Shown here: one piece after another, positions 1-64,000 of the stretch
Numbering within the stretch: position 1 is the stretch's first letter
How the letters are laid out: every line of letters starts with the position of its first letter
Assembly: GCA_019055375.1 (NCBI GenBank)
Contig: JAHQIW010005076.1
Coordinates: 1 to 64,000, forward strand
DNA: 64,000 nt
Reading direction: 5' to 3'
From: Parelaphostrongylus tenuis
Taxonomy: Eukaryota; Nematoda; Chromadorea; Rhabditida; Metastrongylidae
Made by a program: the position numbers and the translations under genes
Notes under the pieces: generated by a model
Databases searched by the model: none
What the model was told of the DNA's origin: nothing
The model's input: the letters and a program-made list of their open reading frames with translations, nothing else

Positions 1-59
1 CCTTTCATCAGTATGTGAACGTATATTGCAACTATAGCATCAAACCAGCTCCATTCAAT

Positions 60-525
60 AACCAGTCGATAGCTTAAATCGCGAGGATTTCAGTGGTGTG
101 CTCGTCTTTTGAAAAATTCTCTTTACCAGCTGTAGCAACAAAAATAAAACTGTGCTGCACATCTGAGATTTCTCGCTAGACACAGCTTTTCTCTCAGCTT
201 TCAAACAAAATCGATAGCACAAATCTTAACAAATTCAAGGATATGCTTAGTTTTCAAAAACCACTTATTAGTGCATCTCTACACTCGGCGAGCACCGGGC
301 GCCACATGTAAACTGCGTTGGACGATCGATCCCGCGCCGAGTGTGAAACTCAATAATATTCCAGCTGTAACAACCATTAGAAACGTCCTTTTCGAAAATC
401 AAGCTTATCATTGAGATCGCTGAGATTTGCGCTATCGAACGGTTTTTGAATGTCTGATTGAAAACCTGTGTTTAGCGAAAGATGCTTGAGTGTGGAAAAA
501 AATTTGATACTTATGTATTAGACGA
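60..525. repeat. Foldback copy of dispersed repeat family E
   Basis: A dispersed repeat whose start is marked by the phrase cgatagcttaaatc (near 66) or cgatagcacaaatc (near 211), about 145 bases apart. It runs to a GC-rich stretch near 280-345 that ends gagtgtgaaactcaat. From about 345 to 465 the same block reads in the opposite direction, ending gagatttgcgctatcg near 424-439, so the two halves form an inverted repeat. Related copies lie at 1920-2515, 45480-46060 and 50705-51150. No coding potential is visible. I infer a non-autonomous foldback element and cannot name a family. Confidence 0.6.
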
Positions 526-1900
526 CGACATACTTTAAGGCGGTCTCATTTTCTGGACAATTACTTTTCATAAGAGTGTTACTAATTTTCCGAAAGAATA
601 AAACTCTAGCTACAACTCCACATCACCGATTTTTCAACAACCCTCTTATAATTCTGTAGCATCCAGAATAAAGCTTTGTTTTTCACTCGCTTTTCGTCTT
701 CATCTTTTACATGAGTATCAATCGGTGGAAGCACGAAAAACTTATCAGGTGTAGGGAATTTTCGTAGTATCAAAATCTACGTCTTATCTAAAGTTTATGT
801 TAATGCGGTGAAAAATCCTCAATAAAATGACAATAGTTGCCGCCGTTTCAGCGCGTAGTGCGATAGATCGCTACCGACTTACACCGTAGATCAGGCGATT
901 ACCTTATTAACAGGTCATTGCTGTAGCTCTCTTCACATCTTACTCAGCTATCAACCTTTTCGGCGACTTTGCCTGCCGGCCGACTTACGAAGCGGTGACG
1001 AGGAACGACCGATCGCTTCTGAAATATTATCATTCAGTAAGGACTTGTTCGACACATCAACAAAAACCTCACGTAAGAACGCAGACTTTGGTACCACCAA
1101 AAAACCTTTTTCGCGCTGATATGCTTTTCATGCTTTTTGTGATTTGAACCTGTGGTGAAAATGAAGATGAAAAACGAGTGAGAAACGAAATCTTAATTTG
1201 GATTCTACACCGATATAAAAAAATTAGTGATGCGGAGTTGTAGACAGAGATTTGGGTTATCGAATGTTTACTAACACTTTTGTGAAAAGTTCTCGTCCAG
1301 CGAATGAGATAAAATTGAAAATTTATCGCCGTCTAACATATGAGTGCCAAAATTTTTACTTCACCTTTAGAACATAATGTGAAAACCATTTGAAAAATAA
1401 GGCGCACCCATGAGAACTTTGATATTCAAGTTGTCGAATAACTGCTCATACCTTGAAAAGTAATAAGAAATGCCTTTTTCTAAACATGGATGCGAATAGG
1501 GGAAAAGTACCGAAATTACTTCTCCAGAGACACATATTTCTGACCAATAGTCTGCATAATGCCAAAGTTCTAAGCCTTTTATTCCAACACTGTTGTCCCT
1601 CACCGCTTAGAATTCTTTAACTGTCCATAAGTACTAACCTTTTCGCACCTACGTCAATTCTGGATAGTTGGAAATAAACGCTAAACTACATACCGGGATT
1701 TTACTGTGTTGCTATTATTGCTATAAGCTATCACTATCCTAGCATGAGTTGTCCTCCTTTTTTGTATATCTTGATATATTCAATAGCTTAGATATTGAGA
1801 AATTCGATGGTCCTGGTTCCTAAAAAACTTTCTGGCGCGTTGCAGCAGTGAAAGAAATTTATGTTTTGCACTCGTGCATGTTTCGCTGCGTAAAGCTTTT
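526..1900. other. Non-coding stretch
   Basis: AT-rich sequence with stops in all frames and no recognisable exon. Short scraps resemble the family E repeat on either side, for example near 1770. Nothing else is supported here. Confidence 0.5.
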
Positions 1901-1919
1901 CTTTTACACTTCAAAAAAT

Positions 1920-2515
1920 CATTCGATAGCTTAAATTCTCAATACTTTCAAAAATGGTTGTTTTCTGAAAGCCTCTTTGATGCATTGTAGCAGCCAAAAG
2001 AAGATTGAGTTTCGATTTCAAAGCGCATTCAGCGCACAGCTTGATTAACATGCGGCTTATGATTTTGTTACTATATTTGAAATTTGTTCCGCTTAGGAAG
2101 ATCTCAAGATGAGTGTGTGACTCCGATACTTTACAATCTCCGTTACACGTTCATATGCTTTTCGTCTGTAAGCATAGACTGCTTAGGCTTATGCTTAGGA
2201 TTAAGCTATTGGCAAGCTAATTTGGCAGCTTGAAATAAAAATGAGAACTCTCAGCCCACAGAACGATGGAATAAGATTTCTGTATAATTAGCCTCAGAAT
2301 CAGCTAAATTTTATGCTATCACGTAACCGTTATCTTTCAACTCACTGTGGCTTGATCCCAATGTGGCGAAATCCCATCCACGAAACAGCATGAGTGCGAG
2401 CGGAGTGCGAAACTCAATTTTCTTTTGTTTGCTACACCGCATTAAAAATCTCTTTCTTAAAAACAAGTACACCCTTGAGATTGTTGAGAGTTAAGCTATC
2501 GCACAGTTGATGAGG
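1920..2515. repeat. Foldback copy of dispersed repeat family E
   Basis: The left arm (about 1920-2030) begins cgatagcttaaattc and runs through a GTAGCAGCCAAAAG phrase to a gagtttcg end. The right arm (about 2400-2515) is the reverse: gtgcgaaactcaatt, then a TTTGCTACAC phrase, ending gagagttaagctatcgcac. The two arms are therefore an imperfect inverted repeat around an unrelated centre. This is the clearest view of the structure of the family. Confidence 0.6.
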
Positions 2516-3325
2516 GTTGAAGGAAAAAGATTTGTCCATTGCAAAATACTTAGATAATTAGAAAAATTTTTTTCATGTCGCAGCGCAGTAAAAGGCCATT
2601 AATAAAAAAATTCATCTTTGATGTTTCAGTTAATTCGAATAACTACTAAAATTTGAAAAGAGAAGTAGCGCGTCTTTCTTCGGTGAGCTAAATTACAGTG
2701 GAAATGAAGGAAAGTGCCACTTATTTTGCCAATGAAGGTCAGACTCGAGAAAAACAGTGCTTTTCATCTTACTGATGGATTCATATGGGTTGCTAGAAGA
2801 GTATGATAATTTAACGCTTTTTATTTGCTGGAAAGTTAGATTAATTCTATTGCGCCACTTTGAAAAATAAGGCCACATAAAAACAATAACGAGCAGTGCT
2901 TAACCCGCTTAAACACAACATTCAAAGCGAATCTTGTGGAGGAGTATATTAACAGTGAAAAAAAGAACAGCAAATGGCATGATTCATTTTTCGATCCGGT
3001 TGTTGCTACTCTCGTTATCCCTTCACATCTATGTTTTCCTACATTTAAATTTATTTCGTTCACCTTTGACCGGCACTATTCTATTTCACTACAATACATT
3101 CCAATCATTTTGAAACAATAGTTCACATAAGTATCATATTCCTTTAGAAATTTATAAACGCAGAGTTATAAATTTTTCCTTCCATCTCGCCTCTGTATCC
3201 CAAAATAATTTCGCTCTATATGTGTTGTAAATCGAATTTGCAATAATAAATTTTTACTTAGGTTTGTTTTAGGTCTCGCTTATTTGACAATTCGATAATT
3301 ACATCGTTTCTGAGAGTCTAGCTAA

Positions 3326-3332
3326 TTTTCAG
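3326..3332 (+). promoter_or_regulatory. Likely trans-splice (spliced leader) acceptor of the protease gene
   Basis: The sequence attttcag lies about 36 bases upstream of the ATG at 3369, with no upstream exon visible. Nematode genes commonly receive a spliced leader at such a TTTCAG site just before the start codon. The site is seen; its use is inferred. Confidence 0.45.
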
Positions 3333-3368
3333 AGTTTGAAACTTGACCGACGAAGCAAGCACGTACTC

Positions 3369-5767
3369 ATGAACGTAGCAGTGGTATTGCTTTTGATTAT
3401 TACCGTGTTTAACTGCATCGCTCAGCTGCAAGAGTATTCGGGAAAAATTAGTAATACTGAGAGATCAAGGAATCAACATTTTTGTGGGGGACAAGGTAAT
3501 GCCAGTATGTTTACTTATCTAGTTTTATACGGTTCGTTATATGATTTGCGTCGATCCTTGCACTCCAGTCACTTCGCTCGTTCTCTCGTATGTCATACAT
3601 GAAATTGCTCAAATATGCACATAGGTGAAAACTGAGGGTTTTGTCTTCGCAAAATCGTTGAATCATTTCGAAACTTTACAATAACATTGACAGAGGTTTT
3701 TACGTAACCACTGGCAGTCTTCGGGCTTGATTAGCCCTTTCTTTTGTCAAAATAGCGAGTAAGCTTGCTTTGCACAGCTTTTTTTCTTCATAAAAGCAGT
3801 TCTATCAAAAAATGATCTATTAGTAGACACGAAAGAGTTTTTTTTTCACTATGATTGTCTGAATAGTTAAGATATATAAGTTCAATCAAAAGAAATAGAG
3901 AAAGCACAATTTTGATGCTGCCTATGAGTAATTTGTCGTGCTGTTATAGTTACCTAGCCTTTAGTATTTCAACAATACCTTGATTCTGCACTGCTCTACC
4001 TCACACTAAGGCTACCTGTTTTGTGGAGAATTGGCGGTACTCATTGTACCAGTACCTACAACTATTCGGCTTTAGGAAAAAAAATGTGAATCCATTGCCA
4101 AGAAGAAATTTAGGCAGAAATATTCAACGACGATCGGTGGGTGGAGTGGCTGCAAAGAGAGGTGAATTTCCATGGATTGCGTCAGTGTTCGTCGAGGATA
4201 GTAAGATCAAGCCCATAGGTGAGTGTATTTTTTGACGCTCTATCACCTTAGTCTGAATTTTACCATATCAATAAAAAAAAAGATTTCGTTTGCCATCAGC
4301 ATGCACTGGAGTGATGATCTCAACTCGTCACTTATTGACTGCCGCTCACTGCGTCACAAAAAGAGTTCGCAACCACTATTCCCTGTGCGGAAGCGGTCGC
4401 CATCCATCGTTCGTTTTTCTTCCACTTGATTTTAAGTTTTCGTAACAAAATCTGCTTAGAACTTTGTGGCATGCATAGCAAATGACAACCACGACATTCC
4501 GAATAAATTTTAGGACTATATATGAGCAACTGAATGAGGCAAATACCACTGTTTACGTTGGAAGTCACTGCAGAGTCCCACGATGGTGCTCGTACAAAAC
4601 TCCTGAATACAGTATTGTGCAGGTACTATGAAAAAACTTGCTAACAGTACCTTCCAAACTATTATATTTGAGACTTCGCCTAAAAAATCAATATAATCTG
4701 ATAGAATGTTTTAAGCCTTTCAGAGCTCTGCCATGACAATCCCAGCCGCATATGTACGTATCGGCGTTCGCACAAGCTTCTTCAGTACCACATATCCTAC
4801 GGGTTTTTTTCTACTACCACCTGCCACATGTTTTTTAAAAGCCGTTCGTCATCAGCTAAAAATCCCAAGTTTAGACCGCAAACATCAGATGATAATTTCA
4901 CTCTGTGTAAAGTGAAGCATCTTTGGCGCCGCTGCTACTGGTAAATGGGGTGAACCGTAGGGCATGATTTACTGATGAGGCACGCGAAAACTCCAAAGCG
5001 CACATATGCCACTGAAAATATAAGGCCAGACCTCTGAATAGCTCTAAGCATTTTATCATTCTTGTTAACAGTCTTATCACCGTTCACATTAATTGTTACT
5101 TTGAAAGTTTAGAAAATGACTTAGAGGTCAATGTACCTGTTACAAGTGACTTTCGGATCGCAATCAGTCGTCCTAGGAGTTTCTCCTCATTCCAGATGCA
5201 TGTTTATCCCGGCTATAACCCTTGCAATTTCGACAACGATTTAGCCATAGTGGAAATCTCCGGAAATGTATATAGGGTTGGGGTACCGATTTGCATGCCT
5301 AGTGAAAACGAAGAATTATCTGTAGAATTGGTAGCGGCTGGATATGGGATTAATCGTAAGTTTAGTAGCAAGAGCAAAATCCAGTTCAGTTTGGATAGAA
5401 TCATGATAATTCCTCCTTTTTCAGCACACGACACACTTCATCGTCGTCTCCACGCAGTTAATCTGACCTATTACACACTCACTTCGGCTAATGCAATCCT
5501 CACGAAAACACCCGGAAGGTCTATTTGCAGTGTAAGTTGGCACCTTTTCATTTCGAAAACCGGCTGAAAACTTCTTTGAGCACCAAAAAATCTTTCTTCA
5601 GTCACCGCTATTTATAGGGAGATAGTGGTGGTCCTCTGTTCAAAACAACTCAGTCCAGAGCTATTGTAGTTGGTATTACCAGCTCACACACTGGCGACTG
5701 TAAAGGATTCGGACCAACTGAAGGTTCTATGATAGATTTTAAAGCCTATGATTACAATTCAGCTTAG
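3369..5767 (+). CDS. Secreted chymotrypsin-like serine protease (family S1), 8 exons
   Basis: Exons 3369-3495, 4114-4218, 4300-4435, 4514-4622, 4724-4802, 5125-5355, 5425-5531 and 5618-5767 give 1044 coding bases (347 residues). All introns are GT..AG and all junction phases agree. Residues 1-18 are a hydrophobic signal peptide (MNVAVVLLLIITVFNCIA). A dibasic RR precedes SVGG, the expected zymogen cleavage and mature N-terminus, where the family usually has IVGG. The catalytic triad is visible: His in TAAHC (exon 3), Asp in NDLAIVEI (exon 6) and Ser in GDSGGPL (exon 8). The residue six before the catalytic Ser (position 189 in chymotrypsin numbering) is Ser, not Asp, so trypsin-type Lys/Arg specificity is not expected. 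The enzyme should cleave extracellular proteins. Gut or secretory expression is inferred from the family, not seen. The donors of exons 3 and 5 are weak matches to consensus. Intron 5 carries a dispersed repeat. Confidence 0.88.
4965..5080 (+). repeat. Dispersed repeat inside intron 5 of the protease gene
   Basis: The segment beginning tactgatgaggcacgcg is similar to 42305-42420 (caatgatgaggcgtgcg) for about 110 bases, including a shared aaggcc/aggcctct phrase and a shared aagcatt phrase. It therefore marks a mobile repeat inserted in the intron. The opening CTGATGAG and a following CNAAA resemble a hammerhead ribozyme core, but stem II pairs poorly, so I call only the repeat. Confidence 0.45.
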
Positions 5768-6179
5768 TTTAATTACATCAATTTCATCGTATTCATATCG
5801 CTGATCAGTAGCTTTACTAACTTGAAAGTTTTTCAAATCATTCAAGTTGAAGAATATAGACAGGAAAAAAGACGTTACTATTAATGTCGCATGCTTTAGC
5901 TTTAAAAAAGAAAACCATGCGAGACTCTTTTCTATTATATCGGTGGCTACTTGAGAAAATTTACTTGCAAAAGAAAAGCGGTCTTAATATCGATGACTAT
6001 TTGAACTCTGGGAAATTTGGATGTGAAACCAACAATCAGCGGACAAAGTCTTTAAGAAAAGGAAGGGAGAGCGTAGAACAAAGAATATAAAGGGAAACGG
6101 CACTATTTGAATTTTGCAGACTAATGGGTGCTCAGAAAAGTATTGCTTCGATTCTACCGTAACTTGGAATGAAAAAAGT

Positions 6180-7910
6180 ATCACCTGTATCATCTGTCGT
6201 CCCGTTGATCGTCGAGTGACTCGAGCGGGTACCAGCAACTCTTCCATTTTTCCCTATCGCGTGCAAGAATAGCCCAGTGGGTCCTCCTTGCTCTAGGAAT
6301 TCGCTGAGCATCATATCTTTCTTCCATCGCTTTCGTGAAGAAATCGGACCAACGGGTCAGTGGTCTTCCTTTAGAGCGCTTGACGTCCCGAGGAATCCAG
6401 TCGGTAACGGCTCTCGTCCATCGGTTGTCGTTGAAGCGCATCACGTGTCCGGCCCACCTTATTTTCGATATCCTGGCGTGTAGAACGGCGTCTCTGATTT
6501 TCGATCGTTGACGTAGGTCGGAAGTTCGGATCCTTTGTCTCATTTGCGAAATACGAGATACTCCTAGCATCGACCTTTCGACTGCGCGTTCGATAACTCC
6601 AAATAATCTTTCAACCTGCTTACGTAGCGACCAGGCTTCTGCTGCATACGTCAGGGCAGGGATAATTGTCGAGTCGAAAAGGTGGGCACGGAGTCGGATG
6701 TTCTTTGTCCTCTTCACTACATCTTCGATGCTCTTAAACGTTCCCCAAGCCGCTCGTTTCGTTCTGCTCAACTCTGGGGCTAGGTCGTTGATCATGTTGA
6801 TTTCACGACCTAGATAGATGTAACTGGAGCATTCGGAAATTGTCGTTCCGTTGAGCGTGAATGGGACATTGGAAACCCATCCGTTCCTCATGAACATTGT
6901 TTTCGTTAGATTCAGTTGAAGACCGATCTTTCCACAGGCGTTATCCAAATCGGTCAACATTCGTACCGCTTGGCTGATGTTTGGTGTTATGAGAACGATA
7001 TCGTCAGCAAAGCGAAGATGGTTTAATTGTCGACCGTCAATTTTCACTCCCATTTCGTCCCATTCTAATGTTCGCATGACGTTTTGTAGGGTGACAGAGA
7101 ATAGTTTTGGCAATATTGTATCGCCTTGTCGAACCCCTCTTCTTACGTCAATGGTGATATTGTTGTAGAATGGAGATATTCTGGTCGTGAAATTCTTATA
7201 AAGCTCACGAAGGATCATTATGTACCGAGTAGGGACGCCCTGGTTATCCAGAGCCTCTATAACCGCTTCTGTTTCCACTGAGTCAAAGGCTTTTTTCAGA
7301 TCGATAAAAGTGAGACAGAGTGGTTGTTTGTACTCTCGCGAAACTTCAATGCGTCTTGTGATCGTGTGGATGTGGTCCATGGTACTAAATCCTTTTCTGA
7401 AGCCCTGCTTGTTCGCATGGCTGTCCCTCGTCCAGTGTTCTGTCAATCCTGTTCAGGATGACTCGAGTAAAGAGTTTATAGATAACGGACAGCAAGCAGA
7501 TTGGGCGATAATTGCCTATGTCGTGAAGGTCTCCCTTTTTGAACAACAATACGGTCTTGCTGGCTTTCCATTGAATAGGGACCTTGCATTCTGACAGGTA
7601 GCGAGTGAAGAGCCGAGCCAGGGTGTTGAAGAGAACTAGCGGCAGGTTCTTCAGGTGTTCTGGTCTAATCCTATCTGGACCGGGTGTTGTTTTGTTTTTC
7701 ACCGACGATATAGCATGTCGGATTTTGGAAGGAAGGACCGGTGGAACGACATATTCGTCCTCTTTCAATTTATATGACGGTAAGAGAACATGGCTAGCGA
7801 AGAGATCCGAGTAGTACTGGTGGATGATTTCTCTATAGCCCTTCTGGAAGCTGTAAGTGTCCCGTCAAGGTATCGGAGTGCAATCATCTTGGTCTTAGAC
7901 ATCACGAGAA
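6180..7910 (-). mobile_element. RTE-type non-LTR retrotransposon, 5'-truncated, reverse transcriptase part
   Basis: On the minus strand, 7768-7385 encodes the N-terminal fingers of an RTE reverse transcriptase (TPGPDRIRPEHLKNLP, then GNYRPICLLS). Translation continues in another frame at 7446-6190 for 418 residues, with GFRKGFSTMDHIHT, LTFIDLKKAFDSVE, RRGVRQGDTI and the catalytic FADDIVLI. It ends with the RTE C-terminal thumb region (RWAGHVMRFNDNRWTRAVTDW). The frame change between the two pieces lies near 7385-7446, at the Q-GFRKG motif. Similarity to the longer copy at 59745-63040 stops near 7905, so the upstream endonuclease half is missing. That is the usual 5' truncation of target-primed insertion. 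The element cannot encode a complete protein. Confidence 0.9.
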
Positions 7911-8239
7911 TGTTTCCTAGGAGGATAACCTAGCAAAGTATATAGCATTGCAATGTTTCTAAGAGGTTATACGAAAAAAAGCCGGATTTTTTGCACTAAT
8001 GTTCTTGGCTTATGTCCTAAGATTTTAATTACTGCCTTAACGCGTTACCGCTATGTCCTTCTGCACCATGTGCATGAAGAGGAGTGTTCATGCGAGCTTT
8101 TGAAAATTTGCCCAAAGATTTTATTATGCGCATATATACTGCAACCCGTTTCGCCCTTGTATTAAACCAAATTTTTATAAAAGAAAAGTTGTACCCAAAG
8201 ATGATAAGTGTTGTGCAAAACTTTGACAGCATACGCAAC
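7911..8239. other. Non-coding stretch
   Basis: Nothing recognisable between the truncated RTE and the next repeat fragment. Confidence 0.5.
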
Positions 8240-8420
8240 ATGAACCCGCAACCTTTCCGTGGGCGCGTGCCATGCTAAATGCACTACTGACGCCTGTTTT
8301 GCCACCAATCCTACGGCACAACGCATCAAGCGTCATCAACCATTCATTAGCGGTTATGGCCAAGCAAGCCATATTAACATTGATCTCGATTACGCTGACA
8401 GATATTGAATATGTACGATC
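8240..8420 (-). repeat. Fragment of tRNA-like foldback family C
   Basis: The phrases gcactactgacgcc, gccaccaat, cacaacgcatcaa, gtcatcaac and acgctgacagatattg occur in the same order as at 50370-50515. There the family C repeat keeps its tRNA-like module. Only the part downstream of the module survives here. No coding function. Confidence 0.5.
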
Positions 8421-9589
8421 CAAAAAGTCTTTTCATTTGACCGCTTTTCAAGAAATAGTATGATGTGTCCGATATACCCAATTAGACCTGCATTTATGCA
8501 GTCTTTGCCGGCAGGACATATTACACAATCCCTTATTTTATATAGATTGTCATACAGAGCCTGTGAATCAAGTGCCGACTTATTTTATCGGGTGGTATTT
8601 TTGTAACTCCTGCAGAGTTTCCTAGCTCACTGTTTCTTAAAAATCTTTGAATAGCGGCACTTATTTAACTTGTCATGAGAAGTAATTTTATAGGTACTAT
8701 GTCATTTAACCTTGGTATACTGTTGCTTTCGTTATTGAGCTTGCCGATGATTTCTGACTTCGCATTAGTGACTGTTTTTCATAGCTATTTGAGATGTTCA
8801 GTTGTCTAGTAAAGTGTAGTGACTCCTTTCTATCTTCTCCTCCCATGCAGACACTTGTAGCTGCTGATCGGTACATGCTTTTGATGAGTGCTTTTTTTGG
8901 TGTGTGTGAGGAGTGAAATTAGGAGTAGAGCGCTGAGCCGCTTTCGGTGCTTGGCTTTGAGAAAAATGAAAGTTATTCATTTAATACAAAAGTCACATCG
9001 CTGGTTATGTTTGTCAACTCATCAAAAACATATATTGATAACAGTTGCTCAACACGAGAAAAAAAAAAGGATGACGGTATCGTAATACACTCTCGAAAAG
9101 TCACTTTATTACTCCATTTTGACAATTTTTTTTTGCAAATGAGTGACTCTACAAGTAGATAAATATTGTGTCGATGTAAATTCGCCGTGACAAAGCTCGA
9201 ATGTGTGAAAATTTCAAGCAGGCGGGTTTTTTTCTTGGGAATATTTTAAGAAAAATCCTAGTGATATCTCATTTTGTAGGACATTTTTTCAAAGATGTGT
9301 AACAGTAGCTTCAGAAAATCAATACGTCATGTTACTCTTTTCCTTACAGGCGCAGTGAACACATTTGTGGATGTGCGTAAACACCTTCGATGGATCTGCG
9401 GTGTAACAGGTTGCGTGAGCATTTCTTTTTCCACTTGACAGAGTGTTATGCATTTACTGGGTCGAGGAAAAAGTTCCTTAACACTCACTGGAAGTTGAAT
9501 ACTTATGCATGAATTCAATTAGAAACAGCAGTAAATCTTCTTCAAAATAAAGATAATCCTTATCGATGATCTTCTGCTAGCGAACTATA
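8421..9589. other. Non-coding stretch
   Basis: AT-rich sequence. The open frames present are short and lack homopolymer-free coding texture, splice support or recognisable motifs. I see no gene or clear repeat. Confidence 0.5.
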
Positions 9590-9985
9590 ATCTTCCAGAT
9601 TTGCTCGAAATGTCATTTTTTGGGCTTTGAATCAAAAAACTCTTGACTTGCCTCTTCAACTTGATCAAATGTCTCGAATAAATGTCCAGGAAGGAGATGT
9701 TCCATTGAGCGAAAACGAGACCATAATCACGGTGCAGCGTTTGGACTGTAGGCTGAACGCTGCAAGACCTTGACGCCCTACAGTTCACTACCAAGCTTTT
9801 CCTTACACTTCTTGGCAGTGTGAGGTTTGGCACTGTCTTGCTGAAACAACTCACGCTTTCAACGAGTCAGTGTCAGGTACTTTTCTTCAACGCATCCTAG
9901 ACCCGGTCCAGCTGCTTGCAGTAGATTTCGACAATGATGGTGCTAGCATTTGGAACAAGGTCGAAATGAAAGACGCCTTCAAAGT
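9590..9985 (-). pseudogene. Mariner transposase relic, C-terminal half
   Basis: In broken frames the minus strand gives IIVEIYCKQLD, a KTVPNLT stretch, DYGLVFAQWN and LIKLKRQVKSF. The order and spacing match the catalytic and C-terminal part of a mariner transposase. It is closely similar to the better-preserved relic at 25335-25830. Stops and frameshifts interrupt it, so it is inactive. The N-terminal DNA-binding half is absent. Confidence 0.7.
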
Positions 9986-10712
9986 TGTGTGAAACAAACA
10001 CAAAAGTCGAATATTTCGCGACATTTAATGAGTTTTTTTCAACCTAGTATTAGCGAGTGTTCTATGACGCCTACGGTCATTTGTTGGAGTTTTCTTCATG
10101 AGCAATTGTGTTCCGACCCTGCGTGGTTAGGTGAATTGACACTAGACTCTCACACTAGGCTGGAGAAATTTTTATCATGTACTTAGTCACTTCTGTGAAA
10201 CTAATTGGAGTCTAATTTATAATCAATAAGGAGGGAATCAAACTGAGCACACTACGATTTTACGTATGACATTTGCTTTATAGGTTTTAATAGGAAACAT
10301 GAATTGATATTTTCAGGAGTCTGCCCGTCTTGAGGCACCATGGATGTAAACCACGTTTCATTTGAAACAATTTAGCGTAAGCAAAAAAGTGTTAAGTGAC
10401 TTGATTGATTGTTGATTGCTATTGTTTGTTGTTTTTGTTTCTTTTTTGAAATTTTTGTTAACTGGTTATAATAAAATGCCTACGATACAACGTGCTTAAA
10501 CAACTGGAAGATTACTGACCCCGATTTGGCAAAGTTTGCATTGAGTTATGTTCACGACAGTAAACAAGTCAACATCTTTGCCGTTGTAGTGACTTGCAAT
10601 GTCGACTCAACACATCGGTGACAATGTAGAAATCGCTAAGACATCGCTCAGACTAAGACTACTGGATGTCTTGTTATTATATCAGCTATTTTGAAGTTAC
10701 TATCAGTTTCAT

Positions 10713-11016
10713 AAGGGCGCTTGTGGCGCAGTGATAAGAGGTGCTCTGCGTCGCACACAACGTCGACTGTTCAGTCTCTCGCTCGTGGCTCACCAAACCA
10801 TGCGTCCGGAGTCGGTAAATTCGTAGCAGACTGGTCTCAAACTTGTCTGGGAGGATAAGCAGCACTGACTCGATACAGCGGTAGGCCACTGCGAGTCATT
10901 AAAAAGGCCAGGTATGCATTCATTCACCTCAAACGAAGTCAAAAATCGAAGACGAATGTATGGCGCCCCTCAGGGATTGATCAGAACCGAGAGCTTTATC
11001 CTTTCATCCTTTTATT
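10713..11016 (+). mobile_element. tRNA-derived SINE (family A), with target-site duplication
   Basis: A 5' tRNA-like head (GCGCTTGTGGCGCAGTG, box A) is followed by a diverged box B region and a non-tRNA body (gtctgggaggataagcag, gcattcattcacctc). The element ends in a gagctttatcc tail. The 8-base sequence agtttcat flanks it at 10705-10712 and 11017-11024, which looks like a target-site duplication. Similar copies lie at 11782, 16320, 32623, 43028, 44868 and 58225. Such elements are transcribed by RNA polymerase III and moved by a partner LINE. The RTE copies in the window are a candidate partner, but that is inference. Confidence 0.82.
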
Positions 11017-11024
11017 AGTTTCAT

Positions 11025-11781
11025 GTTAAGCTATCGAAAACTGCGAAGGGGCAAGATGACTGTAATCACAATGTTCAACATTATATTCCACTTAATTCAT
11101 CGCATTTCCTGCCAGGCGAGCTAGAACTCTAAGGCGACTTCGAATCCGTGATTAGCACATCTTGGATATGGAAAGCGACGCATAATCACGACTTCAAAGC
11201 CAATTCAGACTCCAAGTTTTGGTAGTATCTCAACTCGAAGAGCTGTCTTCATTGGCAAAAGTAATAATCATTTTGGTGGAAAATTAGAGAAATACTTTCA
11301 GTGGTGCCGTTGATATATTTACTAAAAGATTCTGTGAGTATTATGGAGGAATTCCTCTTGCTACAACATGCTATTTGATCTGGCATCCTCGGTTTATGTC
11401 GCTGTATAATTTTTGAAGTAGTGAAAGTCTTTTTTTTTGGAAATCAAGCTCATTATTTAAAAGTACTTGATGATTTCGCTGAACTCTATTACAACGCCGA
11501 AATACCGGACGGATACATTATTATTCAACAAGGTGAAAATGGCTGAAACCTTTCGAGTTAACGATGAACTAGACCAGTTTATCCGAATGGTTTCTACGCC
11601 AGCAAGACAGATAATTGAAGATTTTGACTTACTCTTAGTACTAGTCACAAAAGCCTATCGGAAGTAGCATTTGCTCCTTCATGAGCATACTCAGCAATAG
11701 AAAGCTGTGTGCAAATATGAAAAAAGTGAAATCTCCAACATTGGTCTATGAAAAGATGGAGTAAATGATATAAGAGGTGTT
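11025..11781. other. Non-coding stretch
   Basis: No gene, repeat or RNA signal recognised. Confidence 0.45.
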
Positions 11782-12073
11782 AAAAGCTCTCGGCGTTCAA
11801 TCCCTGAGGGATGCGCCATGCATTCGACTTCAATTTGTTACTTCGTTTGAGGTGATTGAATGCATATCTGGCCTTTACAATGACTCGCGGTGGCCTTCCG
11901 CTGATCCGAGTCAGTGCTGCTTATCCTCCCAGACAAATCTGAGACCTGTCTGGTACCAATTTACCGACCCCGGAGGAATGGATGGCTTGGTGAGCCATAA
12001 GCACGAGATCGAACCAGTGACCTCGTGTGCGACGCAGGGCACCCTCTGACCACTGCGCCTCATGTGCTCGACC
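11782..12073 (-). mobile_element. tRNA-derived SINE (family A)
   Basis: Read on the minus strand it has the same order as the 32623 copy: head with ggcgcagtgg, a ggttcgatctcg box B, a ccaagccatccattcc segment, a tctgggaggataagcag body and a gccgagagctttt end. It is fairly well preserved. No coding content. Confidence 0.8.
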
Positions 12074-13899
12074 CCTATACAAGATTATTTCTTAAAGGAT
12101 TTATCAGAAATAACCGGCAACTCATTGCAGCAAACGCAAATGATTTTTTTTGTTAGTTTCGAAAAAAGGGAGTGACAGGTAAATTGACTTAAAGAGGTCA
12201 ATGTGCCATTTTTATATTGTGTCAAGTCAATTTTTCGGCATGGATTTATGATTGCGAGCTTCTCCATCGACAATAAACGTTGACTCTTACTCAAATGTCA
12301 GTCTGGCTTCAAACAACATAAATAAACTGGTATTGAGAAAAAACATTGCAGCAAGAACGACTACCAGTAGTTTAATTAATCACTGTTTATGCGTTTCGAG
12401 ATGGGACAAATCTTCAACACTTAATGAAAAAGGTTACGGTCATTACGTTTGAACAAATGGTAAAAAAAAGTTCCATCTCTATAAAGTCAATTATTTTAGA
12501 ATGAAGAACTTTATAGACGTGTTAGCTTCATTGTTTTTCTTTGTTGACTCACTTTCGCGAATAATGATAATCACTGACTAATTTTTTAAGAAACAATGAA
12601 AGCTTCAGCTGAGTTTCTACTTTATCCCAACGGCGCATCGTATCAGAGCACGGTGTATCACCCATTTTACTAGCTGCTGTCAACTTGTGTTGATTAGCGC
12701 AGAGCTCATCGCCTTTTTAAATCTCTCTGGGTGAAGCAGTGGCTCGCAGGTCATTTCTTATCTAAAATCGGCGGTGGGAATACCGAAATTGTTCTCGATG
12801 CTTGCCATGGATGTACCAAGGAGCAAGCTACAGCTGTATATCATGAGCTGTCGCATAGAACGCGCCCCTATGATACGAGTGACACGACATACTAATGAAT
12901 GACATGGAAAATAGCCAGCTAAAATTTCAAGCCGTGATGTAGCTCTGCTCCTAAGGAGTCGATCATCCTACGGCTCTCCGTCACTTGTAAAATGACTACT
13001 TTCTTTGGTGTTGACTCACATATATCACTGAGGCGCTGGTCCATTGATTGGATAGTGTACAGTAAAAATTTATTCAAAAACAGTTAAATTAAGAATTGAA
13101 AAGCGACATTCTTCCAACTTCGACATTACTAATCAATCAAATATGTTCTGTTAAATATGCTTGTAGCACGAAGTTCTTGAAGCAATTTTACTCGACTAGA
13201 GTTCCAACGCGTCGTTTTCTATCAGAATTGTTTTTTCAAGTGTCGTTCGTTCTCGCTGATACTTTCGTATTCATTTTTGTTGGGAGGGAATCTTCTTTGA
13301 TTGGTACCGCTCAATGAACAGTTTCATTGGGCCATGCCACCATTTACAGAACAATTGTTGAGCTCTGTGCCAGCCAATAATTACGCCGCAGCTGCAGGAC
13401 GAATCGTCAGGTGAAGAACAAATATCATTGCACAATCACTACCTTCAACAACTGCTCTATATATAGGGAAATAGCCGAGCACGTTCCTCATTTGTGGGGT
13501 AAACACCGAAAAAGATCCGACCAATCGACAACGAATTCGAAGAAAAATGAGGAGGAACAGTTGTGAGCGGTCAAGTTAAATTATTGGTTCTGCAGAAGAT
13601 GAAACGTCTTGAAGCGTTAGCAGTGTAAATTTGTTCCGACAACTTCGTGTTCTTTTACCAAAAGAAAATATAGTCCAAATCAATCTATAGAAAATAGGAA
13701 ATCTTTTTGCACGCTCGATAATTAAGACTACTGCATCACACTGAGCAACGCATATGTTTTTCCAAAGAGGGACTGCAACACGGTTGATAATCTGACTGGA
13801 ACGAGTACTTATTCAAATAGCTAGTAAGTTGTCCTGAAATTTCCACATCTAGACACTTTCATTAACTCATTTGCTATTCACTTGAAGAAATCAGTTACT
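12074..13899. other. Non-coding stretch
   Basis: AT-rich with short chance open frames only. Nothing recognised. Confidence 0.45.
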
Positions 13900-13904
13900 T
13901 AATA

Positions 13905-14230
13905 ATACATCACCATCATGATTAATGCCATGCAACTATTTGCTGAGAAAAGATTGGATGCCTTCCTCTTTGGAGGAAGAGGTTGGCAATCAAGGAATTT
14001 GGTGAGCTCACTTTTAACCTTGTTGTATTCTTTGAATTTTTTCACATGCTGCTTGAGGGCGCGGAAGAGACTATAATCTGGTGTAGCAATATCAAGGTTG
14101 GGTTAGACGCACGGTGGATCACATCATGGTGTCGTAGCTCAACCCATTTTCTCCAAAATGTGGCGAGTCGATTTTGCAATGTGAGATGGTCGGCTAAGTT
14201 ATAAGCTGGCCACCGCGACATCGCTTTGCG
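13905..14230 (+). repeat. Unclassified repeat, paired with 25985-26280
   Basis: Two blocks here match the reverse complement of 25985-26280 in the same order. The first is the block around 13925-13975, with gcaactatttgctgagaaaa and ggatgcctt. The second is the block around 14145-14200, with ctccaaaatgtggcgagtcg and tgcaatgtgagatggtc. On the minus strand the second block reads LTLQNRLATFWRKW, and the other copy reads VTLQSRVATFWRDW, which suggests a once-coding segment. I do not recognise the family. Confidence 0.45.
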
Positions 14231-14234
14231 GTTG

Positions 14235-15085
14235 CCTTTTTCATTTCGAATTCTCAAGCGCAAGCGATGCGCTATGGTTGTACCGAGGTCTCCGCCCAAA
14301 CTGCTAGAACAGTTTGCAAGAAGCCTTAGCCTATTGACAATAATCGCTTTGAAACTGAAGAAATTTGAATAGAACAAAAGTGCTAAAAAATTACAGGACA
14401 TTTCAGTATTGTTGTCGTCTCTCTAAATGTGCGATTTTTTTTAGATATATATATCCCATTTTTTTAAAAACCTTTTTCATCAAAAAATTCTTTCTAATGT
14501 CTTTTTTATTCTCATAAAATTCTATTCGAGCAAAATAGAGCATTCTTGAATTAAGTCCTTACTGACTATTCAGTCCACGATTAACTTTTTCTTCTTTTGA
14601 ACCATTTTTCGTGTCAATATCTAGGTTGACAAGCCATGTGTATGATAATAGACTTTATTAATCAACTGGCTTATAGAGTGGCTTTCGAATACGATGAGTA
14701 GTTGTAGAGCTGCGCATGGGCTATCGATGTCACAGCAAAGCATCTAAGAAACTAGCCAGCATATATCCACAAACTTTTTGTCAAGCCTTTCACGGAGTTT
14801 GGCATTGGATCTTAGTTAATAATGTGCTTACTTATCGATGGTTTCGCACGTCTCATCAGTATCACACGTCCCCATAGTAAGAGTAGAAGATGAGAAGATG
14901 TCACGATGCTCGTCAACTGAACTCTTACGTGTTGCGACGTCTTTCTTTCAGGCGAATTTCAGATTTCAAAATCAGTCGGACAATATTCATTCTTCATATT
15001 ATAACAGCCGCAAAACACCGACAAAAAGATAGTCGGTGCAACACATAACAATTTAGTTGACGAGCACTGTGGTATCCTTCTCCTC
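14235..15085. other. Non-coding stretch
   Basis: Nothing supported. Near 14825-14855 the minus strand holds a CTGATGAG..GAAAC juxtaposition, but without a pairable stem II. Confidence 0.45.
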
Positions 15086-15092
15086 TGCAACT

Positions 15093-15158
15093 CTTAGTAT
15101 GGGCCGTGTGATAGTGACGAGACGGGCGAAATCGTCGAAACACGCGCATATTACTAAG
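15093..15158 (+). ncRNA. Degenerate hammerhead-ribozyme-like motif
   Basis: The core reads GTGACGAG (15114-15121), then a stem II of GACG (15121-15124) with CGTC (15133-15136), then GAAAC (15137-15141). It is followed by ACACGCGCATA where a palindromic stem III and UH cleavage site would be. An outer 7-bp stem pairs 15093-15099 with 15152-15158. The first core base is G instead of C, as in the copy at 50000. The order matches a type I hammerhead; decay makes activity unlikely. Confidence 0.45.
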
Positions 15159-15169
15159 ATGCAGTACCA

Positions 15170-16317
15170 GACCTCGTAAAAAGCGTAAAGGAAAGTCTGT
15201 ACAAATATATATACATATATATCGAAATTCAAACGAGGTTATGAGAGTCAGTCGATTATAAGGTAAGTAAAATGCAAACTTATTCCAATACTGGTCGTCA
15301 ACTCAGAATGTAAGTAATTTGAACAAAAATAACGTAGCTACAAAACTATTTATTGAAACCAGCTCAATAAATAAATTTAACAGATCTAATTGAAGATAAT
15401 AATAAAATTTCTTCCACTTTACACCTTGTTGATCATAATAGACCTTTCACTCCATTGGCTTCCTCAAACCGCCACTCCCAAAATTCTTCGCCTATCGGGC
15501 GACATTGAAGGTCACACAAGAATTTTGCCCCTGTGAATATTGTTGATGTCAGACTCTGCTAGCGGTATGTATTCTACTACGAGTTTTTGTGAAAGCTATG
15601 CTTCAGAACTTCCAGCGCTCCATGATTAGCACGGAGCACTTCACAGGCATTTCTTTATTTACGCTTCTGGTCAAAGGGGAAAAAGAACTCCTTGAGGTGT
15701 AGTATACGCAGGTTATTGGAGATTTATCTAAACAAGCACTCCTGTACCTGAAATGAGAAATTGTAGTGAACAAAGTCTAGGTTAAACTAACAGATTCATT
15801 TTCACTAACAGTGTGATAGGAAGAGGGAACAGCGGCGTGGGTACTGAGGTACGCTTTCAAAAAGAAAGGTTCGGCCTCATCCATCGTCAATCTTTTGCAT
15901 GTTCACATGAGGACGAAGCCGTGGCTTAGCTATTCCCGAGATCGCAAAAACGATCCTTTCGAGAAGGATTCTACAGTATCCATAATGAAAATGAAATCCT
16001 TAAGCAGCAGCCGAAGCAATATGCAAATGTTCGAGCCCCTTCATCATGGATGAATGCGATGAAACGATTCGAATGCAATGAAGTGTTGTGATCCGCATAA
16101 CATATGTAATGACGTGTTATGTAAAAGAGAGATAGTGTAAAAGGCGAATCACATAGTTTTATCGTCTGATGCACCCTTCCCAGTCCATGGAATCTTGTTA
16201 CTCCTTACGTATATTACTCTGAAATCGCGTCTCTATAACCGTGTTCTAGCTACACGGTCGTTATGACAATACATGACGACCTGATGGCTGCAACCTGATT
16301 GATTATCCATGAATATA
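15170..16317. other. Non-coding stretch
   Basis: Includes a short atat-rich run near 15207. No gene or repeat recognised. Confidence 0.45.
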
Positions 16318-16319
16318 AG

Positions 16320-16614
16320 GGTTGAAGGATAAACCTTTCAGCGATGATCTTGAGGGATGCGCTATGCATTCGTCTTCAATTTTTAACTTCGTTTGAGGTA
16401 ATTGAATGCATATCTGGCTTTGACAATGACTCGCAGTGGCCTCCCGCTGAACAGAGTCAGGGCTGCTCATCCTCCAAGACAAGTCTAGATCAGTCTGGTA
16501 CAAATTTACCGACTCCGCAGTGATGGATGGCTTGGTTAGTCATTGGCGCGAGATCGAGTCATTGACCTCGTGTGCGACGCAGATCACCTTTAACCGCTAG
16601 GCCAAATGCGCTCG
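16320..16614 (-). mobile_element. tRNA-derived SINE (family A)
   Basis: Minus-strand copy with the family head (gcgcatttggcctag in place of the box A consensus), a diverged box B, and a body with tcttggaggatgagcag and gcattcaattacctc. The gctgaaaggtttatcctt tail is slightly altered. It is more diverged than the 32623 copy, implying an older insertion. Confidence 0.75.
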
Positions 16615-19600
16615 CGAATATAATTCCAAGACTTCAAATATGAATAAGAATCATAGTGCAAAGTAGAATCGTTGTTCCATTCAGAAATAAGGCAATTTCT
16701 AACAAGGGTCACCAGAAAGAGGCACGCCATCATTATGTGCTATCTTTGTTCTATTTTGTTGCTTGAAGTTTATTGTCGGTTATTGCTTGAAAAATTCGGT
16801 ACAAATGTCCGTTGTAGGATTGTTGATAATCTTGCCGACATCACGCTCGCCAACGACGTCTTAGTGCTTTTTACAATAAGTAAATATCCCTACACAAATG
16901 CTCTTTTGTATGGATGTTTCATAACAAAAAGCTATATTACGAAACATTCAAACGATTCAGTGAGTCGTTTTCTATGAGTCTCCTCGTTTCAAGGTGTTGA
17001 ATTCTTGGGCGCAGTAAGACCTACGTCACTAGTCCTACTGTTCCCAATAAAGTTCTGAATGATATGCGTCACTCTTAACAGATAATGAGTAGTCGTGCTA
17101 CAAGCTGACATATAAAACCTTTTAAATTTATGGAAACTTTATTTTAATGATACACCCGCAGCAATGGAACCATGTTTGGAACACCATGGCGAAAGTAATG
17201 TAACTGATGCGTTGCAGCAGCATGACCATTTCTCTAGTTTGTGGCGCGAAATGCTCCTGGAATAATCTAACATTAGTTCAAATATCGAATAAAGTTTATC
17301 CCGTTATATGACCTTTATCATGGTTTTCTTACAATCGCAGGCACGTCAGAACATTCTTACTTAATTTTTACATGAAGGATAAAGCCGAAATCATTATGCC
17401 CTACAACATAAATCTGTTATTTACATAATTACATCACATCAGCTCTCAACAAAGTGAAGTGTACCACTTCGCGTGGCTTTACGTTACCAGCTGGATAGTA
17501 GAAAGTAATGCGGCACATCAAATGCAACGACGGTGTAAACGAGGTGAGACGAAGCTGGATTCAGGATTTGCTTGCCCTGTTTCCGACAGATCGGATTAAC
17601 CCGTGTTTTTTTCGTGTTACATTTCTGTGCACCTAAGGATCATGCCATGCCGTGAGTTGGGCAGGAGTACGCAAGCAGGTGACTGAAAAATATAAGGAAT
17701 ACAATCTAGATTTGCTACCAACAAAATACGGTGATTTTAGCCGTTAAAACCCTATTTTTACCTAAAAATGACTTTAGCACTCATGGAAGAGCACAAAGAG
17801 CTACTCGTTCTTCATTGGTAGTAAAAACATAGGGCTCCTTATTGAAACCATGATCCTTATTCTTTTCTTCGATAATGAGGGAACCGCCGAGACTCAGACA
17901 TGCGAATGGGAGAGAAGCAGTTCAGAAGCTTCATTGATATATTCGATTGTTGGAGTGTGGTTGAAGAAAAATTGCCGTTTTTTGTGTTATAAAAATTGAC
18001 CTGTTGGAATTGGTGTAATCACTCGCTTGTCTCTTATCGAAGGTGGAGCAATTTGTCGTGAGAACGGCAGGGGACTGGTAGCTGTTCTCAGATGACGAGT
18101 ATGAGCTGTTTGTCTGGACGATTCTTTCAACTCTTAAACTATGTAGTCGAAGTGGAAGTCACTGAAGTACAATTGGAAGCAAGAAAAAATTTTTAAAAGA
18201 TTACTGGTTGGATCCACTACTTACCGTGTGATGGTGTTGATCCCTCGCCATCCACAATTGCAGCACTCAAAAATGCACAAGCCATGAAAATTGTAAGGAA
18301 CATCTATAATTACTGTGGTTCATCGTGCAGATTTAAATGCCAAAATGCTTCCCAAGAGCGGTTACAAGAGCTATTAGTTCTAAAAAAAGCTAAACTTCTT
18401 TAGTCCTCGTATTAATTGTTCTCAAGTTCAGGAAAGAAGGATGCGAAAAGAAATGCGTAGGAAAAGATGAGTAAGTGATAAAATGTTTAAGGACTCAATT
18501 TGATAAATAATCAAGCACACTTGGAGAGCGTAATAATCAAGCATAAATAGTTCTTAGCCAGAATGGAAGTTAATGGAAGAGAGGAGACATTAACTGAAGA
18601 CAAGTGAAAATCACACATTTCTGGCTTGTCATATCAGTAGTCATTCCTATTCAATCTGCTTTTCTGATTTAATGAAATATCTTAACTGCTATGCCTAATT
18701 ATATGTGAGTAGACTTTTGTGATTTTTTGCGCCTAAAATCAAAAGTCTAGCTTCAGAATGCTATCGTTGTTGGAGAAATTCCACGAATAATTATTAGAGG
18801 AATCTGTGGATTTTCACATTAGGCTAAAATGGTTGCACATCAAGTGGAACTTGGATAGAATTCCTATTAAGACCAAAACCATAGTTTTTCTCAAGTTCGA
18901 TTGACATCATTAAATTTTAGAGCTCCATGAATTGTTGCGTCTTCGGTGGCGAATCGCTTATTCTCCCTATCTTTTAAATCATTATGGATTTATTATGCCA
19001 CAAAAAAACTACCTTACTCAAGAAAAGGATCCACCTTAATACAAGTTGTTTTATAGATATGATTCTGTTGAATGTCCATTCCAGACAACGTAACAATCCC
19101 ATTTCATCATTCTGCCGCTTCAAACATAAATTTGTTATTTTGTATCCTTCTATAATCAATTGTCATATTGTGACATTGTGGTGCATAAATTAGTAACGTT
19201 TTCTTATGCAACAGTTTTCAAGCAAGTGCGGTAACTAGACGAATAGCTGTAACATTTTCATTCATGTAGAGCTATTTAGGACTTATTTTACTTGTAAAAG
19301 GCCTATAGAAGGAATCATACCAGTGATTTCAGAGCTTTGTAAGAAAAAAAAATATCGTATTCCCAGGAAAAGAAAATATCACTGACGGAACTCAAATTTA
19401 ACAAGCTACATTAGTGTAGGGCAATAGGAAGCTAAGATACGCTTAATATATGCTCAGTTGAAGATTAGTTTTGAAGATACAATGTTTTTTGTAGGAAAGT
19501 GAGAATAAAGCTGAAAACTGATGTTTACTTGGAAAAACGCTGCAAAAGTAGATTTCAGGATGAAAGCAAATCTTAAGTCTAATGTCGCTAGCAAGGCGTT

Positions 19601-22114
19601 GGAGATATTTGGTCATCCAGTGTGACCTAGTAGGGAAATAGTATCGAGACCGGATGTGAGGGCCGGCACGCGACAGAGGCAATTCATCTCCAAACGCGAT
19701 GGTGAGGTGATGGTTGACTTTGTGACGGTCATCGCGAGTGGGAGAATAGAAGCGATTGTTGTCGGGCTCAATTGCGACCTCTTGTGGTCGCAGTCGACTT
19801 GCGAATGACAGAAGACAGAGACAGACATTCGCGGACTACCGCCTAATTGGCTCGCGTCTCATTGTGACAACTACTTGAACGACTACACAATTAGACGGTC
19901 AACAAGGTTGGAGCGACATATTGCCTAAAATGGTGCAAACAGAGTACGCTTGATACAAAGAACTAGTAATAGAAAGCTCTCCCACTCGTTGTGGTTACTG
20001 CGATTAAAGTAGATTATAATGCTGTCAATTTATAAATGGAGAAGTATTTTATGCTGGTACAAAAGCAGTTGTGGTTTCAGAAAAAACTAAATCTTAATAT
20101 TGGAATTTAATCGCAAATAAATGCGGTTATGATAAAGATAGTTTTTTTGAGACCGTAACTACTTTTGCACCTACCTATTCCCTACAATTTGGAGTGAATA
20201 GAATACCGTATGAAAGGAAGGACGACAAATGAATTCAAAAAACCATTCTAGGAAAAAAATCTGGATACAATTTTTATTTCAGTAAAGCGATTTCTTTTAC
20301 ATTTGATATTATGAATAAAAGCTACCGCAATTTATGATTTCTACGTGAATCAGGTTTTGTACTCTGCATAAGACTGTCGTGAAAGTCTTCAATTACTGGA
20401 GTGATGAGCGTCGTGCCAATTACCCTTTATATCGCTTGCTTCTATATAGAATAGGCACGGCTTTCAGAATGGAATTTGAACGAGCACGGGAATGGTATTA
20501 ATAAGACTTGGAACCTGTAAAGAGCTGGTTAGACTCTTCATAAAGCTTTTAGTTTTTTTTGGGATCGTGGAACTGGTAGCAGATTAACGGGGGATTAGCT
20601 CTGACCCTTCAATCACAAAACCATTCATAATCTTGTGGTTTAGAATCAAAAGCTTTTTTAAAGCACTTGTTTTGAGAATCGGCGAAAAATTGTCTTGGCA
20701 TACATAGGTTCTTCCAGTATAAGAGAACTTTTGTCGGAAACCGCTGCGATTACTGGTCCACGTTATTTCACTCACGTAAGCATCCACTTTCGAATAGAAT
20801 ATCAAACAAAGAACAATTTAATACTAATTTTCGCACTATTTCTTTTTTACCTAATCCCCAAATGATTTTCTGGGAAGAAAAAAAAGCAAATGAAAGTCTA
20901 GAAAAAGTGGACTTCAGTGAAATTATGTGATCAACGATAGGAAGCTATGCTTGAAAATGACAACAAATAGTAAACTTATTGAAAACGCAGGCCGGCTACC
21001 TTTGAAGAACATCGCGATGGTTTTTTCAAAGATCTCGATACTTGCGCTTCAAAGTCACACCGTAGGTTATTCTATGACTAAGAATAGCGTTAGTGGGTCA
21101 GAGTAAGGAAATGAGATGTTTACGAGTAACTCCGACTAAGTCGTGTGCGAGCGCGAGCGTTCGCTGTACCTCTTGACAGTTCTCATAAGTGGTTTTTTTT
21201 CTCAATTGCTTCATAAGTACAATACTAAAGAAGGCAAAAAGTATGACGAAAACACGTCATTTGTTGACCCTATCGAACTATACTAATTAATATGGTGTGG
21301 TGAAACACGAAGCCAACTTCCGTCTGAGATCGAATTTTTCCTTACCACTCAGTCTTCTTTGGGGTATATTTAGAACATCGAAAAATTGCGAAAAAGGAAA
21401 AAAAAAAACAAAGAAATCTGTAGTAATTACTGAATAGTGGAAAAATTATGGTCTAAGCGGTTATTTATTTCTACTTTATTGGGTCTGCTGATCTGTCTCC
21501 TGTAATTCACCTCATCTTCCAATTGTGAAGCAGACGGAATTGTTCAGTGTTCGAAAATTTGACATTTGTTCGAAAGCCAAATATAGTGGTGTCAGATACA
21601 CGCAAGCTCATAGCAGATATTTTTTTCTCGATAAACACCAGAAAAGCCGTTACAAGGTGTGACATTATAATGTATCTATGGAAAACAGAGCTAATATAGC
21701 TGCCGATGCTGCTGGAGACAGCCGAAGAGAGTTTCTTGTAAAAATTGAGTTTCTTCAAAACTTGCACGACTTATGTTGGTGAACTTTATAGGTGTTCACA
21801 TCTACATAAAATAGAATTCATTTCTACGTTTTCTCCTCCACTGTTTCTTTGACTGAGCAAACGAGATTGTTGGTAGTTAGATGTAATGAATGTAATTCAA
21901 TAGAAATACATTCCCTACAGAGTATATTTCAACAGTGAAGATGGCTTTCGTTTCGTCGGTATCGTTTTCCAAAACTGGAAAGGTCGAGTCAACGCGTCAT
22001 CTAATGCGGCAAATACTCTAGGGACCGTGTAGAAAGTGTGATAGAGAGCACTCGATTCGCACAACAGACACGGAAAAGATTTTGATGCTAAAATCAGTAT
22101 ACTCGTATAGAAAT
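16615..22114. other. Long gene-poor stretch
   Basis: I find no supported gene. The 101-codon frame at 16672-16977 begins without ATG and has no motif. A conspicuously GC-richer island lies at 19610-19870, open on the minus strand (19828-19613), but with no recognisable product; it may be part of an unrecognised repeat. The rest is AT-rich with short chance frames. Confidence 0.4.
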
Positions 22115-22470
22115 ACAAAACATTTACTCAAAATTACTCTTGAAACTTCCTGAATAAATTACAAGGATCCAAAAATAAACCGCAAAGAGGAATGCCAAGT
22201 AATCACGAGTGATCTCGCACTATACCACAGGCTACTTTTTCTGGTCTGATCCATGCACATTCTTACCTAATGCATGGCCGTATGTAGCTTGTCTACATTG
22301 AATATTCAAGGACTCATAACAACTAAGCGGCGAGTTTTATTGAAATGGTTAATTAAACTTTTTTGCCGAGGTTGTGAAAATATTTTAATAATTAGGATGC
22401 TAGTCATTTTGACTTTCTAGGTTTGAAAAGAGTGACAAAACCGAAATGTCAGCGACTGCTTTACTGTATT
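22115..22470 (+). repeat. Dispersed repeat, second copy at 33490-33880
   Basis: Shared landmarks in the same order are: aaccgcaaa, a taccacaggctactttt / ttcaagctacttttg pair, cacattcttacc, aggactca, caactaagc and a gaggttgtgaaaatattt / gaggtggcgaaagtattt pair. Similarity runs for over 350 bases with many small gaps. Non-coding in both copies. Family not identified. Confidence 0.5.
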
Positions 22471-22999
22471 TGATTGAAATTAGTAATTCCTGTTGCAGAA
22501 CCTCACTTCTGCTCATCAAAAAAACAGTGACTTATTCCTTGCGTCGAGTTTAACAGGCGGTTGGTTTCGTTTTATTCTCCTCCATTTCCGCACTTTCATT
22601 TATATTTCTAACAAAACTGCTATAAATAAATTCACTCGAATCCATTAAAAATGAGAAATACGCTAAGGTCTACAAGAGTCCATACGAAGAAGAGCCTTTT
22701 CGACGACATCAACAAAGAACTCATTTAGAGGCGGGGCAGTTTGTTGAATCTGGATACCGGACGTTCTGGCAACTGCCTTAATAATGTTTTACGACCTGCT
22801 AGGTCAACTGTTCTGTTCTCAGCTACTGCGCCCTCATTGAAATGATGACAAAGTTTTCTGCAATGCCGAACACCGTTTGTTGCCTGTTAAACATTTTCAT
22901 TATATGTACAAGATTAATTGACATCTACCGACTCTGCAATTTATTAATTCCTTTGATGCAAAGCGCTTCCAGTTCCAAAATCTAATGTTATTACTGCCT

Positions 23000-23330
23000 T
23001 TTCGCACTGTTATAATGTTACAAGTATACCTAATAGAATTGAGTGCTAAGCAAAAAGTCGACCTCAAGTGGGAGTTGAACCCGCATTTCATCCATAGCGT
23101 GGACATGAGCAACCACTAAACCACCAAAGCCACCGCTACTCACCATTCATTTTTCATTATCTTTCTGTCATAGCTATCAGCCAGCAACCATTAATAGGTT
23201 TGTCGGGCAAGCAATATTGCTATGTAAACACAGTTGAACTGACACCCATTGTGCTAATAGAATTCCAAGATTTCTGCTGTTTTTATTGCTTTTTCGTAGT
23301 GTTATGATGTTAAAAATAACCCTAAGAAGG
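23000..23330 (-). repeat. tRNA-like repeat family B, single arm
   Basis: It contains a minus-strand tRNA-like module (about 23065-23135). The box B complement reads ggagttgaaccc, the box A side reads ccactaaaccacc, and the acceptor-side strands are cctcaag and caaagcc. Downstream come the family phrases tatcagccagcaacc, ataggtttgtcggg and gttgaactgaca. The complete foldback versions are at 38030-38650 and 43600-44290. Near 23300 a second arm seems to begin (agtgttatgatg) and is lost. Confidence 0.6.
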
Positions 23331-23574
23331 AAATGCACCAATATATTTAGAAATACCTACCAAATGAACCTAAAATGCATTCATTCGATTCCACTGGGTG
23401 TAGCGTACCGTGTGATTTGTGCTGGCCACATCACAAAGAGAGTGTGGTACATGGATAGTAAAATTTAGATTCTAAGAGAAGTTGCAGTTATCAAATAATG
23501 GAGTAACGTTGAAAAGGCAGTATCTTCTCTGGCAGCAATCATTGTCTTGTAATTTTCAATCACTGAGGGGAGAT

Positions 23575-23700
23575 GAGCTCGGCCGAGAGGTTGTGATTCT
23601 CGCAGCTGCGCGGCGTGGACAGATCTCGAACCCCACCATTCTCCGGTAGTCAACAACGAATGCTCTATGGAACGTCACAGTCAGGTTATCCTCGGAATTG
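23575..23700 (+). repeat. Fragment of GC-rich repeat shared with 34890-35090
   Basis: The plus strand gives a frame with GREVVILAAARRG that aligns with RDRVVVILVATLTG encoded on the minus strand near 35085. Both are followed by a gttgactaccggag / gttaactgccagag phrase and a gctctatggaacg / gttctatggagc phrase. The plus-strand frame here is interrupted by a stop. This is a paralogous, once-coding element of unknown type. Confidence 0.4.
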
Positions 23701-23824
23701 CAAAATGCTCTCGGCTAGTACTCTAAGACGTTCAAGAAGACGAAAAAACGAATTGAATGGTAGAAGTACCGAGATCCGCACAGTGAAAGAAAAAGAAAAA
23801 TTGTAAAACGAATTAGATAAATTA

Positions 23825-24010
23825 CTAATATACCCATTGATGTAGAGTGATGTACAAAACTTTCGCGTCAGGCGGGCAAATGGGCGTCAGTAGTGTAACG
23901 GATAGAGCACGCATTTCCGGAAAGAGTGAGGTGCGAGTTACACTTCCGCCCGACGCGAAGATTTTGCACATCACTTTACATCACTTGGTATATTTATGAA
24001 CATCATACCA
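23825..24010 (+). repeat. tRNA-like repeat family C with module 23882-23956
   Basis: The module starts GGGCGTCAGTAGTG and ends with CGCCCGACGC, so the acceptor strands GCGTC and GACGC pair. The internal GATAGAGCAC and GGTGCGAGTTACACTTCC occupy box A and box B positions. The module is flanked by an inverted repeat: gatgtagagtgatgtaca on the left and tgcacatcactttacatca on the right. The flanking sequence ends in a catcataccaccgctagag phrase shared with 50240 and 53840. Confidence 0.6.
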
Positions 24011-24705
24011 CCGCTAGAGCGGTTTAAACAGAAAAAATTTCATAAATTTCTAAGTTTTCAATCACCATGGCGAATTTACACATTGTATTGAATGAGAAGA
24101 CCTCGAAACTGAAAATTTATTTCGTAATATTTGAATTCAGAAGTACAAAACGATAACGTAATTGTTCAATTGGCTATTTCTTCATGAGCCAATTTAAAAA
24201 GACGATTTGTTATTTGACATAACAAATAGAAGGCAAATATGATGGAGAAAATAAAACATGATAGCATAAGAATGCTCAGGAACAGTTCAAAGTAGAACCG
24301 TTTGGTAAGTGCTGAATTTACTCCATCAAAAATGCGACTTTTCAAGAAAAGCATTCGCACTGTTAATACTACCGATAGCTTTCTTGAAGTCTCCTCAGTG
24401 AAAGGACACTGTTCAATGACAATAAATTCCCCTTCGGGGCGATAAAAGTCTGATTTTTATCATGAAACTACACACTGCATGAAAATGCGCTCCTCCTGCA
24501 GGTGCACAGCGCCTTGTGCGAAGCGAGAAGTCAACGTCCTACCTAACCAATTAGTACTGATCTCACTCTCTAGTAAATATAGTGTGCAATACTAATTGAG
24601 ATAAATGTTTCTCAACACCCGTCGGAAATCCAAGGTTTATACATAAATTCAATGAAAAACGGCAATAATTCTCTCCACTCGACCTCTTTCTTCAAACCCT
24701 TGCTT
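24010..24705. other. Non-coding stretch
   Basis: AT-rich; nothing recognised. Confidence 0.45.
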
Positions 24706-24819
24706 AAACAATAATATTAGACCTTTCTTTCGAGTGCTTTTTTAAAACCACACTCAAATTTCAACAAATCCTTTCATTATTATTTGAGCCAACTTGTCGT
24801 GTGGTCTGGTAAAGGCTCT

Positions 24820-24850
24820 CTGACGAGTCTGTAAAGACGAAACACGTGTA
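24820..24850 (+). ncRNA. Hammerhead ribozyme core, intact catalytic residues
   Basis: CTGACGAG (24820-24827), stem II GTCT-GTAA-AGAC, GAAAC (24839-24843), then the self-complementary ACACGTGT and the A of a GUA cleavage triplet, giving a predicted cut after 24850. All conserved core positions match CUGANGA..GAAA. The 5' strand of stem I has been replaced (tctct precedes the core and does not pair with tcgggc), so this copy probably cannot cut by itself. The very short stem III resembles dimer-dependent hammerheads such as that of the newt satellite. Confidence 0.7.
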
Positions 24851-25132
24851 TCGGGCTGTACAAGAGCCCTTACCAGACCACATTACAAGTTGGCTCAAGT
24901 AATAATGAAAGTATTCATTGAAATTTGAGCGTGGTTCTTGAAAAAGCACTCGAAAGAAAGGTGTAATACGATAAAATACCAGCCAGCGAGCAATCAAGTG
25001 CGAAAACACTATGTGTTAGGTGAAAATTTCGCTTGACATAGAGTGTAGAACGTTCGTCTTCAATGACTCTTTGTAAGGGAGTAGAGCTCCCGAGAGAACT
25101 GACTTCGAAAATATCGAAAGACGACGGGTTCT

Positions 25133-25175
25133 GCCCGACTGACGAGTCTGTAAAGACAAAACACGTGTATCGGGC
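25133..25175 (+). ncRNA. Type I hammerhead ribozyme, one core substitution
   Basis: Stem I pairs GCCCGA (25133-25138) with TCGGGC (25170-25175), six Watson-Crick pairs. The core CTGACGAG (25139-25146) is exact. Stem II is GTCT-GTAA-AGAC, and stem III is the palindrome ACACGTGT ending in a GUA triplet, with the predicted cut between 25169 and 25170. The only flaw is that the G of GAAAC is A. Compared with the 24820 copy, this one supplies the intact stem I and lacks the intact 3' core. Confidence 0.75.
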
Positions 25176-25334
25176 TGTACAAGAGCCCTTACCAGACCAC
25201 ATGACAAGTTGGCTCAAATAGTAATGAAAGGATTCATTGAAAACAATAATAATCTGACAAGATTATTACATATTACATGTCTAATCGCTTGTATAATAGT
25301 GGCTCAAAAAATGTTAGATCCTCAACAACAGTAT

Positions 25335-25830
25335 ATAACTTCAAATCAAGGACCATCACTATTCACGATTTTCTGCCAACGATCTGCAAGCTTGCGGATT
25401 TGTTTAAAATACCACTCCTTGGGCCTTCAATCAAAAGCTCCTGACATGCCTCTTCAACTTGATCAAATGTCTCGAATCATTGTTCCATTGAGTGGAAGAG
25501 AGCGTAATCGGACGGCGCAGCATCTGAACTGTAGACTGGGTGCGGTAAAACCTCGACTCCTCTAAATTCAACAAATTTTTCCCTAATCTTCTTTGCGGTG
25601 AAAGGTTTGGCATTGTCTTGCTGAAACAGCGTGCGCTTCTGATGAATCAATGTCGCGTATTTTTTCTCCAATGCTAGTTGCCGTGAATGTTCCTCATGGA
25701 AATGTTCCTGGGAAATTCCCATGAATTCACAATAGACGATACTGTGCGAAACCAAAAAAAATTTGAATCCCTCGTTGGTGTAGAGGAGCTTTTTCCTCAA
25801 CCTAGCATAGTAGCCTATAATGGGTTGTGT
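25335..25830 (-). pseudogene. Mariner transposase relic, catalytic and C-terminal part
   Basis: Minus-strand frames give QLALEKKYATLIHQKRTLFQQ, with the second catalytic Asp in FQQDNAKP and the third in DAAPSDYALF. A frame shift follows, then LIKLKRHVRSF and QIRKLADRWQKIVNSDGP just before a stop. By my count 35 residues separate the second and third catalytic Asp, one more than in classic mariner D34D. The first catalytic Asp and the DNA-binding domain are not intact. It belongs to the same family as 9590-9985. Not functional. Confidence 0.8.
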
Positions 25831-25984
25831 CATATTTTCTTCGTACTATTGTTTCATTCGTCTTTTTTTATTTTTCAAAACGAGTTGCTGCCGAAAGGCT
25901 GTGGCATGTTGGATAATGTTCTTATGGCTTAAGCAGAATCTGGATAGGGCCGTAGTATCATCGCTCGGCAGTCAATTTAAGTGA

Positions 25985-26280
25985 GCTACCGCAAAGTGAT
26001 CTCTCGTTGGAGACCTCACTCACTAACAGACCACGTCACATTGCAAAGTCGAGTTGCCACATTTTGGAGAGACTGGGTTAGGTCACGATATCGTATCCAC
26101 TGTAAATACACTCCCTGACAAAGTATTTTCGGGAGAATGATTTGAAGACCACAACTACCTCAACTGTGACCTCACTGTTTTTTCGATCGGCTTCTTTTTT
26201 GTGGTAAGAAAGCATCCAGTCTTTGCCGAGAAGATGGTTGAATGTCACTGATCATGGTGGTGATTATATTGTTCATTAGT
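25985..26280 (-). repeat. Unclassified repeat, paired with 13905-14230
   Basis: Reverse-complement partner of the plus-strand repeat at 13905-14230. The plus strand near 26000-26090 is open and reads RKVISRW..LTDHVTLQSRVATFWRDW. It sits just beyond the 5' side of the mariner relic but is not mariner-like. Family unknown. Confidence 0.45.
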
Positions 26281-26344
26281 TGATTTCTTGAAATAGCTAG
26301 CAAGTGATTTGCAACTGCCGTGGTGCTAAAGAAATCAAGCGACA

Positions 26345-26436
26345 ATGATGATAGTATGAACGTAACTGACACTGCGATTTTAAGATGCGAATGATGATAG
26401 TATGAACGTAACTGACACTGCGATTTCAAGATCCGC
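26345..26436 (+). repeat. 46-bp tandem duplication
   Basis: The unit starting atgatgatagtatgaacgta occurs at 26345 and 26391, two nearly identical copies with two differences. The near identity implies a recent duplication. Confidence 0.85.
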
Positions 26437-26439
26437 AAT

Positions 26440-29400
26440 AACTACAACAGCGTGACTATTCCAAAAAGACTAAAAGTTGAAATGTTCGAAGTTTATCAGC
26501 TCCTACTTACATGACGTGGCTTGCTACTCCTCTATGAAATCACGCCAACTTGACGAATACATTGAAAGGCAACTCCTACCAGAGAGACCACACCCGGTGT
26601 GCGATTATAGCAACTGAATGAATGCATATGAAGCTGATGATGTGTAGAAATTGCGAGGAGGAAAATGTGCCTAAGTAATATTCAACTTTTACGGAGAATC
26701 TCATGAAAGTTGAAAGTCAAGTACGAAGATCTGCCAAAAATCGGAACTTCAGCACAAAGGAGGCAAAATTGCTACATTATTGAAATGAGAATTTATTCTA
26801 TGTAGCCGTAGAAACATGGCTACTTCTTGGGTAATTCTATTATATAATGAGAAAAAACTGATGCTATTCTTAAAAAATATATCGTTGAATGAAGTATAGC
26901 TAGTAATACATATAATGGGAAGGCACTGAAGTGAAAGATTGAAAAAAAAACATCATGATGCAATCGAGACCATGTTTTTGGTCAACTTTCCATGGAAGCG
27001 ATTGGGCCAAAGTTTTTTTTTTTTCGATCGGTGTTAGAAATTAATTTTTGGTTAAGTATGGGAAGACATGAATCCTGGTAAGGCAGCATAAATACAATTC
27101 TAATGAATTTTGTAATAATGAGAGTTGGGAAGGACGGGTGTTTGAAATGGTCATCTACATAAAATGTGACTCCTTTTTCAAGAACTTAATCACCATAAAA
27201 GCATCAGTAATCAAAGCATTGTAATGTGCGGGAATTCAGTTTGAAGTGTAAAAACTTGTTTGTTCTTCACGACCACGACTCTGTTGTAATCTACATCAAT
27301 AGTACAAAACTAAGACAAAGCTATACATTTTTAGACAATAGCAAGTTTTGTGTACATAAATAATATTGACGATTTCATAATCGTGTTAGCTCTAGGCCAG
27401 GAAATGAAAGGGTTAAATTGTTGGATTAGGACTAGAAGGACACAGCCGAGTGAGGTTCTTTATTTGAGAGATGCTCCGTAAAAAAAGGTTCGACTCGGCT
27501 GATAGCAAAGATGAGAATCTATAACAAGGACGAAAGACTGAAAATAACTGATTAGTCGCCGATTTTGGAGAAGGAGAACAAGACGGCTCACGTTAGTCCA
27601 ATAAATATTTTGATATCAATCACGTGTGAGCTTGATCATGTGGAAGAATTATTAGATATTCTCAACTACGTTTCATGATAGTGGGTTTTAAGACATCGCT
27701 CAGTAATATTGAATTTATAAAAAATTGGGAAGATAAAGTATACCTTGGTGCAGATCGAAAGAATATACCCTCAAACCAGCTTAAAGAAACAATGAAAAAT
27801 TTCAGATTTTTTCTGAAAGTGCACCTAGAGAAGACGTCAGCTACAGTTTCCTTCTCGTTCCAAGAGCATGTCCAGGATGTTTTTTACCACAATGTTTTTC
27901 TAGTTAGAGTGAGATTCTGAAATTCTAAGGAACTGACTAAGGCAAAAGGCTTCAAATGCATGGTGATGATATTTCTTTCATTACAGAATTTACAGTGCGA
28001 ATTATAGTACCATGGCAAGCACAGTGGCTAGAGTTGCTGTGTATTAAGCATAATAGAAATGTCTGCTAGCTCGACACTTTCAAGGAAGATCATACCTTGC
28101 TCCCTTCCGTGATCGCTAATATGTTGTCTAACTTCTGCAAAAAAAATTCTTTCGATCCATTGATTTTAAGTGACGAACGTGAAGAAAGCGTACGAAGGCT
28201 TTAACATCCCAGAATTATGGAGAAAAAGAGGGAGTACAGAATTCATCTATATGCATGAAAAGACAGGATTTTCAAGCAGCAAACAAACCTACGCGCAAGA
28301 GAGAATAACCTAATAGTACGTCATACAGCACAAAGAGTGATAGCGAATCAGCGGCCTGACTCAAATAGTGGTAGCACGAGTTCTCGGTATGAGTGAAACC
28401 AGTGTTCATCTCCCGTTTGTTTCAAAGTTTTCCTTATCGCTTAGTATACTGGGATAGATTTTAGACAGTAGTTTGAATGTAGTAACAAAAAAGGTCTAGA
28501 AGAAATGGAGAATAGCGAGAAAGTATGGAGTTTGAGAAAGATCGCGGCAGCCAGCAAGAATGGAAGTGAATTTTTAGAAAGTAGGAAGTTCAATTTTCAA
28601 TGCCCTCACAACTCACAACAAGTTCAAGCGAAGGTCCTTGCCACGCATTTTATGCTGGTATTTTTATACGTGCAAAAAATTTCTAAACTCTGTTTCAGAA
28701 CAAAAAATGAATGAAGAGAACTTTCTGATAATTTTTCGGCCTGGTTAGACGGCTTCTATTGAATCCATTGCAAGATAGGTGACCATCTGAGAAAACACAA
28801 TTTTCCCTTAAAGTATAGTGCCAAAAAATCGATATCAACTATATTCCTCAAAATTTTTTTCTAGGATCTTGTAGCAATGGAACTACTCAAATTAGTTATT
28901 TTGAGTAAGATATCACGTTTATGCGAGCAAAGCAGGTGTGATTTGTTCGTTAACCCTTTGATTACCAAACCATCTCAACGTGGCTGGTCATTGCGTTGAA
29001 ATAAAAATCATGATAAGATGAACGATTTTTTGCGTCTCTCCCAATGACGTTTCACAGGGTATCTTTGATAAAACTTCACCGTTAAAAAATTTTTCAATGG
29101 GAGTACTAAGCAAATCGAGAAGCAATAGAGCAGAAAATAAATTAAAACGAAAAAATAATAAGGTCTCAAAGCATTCTCACATGTATAATCTGATAACATA
29201 TATTGAGCCTTTTATGAGGTCTGTTATGGGATCCGCGCGCAGTGTAACATCTTAGCCGTCGATTCCTCAATATGTAGGAGATACATCCCCTTACAAGTGA
29301 TTGAATCAAGCAGAAGGCGCCATGCAACTGATAAAACTAAAAGGCCGAAGCGTACGTCTAGCACTATATTTATGTCATATCAGACCTTATGAAAGGTTTA

Positions 29401-31900
29401 GAATATTTATAAAATTACATAGTGCTTTGAGCGAGCTCTCGAAAGGAAGCCAAATGTGAACGTTCACTCGCACATAATAAACGTATAGCTTTACTTTGAG
29501 AGTTTCACCACACTTTGGAAAAGGTCAAGATTTAATCATCGAAGTGCTAAATTTGTCGTGTGGATTGGTATAGCGGTCACGATTCTAATAAGGTGGTCAT
29601 TGGAATAAAAAAAAAAGGAAAGAAAAATATGTTCCGAATAGGAACCGTTACAAACTGTTCTAGAAACAGTATACAGGAAAATAAATGTGGCTCTGTCACA
29701 AATGAGGATTGGCCCATCTCCGACGTATAAGTGTTTGAAATCCAAGCTCTGTTGCCATCGCGGAGTCGTATCCAAATTAGAGCTACGAAACCTGAGAAGC
29801 TCGCGTGAGAACGTCCTAAGCAAGAGATTTCCTAAGCTCCTCCAAAACGTTTCTGATTTGGACGACGCTGGTAATGTATGGTGAAATGCAGTTGAGGTTA
29901 AAAAGAAAGAGAAATCTCGATCATATGAATATCTAGAAGCAAAAAGAGAATCATGAATGGGAAATGAAACAGGAAGGAAACCAGGGAAGAGTTTGGTGTG
30001 CTTTTTGACGTAGTTAAAAGCAACATAATTTATTTGAATATGACTATGATATCACATATTGAATTGCTACCATGCATTATAGATGGCTGCTACTGCAGGT
30101 AATGCTTATGTGTTCTGTTATTGTAGATTCGATTGCTCGGTGTGCATCTTCCTTGGCACAAATGGACTGATTAGGTTACGACTGACGCAATTTGATTGGC
30201 AGAATTTCGGTTAATGCTGTCTGAAGGCGTTGTTACTGGTTCTTTCTTAAAGAATCCTGGTATTATGCTAGACACAAGGGGATTTAGTTAAGCGATGCAA
30301 CCTGTGATCCATCCTATAATTCAAAATCGTGTTGGGATAAATTAGGCCAAAGTTTTATACAGTTACTAACTATTTATAGTGGCTATTGACTATTTGATTA
30401 AAGTACTATCTCCCATAGTGTTCCGCATTATTTTTATCACCTGAAATACCAATACTAGCTGTCAATAGATCAGCGATGATTTGAGCACGATCTAGTGGAG
30501 TCGCCAACGTCGAATGCGTAAATTTACCACTGATACCTAACTATCTTCTTGTTTAAAAATCGTTTAATTTAATTGTCTTGAGACAGGAGTGTCAACGACC
30601 AGTTTGCCTTGATCTTCAAAAACGCTTACTGTATTCCACTCAACCTTCTAATCTTTTCCAGAATGAATGGTGCATATTTCCTCAGTGTGGATAATGATAC
30701 CTTATTTACATATTGGCGGCCGTTTCAAGCCAAACTTGGCTTCAACCAATCGATAACCAACTTCTAAAAAAGATGAGATCAGACAATGATCTCTGCTCTG
30801 TTATATTTGCCAGAAAGATCGTTTACTTGATTATTGAATAGTCTCTACACACAAAGATTATCATACTTTGCTCAAAAAAATCAACGAATGGAGTTCAATT
30901 CTATGGCTACATAAAATTGGAACAGAGATTCTGCTGCATGGGCCAAATCCATACTATAGCGATCGCAGCAATGTCTGCTCAACACTCATGGTGACCATAT
31001 CTATTCTTCATACTTAATTTTTTAATATGATATTTATGAGAGAAAACGACGATTTTCTTTCCTGTGAACGGTGACATAAAGCCACCAGATACCCATGACA
31101 TTGACTGACACTGATTACATGATTTTCATGCTTTCTTGTCTCAAAATTTGCAGATCTTGGTTCGACGTATCAGCCGCATGATGACCATGACGTTTCAAGA
31201 AGAAGCACTTATTGATACTATATCAAATTATCAGTTAGTGATAAGGGTAGAGAGATAACCTCGAAGATACCACCCTTTATCTTCATCTAGAAAGGAATTC
31301 AAAAGTCATTGGCAAAAATTCACCAAGGAATGGATTAAGGCGGTATGCTCAGCTGGTTAGAGTCCATCAGTTATCTCTCATTAAGAATTGACCCAACATC
31401 ATGTCTCGCATCATACTAACTCGTTTAAACTCATAAGTTGAAATGCAGTGTTAAATTTACGTACCAAACTCTCAAAATTCACGATTAGACCCATTATGAA
31501 CAGTGAAGACAGGCCATAGGGAAGAATAGCGCGTTACATGAACTTACTACTAATGCAGTTGCTGAAACACATTACAACTCATCTCAACACACCCAAATGT
31601 TCTTGGATTTGCGGTTGGATTGTCAGTGGCGCATCACGGTTCTTTATACAAGGGTGTCGAATGACTCCACATGTAAATTGTTCGTGAACTTCACACGAAT
31701 ACGAATTCACATTAGCATAGATGGAGTTTTGATTCGACATGTCATTCTTTTATTGAAGGAGTGCCTAGACTCTAGATGGTCTGGGAATCAATTCACAAGT
31801 TGAGAGAGTTGGCAATGGGACAGTAACTGGGTTCATCTTACTATAGCTTTCATTTCCAAGGCACAAGACTCAATAATCGATCTCCGGCAATATTTGCTTT
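26440..31900. other. Long gene-poor stretch
   Basis: No gene, known repeat or RNA recognised. A 9-bp inverted repeat (cagccgagt at 27442, actcggctg at 27495) encloses a short loop. Short open frames here lack motifs and splice context. Confidence 0.4.
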
Positions 31901-32622
31901 AGATATATAGTGGATGGTTTTGTCGTCTCAACCACAATGAGGAGATGGGTAAATGTTTTGAGCTGTCAAATGAACGGTCAGTGCACACAAAATCTACCCG
32001 GAAAAAAGCCGAAGGTTAATCGGCTTCCATTTTATTGCCAAATCAACCTATTCACAAGCGTCCAAAGCACAAATTGATACCGAAAGTGAAGGGATACAAT
32101 TATGGTGTTTTAATACCATTCCTCTCGTGCATCAAACAGAAAAGCACATTTGTGGAAAACATGTTTCGAGAAGCTAACAGTGTGTGCACAAAACGGAAAT
32201 ATAGGCGATACTCTCTCGAGTTGACGCGAAAAATGCCCATTTCTAAGGACAACGAAAAGGGAGCTCCGCGAATTTGATTTGCAGGAAAAACGATAGCTCC
32301 AAAAAATAGTCTAATGGAAATAAGGTTTTGTTTATCCTATGCTTTAATTCCTGATAAAGGGAGCACGGCTTTTTCAACGCTGCTCCAGAATAACAGTATG
32401 GATAATACCATAGCAGTGACTGAGATATGTCAATTTACTCTGAGGCGAAAGCATGCCCATAGCCGATCGTATGACCGCCTTTACGAAACGAAAAATGCAT
32501 AATTTGCCCTCAGAACAGAGATGGCAATTAGACGACATCTGATACAGTCTACCTAATCTCTTGTAAGGCATGCGGTAACGAATACATTGGAGATGGATAG
32601 ACCACCCTGCGCCCATATAGGA

Positions 32623-32922
32623 TAAATAAAGGATAAAGCTCTCGGCGTTGATCAATCCCTAAAAGTTACGCCATGCATTCGTCTTCAATTTCTAACTTCG
32701 TTTGAGGTGATTGAATGCATATCTGGCCTCTACAGTGACTCGCGGTGGCCTTCCGCTTAACCGAGTCAGTGTTGCTTATCCTCCCAGACAGGTCTGAGAC
32801 CAGTCTGGTACCAATCTACCGACCCCTGAGGAATGGATGGCTTGGTGAGCCATGAGCGCGAGATCGAACCATTGACCTCGTGTGCGACGCAGAGCACCTC
32901 TAACCACTGCGCCACATGCGCT
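32623..32922 (-). mobile_element. tRNA-derived SINE (family A), best copy, with target-site duplication
   Basis: On the minus strand it begins GAGCGCATGTGGCGCAGTGG. Box A is TGGCGCAGTGGTTAGAGG and box B is GGTTCGATCTC. The head ends GCGCTC, which pairs with the opening GAGCGC as an acceptor stem. The body contains gtctgggaggataagcaa and gcattcaatcacctc, and the tail is gagctttatcctttattt. The 9-base catatagga is present on both sides (32614-32622 and 32923-32931), as expected for a target-site duplication. Length is about 300 bases. This copy defines the family for the window. Confidence 0.88.
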
Positions 32923-33006
32923 CATATAGGAGAGTATCTACTTGAAAATCCAACTCCAAACAAAGTACTCTACTAGGAGAATACTTGTTGTGAGCTAGAG
33001 GGTCTA

Positions 33007-33054
33007 GTGGTATACTCGCGCCTGTTTCGTCCTACTGGGACTCAGCAGCACCAC
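33007..33054 (-). ncRNA. Hammerhead ribozyme, left arm, decayed
   Basis: On the minus strand, stem I GTGGTG pairs with TACCAC with one wobble pair. The core reads CTGCTGAG, where CTGATGAG is expected. Stem II is GTCC-CAGTA-GGAC and GAAAC is exact. The stem III and cleavage region read ACAGGCGCGAGTA and are altered. One essential core base (A to C) is changed, so it is probably inactive. Confidence 0.65.
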
Positions 33055-33278
33055 CCTCCCGCGGTTCAGCCAATCCCCTAAGGTTAAATTATCCTCTAGA
33101 GGAATTGACGCCGATAAAAAAATCACCCCAGGTCAGGTGATGTACTCTTCTGACATTGTGATGACCAGCAGTCGAGTACGTAGGTGTTAGAATGAATTTT
33201 AGCTGTTAGAATTCTTTACTCGGCGTCAATTCCTCTAGAGCATTATTTGACCTCAGGGGATAGGCTGAACCGAGGAAG

Positions 33279-33328
33279 GGTGGTATTGATGAGTCTCAAT
33301 AAGACGAAACGGGCGCCTGTATACTACT
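33279..33328 (+). ncRNA. Type I hammerhead ribozyme, right arm
   Basis: Stem I pairs GGTGGTA (33279-33285) with TACTACT (33322-33328), seven pairs including two wobble. The core TTGATGAG (33286-33293) matches CUGAUGAG except for its first base, U for C. Stem II is GTCT-CAATA-AGAC. GAAAC (33306-33310) is exact. Stem III is ACGG-GCGC-CTGT, followed by A, giving a GUA triplet and a predicted cut between 33321 and 33322. The whole fold fits with one deviation. Confidence 0.78.
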
Positions 33329-33489
33329 AGACCTATCAGCTCAAAACAAGTAATATCCTTATCAAATTATATCATTTTGAGCTGGTCTATAAAAAGCGGT
33401 GGATAGAAGAGTTTTACTCTACTAGACATACACAGCAAGGAAAAACATATCAGAGGACAGATGTAAAAGTCCTTATCCTTGCACAAAAA

Positions 33490-33880
33490 TACAAAACATC
33501 AACCAGAGAATTCTTGAAACTTTGGGCATAAGTACTATATCCAGAAATGAACCGCAAATAGTAGTGCATCGTAATTACACGTGACCTCGTAGCATTCATT
33601 CTTCAAGCTACTTTTGCCATGTAAACCAGACACATTCTTACCAGTGCAGTACTCTGAGTGGTTTGTCTCCGATGATTAAGGGGAGGACTCAAAAGCAACT
33701 AAGCAGTGAGTATTTCACCATGGAAAACTCCACCACGGATTAGAAAGCGTGTTTAGTACATTTCCTCCAGAGGTGGCGAAAGTATTTAAGTGAGTAGATT
33801 TGGAATCAATTTGACCTCCTCTCTGGGCTTCTAGAAAAGCGAAGCCATCAAAACGTTAGTCAATGTTTTACTGCTCTGAT
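33490..33880 (+). repeat. Dispersed repeat, second copy at 22115-22470
   Basis: Plus-strand partner of 22115-22470, with the same ordered landmarks. No coding capacity. It lies immediately beyond the hammerhead foldback, but the 22115 copy has no such neighbour, so the adjacency looks accidental. Confidence 0.5.
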
Positions 33881-34300
33881 TAGCGCACTCAATAGCACTA
33901 CTGTCACCAACCTTGCAACTGCTTATCAAGGGAAAATATTGAAGTGTAGCGTAATCTTTACAAAAAATCTTGTTTCACAAGAGCTGTCGGTGAGTGTGTT
34001 ACGTTTACCAAAATACCACACGTGGGAAGGATGAAGTTGTGGTTGCCAAAAGTGTGCGCCCCAAGCAATACATCATGTGTTAATGATAGAAGTAGAAATA
34101 GAAACTCAAGAATAAAACTTAGGCTAAGGCCGTTATAAGCGTGTTGCAACTCTGAACTATATTTCTAAAAAACGGTAATGATTGAAAGATGTATGTGCTC
34201 GAGAAGGAGCACCAATGATTTTATAACGACTTTATAAGATGTTATAAAAGAATACTGCTTTTCCATGAAGATTACCGAGTGGGTAACTGTCTACATGTGG

Positions 34301-34542
34301 TTGGTATCTTTTCCCAATCGATTGCTCTTCTTTCCGAATCGAATCGATTTTCGGTTACAATACCTTAGATTTTCAAATAATTTTTTTTTCTCTTTCCTTA
34401 TTGTATAGTCATATAAATAAAGCTGCATCGAATAATACGTTCAGGCTCTGAAGAAGGCATATTTGCCGATACGTCAGCCACAAGCAATCGAGAAAACCCA
34501 TCGACCGGAAAGAAGAGCAATCGATTGGGAAAAGATACCAAC
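34301..34542. mobile_element. MITE-like element with perfect 36-bp terminal inverted repeats
   Basis: 34301-34336 is the exact reverse complement of 34507-34542 (outer end ttggtatcttttcccaatcg). The 242-base element has no coding capacity. Its interior includes a gctctgaagaaggcatattt / gccgatacgtcag hairpin. Perfect arms imply recent insertion or gene conversion. No target-site duplication was identified with certainty. Confidence 0.75.
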
Positions 34543-34774
34543 CTCGTGAAGCTTTAAATAAAGATTAGTTTTCTAAGCTTTTCTTCTCATTTTCAAAGTT
34601 TTATATTATTAACATGCCGAGGTTTCAAGAAAGTCGGTCTTTCGAGTTGTCTACATGTGACTGCACAGTGTTCACTCGTGTCGCTGGAGTACTTATTTGT
34701 AGGCGGGAATGAAAATCATAGAAGAAGTTACATAGGAATTGAACTGTGAAAGTTTATGAAAACTCTTCAAAGAG

Positions 34775-34822
<48 letters not shown>
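34775..34822. repeat. (TA)n microsatellite
   Basis: About 20 or more consecutive TA units follow gagttcta and end at atatgtatgtg. Confidence 0.95.
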
Positions 34823-34828
<6 letters not shown>

Positions 34829-34849
34829 AGTTTTTTGACACTACTGATC

Positions 34850-35095
34850 CGTCACACAGTGCTTCCTTCAGTATGTCGATCCCAGTACTCCAAACATTCA
34901 GTTTATTTTCGTCTTCTAGAACATCACAGATTGCTGGCTGAGCGCGTCTCCTTGCAAAGTCGGAGATATCCTGGCCGTGGTGCTCCATAGAACGTCCGCT
35001 GTTAACTGCCAGAGAATGTTGGGGCGTGAGACTCAGCCCCGTGAGCGTCGCGACGAGTATCACAACCACGCGGTCGCGGCGCATCCATATGTATG
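34850..35095 (-). repeat. GC-rich element with a signal-peptide-like open frame
   Basis: On the minus strand, from the ATG near 35084, an open frame reads MRRDRVVVILVATLTG then LSLTPQHSLAVNSGRSMEHH, and continues for about 85 codons into the TA microsatellite. Base composition is clearly GC-richer than the flanks. A diverged relative is at 23575-23700. The presence of two copies suggests a mobile element rather than a host gene. The product is not recognised. Confidence 0.4.
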
Positions 35096-35106
35096 TATGT
35101 ATATAT

Positions 35107-35930
35107 GCAGGGTGCATCAAAAGTTCTGGTAATTATTATTTTGGTAATTTCAGCATTGGCATGATAACTTTTTTGTCAGTGCTGAAAATTTAATTGAGTT
35201 CTTTGTTAAATTTTGATCAAGAACCTGTTTTAATCATTTGTCATTCTTGGTTGAGCTTAAGTTATGGATCGTAGAAATCAACGTGTCGCAGTAGTTGAGT
35301 TGCATAAGGTGCTCGCATAGGTTCCGTCGTATTCGTCCCAAGCACGAGTCTAAGCCGAACTACTCCACAATAGCCATAATGGACGTCAATTTCCCAAGAA
35401 AGGCCAACAAAAGTCCTTAATAGAATAACCATGGGCCACAGTTATTTTCTGGACTCTGTGATGGTGTGGGCCAACATTTGCGTCATCGGAAAGACGTCGT
35501 TGGTCCTCATCAACAGAAACGTCAAAATTAACGCCGCCAACGATGAGGAGCAAGTTCTACGACACATACTGGAGCCTCGGAAAACTCAACACTGGCGCCG
35601 ACGGATTTACGCTCCAGCAGGACTGAGATCTTGCCCATTCCGTCCATTGAACGATTGCCGTCTGTCAAGAGCAGTTTCCAGCTTTTGGCGCAGGAATGAT
35701 TGGCCGTCAAACTAGCCTATCTCAGTTCGTTGGATTACTTCGTGTGGTCCATACTGGGTATAAAAGTCTTGGGTACTGGTTACACAATCGTAAACTCGTT
35801 CAAAACGGTTTTGACACTCATCTGGGACGAAACTGCGGTGGAAATGTGTGCGAGCATTATGTGCAACTCAACTACTGTGACTCGTCGATTTTCACGATCC
35901 ATAGCTTGAGCAAAACTGAAAATACAATTC
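35107..35930 (+). pseudogene. Mariner-like transposase pseudogene, second family
   Basis: It begins after gcagggtgcatcaaaag. From the ATG at 35264 it reads MDRRNQRVAVVELHKVLA and meets a stop. Later pieces in shifting frames give MVWANICVIGKTSLV, VKINA, LQQD, and, after another shift, LSSLDYFVWSILGIKVLGT followed by WDETAVEMCAS. The order matches a mariner transposase from N-terminus to C-terminus. At least two stops and two frameshifts make it non-functional. Its sequence differs from the two minus-strand relics at 9590 and 25335. Confidence 0.75.
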
Positions 35931-35959
35931 TTCAATTTCTTCTTTGCTATATTTGATGA

Positions 35960-38020
35960 GATTTCGCGAAGCCCACCCGTCAACAAGTCTTGCTCAGACA
36001 CTAGAAAGCATTTGTGAACAAATCTGCTAACAATGCCGTATATTCAGTTATGTTTAGACACTCTCGCCTTCCGTTCATTCCTAAACTTTCAGAATTTATC
36101 CAAAACGTCTCGAGAATTCACCGTATCGATATTTGTGACTTGTGCCTAAAACGAAATGAAGAAATCCCACCTAAAACACTATGTCGCTATTTGGTTCAGA
36201 ACATGTTAACTGTATGACCGTCAGCATAAAACGTGTGGTTATGCGTTATGCTCAGTGGTAGAGATGGAGGTTGCATGAGTTCAAGCACAATATGCCTGAT
36301 CTTTTGTAGGTGATGTGATGAGGAATACATAGGGCGAAACGAGTACAGCACTTCGCATACGCATATGAGAGCATATCGAGAAAAAGTCAGAAGATTTTGA
36401 TACTCCTTGAGATGCTCATAAGGTAGAATGACAAGCGCTAATGACTTCAAAGTAGTAGCTAGAACGTTGGAGTAAAAGTCGCGTTTTATATATTTCAAAA
36501 GTCCAAAAATGAACAGAAGGAAAGAGCGTGTGAACATAACAAATGATATGACTTTTACCACAGATCTGTTTCCTAATGTTTGAGTTAGGTTTATCTGTCA
36601 AAGTCTCTAATAGAACACCGGTGGTTCCCTGTATAGATGGATGAACGGTGAGTTTCACTAATTTTCACCAAAAAAAGGAAAGGATAAACCGAATAATTGG
36701 ATATGTTTTGCTATAAAGCGTCAGAAAAACCAACAATGTGCAAGCTTTTTTTTTGAAAAGATTATTGTACAAGGTCTATTTCTTTATAAATAGTAACTGA
36801 TACGGAGGTGCTACTCTTTTTGTTATAATTATAGTAGGAGCTAACGAATGCTATGACATCAGAGAGTCAGATGCTAATACAACAGGGGTGCTAATACAAG
36901 CTTTCTCCTGATACAAACATTTCAGTTTTCGCTTTCTTGAGAGGTTCAAAAAAGCATTGTCAACTTATACAACTTTAGGGCAAATGTTTTCATAACTTTA
37001 GTGAAGATGTTATCAGGCTAAGTTCTAACTGTCTAATGGACAAATGACTTAACGCCTTCCGTACGTCATATGTTTGCTATTGGACAACAGTTTTTTTCTT
37101 GATGTTCATTCTAGATTACTTTTTCGCACAGATGCTGAGTAAATAAATAAATAAATAAATATAAATAAATATATATATGGCACAGTGCTCGGTCTTCCTC
37201 AGTCATGTGACTTGACGTCAGCTAACACATCAAGCTTAGAATCGCTTTCACTAATGACTGTTGGTAAACAATAATTACTGATTGTAAGTGCTTGTATTCC
37301 GTATTCAGTGAACCGCTCTACTAATCCTATGTTTACTGTGTCATTTCTTCGACAGAGAAATCATTCGACTACGTGGGTAGGATGTGATCCGTACATCGGA
37401 CGATCAAACACAATTATCGTATTTGCAACGTAGATTGTTGTCGTCAAAATAATTTTCTAAACCTGCAGCTGTTTTTTTTTTAACGTCTAAGGCTTGAAAT
37501 TTGGAAATTACCATAATAACCGTGATAATGAGCAGAACTGAAAATCGGCCACGAATCGAGTTTTTGCAGTATTTGTACAGTCACAATGTACAAATGCCTC
37601 ACTCAAGTAATCCTCAATACAGCCAACAAATCGTTTCAGTAAGCCGATCTTCGCCGCCAAGTATTCAGAAAGTTTGATAAAATCCACAAAATGATGGAAA
37701 TCGCTAAGCATAGTTAAAGCAGAGGAAACGGCTATGTTTGAAACGGTTGTCACCGTATCGATTGAGTAGATGGCTTCGGACGCAGTACTTCGATCGAGAT
37801 GGTCGCTTTACAGAAATTAAAGGGATTGTCATGATCTGATGATCGAACAGATAATTAATTTTCTCAAAATTTTTGCAAAGTTTTTGAATAAAAATGCTAC
37901 GTCATAGCACAATGTTCTCGTCCATTCAGTTTTATGAGATTTTTCTCTGAAATGATTGGAGAAGAAAGAGGCCAGTTGTCACCTCAAAAATAAAGTTAGG
38001 GGAGCAGCAGTATTAAGTGT
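35960..38020. other. Non-coding stretch
   Basis: Contains an (AAAT)n-like run at 37139-37180 that passes into TA repeats. No gene is supported; the minus-strand frame at 36196-36561 has no recognisable motif. Confidence 0.45.
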
Positions 38021-38029
38021 GCATAATTG

Positions 38030-38650
38030 TTTGAGGTGAATTTTGACCGCATTTTTCGCAGTGTTATTATGTTTTATACATACCTAAGACAACTGGGTGG
38101 TGAGCAAAAACACGATTTCAGGTGGGAGCCGAACCCGCGTTTCATCCATACCGGGGACGCGATCTACCACTACACCACCGAGGCACATTCGGACCATCAT
38201 TCATTCTTCAACATCTTTTTTAGCTGCCAGCTACCAAACTTGAGCAAGTTTGGTCGGGTACATGATTTGCTTTATAAACCCAGTTGAGGTGACAACTACT
38301 GCAATAACTAATAGTCGAAATTTCTAGCATTTGCAGCAAAAATACTAGAAACTGCGAAAAATGCAGTTAAAAAACTAGAAATTTGGAGTATTAGTTAGTA
38401 CAATGGTTGTCAGCTCAACTGGTTTTATAAAGTAAAACCGCATACCCGACCAAACCTGTTAAAGGTTTGTGGCTGATAGCTAACATAGAGATGTCGAAGA
38501 ATGAGTGGCAGTGCGAGTGTACCTCGGTGGTGCAGTGGTAGCACGCGTCCACGGTATGTATGAAACACGGGTTCGACTCCCGTCTGAAATTGCATTTTTG
38601 CTCACACTGAAGTCTCTTAGGTATATATGTCTGAGGTGCTAGAAACGTGG
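38030..38650. repeat. Foldback element with outward tRNA-like modules (family B, best copy)
   Basis: The left arm (38060-38325) and right arm (38390-38645) are inverted copies of each other through more than 240 bases. Shared landmarks include tacctaaga, gagcaaaaa, a tRNA-like module, cattcttc(a/g)acatct, a tgagcaagtttggtcggg / aacaggtttggtcggg pair, ccagttgag and gaaatttctag. The left module (38114-38184) is on the minus strand and the right module (38521-38590) on the plus strand, both reading outward. A second full copy is at 43600-44290. No coding capacity. Confidence 0.8.
38521..38590 (+). other. tRNA-like module of the family B foldback
   Basis: Starts ACCTCGG, has TGGTGCAGTGGTAGCAC in the D-arm/box A position, and GGGTTCGACTCCCG as a T-arm with exact box B and a pairable stem. 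It ends CTGAAAT, where the mirror copies have CTGAGGC. The anticodon arm does not fold cleanly and no CCA or terminator is seen. It is therefore a tRNA-derived module, not a tRNA gene. Confidence 0.6.
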
Positions 38651-38859
38651 ATGTACTCGAAAAAGTTGAGTGGGTGTCAGCAAAGATATTGGTTCTCTAC
38701 TGATTCCTATTCTGAACCAAACCCTTCGAAAAAAAAGGTAACTGAGCACACTGATCAAATTCCCTAAACTTTGTTCAGAGATTACTAAAGCTTCTATATT
38801 CACAAACATACTACATTGCGTTTATTTCTAAGTAGAAATAGCTACATTTTTATGTATTC

Positions 38860-41823
38860 CTAATAAGAGCACAGCCCAATAGCAAGGTTGCAGTTATTGG
38901 GACCAGTTGGACAAGCACCACAAACTGGACCAATTGGGTAGACGTTCTGTCCAACCACGTTCACTCTGAAACAAAATTGTTTTTTGGGTTTTCATAGAGC
39001 CACCAAGCTTTTATAAACTTACGGATCTTTGTACATACAGGAGGTGAAGTAGAATCCACTGCAAAGATGAGTTGCACAGGCCACATATCTATTGCTTGCC
39101 CAGAGAACCTGAGATTTTGCTTACAAAATTTGACAACGCCCATAATATGAGTGATTCAAGTGATTAAACAAACCTTGGTAGCCCTTGTCACGGTTCTTTG
39201 CGTGCGCTGAACCACTTGAGGAGTTATCACCATGTTGGAAGGAATGCCATTAGTCCCAAGTTCACTTGTAAAAGATGCAATTGCCTGATTTGATGAAGAT
39301 GGAAGGTGGGAGACAAATAGATTTTCTTTAGAAAACGCAGTCTATGATAGTGCATTCACCTACATAATGTTTCAGAAATTCGTTCAAAATTTACAGTGCA
39401 AAATTGTACTTTTCACGTTTTGATGGGAGGAATTCTCGTAACTCACATTCTGGATGGCACCGAGCAAGTCAGTCGCAGTGGTTGCCAGGACATGAATGTT
39501 TTCACTGTACCCGGGTCGAGCAGAGGGAGGTGACGGCTGTTTATCACATAATAACACGTGATTAAGTGCAAACTGCTCTGCGACACAATCATATTCCTGA
39601 ATAAGCGTGAGTGATACAAGATACCACAGAAGGAAAATTTTATCGGAAGATTCTCAGATACTTTACCATCAAATCCATTCGTGAAGCCGGTGGTGCGTTC
39701 TCACTAGGATATTCACCGTTTTTTGCTAACCCTCTAGCAACAAGTGATCTAAATGGGAGTAAATAGAGTAACTTTTTTCTTACAATGTATCGTTCCTTTG
39801 ACTATACCGCCTAGATAATTTGCGTAATCTTAGCAAATAAATTGCATAGACTCTGTACGTGGAAGAAAGCTGTATTTGATACGGCGCACCATTAGCCTAC
39901 ACTTGGAGTGAATGTTAGAATTACTCCGTCATATAGACCACATATGATCTTTCAAATATACCTGAAATTGTTATGCATTCCCAGAGCGACTTCTCTGAAG
40001 GTGGAACTGAACGCTTTGCTTGAACATTCAGTACTTTTCTTCCTGGTTGTTGTTGCTGTTGTTCTAATTGTTGTTGATGCCGCTCGTTGTTGAGGTGTTG
40101 TGCTGTTGTTCTAATTGTTGTTGATGCCGTCTTGTTGTTGTAGGTGTTGTTCTTGCTGTTGTGGATGTTGTCGGTGTTGGTCTCACAGCGTTGACGCACA
40201 ATCCATTTTCACAATAAGCAGGACTGAATGTTGTACAATGAGCATCGATTTGACACGAAACTCCAGGTATGTAGATTTGTTGGCCTCGATAGACGTCTCT
40301 GAAACATCATTGAAACTGATTTTTTTTATAGATCTGATCATCCCTGTGAGCTCACATAACTCACGGTGACGAGAAAACGCATGCGGCAGCAGAACTGTTA
40401 GTGCACATGGCGCCAGAGCAGCCAACGGAAAATGTGCTTGCAAGGACCATCTAAAAATTAGAGCTGAAAAGCTTCATCACAACAGTCGACTTCAACGGTC
40501 GTTATGTTGACGCACATTAGAAAACTCAAACAGTGCTGGATTCCCATCATAGAAATTGCCAGTCGGCCACGTCTCACTCGAGATATCTGACCACGTCAGA
40601 ATGGCGCTTTGAATTGGGAATTTTCGATCAAATGTTGTCGAACCTTCTCCAGAACTAAATTTGTCACAATTCAGGCCAGGATTCCAACAATTTCAAAAAA
40701 CTTAGGCCTCTAAATATTAGAGTGGCAGTGCAATTTTGCTGCGTATTAGCATTTTTACAGGGAATATTTGAGTCTTTTGCAAAAGTTGCCCAAAAACGAA
40801 TTAGACTAATTTCACTTATTTTAACAAGATTTTGGGAATACTTCATCCGGCTAGTGTTCCAACGCCCTCGTCTTATTCAGAGCTGCTGTAATTCTAGTCG
40901 ATTGCCCTCAAGTGTTCATTCATGCACCGTTATTCATCGTTGTCGCATAAGTTTGATTTAGTCAAGCGCACTCTCAAGATGATGGGCAGTGCTCTTCACA
41001 CAGAGTGTTTCCTGGCTGGCTTCCAACTGAACAATTTTATAATAAAAATCATCTGTGGCATGAGGCTGGCTTGAGCTTGGCGATGCCTACTTCGAAGGGA
41101 ATGGAACGTTGACAGATGTAAAAGTTTCTTAAGAGCACTCTTTGACTGGATAGTGCAAGAAGACGTTGTAGAAGTCGAGGTTAAAAATGCCAATTTCCAA
41201 AGAATCAACGGGAGTGTTCTTTTCCCTTAAACCTACAAACGATAATTTTCCGCAAAGCCCGACAGTAGATGGAGCGGTTGTGGAGGACAGCTGCTTACAA
41301 GATTCTCTGCTATTTCCTCGAGTTCGCAATTCCATGTCTGTAATGCTTTACCATCAGTAAGCAGTATATTCGCGTGAATCACATGCAAATGATTGCAGAT
41401 TTTACGTAACTATTGATATTGAGCATCATATATGTTAAGTTTTTTGAATTAAAAACTGAAAGATGAACTCACCAATTTGTTCATGTTACTTGAGGGCGGA
41501 AGGAAGGTTTTTCCCCCGAAACGTTCCTTGAGCGACACTTGTACGAATCTGGTTGATCAGATTAAGAGCTTCTGTCCTGTTTCGATCGCTTAACTTAAGT
41601 TCTTGTGGACATCCAAATGCTTAAGAAGAAAATATTTTTTCTTGTAATTCCATAAAACCATAGACACTTGGAAACACCTACGTGCTTCATACCGACGCAT
41701 AGCCAGACCAAACTCTAAGAGCTGAAAAGGGCATGATTTAGGCAGCAAATACTATACGAAAGGCGTCACGTCAAAAAATCTACTAACCGTTCCACAGAAG
41801 AGCAGAAGCGTTGCATAGAACAT
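38860..41823 (-). CDS. Two-CAP-domain secreted protein (ASP / SCP-TAPS family), possibly disrupted
   Basis: Exons on the minus strand: 41823-41788, 41721-41682, 41619-41473, 41337-41237, 40654-40516, 40450-40365, 40298-39962, 39748-39667, 39596-39447, 39284-39174, 39108-39023 and 38965-38860 (stop TAG). The N-terminus MFYATLLLFCGT is a secretion signal. CAP domain 1 shows WNCELEEIAENLVSSCP, FEFSNMVLASTFSVGC and a hinge YIPGVSCQIDAHCTTFSPAY. CAP domain 2 shows GMHNNFRSLVARGLAKNGEY, RPGYSENIHV, TKVLWASNRYVACATHLC and the tail CGACPTGPNNC. A Thr/Pro/Gln-rich linker joins them. Two problems remain. Exon 3 is one base too long for the frame near 41485-41505. The linker exon does not keep frame between the domains and carries a 47-base duplication. 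Family members are secreted by parasitic nematodes into hosts. The start is the only ATG ahead of a hydrophobic stretch. Confidence 0.82.
40054..40129 (-). repeat. 47-bp tandem duplication in the ASP linker
   Basis: The plus-strand phrase gctgttgttctaattgttg, followed by ttgatgccg, occurs at about 40055 and again at 40102, 47 bases apart. The duplication falls in the Thr/Gln-rich linker between the two CAP domains, and 47 is not a multiple of three. Confidence 0.85.
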
Positions 41824-41829
41824 TTTATG

Positions 41830-43027
41830 AGCAGTGTAATAACCGACCACAATCTTACCTCATTATATAGGCTAACAACCTTGTACTTGTTCAATGAATT
41901 GGAAATTAAGTAGTTTTCGAGTTGAACAGAGAACGCTTATGACTGTCGTATTGTTGTGGAATGGCAATCGAAAGTCTATAAGCACTCAGCTCGCCCTTTA
42001 AATGAAAAAGAATAATTCTGTTGTGGCGTTACACACAAGATAATTCTAGTACCATTCAGAAGGATGATAGCACCAAATCGCTAATGGTAAGCAGGCAACT
42101 TAATGATCAGATCAATATACCCTCTTATCGACTATATCTGAGGCCTCGATTAGAAAATTTTATGTGGTTTGATAAAATCTTTTAAGACTTCCAGAGGCCT
42201 GGAGTACTTTTCGCGGTTCTCGCACACCTTACAGTTCTACATATCGTGCGCCTCACATCTACTACTATAACAATCTGCAGTCAGTACTCATACATGTTCA
42301 CCGCCGGCAATGATGAGGCGTGCGAGAACTCCGAAACGTTCATATAACACTTTGGGTTATACCAGGCCTCTAAAAGGGTCAAAGCATTCTACCACATTAT
42401 CTGTCAGCTAAATCGTTTTCAATTGGCAGCACGATAGAACAATTTCCCTAAGTCACAATAGAGGTCTCCTAAAAGGAATTTCACAAGTTTACAGAGGTTT
42501 TTTTTATTTACAACAGCAGGCAGAGTTAGCTATAAAACTAGCAACGCCACAGATTATAAATCTTTTGGATCAAGTGAAAATCGTAGGCAACAAACTTTGA
42601 GGTAACATTGGAGAGAGATTACAGTCACTAAAGCCGCTCTCAATCCCTTGCACAAATCTGTTCTCCTTTCTCAATGAGGCAATGAACGGCAACGAAATGA
42701 ATGAAAAGGTGAAGAAAGTATAGAAAGGTTCTATCGTAGGCTCTTTTCATTCTAGCAATCAAGAAATCGCTTGTTACAATCAGCAAGTTGAGTCTTAGGT
42801 TTACGGGAAGAAAGATTGGTAGGTGTTGATTGAACCTATATACAATGAGTGAAAATGAAATGATTTTTCGGCTTTCTCACCTCGTACATGTAATTCGTCG
42901 ATGCGCCTTCCTCTGACATAATAGTGTGAAGCTAGTTTGATCTCGAAATGGAATTAAGTTGGCTTGATACCGTAGTAATCGGTACTACTTGACACTATAC
43001 TCAGTTTCACTAATGAAGCAAATACTC
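41830..43027. other. Upstream region of the ASP gene with an inverted repeat
   Basis: A tatataatgag-like AT stretch lies about 40-50 bases upstream of the ASP start. At 42190-42420 an inverted repeat pairs gaggcctgg and gttctcgcacacct on the left with gcgtgcgagaactc and ccaggcctc on the right. The right half matches the repeat in the protease intron (4965-5080). The rest is unremarkable. Confidence 0.4.
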
Positions 43028-43315
43028 GGCTGGTGCGACGCAGTGGTTGGAGTGCTCTGCGAAACACACAAGCGATCAGTCAATGGTCGATGGTTCGATC
43101 CCGCACTAAAGACTCACCAAACTTTCCATTTCTCGAACTCGACAGATTTGTGACAGATTTGTTTGGGAGAATAGCGAAGCTTCCTTGATTTATATCAATA
43201 GGCTATTGCGAGTCAATGTGAAAGCCATTCAGTAGCCTCAAAGAAGTAGGAATTGAAGGCGAATGTATAGCGCATCTCCTAGAGATTGATCAACGCCGAG
43301 ATTTTTATATTCTCA
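43028..43315 (+). mobile_element. tRNA-derived SINE (family A), diverged
   Basis: The head reads gctggtgcgacgcagtggtt, with box B gatggttcgatccc. The body has gtttgggagaatagcgaagc and the tail gccgagatttttata. It has the same order as 32623-32922 with many substitutions. An about 20-base insertion near 43070 (agcgatcagtcaatgg) lengthens the head. Confidence 0.72.
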
Positions 43316-43599
43316 AATATCGCTAATGTAATATAAAAATGTTCTACTCAACTCAAGTGTCTTTCGCCGTTTACTCGCAAATCGTTATATAATTTCTGGA
43401 ATGCTGTAAATCACACGTATATGTCTAATCGTTCGCGTTCCTAAGCGACTCAAATGCACTAACCTCGTAATGAATGTCCTAGAGTTGATGTGTCCTTATG
43501 AATTCTATTCATTAAACCGTCGAGAGGTTATCAACAGATTTTTGATTGCTAGTGGATAACACTTCAGTTAACTCACGTTTCGCGGAACTTGGAAGAGTA

Positions 43600-44290
43600 T
43601 GCGATTCTTGTTGGATAAAGTTTATTTGCCGATCACTTCTGCAAAAACACTGCCTCAGCCGGGAATTACACTCGCGTTTCATCCATAGGGGAGACGCATG
43701 CTGCTACCACTACACCACCGAAGTACATTTGCGCCACCACTTACTCTTCAATATCTCTATGTTAGTTATCAGCCACCAACCTTTAACAGGTTTGATCGGG
43801 TGTGCGATTTCTATCATTAAACCAGCTGAGCTGACAGCCACTGTCAAATATAATACTCCAGAATTCGGGTATTTTTTACTGCTTTTTGTGGTGTTAGATA
43901 TATACCCAATATATATGTACATGGTATAGGGTATATGTGGCATATTTGCAACATTATAACCTTGCGAGAAAAGCAGTAAAACACTAGAATTTTCGACTAT
44001 TAATTATCACAGTGGCTGTCAGCTCAACTGTTTATAAAGCGAAATCTCATATCCGACCAAACCTTTTGAGGTTGGTGGGATAGCTAACATAGAGATGTTG
44101 GAGAATGAGTGGTGGCACAAATGTGCTTCAGTGGCGTAGTGGTAGCAGCATGCGTCTCCGTATGGATGAATAAAACGCGAGTTCAATTCCCGGCTGAGGC
44201 CGTGTTTTTGCTCACCACTCAATTCTCTTAGGTATATATTTAACACCACAACACTGCGAAACAAAAGCAGTAAAAATACTAGAATTTCAG
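43600..44290. repeat. Foldback element with outward tRNA-like modules (family B)
   Basis: The left arm (43640-43870) and right arm (44000-44285) are inverted copies sharing the family B landmarks. The minus-strand module at 43652-43734 has acceptor strands ACTTCGG and CTGAGGC. The plus-strand module at 44125-44200 has GCTTCAG and CTGAGGC, which pair fully (one G-U). The centre contains an ataccc/gggtat inverted segment around 43900-43935. Non-coding. Confidence 0.78.
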
Positions 44291-44664
44291 AGTTTAGAAC
44301 ATTTCTGTAACAAAAATAAAGTGTAGGCATCAGTCGTAGTGAGAGGCATTCGTTATTAACCTCTTCCTACTATTCACGGAATCAAGTTAACAGTACAAGT
44401 TTTATATAAATACGTGCTCCCAGCGCCAAGCTCCTGTCAATTCATCAAAGGTAACTAGTAAAAATCAACAGTTTGGTAAAAAATTCCGGACTGAATTTAT
44501 CCCTAAGGGACCATGTGTGCCAACAATGGTCATGAGTGCTTGAAGACCTTTTCCGCTGGATAAAAGTTTCACTCAGACATTCGGTAATCACTCGAAAGCC
44601 TAAATTTCCGCGATATGTTTTGTCCCAAAAACACTCACTATGTTGCAGCAACGAATATAAAATT

Positions 44665-44727
44665 ATGTTACACAATCTGTTTGTTTCACTTGCTCTGTTG
44701 ATGCTTCCATATGGCACCTCACTAAAG
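44665..44727 (+). CDS. Possible first exon encoding a signal peptide
   Basis: ATG followed by LHNLFVSLALLMLPYGTSLK, ending at AAG|GTTTAT, a plausible splice donor. The hydrophobic run and small residues fit a secretion signal. I could not find a convincing second exon downstream, partly because a SINE remnant and AT-rich sequence follow. It could equally be chance or the remains of a lost gene. Confidence 0.25.
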
Positions 44728-44867
44728 GTTTATTAGACAATAAATTGTCTAAATTGCGAGAATGTTGGTGACATAACTGTTTTTTGAGAGTCTGCCACAT
44801 GTGAGAGCAAAAAATAGATTGGTAAGTATAGTGAATTTTTTTCAAATTCAAATTTTAGAGCGCTTGT

Positions 44868-44930
44868 GGAGCAGTGGTTAAGGGTGCTGAGTCGCACATA
44901 AGGCCAATAGCTTTATCCTTTAACATTTAT
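44868..44930 (+). mobile_element. Internally deleted SINE (family A)
   Basis: The SINE head (agcgcttgtggagcagtgg, then gctgagtcgcacata) is joined directly to the SINE tail (agctttatcctttaa). About 230 bases of body and the whole box B are missing. Both ends are preserved, so this is a deletion derivative, not a truncation. Confidence 0.65.
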
Positions 44931-45479
44931 AGTGAATTTTATACGTCGCAGGTATATTATCGTTACATAAAGCGAGTAAACGACGAAATACACTTGAGTT
45001 ATGTAGAACATTTTCATATCACATTAGCGTTATTTGAAGTTTCATCCGTGATATTCCACGATTTATGTAACGATAAGATACCTCCGTTGTTGTTCATCAA
45101 CAAAGGTTTCTGATATGCAGAGTGATGACTTTTCTTGGAGTCCTTCACTTTTCAGTGGTAATACCACGTCCATGTAAAGAAATAAATAAGCTTTCAACAC
45201 TTTTTGTGCATTTGTCTAGCCTGTCTTGTGAGAACGTAGCATAAAAGCCCATTTTCTACAACTAAACACCTTTAATAGAGGTCTACGTGGAGGTAGTTGT
45301 AGTGTGTAGGAAGAACGCGTTTATCATTGCGCGGAGAACTTGTTACTTTCACTCTATCCGCACGCATATTCAAAAAAAACTTATTTTCAATTCTTTTTTG
45401 ACATTTTGCAACCTTCAGATACTTAAATTTCAAAAATTTGCGGAAGATTTTTTATTTTTGAAGGGTATTCATATTACGG
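44931..45479. other. Non-coding stretch
   Basis: The frame at 44874-45113 overlaps the SINE remnant and has no motif. Nothing else recognised. Confidence 0.4.
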
Positions 45480-46060
45480 TGTAACAGTAGAAAGACGATT
45501 TTGTTTCACATTCATGCATTTTTCGCTGAGCAAAGCTTCTTCGCAGAAAATTAGTAATTATTTGATAGCACAAACTTCAAAAATTTAATAGCTTCTTGAT
45601 TTTCCAAGGAAACTTCTTACTGCGCTATATCACTGAAATAGATTCCATTTCACATGTGGCGCGCATACCCCGCACCCGTATGTGGATGGATTTCGCAACA
45701 TTGGCATCAAGCCATCGTATTTCAGATTTCGAGGATTGCAATGGTACGCTCGCATTTTGGAAAAGGCTTTTTAGCTAGCTGTAGCAATATGAATAGAACT
45801 GCGCTGCGTATTTGAGTTATTTTCGCTGGAAACGGCTTTTCTCCCAGAGTTTTAGACCCATTCCATAGCGCAAATCTCAACGATTTTGATATTATGCCTA
45901 ATTTTTAAGAAGAACTTCTCATTGTGTTGTTACAGCCAAAAAAATATTGCGCTTTGCACTGGTCGCGCAACGCACGCAACGTGTAGATTGCGCTGCACGG
46001 TCGGCACGGCGACGGGTGTGAAACACAACACTCTTTTAACTCTGACAACGCATTAGAATG
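45480..46060 (+). repeat. Copy of dispersed repeat family E
   Basis: It matches 60-360 in order: a gatagcacaaacttc start, tttcgaggattgcaatgg, gtacgctcgcattttgg, agctgtagcaatat, tttctcgctgg-like text, ccatagcgcaaatctcaac and a gggtgtgaaac end. The approximately 145-base spacing of the catagc..aaatctc phrases is again visible. Confidence 0.55.
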
Positions 46061-48365
46061 TCCTTCCAAAAAACAATGCACATCATGGAAATTAATAAGA
46101 CATGTAGTATCGGATGGTATTTGAAAGTTCGAATGAAAAGCCTGTCCAACGAATAATGGTTATATGTGAAGTAAAATCTTATGTCTTTGCAGTATAATAT
46201 GAAGTATCACATACTCCGTTGTTTCTCATAAACGGTCATACAGGCGGTTCTGAACCAGTTTGTGACGCAGTGCTTATTGCTCAGGTCGATATACTCAGTT
46301 CCTACAATTTTTCTCCAGACTACCGTTTCTTAGGCATCCATTGGCATCGGCTCTTATTGCGTTTCTTATAAAAAAAGTGTTTAAGGTATATTACAATTTG
46401 ATACTGTTTTTGTTGCAAGGCTCCACCTTCCATGTAACAGACTGTTCTTCGGTAACAATTTACGTTAGCTAATTTTTTGGCCAAGAATGTGATTGATTCA
46501 AGTGCACTACAGAGTTTATGTTCCATTATTTCCAGTTTCGTTTTCGATGCAGCTATCCTCGGTGGGTTGTATCTGTAGCCTGAAAATGGAGTCCAGTTTT
46601 GTGGCGACCTTGCTTACGAATGCAAATCAATATTACTCTTCCTGCTGCTTAGCTGAAAAGCTTTCCTTTAGAAAATAAGCAAAGAGTTGAAATCAGCAAA
46701 TATCACGCTATCGAGCGATTATAATAGACAAAAAATAGCTTTTACCTACGGAAAATGTGCGTGTATGAGACACGGCATTATTTCAGATTTTACAGCATTA
46801 TAAAAGAGTCATCTTGAAACTCAGTTATGTGGCTATGTAGCCAAAGATCTAAGCTTCATAATCATTATCAACACTCCTATGAAGAACACCTATTCAGTGA
46901 ATGAGATCGGTTCATCATTTATCTCCTATAAGCAATAGGCACCAATGTGTAAGAAAAATAGCTGAAGAATTATTCAATTGATGCTGAGTACAAAGATGAG
47001 TTGTTGTTGAACAAGTGGATGAAAACTAGATATAATTGGGATTTGTGTAAATATGAATAAATTGCACAAAAGTGCTCAATAAAGTAAAAGCGGTATCCTT
47101 TTCTCAAGGATATGGTTTTGTCGCTGGAAAATATTGCTTTTCAGAAGCCATTGCCATTACTGCTATTGAAAATAGCTCAATTCAAGTCACTTCAAATATT
47201 GTATCTTCATGCCACAAGAAAGCCTTTCAACGACAATAAAGACCTCTACTTCAGTAGTGAGCTGCCACATTGTAACTTCAGTTCTCTTGCCATCCAAAAT
47301 AACACTCTTACCGAAAGGATTAGACATTTTCATTCCACCAATACCACGACACAACCCCCTTCAGATTCACAACGATTCAGGCCTGTTGTACACAGTCGCT
47401 GTACACAGTCAGTGTCCATTCATTTAGAATAGCTGTTCATGCCCAGTCAACCATTCTGTTTTGCTTTACACAAAGGTAAAGCATCCAGCACCAGACTGTC
47501 TTTCACTAGCTGACATATGGAGAAACGATGTGTTGAGATCCACTTTTACCTTACTTTGCCCTGGAATAGATAATATTCATTCAATTTATTTTACACTACC
47601 CGCCATCACGGTTTCGCTATGCGCATCTCAGGACTTCTAGTACCCAATCCTCGTTTTCATTCTTCACAGAGGTACTTGAATACTTTACGTGCTGGATTTT
47701 ATGTTCTTCATGGATGACGTAGAACGGTGGTCGTGCAAACCTTTTTGGAATCTCGGTAGAGCTCCAGTAAGGGGTTTTGTGAGGCGCTCCTGGGTCTTTT
47801 GCAAGAACGTGTTGCGTTAGGGCTCAAGCCTTGAAGCTCTTCTTCCTAATGGTTGGTATCACTATCCACACGCATACAGCCTCTCGGCATAGTTATTACT
47901 TTTCTTCTTTTATGATTTATTTCCATCAATTGAAGCTTTGTTTGTAGGCGCATTCAAAATTTCACTATATTATCTTATCTTCAATCTATACTTAGTGTGC
48001 AACTAGCGTCTATTGCAATATCTCATTTGATTTAGATTTTCCCATCTAGATCCTCGTTTGTACGAACACACTGCAGTCCACCCGTTTTAACAATGTATTC
48101 ATGCTCGTACGCTTTGCAAAAGATGGGATGCATTGTAACGAAATTAATTGAGTTATCGTTTTTGTCATTAGAATTGTTAAGCTTTGTCCTAAAGATTTGA
48201 ACAATGATGAGCCTTTGATTGAGGCAGTGTTTGGCGCTGTTCTAATCCCTGAAACGAATTTCCTAGATTGACTCCTATTGAGAATTGCATGATGGTGTTC
48301 TGTAAGGGTGCAACAGGTGAAGTACACTTGCATGGATTGAATCCGTCTTTTGTATTCGATCAAAG
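46061..48365. other. Gene-poor stretch
   Basis: Two overlapping open frames at 47112-47432 (+) are Ser/Thr/Pro-rich but lack any motif or good splice context, so no gene is called. The frame at 48046-48363 (-) lies just beyond the stop of the next feature and shows no motif. Confidence 0.35.
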
Positions 48366-49069
48366 GCTAATGATAAGGGCAGCCCGTGAAGGGTTGACAG
48401 GAGTTACTTCCAGCAAATGGTTGTTTTGTTAATCCAAATATATGAAAGATCACATTCAGGTCTAAAAGCGGTCCATGTAAGCTGACTGCGGTCACTTTGC
48501 CGTCAGAAACATCGATTTCTTGAAGCGTATGATTACGTGCACCACACAAAGAAACTTCACCTCTATAGAAATGTCATTCTGATATCAGATTTATCATAAC
48601 AAGCAAAATAACAACTTCATACACACGTGAACTAAGACACGCTTTAGCGATTCAATGCTGAGTAGTTAATTATCCGTAATTTCTTGTTTTGACAGATCTC
48701 GTTTTTTCAAGATTTAAGAATGATTAGGTTACCTGAACTCATAACACTCAGTTGATCTTATTATCATAACAGGTGATACACTTGTGACAGAAATTGTACT
48801 TCCGAATAACAATGACATTTCTCAGACAATTGTCGTTTTACCTTCTGAGTTTCTCTCAATGTTACACCAGCAAACTCACATGTAAACACACCAGCATTTC
48901 TCAAAACTTTATACAGGAAACGCGCCTTTTGCCTTCTTTCTTCTGAGGTATTTTCCTCCGGTATGAGTGCGATGTGGTCGCTGCTGAGCATAAACAGTGA
49001 CGACAAGCAGGCCAAAAAGCTCTTCCTTGAAGAAACGACACATGCCAGCCTCAGTATATAACAACCCAT
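48366..49069 (-). CDS. Possible small secreted protein, two exons
   Basis: A first exon from the ATG at 49069 gives a hydrophobic start (MGCYILRLACVV.., LACLSSLFML) and about 95 residues with four later cysteines. It could splice from near 48772 (CT|GTTATG) to 48574 (TATAG|AGGTGAAG) in matching phase. The second exon continues VSLCGARNHTLQEIDVSDGK and ends SNSCQPFTGCPYH before a stop near 48366. The paired cysteines suggest an extracellular fold. The end is loosely like the ML lipid-binding family, but the match is too weak to claim. The splice donor is non-ideal. Confidence 0.35.
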
Positions 49070-49904
49070 TTTCCTTCTCCTTTTTTTAAATGGTGAATAC
49101 GATATGGTATTGTCAATCTCACTTAATCATATTCTTTTATATAGGGCGACCGGTACTGTTACCAATAATCTACAGATAATTACCTGTTTTTTTAAACATT
49201 TATATCAGTTTTCATACAGTATAATGCATAAAGTGCATAAAGTTCATCATACTGGTCGAAAATTGGAAAGCATTAAATAGTTTGTCAAGGATAGTGCTGC
49301 TTAATACATGCAATTCCACCCCTTCTATACTTTATGATTCTGATTGTTTTCTAAATATTGAAACATTCCGGTTTCACATTGTCTAGATCAGTGTGTAATT
49401 TCGTTTGAAATTTTTATTCACAGCCATGGTATGTGAGGAGGAGATGGAAGCATAGCGGTTCTTTTCCCTTTTCTATACCCTGATTGAGCCCTATGGTAGA
49501 AACGTGTTTTCTGATTTTGTGTGACGTTACGGTAATTATTCGACGCCTAAAACCAAGTGAATTTGAACGGTGTATTTCATTGCTAAATGGCTTTTTTTCG
49601 CTGTTACAGTTGAAATAAGATGTTTTTCTGCTTGCTTTCTAGAAATAACTTCATTAAGCGCTGTATCTGTTAGAAGAAAATTAGGTTTCGTAAATTTGAT
49701 TAATTTTGATGTCAAGATGCCATTCTGACCTCTTGGATAAACGCGTTTTCTGATCTTTTCAAGATCTCTAATAAATGCTTGATAGCTGAAATCTCTATAA
49801 TTTTGATGGAGTACCTTATATTCAAAATAGCTTCTCAAGTGCGCTTCGGAAATGAAAATAAATGTATCTTTTAGATGATCAAATATAATTCCTTTTTATA
49901 TATT

Positions 49905-50230
49905 TAATTCGAGTGTTTTATTAAGACCACGCTCAAATTTCAATATATCTCATGGTTATAATTTGAGCCAACATGTCATGTAATCTGTTAATGGGCTATT
50001 GTGCAGCCTAATACACGTGTTTCGACCCTACAGTCTCGTCACTAAGACAGAACCCTTCGTCTTTTAGTCTTTAGACAATACTTTCGGGAGCCCCTACTCT
50101 CCCTATAAAGATGTAAGTGACGACGAACGATTTACACTGTTTGTCAAGTGAAATGGTCACCGCATATACAAGGTTATACACTCGACTGCTCTTTGGCTGG
50201 TATTTTCATAATATTATATCTATAACTTTT
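49905..50230. repeat. Hammerhead-bearing repeat (family H3)
   Basis: It begins gagtgttttattaagaccac, then cgctcaaatttcaa and tttgagccaacatgtcatg. The same terminal order occurs at 24735-24810. The hammerhead on the minus strand follows, then aacccttcgtctttt, a cgggagcccctactctccct segment and a cttgtcaagtgaaat-like end. The last parts match 25030-25130 reversed. This copy supplies the left end missing from the 25130 copy. Confidence 0.65.
49998..50047 (-). ncRNA. Hammerhead ribozyme, minus strand, first core base changed
   Basis: On the minus strand the core reads GTGACGAG, with stem II GACT-GTAG-GGTC, then exact GAAAC and the palindromic ACACGTGT ending in a GUA cleavage triplet. Stem I pairs GTCTTA with TTAGGC with one mismatch and one wobble. 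Relative to 25133-25175 several stem positions differ on both strands while still pairing (stem II GUCU/AGAC versus GACU/GGUC), which is covariation evidence. Confidence 0.65.
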
Positions 50231-50234
50231 TATT

Positions 50235-50520
50235 TATATAATTGGTTCAAGCGGTGGTATGATGTTATAGATACTCAGTAATGTAGAGCGATGTGCAAGA
50301 GTTTTGCATCAGGCGAGACTCGAATCCACATCTCATTCTGTACGGGAGGGCGTACTCTAACCCACTGCATTACTGACGCCCATTTTTGCCACCACTCTTT
50401 CTGCGCAACAACGCATCTATTTGTCATCTACCAGCCGTCAACAACGTGGCCCAGATAGTCCGTTATCGACATTGAACCCAGTCGCGCTAACAGATAGTAG
50501 TTTTAATGATCACATGTAAT
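50235..50520 (-). repeat. tRNA-like repeat family C with module 50306-50381
   Basis: The minus strand module opens GGGCGTCAGTAATGC and has a GATTCGAGTCTCGCC T-arm with box B-like sequence. It is flanked by gtagagcgatgtgcaa. On the other side come tctgcgcaacaacgcatct, accagccgtcaacaac, and cgcgctaacagatag. The phrase aagcggtggtatgatgtt lies at the left end, as at 24005. Confidence 0.6.
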
Positions 50521-50559
50521 TCCTTTTTTATTGAATGTTCCAATGATATGTGATATGAT

Positions 50560-50700
50560 GTTCCAAATATACCCATTGATGTAGGGTGATGTACAAAATT
50601 TTGTATCACTCGGGACTCGAACCCGCATCTCACTCTATGGCGGAGCGTGTGCTCTATCCCGTTGCACTAGTGACGCCCGTTTTGCTCACCAGTCCATCTT
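50560..50700 (-). repeat. tRNA-like repeat family C with module 50604-50678
   Basis: Partial copy: atacccattgatgtagggtg, then the minus-strand module (GGGCGTCACTAGTGC start, GGGTTCGAGTCCCG T-arm with exact box B), ending shortly after at caccagtcc. The T-arm stem is perfect. It directly follows the 50235 copy in the same orientation. Confidence 0.6.
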
Positions 50701-50704
50701 TCAG

Positions 50705-51150
50705 AAATTATTTTCCACACGCAAGCCTTTCTCGCTGAACAAAACTATTTCGCTAGATTTCAAACAATCGTTCGATAGCCTAAATCTCGGCAATTCCCAT
50801 AGTACCTTTGTTATCGAAGCACTTTAGCACTTTATTTGAACCGTCATCACAGTCTTTTGTTCACTGCGCGGATCCCAGTACATCTAGCAGTCAATTTGCT
50901 TTTCTTCTTGAACGGCGTAGAATACTAGGTTATCAAAGAAAATTCCTTATTTTACTCCAGCAATCAACGAAAGACTACATTTTGTAGTAAATCGATAGGA
51001 TGAAATATCACAATCAATTGGGGCCGATGTCTCAAAATCCCACTAACTAGAATGCGAAACTCAATCTTCTTCTAATTGTTGCAGCCCTCTAAATACTCCT
51101 CTCAGAAATCAATTATGTATATGAAGTCTCTGAGATTTACCCTATTGAAT
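50705..51150. repeat. Foldback copy of dispersed repeat family E
   Basis: The left arm has ctcgctgaacaaaac, gattt, ttcgatagcctaaatctc. The right arm has gaatgcgaaactcaatctt, gttgcagccct and gagatttaccctattgaatg. The arms are inverted relative to each other, as at 1920-2515. Confidence 0.5.
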
Positions 51151-53494
51151 GACTAATGAGTGTTTGTAGATAAAATTTTGTACAGTGAGAAATATTCAAA
51201 TGTGTAACATGGTTTTATTTCGGCTCTTACTGCGCAAAAAACAAGCCATTTGAGAAATAGAATATGTCTTTCAAATTCACTTGATATCATTTATCAAATG
51301 AATGCTAACAAATCAACGGAATAGGCTCTTTACAAAAAAAAAAAAAAAAAAACGAAGAGCTCACGAGCGCAATCCTTGAAATCGATTGTATGTAACAGAA
51401 ATTGTTTTTAGAATTAAGAATTTTTAAGGCGGTTCCATTTTATTATTCTTAGAAATACGTTCACAAAAGTCCTTTCAATGATTGTTTGATTTTTTTTTTG
51501 GTGAAAAAGTTTATGAAAGTCAAAATCTAGCCATATAATCTCTAAAGATCGCTATGAAATAGAGAAAATAGGATGCGATTATAGATCGATATCCTTCATT
51601 TGCTTGTAGAACGTATAACGAAAATCTTTTCATACAATAAGCTACTATCATGGTCGAAATTTTTCATACTATCGAATGACTGAGAAAAGATCAATAAGGT
51701 AAGAGAAAATGTTCAGTAACAGCCAGAAATATATTCGTTTTCGCAAGAATTGGTTTTTCTTCTAAGAAAAGCGCGATTCTGGGATTAAGCTAGCTAAAAA
51801 TATTCATACGGAAGTCTCATCAGTGACATTTTATCGTTCTTTAATCATCATGTCTTTCTGAGAGCTTAATTACGAATTTGTGGAGTACGCGCCAATCTTC
51901 GTAAGTGTGCGGACGGCGTGCCCAGCTGAGGGTGATAATGACCCTTTTAGTTCGCGAAAGGATTTACTAAAAGTTTAATCGCGAGAAAATTTTATTATTA
52001 CGAATAAGTGGATATTGTTAGAACATTTACAATCGTACTTCTAGTAGTAAAACACTTCCAATTATGCTTAAAGATCCTACTATTCAATACGAAAGTTACG
52101 CTCTTGCTATAGCAATGAATTTCCCAACTCTATTCATATTTCTTTCGTCGACACTATGAGGAAGTATTTGGAAATAATATTCTTCCCATACTATGACACC
52201 TAGAAGGAACTCATGTGGAGGACTTTCTGGTATCTAATGGGATTAGGCCTTAATTGAGTTTGTATTTTCTCACCCAAACTTTCAGGACATATCACTGATG
52301 TTGTAGATTTTCTGCTTGTAAGGAATCTCTATTAAAATATAAAACCAACGAGGAGAAGAAATTTCCTACACATAGGAGCTGTGGGCCCTTTATTTGAACT
52401 TCGCAACGAGTTTTGTTTGCAATTATACAGTAAAATTTGGACGCTCGGCACTTCACCGCCTCAAAAAGTAGCAGTTATCAATGAAATATCTTTAGGTGTT
52501 TTTAGTAAGAAGAAAGCACTTGCGTCCTAACGATCGGTGCCTTCCAATATAAAATGGCATCCTTTGGAAATGAACATATTTCTTGCTCTTTTTGTTCATT
52601 TTTGCCACCTACCTCGTCAAGATAAGGCCGTCTTTTCCTACTCATCAACCTCCTATAGCGACAGATATGTTTCTTCTGTAATTCACTCTCAAATAGTTGA
52701 CATGTGAAGCTCGTAGAAGTCGACTGGATTTTGGCACCTGCTCCTTACAGATTCTTGAACATCTCCCGTTGTCATCAAAGAGTAGAGCTGAATTCTGTGC
52801 GACGAATTCTTCTTTGATTGCTCATCAATAATATCCTTAACACTGCCCTCTTGATATGAACGGGAACAATACAGTGCGAAATATTGACTGAAATTTCAAA
52901 GGTTTCATCGAGTTGAAGGTCAAACTAATTCGCAATTTCCTGAATCGACTACTTCCGAAAATTGCACCTTCACAATCAGTGAATACTGAATGACAACGCT
53001 GAACAAACGCGATTATTGCAGTACTTGCTTGTTTGCCTAAAAAACTCTCGTGGCTTTCTGCACTACATTAAATAAAATGCGAAAATCTCTGTTTATTTGG
53101 CTATTCACGCTGCGCTCAGCATCTCCTTTGTCGTCCCGAGTGGGTTAACACGTTGACCTATTTCAAATGTTGAAAATGAATGACTCGCTGAGTACATTCT
53201 GACCTGCAAGAATAACGGATCATCTACAGCATACGTTGATCCAAGCTTGGCTATACTGAGATGAAGCACCATAGCTCTCGAAAGTCTTTTTTGCGTCCGA
53301 GCAGAAGTTTCCCCATAACACATGCTATATCGTGTCTTTCTCGATAAGAAAATATACCTGAAACTTTACAAAATACGAGATTTGAAAAAAATTTTCATTC
53401 GGCCATGAAGATTGTTACTGTTTTTGTTGTTCAAAATGTCCCAACTGGCTGCAAAAGTTCAAATTCACAACTCTCGTTTTGTTCTCTTCCCTAT
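51151..53494. other. Gene-poor stretch
   Basis: Contains a poly-A run near 51333-51351. No gene, repeat or RNA recognised with support. Confidence 0.4.
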
Positions 53495-53860
53495 TATATA
53501 GACCTACATAGAGATGTAGAGTGATGCGCAAAACTTTCGCTTCAGGCGGGATTCCAACCCGCACCTCACTTTATCCGGAGGGGGGGGGGGGGCTTCAACC
53601 TGTTGCACTGCTGGCGCCCTTTTCACCCGCCTCTCTTTCTACGCTACAACGCATCTATCTGCCAGCACCCATCTGTTAACGATTTGGCTCAAATAGTCAA
53701 AATCGATGCCGACTACTTGGGCTAAACGTTGACAAGTTAGAGCTCGCGTGATCCAATTAAGTAACACAGGTTTGAGTCCCGCTTGACGCAAAAATTTTGC
53801 ACATTGCTCTACATCACTGTGTATATCTTTGACTTCATACCGGAGCTAAAAGCGATCAAG
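53495..53860. repeat. tRNA-like foldback, family C
   Basis: The left arm gtagagtgatgcgcaaaact and a minus-strand module (about 53538-53618) are mirrored at 53740-53815. There a decayed plus-strand module (ggtttgagtcccgcttgacg as T-arm) is followed by ttttgcacattgctctaca. A run of 13 G (53580-53592) interrupts the left module where other copies have 3 or so. The right end has cataccggagctaaaagcg, like the other family C copies. Confidence 0.6.
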
Positions 53861-55448
53861 TGAAAAAAGTTTGGTTTACTTTAGACCGTGTACGCAGTTT
53901 CGATGAGATTTGCGCGGTACCAGTTAGGTTAAAAAAAATTAGGTGTTCTGATTGTGTTGAGAATGTGTGGTAACTACTGGTAATTCACAACAACTGCAGT
54001 CTTTGGTGTTCTGGTGAAACTGTCACTGCAGACAATGGCTGTGAATAGAACGAAAAACACATTGAGATACTGAGGTTGCTAAGCTTGGTTCTGTAACAGA
54101 TCAGGCAGTTTAGTATAAGTATGGGAAGTGAAGCCAAATAAGCAGTGAAGGTACGTCCGAGCCACCCGTTACAATTCCTGAATCCTGATTAACAAGTGAA
54201 GGCATCTTAAAACAAACTGAAGCATTGTCTCCAGCTTCTTTTCGATGTATAATGTCAGGCTCTGACGAGGTGGTCGCGACTGGGAAAACGAAAATAAGTA
54301 ACTAACATACCAAATCCCAAAAAGGCTAGAAACAGTCTTCCACTACCCATCGAAGTTCTACAACGAGGCTTCTGAAAATAGCCGACTGAATACATCTTGA
54401 AGTAAATTCATTTATCAGGAAACAGCAGGTTGAATGGTAATGCTTGAGACCATGCATCAGCAGAAGCGTAATTAATAAATTTGTCACCTCTTATATCCAT
54501 AATTTCATAATACCGTAATTAACAAACATGCTCAATGTTGCTAGGAATGGATATTTGCAAACGCCTTAACTTTTAATATTGGAATTGTTTCTCGGTCGAT
54601 GCGTATTATTCATGAATAGACATCGACAACTTTGTGAAGTCTTGCATGAATTTGTCAATTTCACTTATAGGTTTGAATATTTGCCACATATTTGATAAGA
54701 AAAAGGAAGAGTGCCATTTGGCTCTTGTCCTTATAGTCAAAGCAAAAGCCAAGAAGAAACATCAGCGAATTGCGTAATGAGAAATGATTCAGCTTCAAGA
54801 AAACGTCATAATATGGTGGACAACATCTTATTCATAGCTTGAATTCCGACAGTTCAGTTCAGCACGTCGTCCTCATTTCCATGAATGAAAAGGTTAGGTA
54901 TCTTCCACCACCCCCTCTATGCAAAAGGGTTGAATACGAGACTTGAGAAGTGTTAAATGGCATATAAGTGACTCTTAGTCAGTGTTACATGAAAGGTCAA
55001 CCCAAACTAAGAGAATAAGGCTTAAGAATTGTTCAAACATGCAGTACGAAAAGTCACATGAGTATTAACTACTACGTCGATATGCGGAAATATCTAGACA
55101 TTATTTGTATTCAATCTACGGTCAAGTACGCACTTTCAAATGACTGACTTGTGTAAGGCTACCTGGAAGACTTATATCCTCATACTAAAACTATCTCTCT
55201 ATGCATCGTTTATAAGAAAAATGAACTTATCCGAAATTTTTTTTATAAATAATTCAGGGCGCAGAACGCCGCAGGCTCTCATCAACCTCTCGAATCTAAT
55301 TTCAACTAGTATTGATTAATGTACAAAGTCCGTTGAAAATTTCTGGAATCCACTAAACGTTTTTCAAACATCAGTAATATTTCACCATTCAGAATTTATG
55401 GCGGTGTCCTGCAAACAGTAGAGAGTACCGGGTTTCAATAATCAGTCA
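53861..55448. other. Gene-poor stretch
   Basis: Near 54255 a gctctgacgaggtgg..ggaaaacg phrase is reminiscent of a hammerhead core, but stem II cannot be formed. Nothing else recognised. Confidence 0.4.
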
Positions 55449-56035
55449 GAATTCATTTTATTTGACTGCGTATTGCGGTTTCATGATGCCACAATTAACT
55501 CAATAATGTGGAGTGGTGTGCGAAAGGGCTTGCGTCAGCGGGGATTCGGACCCAGATCTCACTCTTTTCGAGAGAGCGTGCTGACCGTTGCACTACCGAC
55601 GCACGCTTTTGCACACCGCTCTTTCTACTCTACAACGCGTTATCTTTTAACAGCCAACCTCTGCGGTGTGGCGTGGGCATCACTGATCGACGTTGAACGC
55701 ATTTATGCTGACAGATATTGGATTTCAATAATCAATCAGAATTCATTTATGTGACCGCGTATTGCGGTATTATGATGCTACACTTAACCAAATAATGTGG
55801 AAATGGTGTGCGAAACATAAGTGGGTTTCAATGTCGATAGTGGACTGCCCATGCTACACGGTGGACAATTGGCTGTTGACGGACAACGCGTGTAACGCGG
55901 AAGGAGCGGTGTGCAAAGCGTGCGTCGGTAGTGCATCGCTTCAGCATGCGCTCTCGAAAGAGTGAGATCTGGGTTCGAATCCCTGTTGACATCAACTTTT
56001 TCGCACACCATTCTATATTATTGGGTTGATAGTAG
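55449..56035. repeat. Foldback element with outward tRNA-like modules (family D)
   Basis: Arms at 55505-55705 and 55825-56020 are inverted copies. The left module (55531-55603, minus strand) has acceptor strands TGCGTCG and CTGACGCA, and a GGGTCCGAATCCCC T-arm. The right module (55921-55993, plus strand) has TGCGTCGGTAGTGCATCG and GGGTTCGAATCCCT with exact box B. A direct repeat (tgcgtattgcggtttcatga / cgcgtattgcggtattatga) begins each half. It is related in design to families B and C, and shares their modules' position, but the flanks differ. Confidence 0.72.
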
Positions 56036-57769
56036 AGAGTACTCTGCTACATTATGGATTTAAGTGTTTATCAATTGCTCACTGTGCATAATGTAGTGTA
56101 CGAAACAAACAGCTTCACACATGAAATGAATGGTACCTCTATGACAATTATGCGTTGGCTTTCGGTTCAGTTCTTTCGAAATCGGTTCCGCTATGTAGGG
56201 CATATCCTACCGCGAAACTGGCAAGGGCGAAAAGCACCGTGCAACTACGAGGCTGCAGTGCTGAAAAACATATCTTTACTGTATAAGCGTCATTAGAGAC
56301 CTAATGAAAGCTTAAAACATGTTATCACATTTAAAATGCATCTTTAGACCTTTGACGGGCGTGCTCTAGGGCTATTTGGTGGTTACCTAATAAAATTTAG
56401 TTTTTTATTTCCACTAAAGGAGTGTGTCGCTACTAAATGGTAGATTGCGATAGAACAGACTTAATAAGTATATGGGTAGTAGAAAAAATGTGAATACTGC
56501 CTCTAAAACACCGCTTTTCCAAGAGGGAAAAAATTTGTGAGTCCGATTGACTGAGTGCTTTCTTTCTACTCGTTATCTGGGTGGATACCAAAAAATCCTA
56601 ATTTTGAGTTCCTTTTTGAAGTTGTATATCCCAGAAAGCGTGTTCTCAAGTTACGATTTTAGAGAATTGTTGAGAGAAATGTGAGAAAGAGAGTTTAATT
56701 ACGTTGCTACGCCATCGATATGGCATCCATACTAAGACGTAGAAGTTTTCAAGACAACTGAGTGCTCTTTTTACTATAACTCTTTATGCGGGACCCGTCA
56801 TTGAACCTTTTTTATTTCGCAACGATAATCTGACTCAAAATCAAAATTCTGCTACATAACTATCGACGAATGCTCGGGAAGTTCAGACAAACAATGGATA
56901 ACTGCTGCTAAAACGAAGATTCATAAAGATGACGAAATTTCAAAGCAGCATCATAACAGCACATGAAATCTTTCAAAAGCTTTTATTGGAAGACAAACAC
57001 GGCTAGCGGTTCGAATTTAATGCAAAATATGGTGGGATTCGTGCAGTAGCCGAGATAGCAGGCCGTGTGAATAGATAAATAATTAGCAGCCCTCATTGCT
57101 CATCAGGGAAAACACTGAAATATTCAGCCTGCACAAGATAGATATACGTTATCACTGCATGATACACCACGTCTTTGACTTGCTTAAACACAATAGGCTC
57201 ATTGATACTGATAGGTAAAAATATTCCATCGTTCACGATTGAAATGATTACAAGAAAGCCCCATTTTAATTGAACACACACGCTGAAGGTCGGTTTGTGA
57301 GTGAAATTTTTTTATCACCATTTATATTGTGCTCATATAAAGCACATATGAGGTCTTTCTTCTGCTGTTTAAAATAAAGGATCTGTTCCAGAAAGCTACA
57401 GTACGGCAATAAATAAGGGATCAGGCAAACTCTTATTTACAGCAGCTCGGTGATAAGGTCAAACTGGATGATAACCTTCGCAATTCTGTAGCTGTAAAGG
57501 ACATACCTATCTGTAGACCGCATGGTTGCCCAAATTAGCTCTTTCATGAAAAAACGTTCCAATCGCCACATTACTGTCTGTTACTGTTCCTGACGACCAT
57601 GCAGATTGGTTTTTTCACTCAAGGATCATACATGTTCAGATGAAAATTTGTGTTCGCTTATCCCTAGGTGTCATCATTGGCAATGTAGATTTCGTGTCAG
57701 CGCAGCGGTATATTTCTAGAAATCTTTTATGCCTTTTTGAGTATATAATAAGCTCTGAGCTATTAGGCT
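56036..57769. other. Gene-poor stretch
   Basis: No gene or repeat recognised. Confidence 0.4.
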
Positions 57770-57773
57770 TAGT

Positions 57774-57817
57774 GGTATACAGGCACCTGTTTCTTCCTAT
57801 TGGGGCTCATCAATACC
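57774..57817 (-). ncRNA. Hammerhead ribozyme, left arm
   Basis: On the minus strand, stem I pairs GGTA with TACC. The core reads TTGATGAG (first base U for C). Stem II CCCC-AATA-GGAA is partly unpaired. GAAAC is exact. Stem III is ACAG-GTGC-CTGT, with a GUA cleavage triplet directly before TACC. Stem II damage suggests reduced or no activity. Confidence 0.65.
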
Positions 57818-58011
57818 AAATATCCTCGCTTCAGCCATTCAGCTGAAGTCAAATAATTCTCTACAAGAAGTGACGTCGAGTAAAAAATCACAAGTCGGAT
57901 GATGGAGTTACTCGATATTGTAGCGACCTGCCGTCGAACTCGTAGCTGCTATAATGAATCATTTCTCTCCTATCGACCGCTTTTTACAGATGTTTTATAG
58001 AACTTTTATTA

Positions 58012-58048
58012 CTGATGAGTCCCAATAGGGCGAAACAGGAGACTGTAT
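58012..58048 (+). ncRNA. Hammerhead ribozyme with fully consensus core
   Basis: CTGATGAG (58012-58019), stem II GTCCC-AATA-GGGC, GAAAC (58032-58036), stem III ACAG-GAGA-CTGT, then A, so the GUA triplet puts the cut between 58047 and 58048. Every conserved catalytic position is present. Only stem I is weak: tta upstream pairs with just the first two bases of taccatt. Confidence 0.78.
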
Positions 58049-58224
58049 ACCATTAGACCTCACTGCTCAAAACATATTGTCCTTATCAGAATATATCATT
58101 TTAAGCGGGTCTATAAAAAAGCTGTCGACCAAAGAGGTACTTTGTAAAGTTTCTTTTCATTAGCACTTTCTGAAATCTTAGAATCAAAGACCACGCAGCA
58201 AAACAATGTTAGAGATGCTCTTCT

Positions 58225-58358
58225 ACCGGGCTTATCTTGTACCAATTAGTCATACATGGAGGGATGGACAGCTTAGTGAACCTAAAACACGTTGTCCAAC
58301 CAAATACCTTTCTTGCATTGCAAGGCACCGCTAACCAGTGAGCCACTCGTGCACCCCT
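58225..58358 (-). mobile_element. tRNA-derived SINE (family A), 5' part
   Basis: On the minus strand the head gggtgcacgagtggctcact and a diverged box B are followed by aggttcactaagctgtccat and ccctccatgtatgac. This matches the first 130 bases of the family, and the body and tail are missing. It is the most diverged copy. Confidence 0.5.
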
Positions 58359-58819
58359 ACTATGTATCATCCTCGTAGAGGTATCAATGCCCGCTTAATA
58401 GCCAGGACACGGCTCGTTCTCAAGTGTTATACAGGAAGATTGAAATGCTAACTGCTCCCAGAGACGATGCTGGATTCAAAGGATCTATGACATAACTTCA
58501 GCTTCACGAAACTGGCTAAATTAGTAATCAAGTGGCTGAGAAATACATGGGACGCGGTTGGGAGTCAACGCAGAAAAGTAAGCTCCTTCCTGCTGTTTTG
58601 GGGGAGATTGGCAAGATAACTGTGATTACCCAGTTTTCACGTTCATTGCTCACCTGGCAATCCGCAGGGTATACTAAAAATAGTAGTAAAGACGTAAACT
58701 TACTTTTGAATAATAATACAGGAAGAAAGAATGACGTACGGCGTCATCGACCTGAGTGGGGTGGGAATATCAAACCCATTTCATTATGCTTATTTTACTA
58801 GTAAGGAACTTCTTTTCGG

Positions 58820-59085
58820 AACATGCGTAGAGGTTTCATTAGCTTTGCCGGCCCCGTCAAAACGAGTCTGACTATGAATATAGATCCATTCAAACAACTA
58901 TCAGCTCGGAACGGACTTTTACGGTTCAGGCGATATGTATCAGTGCCAGCTCTGAGCATACTGTGGTTGGTGCACCAACAACGACCTGTGAAGAAGACGA
59001 GGCCGAAGTGTTCCGTACGGATTTAGAAAAGTTCTCCAGTGAAAGCCAATCATTCAAGACCAACTTTCAACAGCGTCCATTCTTA
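58820..59085 (+). mobile_element. RTE endonuclease fragment on the plus strand
   Basis: The plus strand encodes FAGPVKTSLTMNIDPFKQL, then RFRRYVSVPALSILWLVH, then in another frame DEAEVFRTDLEKFSSESQ. These align with GVGVLVKSTLTENIDLFEQL, RGSMAALTIFVAYAP and DEDEIEAFSMDLEKFSEK of the RTE copy at 59745-63040. Only this part of the apurinic-endonuclease domain is present. It is a third, independent RTE insertion, in the opposite orientation. Confidence 0.7.
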
Positions 59086-59469
59086 AACCAATGTACATGA
59101 TCATGAAGGAAGATTAATATAAGTTTGAGATAAGCAAGCGCAAAATCTTCGAGTATCATGTAGAATTCTCATCGCTTCTTTATCTACTGAAGAATCCAAA
59201 TTTCAGGCTTGCATTATTGCAAGCAAGTGTTACCAGAACACGACCGTCTTCAAATAGTTCAAATGTTACTTGCACTGAAAATCTTTAGGTATTTGGTATT
59301 CTTGAAGTTTCAGGGAGGTCTTCTTGTCATCAAAGGACTTCAAGTCTCTTCCACTTTAACATTTTAGCGTTGTCTTCTGTTTCAGTCACAGTGCTTACTG
59401 ATTGTCGTTGTTGATTCATGAACGAATATAATACGAGCATAATAAACACAATACAGGGAAAAAAATGCT

Positions 59470-59550
59470 GGCAGAGCGGTGTCCTCGGTGTTGAAGCGTA
59501 GAGCTCGACCAGACTTGCGTGAAATGCCGGTTCAACTCCCCCTTGCGACT
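59470..59550 (+). other. Weak tRNA-like stretch
   Basis: tggcagagcggtgtcctcgg and, 45 bases later, gccggttcaactccc occupy box A and box B positions with the wide spacing of a tRNA with a long variable arm (Ser/Leu type). The acceptor ends do not pair convincingly. It may be a relic of another tRNA-derived repeat. Confidence 0.25.
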
Positions 59551-59744
59551 CGAAGTATGTATATCACCTGGCATCCATAAAAAATACTTATATCGTTGCC
59601 ACAAAAGGTAGAAAAAAAATTTTTAAAAATCATGTAATAAATTACTGAGAGTGTTGATCTCCAAAAAAAGACAGAGGCAATGGAATTTGTTTGCATGATG
59701 GCGTCAAAAAATTTCTGACGATCTTTCGTTAACAAACACATCAC

Positions 59745-62700
59745 CTGTATTACCTTTCGTCCCATTAATCGTCGAATGACCCGAGTTGGCACCAACAACA
59801 TTTCCATTTTTCCTTATCACGTGCAGGAGTAGCTTAGTGGGTCCTCGTCGCTCTAGGGATTCGCTGAGCACCATATCTTTCTTCTATCGCTTTTAAGAAG
59901 AAATGGGACCAACGGGTCAGTGGTCTTCCTTTGGAGCGCTTGATGTCCCGAGGAATCCAGTCGGTAACGGCTCTCGTCCATCGGTTGTCGTTGAAGCGCA
60001 TCACGTGTCCGGCCCACCTTGTTTTTGATATCCTGGCGTGTAGAACGGCGTCCATGATTTTCGATCGTTGACGTAGGACGGAACTTCGGATCCTTTCTCT
60101 CATTTGCGAGATGCGGGATACTCCTAGCATCGACCTTTCGACTACGCGTTCGATAGCGGCAAGTGATCTTTCATTCTGCGTACGTAGCGACCAGGTTTCT
60201 GCTGCATAAGTCAGGGCAGGGATAAGTGTCGAGTCGAAAAGGTGGGCACGGAGTCGGATGTTCTTTGTCCTCTTCACTACATCTTCGTTGCTCTTGAACG
60301 TTCCCCAAGCCACTCGTTTTCTCCTGTTCAACTCTGGAGCTAGGTCGTTCATCATGTTGATTTCACGACCTAGATAGACGTAACTGGAACATTCGGAGAT
60401 TGTCGTGCCGTTGAACGTGAAAGGGGCATTCGAAACCCATCCGCTCCTCATGAACATTATCTTCATTAGATTTAGTTGAAGACCGATCCTCCCACAGGCG
60501 TTATCGAAATCGGTGTGTTATGAGAACGATATCGTCAGCAAAGCGAAGATGGTTTAATTGTCGACCGTCAATTTTCACTCCCATTTCGTCCCATTCTAAT
60601 GTTCGCATGACGTTTTGTAGGGTGGCAGTGAATAGTTTTGGCGAAAATGTATCGCCTTGTCGAACCCCTCTTCTTACGTCAATGGTAATATATTGTAGAG
60701 TGACCATATTTTGGTCGTGAAATCTCTGTACAACTCGCGAGGAATCGCTATGTACGGAATAGGGACTCATGGTTGTCCAGAGTCTGTAGCCGCTTATATC
60801 GCCACTGAATCAAAGGCTTTCTTCAAATCGATGAAAGTGAGACAGAGCGCTAATTTGTACTCTCGTAAAACTTCAGTGAGTCTTGTAATTGTGTGGATGT
60901 GGTCCACGGTACTAAATTCCTTCCAGAAACTGTTCGTTCGCACGGCTGCTCTGGCTCTTCGTCCAGTATTCAGTCAGTCCTCTTTAGGATGATTTGAGTG
61001 AGGTGTTTGTAGGCAATGGACAGCAAGCAGATTGGGAGATAATTACCTATGTCGTGAAGGTCTCCCTTTTCGAACAACAACACGCTCTTGCTGTTTCCCC
61101 ACTGAACGGGAACTTTGCATTCTGACAGGCAGCGAGTGAAGAACCGAGCCAGGGTGTTGGCGAGAACTGGCGATATGTTCTTCAGGTGTCTGGACCAGGT
61201 GTTGTTCTATTTTTCACCAACGACAGAGCATGTTGGATTTTGGAAGGGAGAAGGCTAGAACGACAGATTCATCCTCTTACAATTTTTATGACGGTAAGAG
61301 GACATGGCCAGCAAGGAGATCGGAGTAGAAGAGGTAAATGATTTTCTTCATTGCCCTTGTGGAAGCTGTTAGTGCCCGTTAGGGCATCAGAGTGCAACCA
61401 TTTTGGTCCTGTAGTTGCGAAGCTTCGCTGAGCATCGCGATGCTCTTTCCAGCTTCTGCCATAACTGCGGGTCTTCACTCTTTGAGGTCTGCTTTTATAG
61501 CCTCTGCAAAGTTCTGCAAATTCGGATGCGAGGTTTCAGTTGCCTGTAGCTCGTGCGATTCCACGGTGACGTAATAATTTGAGTGTCTGCGAAGACAAGT
61601 GTCTTTTCGTGACTTAAGGGCTTTCAGATTTCATAGCGCTAGCGTAAAGATATTCTACGAGCCGGTCGTATTCTTCGTCGATTATGTCGACAGTGGAATC
61701 TTTCCCAATGCCGAATGATGACATGAATAGATCCCAGTTTATGGTAGTTCTGGGGCTCCGATGTTTGAATTTGATGGCTTTGTCTTCTGCCCGCGAGAAA
61801 CGGAACGTTGTGCTAAGGAGGCTGATCTGATCCCGTGTAAAACTTCGAAGCAACAGCACAACGGTTCAAACAAAGCCTAGAATTTACTAGGATGTGATCC
61901 ATTTCGTTATGATGCTCTTATTAGAAGATTCCCACGCCCACCGCTGAGAGTGAGGAGAACGGGGACTTGTGAGCTACCATAGATGGTATAAGTCGTCATG
62001 ATAAACTCAGAAAGTATCTTACCGTGTTCATTCCATTTAAATCCGCAGGTCCCAATGTGGCGTTCCCTGACGTTTCTTTAGGTCCAATAGTCGCGTTAAA
62101 ATTTCCAACAATGACCTTGAAGATTGTATGTCTTTTCTGAAAATTTTTCGAGGTCCATGGAAAACGCTTCGATTTCGTCTTCGTCATAGCTTGATGCTGG
62201 TGCGTAAGCAACGAAGATTGTTAAAGCCGCCATTGATCCACGTTGTTTCGATCGCAGTCGTCCGATAAGGGTTGTTAGTTGTTCAAACAAATCTATATTC
62301 TCGGTCAAAGTCGATTTGACGAGGACGCCAACGCCACCGAAACCTTTGCGATTGCATGCTCCGAGGAACACTTCTTCTCCGATGTCATAAACAGCGTCAA
62401 AAGGATGGCGTCTTTAGTCTCAACCAAGCTAATAACGTTGTTTCTTATCCTTCTTGCTTCAGGCAAAAGATTTTCTACAGGCCATTTGTAAGTAAAGGTT
62501 CTTGCAATGTAGATACAAGCCGACATTTTAGTCCTTTTCGATCTTGGCAGCCTAGTTTGGCTCCGAGATTTTAACACCTCCGTACTCGTCCCTACGTGGC
62601 GCTGCCTTACCAGGGGCTCTTTTGGGGTCAGGGGAATGGGGCCTATATTTATTGCTGTTTCTAGCATTTTGATACCCAACGTATAGCTTGCCATGCTCGT

Positions 62701-63040
62701 AAACGTGGGGGTTGGGTACTCACGAGCAGCTTGCCAGTCTCTCTCGGAGGAGCGGGAGGAGCTTATTTGTTGGAGGCGACTCCTAACCGCCTCCCGTGTA
62801 GTTCCCAGCAGCTTGACTGCAGGCTTTTGGCCGGCTTGACTCGTAGAAATAGAGTTTTTGTCAAGTCGTCGCTGCAGAAGCAAGGAGCTCACCCTGAATC
62901 CACCTGCGTCTCTGGGAAGCACACGGTCGCTTTTGGTTCGCGTTTTATTCCCCTATCCACCACCTGGGAACGCGGCACATGTCCTTGTGACTAGCCAGGT
63001 GGGATCCCTTGAAGAGGGAGGTCAGTGGGGTCGTACTATA
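59745..63040 (-). mobile_element. RTE-type non-LTR retrotransposon, nearly full length, decayed
   Basis: Reading the minus strand: a GC-rich 5' region (63040-62900); an apurinic-endonuclease domain in broken frames (MSACIYIARTFTYKWPVENL, VISLVETKD, FGGVGVLVKSTLTENIDLF, VIVGNFNATIGP); a connecting region; then reverse transcriptase with RRGVRQGDTFSPKLF, FADDIVLIT and a 210-residue C-terminal frame (60466-59834). Relative to the 6180-7910 copy, about 34 bases are deleted just after FADDIVLIT (near 60515), which shifts the frame. Total span is about 3.3 kb, the usual RTE length. Multiple frameshifts and stops mean it is not autonomous now. The two reverse transcriptase segments remain very similar, so both insertions are of one family. 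Confidence 0.88.
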
Positions 63041-64000
63041 ATAGAGTAAAATCATGTAATAGATGAGGACTAGCTTAATTAAAAAGACTGTTCTCAACCG
63101 CTTCTCATTTACTTTCTAATCACTTTATTACAGCCAAAGAAGTCAATTCCTAATGTGACTTAACGAGATTGAAGCAGCGCAAGTAGTCCAACCCTGGATT
63201 CTGTAGCTTCTCAAAAAAATAAAAAGTTGCCTTCTGATTTATGTTATCGTCCCTCTGTCCTCCAGAACATCTCTTTCCTGCTAAACGACCACCTTTGTGA
63301 ATACGTAGAAATTTTCTGAATGGGTTTGCTCTGAATTTACTGACCACTATGGTTTATATGATGCTTGAGTTTTAGTTCAACAGTTGCGATACCAGTTCGC
63401 TGTCACTGGAAAAAGAAGGCAACGTTGATGTAAGGTAGAAACAGGGCAGTGAAAAGGCGTGAAGAGGGTTCATTGAACCATACTGGTTTTAAAAGGGCTC
63501 GCATTTGCTTAACAGAACTATATCTACGATGTTAAGATATTTCGCCAATTTTCGAAGACAGGATGTCCTAAGTTCGAGGTCGATTTATTCGAGAAAATAG
63601 GATTGGAATGTATTCTTGTCAGTGTGATCATATAGACCTCAATCCGTATTGATCTGCGCCGGTGCTGACAGTTGCCTAACACGTTAGGACATGAGTGATA
63701 TTCTGATAAGAATGACGTGGCATGCGTGACTCCTGACGCGGAGGTAATTTACAAGAGCTCTTCATTCGCTTGTGGATAGTGCTGTCGAGTGGAAGATGGA
63801 GACCTATGTGACGTTAATCACTAGTGTGTCATTCGTCGACAACATCAACCAAAAGAGCAACAGGTCAGTCACATAATCGATTTCTGACACTGAGATGGAT
63901 CAGCGACTCAGTATTCGTCAAAATAGGTTGAACATTACGAAGGTTGGAAATTTTTGCCCTACAAAAAGACTCGTCTTCATGCCCTTTGCGCGCAGTCGAG
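63041..64000. other. Non-coding stretch
   Basis: No gene or repeat recognised up to the end of the window. Confidence 0.4.

Follow-up and report, generated by a model that had tools for sequence, protein, structure and literature searches.

The window, a 64,000 nt stretch of DNA, contains a reverse transcriptase ORF with 96% identity to a protein of Parelaphostrongylus tenuis, in agreement with the nematode host proposed in an earlier note on this DNA. Among its repeats (Table 1) is the element here called A1, an inverted repeat with arms of 149 nt (32975-33123 and 33211-33359) that are 82% complementary and separated by an 87 nt spacer. Each arm contains an outward-facing type I hammerhead ribozyme (HHR), as the note had described. 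The 11 bp duplication is found at both flanks, hence the two arms most likely entered in a single event. A1 overlaps no ORF as long as 110 aa. Adjoining it is one copy (32628-32927) of a SINE-like repeat also found at 10711-11016, 11783-12070 and 16312-16614, with mutual identities of 76-90%; Rfam made no call on this four-copy repeat, which we read as a tRNA-related SINE.

Table 1. Repeat and mobile element features of the window, with predicted cleavage positions and the evidence for each
Feature	Position	Strand	Evidence or remarks
A1 left target-site duplication, TACTCTACTAG	32966..32976		exact 11-bp repeat at A1 flank; null p 0.002 and 0.007 (two tests)
A1 right target-site duplication, TACTCTACTAG	33415..33425		matches left 11-bp copy exactly
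A1, read as a single head-to-head retrozyme-like insertion	32977..33414		bounds set by target duplication; inverted repeat; about 40 genomic relatives scored
A1 reverse unit: partial tail (end site I), HHR, arm, X segment	32977..33198	-	maps monomer M83 through HHR to M14 or beyond
A1 forward unit: arm, HHR, full tail (end site II)	33211..33414	+	maps monomer M159 through HHR to M77
A1 minus type I HHR, core A6 to C, two stem III pairs broken	33000..33061	-	predicted cut between 33013 and 33012; 69.5 bits, model R1
A1 plus type I HHR, core C3 to U	33273..33334	+	predicted cut 33321/33322; 82.4 bits, model R1
A1 tail, complementary stretches GCTCAAAA..TTTTGAGC	33335..33414	+	holds family insertion ends: site I inside, site II at its end
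A2, second family A head-to-head copy	57756..58138		HHRs 57765-57826 (-) and 57999-58060 (+); 65.6 and 61.2 bits
B1, family B insertion: short reverse unit, then direct tandem	24719..25240		HHRs 24807-24875 (+) and 25126-25182 (+); 15.5 and 14.2 bits
B1 target duplication	24706-24718 / 25241-25253		
B2, family B insertion, close to one complete lap of the unit	49904..50225	-	hammerhead-like motif at 50042 (-)
B2 target duplication	49892-49903 / 50226-50237		one mismatch
Family C inverted repeat, degraded HHR-like motifs outward	14761..15208		motifs at 14859 (-) and 15114 (+); + motif 10.4 bits, weak
Family D inverted repeat, HHR-like motifs outward	4693..5058		motifs at 4785 (-) and 4972 (+); + motif 16.3 bits, weak
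LINE with RVT_1 domain, two copies 84% alike	6180-7894 and 59740-61408		close relatives in several strongylid worms

The plus-strand ribozyme of A1 had been described as having three stems, a GAAAC box, a GUA triplet and one core substitution, all of which are present: stem I pairs at 7/7 positions and stems II and III at 4/4 each, the substitution being C3 to U. The minus-strand copy likewise has the stem I (7/7), stem II (4/4) and single changed core base (A6 to C) attributed to it, with stem III pairing at just 2/4. In a structural scan of both strands the plus copy scored 14, compared with at most 9 in ten shuffled windows, and the minus copy fell below the pass level in the same comparison. 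To judge from these core changes, one in each, both ribozymes look decayed and may be inactive. The C3G change in the hammerhead of a Penelope-like element (PLE) abolishes cleavage (PMC11167929); by analogy, a change at C3, here C3U, suggests little or no cleavage by the ribozymes of A1. The decay of A1's own ribozymes is of no consequence for the family as a whole.

A DNA search of the source genome with A1 as query gave 96 matches, with 40 of 2094 candidates scored. The 39 stretches fetched, together with the two copies in the window, form a set of 41 loci in which local alignment identified 73 hammerheads; the other copies for which the earlier note proposed a search are numerous, and their consensus has an intact core. 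Five copies with large gaps (two in L014, and L025, L030:985 and L044:987) were excluded from the alignment, and in the remaining 68 the expected pairs occupy 89.4% of cells, against 32-41% with slid partners. Compensatory changes include a stem I pair that is CG for GC in 12 sequences, a change carried by one subfamily, and a stem III pair that is UA for CG in four. The covariation score, the paired cells and the double-change cells each exceeded 500 of 500 shuffles, the copies being related to one another, and two of the five measures were unexceptional (double-change pairs as high in 62 of 500 shuffles, further pair types in 71 of 500). A strict intactness rule was passed by 15 of the 68, and L015 and L021 have an intact ribozyme in both arms. 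Hence a canonical type I HHR with three stems, one of them (stem I) with an internal loop, and a 5 nt loop II is present in this family, termed family A; its cleavage is a prediction.

The earlier note would have taken as a refutation either a covariance search with no genomic copy above threshold or a family consensus lacking the core or breaking the stems. The first outcome was seen, as no copy reached the Rfam cut-off, and the second was not, the consensus having a full core and covarying stem pairs. At the gathering threshold no hammerhead was called in the window or in six loci: the best score for A1 was 12.7 bits (HH9, cut-off 52), that for L037 just 18.7 bits (E 0.69) and that for L015 29.5 bits (E 1.8e-4) against RF00163, under its cut-off of 34. 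The core and stem II of L015 are close to the consensus of RF00163, which we take to be linked to the Schistosoma Sm-alpha type I hammerhead and through which alone the two were compared; the Sm-alpha unit and its host phylum differ from those of the nematode element. A covariance model, R1, made from the 68 genomic copies, those of A1 among them, gives the four family A HHRs of the window 61-82 bits. A degenerate core pattern found no match in a genome contig database and one in viral contigs (L001 12600-12624, an IMG/VR contig), with likeness in stem II; this was taken as unrelated and probably a phage hammerhead.

Twenty stretches of 10 kb (200 kb), taken at fixed coordinates from contigs already known to hold a copy and hence not fully unbiased, contained seven family A insertions, about one per 29 kb. 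Four were head-to-head, one with a reverse unit too short for a whole ribozyme, and three solo. The family of small mobile elements of which A1 is a member is common in this parasitic worm.

The family A unit is about 281 nt long, composed of a tail (monomer positions M1-82), an X segment (M83-157), an arm (M158-219) and the hammerhead (M220-281). Copies occur head-to-head, solo or as direct tandems, most of the 41 loci being of the first two forms; 27 outward HHR pairs were found in 26 loci. Direct tandems are present in L010, L015, L042 and the family B insertion B1, with a GC content of 0.42-0.44 and, in family A, a spacing of 279-284 nt. Target duplications scoring at least 10 were found in 11 of the 41 loci, against 0.34 expected from shuffled flanks; two are doubtful (in L023 the word lies in a TA microsatellite, in L037 it is 21 nt from the end) and nine are good. 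The other 30 lack a duplication at this score, including A2, in whose flanks no clear one was found (p 0.11). The duplications and the many genomic copies support the proposal that A1 is a mobile element.

A tandem unit of 150-450 bp with low GC content and no ORF, by which retrozymes are recognised, is found in both family A and family B. Metazoan non-LTR retrozymes, as described in passages of PMC7229834, have units of like size (170-400 nt, against 281 and 319 nt here) and share the type I HHR with a palindromic stem III loop, the non-coding unit, a GC content of 42-44%, direct tandems and target duplications of more than 4 bp. In contrast, the insertions found here are mostly head-to-head or of a single lap, and the strings 'nematod', 'inverted' and 'head-to-head' are absent from the main text of that paper.

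Insertions end at particular places on the unit. Strict mapping, on which these counts rest (permissive extension ran into the flanks and was discarded), placed 39 of 69 outer 3'-type ends at M9-48, 29 at M62-96 and one elsewhere (L035), with none in M49-61 and none within 15 nt of the HHR cut. These two end sites lie about 50 nt apart, downstream of the ribozyme. One end of each class is present in 24 of 28 head-to-head loci, where independence predicts around half (P 8e-5); the exceptions are L035 and three loci with more than two units each (L010, L015 and L031). Of 13 solo or direct loci, six, one of them (L039) a double copy with a deletion, depart by at most 6 nt from an exact lap, which points to circular or multimeric RNA as the probable template. 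In the predicted fold of the L015 unit, the best preserved of those folded, site I would lie within the loop of the hairpin formed by the tail, and site II for the most part at unpaired positions of the hairpin that follows. Compared with shuffles, the predicted circular fold was clearly stronger in one of five units (z -4.2 for L015, -0.3 to -1.9 for the other four).

Family B has a unit of 319 nt, with a body other than that of family A and a palindromic stem III. Target duplications of at least 10-11 bp are found at B1, B2 and one copy in L064. Its 3' ends lie at M64-106 and M119-149, a division made by eye across a gap of just 13 nt, and all four clear two-unit insertions (in L062 and L064, one of those in L050, and B1) have one end per class. 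Two further cases were set aside: L058, which fits but has 144 unmatched bases in mid-element, and L019, which is truncated where its stretch ends. Likeness of the tail to that of family A was significant for B1, B2 and a D-like stretch of L050 (each p 0.002, the floor with 500 shuffles), for L068 (p 0.004) and for one end of D1 (p 0.028); neither C end reached significance, nor did the second end of D1 or D2. No clear target duplication was found at the family C and D inverted repeats of the window. The window also contains large inverted repeats at 38076-38628, 43641-44211 and 55491-56033, with a relative at 22977-23318. In two of them Rfam matches a tRNA within one arm (38521-38591, plus strand; 55531-55602, minus strand), and these may be tRNA-derived elements also inserted head-to-head.

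The earlier note took the small foldback to be what propagates, which is probably wrong: the unit looks to be the monomer of about 281 nt, and most head-to-head junctions are specific to their locus. Centre junctions are mostly unlike between loci, apart from small look-alike groups (L017, L019 and L027; L011 and L014; L030 and L045); the arrangement therefore probably arises at insertion, which would make the two-ribozyme foldback an outcome of that process and not an inherited unit. It is unlikely that the foldback itself propagates, with a master head-to-head element copied whole and its palindromic centre trimmed at each insertion. One master would give the outer-end asymmetry common to 24 of 28 head-to-head loci, and could be reflected in the few loci with similar centres. 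However, the arms are not clustered by position (identities of 0.769 for 5'-5', 0.768 for 3'-3' and 0.767 for 5'-3' comparisons, and 0.800 within a locus), although the test loses force if the copies descend from a master with like arms. Moreover, the subfamily changes affect both arms jointly: the letter at column 54 is the same in both arms of 21 of 24 pairs (three of the 27 pairs, with gappy rows, being omitted), a result equalled in one of 20,000 shuffles. Such agreement could also come from repair between palindrome arms. Solo, direct-tandem and head-to-head copies also coexist in family A, and a like asymmetry is seen in family B. In the young locus L015, identity of the inverted arm is 99.2% to the first direct unit (over 130 nt) and 98.4% to the last one (over 182 nt).

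A GIY-YIG search of the source genome, with 150 matches scored of 1723 candidates, found open frames of up to 902 aa; among the scored matches, neighbours less than 5 kb apart were head-to-head in 20 cases, direct in two and tail-to-tail in none. We take these frames to be PLEs, one of which, on contig C416 (loci L069 and L070), was read in detail. It has RVT_1 and GIY-YIG domains in one frame, inverted units 99.75% identical over 787 nt, a tail of about 35 nt at the left end alone and, possibly by chance, the word ATGAATCT at both flanks. Hence at least one PLE of this genome has inserted with the layout seen in the retrozymes. An exact match to the hammerhead-like motif CTGANGA..GAAAC lies 3' of the ORF in both units; this we take to be a minimal HHR, a reading that leans partly on known features of PLE hammerheads. 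Rfam called no hammerhead in the pieces of this element, and model R1 found nothing significant in them. The near-identical units and the many long GIY-YIG frames suggest recent PLE activity in the nematode.

The tail of the C416 element has no similarity to the retrozyme tails (p 0.5-0.9). A 14 nt word, TATAAAAAGCGGTG, is common to the A1 tail (33388-33401) and the 3' region of this PLE (L069 558-571, outside its tail), at p 0.007 for A1, p 0.05 for L042 and without significance for L015 and B1; it may reflect a shared promoter-like element or chance. The partner of the retrozymes may be another PLE family than that of C416, or none.

Several published features of PLEs recur in these insertions. 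Passages of PMC3846280 describe Adineta vaga Penelope elements as inverted, mostly head-to-head units with an optional 31 bp tail at one inverted end and duplications of 8-10 bp, and the protein of the Anolis PLE PAc extends both target strands, starting within a stem-loop, the genomic tail of PAc being the stretch between two start sites (PMC11167929). The head-to-head units, the one-sided tail of tens of nucleotides, the short duplication and the presence of an HHR in PLEs of these two sources have counterparts in the families here, as do, on our reading, the internal start in a stem-loop, the pair of start sites and the extension of both target strands of PAc: the head-to-head layout with a tail on one side is found in 24 of 28 family A loci, the four clear family B cases and the C416 element, and short duplications, a Penelope insertion trait, in 11 of 41 family A loci (two doubtful). 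As this layout is the published PLE signature, PLE-type insertion of the retrozymes is suggested, and the kinship of the type I HHR with retrozymes and Penelope pointed out in the earlier note is judged right. PLEs differ in having an ORF, which family A lacks, and in their hammerheads, minimal according to passages of PMC7761336, whereas that of family A is a complete type I HHR, stem III included. Units of families A and B were rejected as members of the PLEs themselves, 281 and 319 nt being too short for an ORF with reverse transcriptase and GIY-YIG domains. Hammerhead mutants of PAc had no effect on insertion in vitro (PMC11167929), hence insertion itself need not involve the ribozyme.

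We consider it likely that A1 goes back to a single old insertion event, in which PLE-type machinery inserted a non-autonomous, retrozyme-like element of a protostrongylid nematode; the circular template, the PLE protein as enzyme and the activity of the ribozyme are what we infer in this explanation. The source RNA would be the unit of about 281 nt, with one canonical type I hammerhead which, as in published retrozymes, may cut multimeric transcripts into units that are then ligated to circles. Penelope-type reverse transcription would start on circular or multimeric RNA at either of the two tail sites downstream of the ribozyme, and both strands of the cut target would be extended, so that two cDNAs meet head-to-head. 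Two outward hammerheads, about 50 nt of tail at one end alone, a variable centre and a target duplication of around 9-15 bp would be the outcome, making the outward ribozyme pair a by-product of insertion and not a designed two-ribozyme foldback.

A LINE such as that in the window, which has an RVT_1 domain, might instead have moved the retrozyme through L1-style twin priming, a process that yields inversions. This appears very improbable, given that the ends lie at two internal sites on the RNA, with no consistent poly(A) or simple-repeat tail among them, and that both units overlap on the RNA, whereas twin priming on one template gives two units without overlap. In the same genome it is a PLE that has the layout, the ends compared here being those of retrozymes and one PLE. 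That A1 is a DNA transposon of the foldback or MITE kind, bounded by terminal inverted repeats and with hammerhead-like sequence by coincidence, we regard as extremely improbable despite its inverted repeat and target duplication: the two ends differ in type in most copies, the same inverted termini were not found at both ends across family A, units that occur solo are permuted and lack inverted ends, the duplications vary in length, and direct tandems exist.

Insertion by PLE-type machinery bears on a point left open for animal retrozymes, which passages of a 2020 review describe as having no conserved motif that reveals their autonomous partner (PMC7761336). The genomic arrangement of the copies suggests Penelope-like insertion, and the 41 family A loci, with a handful from family B, record the ends, junctions and duplications that point to it, so that the question of the partner becomes testable. 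Retrozymes have been described before, as have head-to-head PLEs; within the literature searched, the two in combination, and the bearing of this on how animal retrozymes insert, appear new. A full-text literature search, mostly without subscription papers, found no paper evidently on nematode retrozymes, and nematodes may join the hosts of retrozyme-like elements. On the more general proposition, that animal retrozymes with canonical hammerheads ride PLE machinery, their circular RNA being reverse transcribed from two tail starts, one per target strand, our judgement is evenly balanced. If it is true, the enzyme of animal retrozymes would be a PLE protein, a single insertion would record two laps in opposite directions, and nematode genomes would contain a large fossil record of the reverse transcription of circular RNA.
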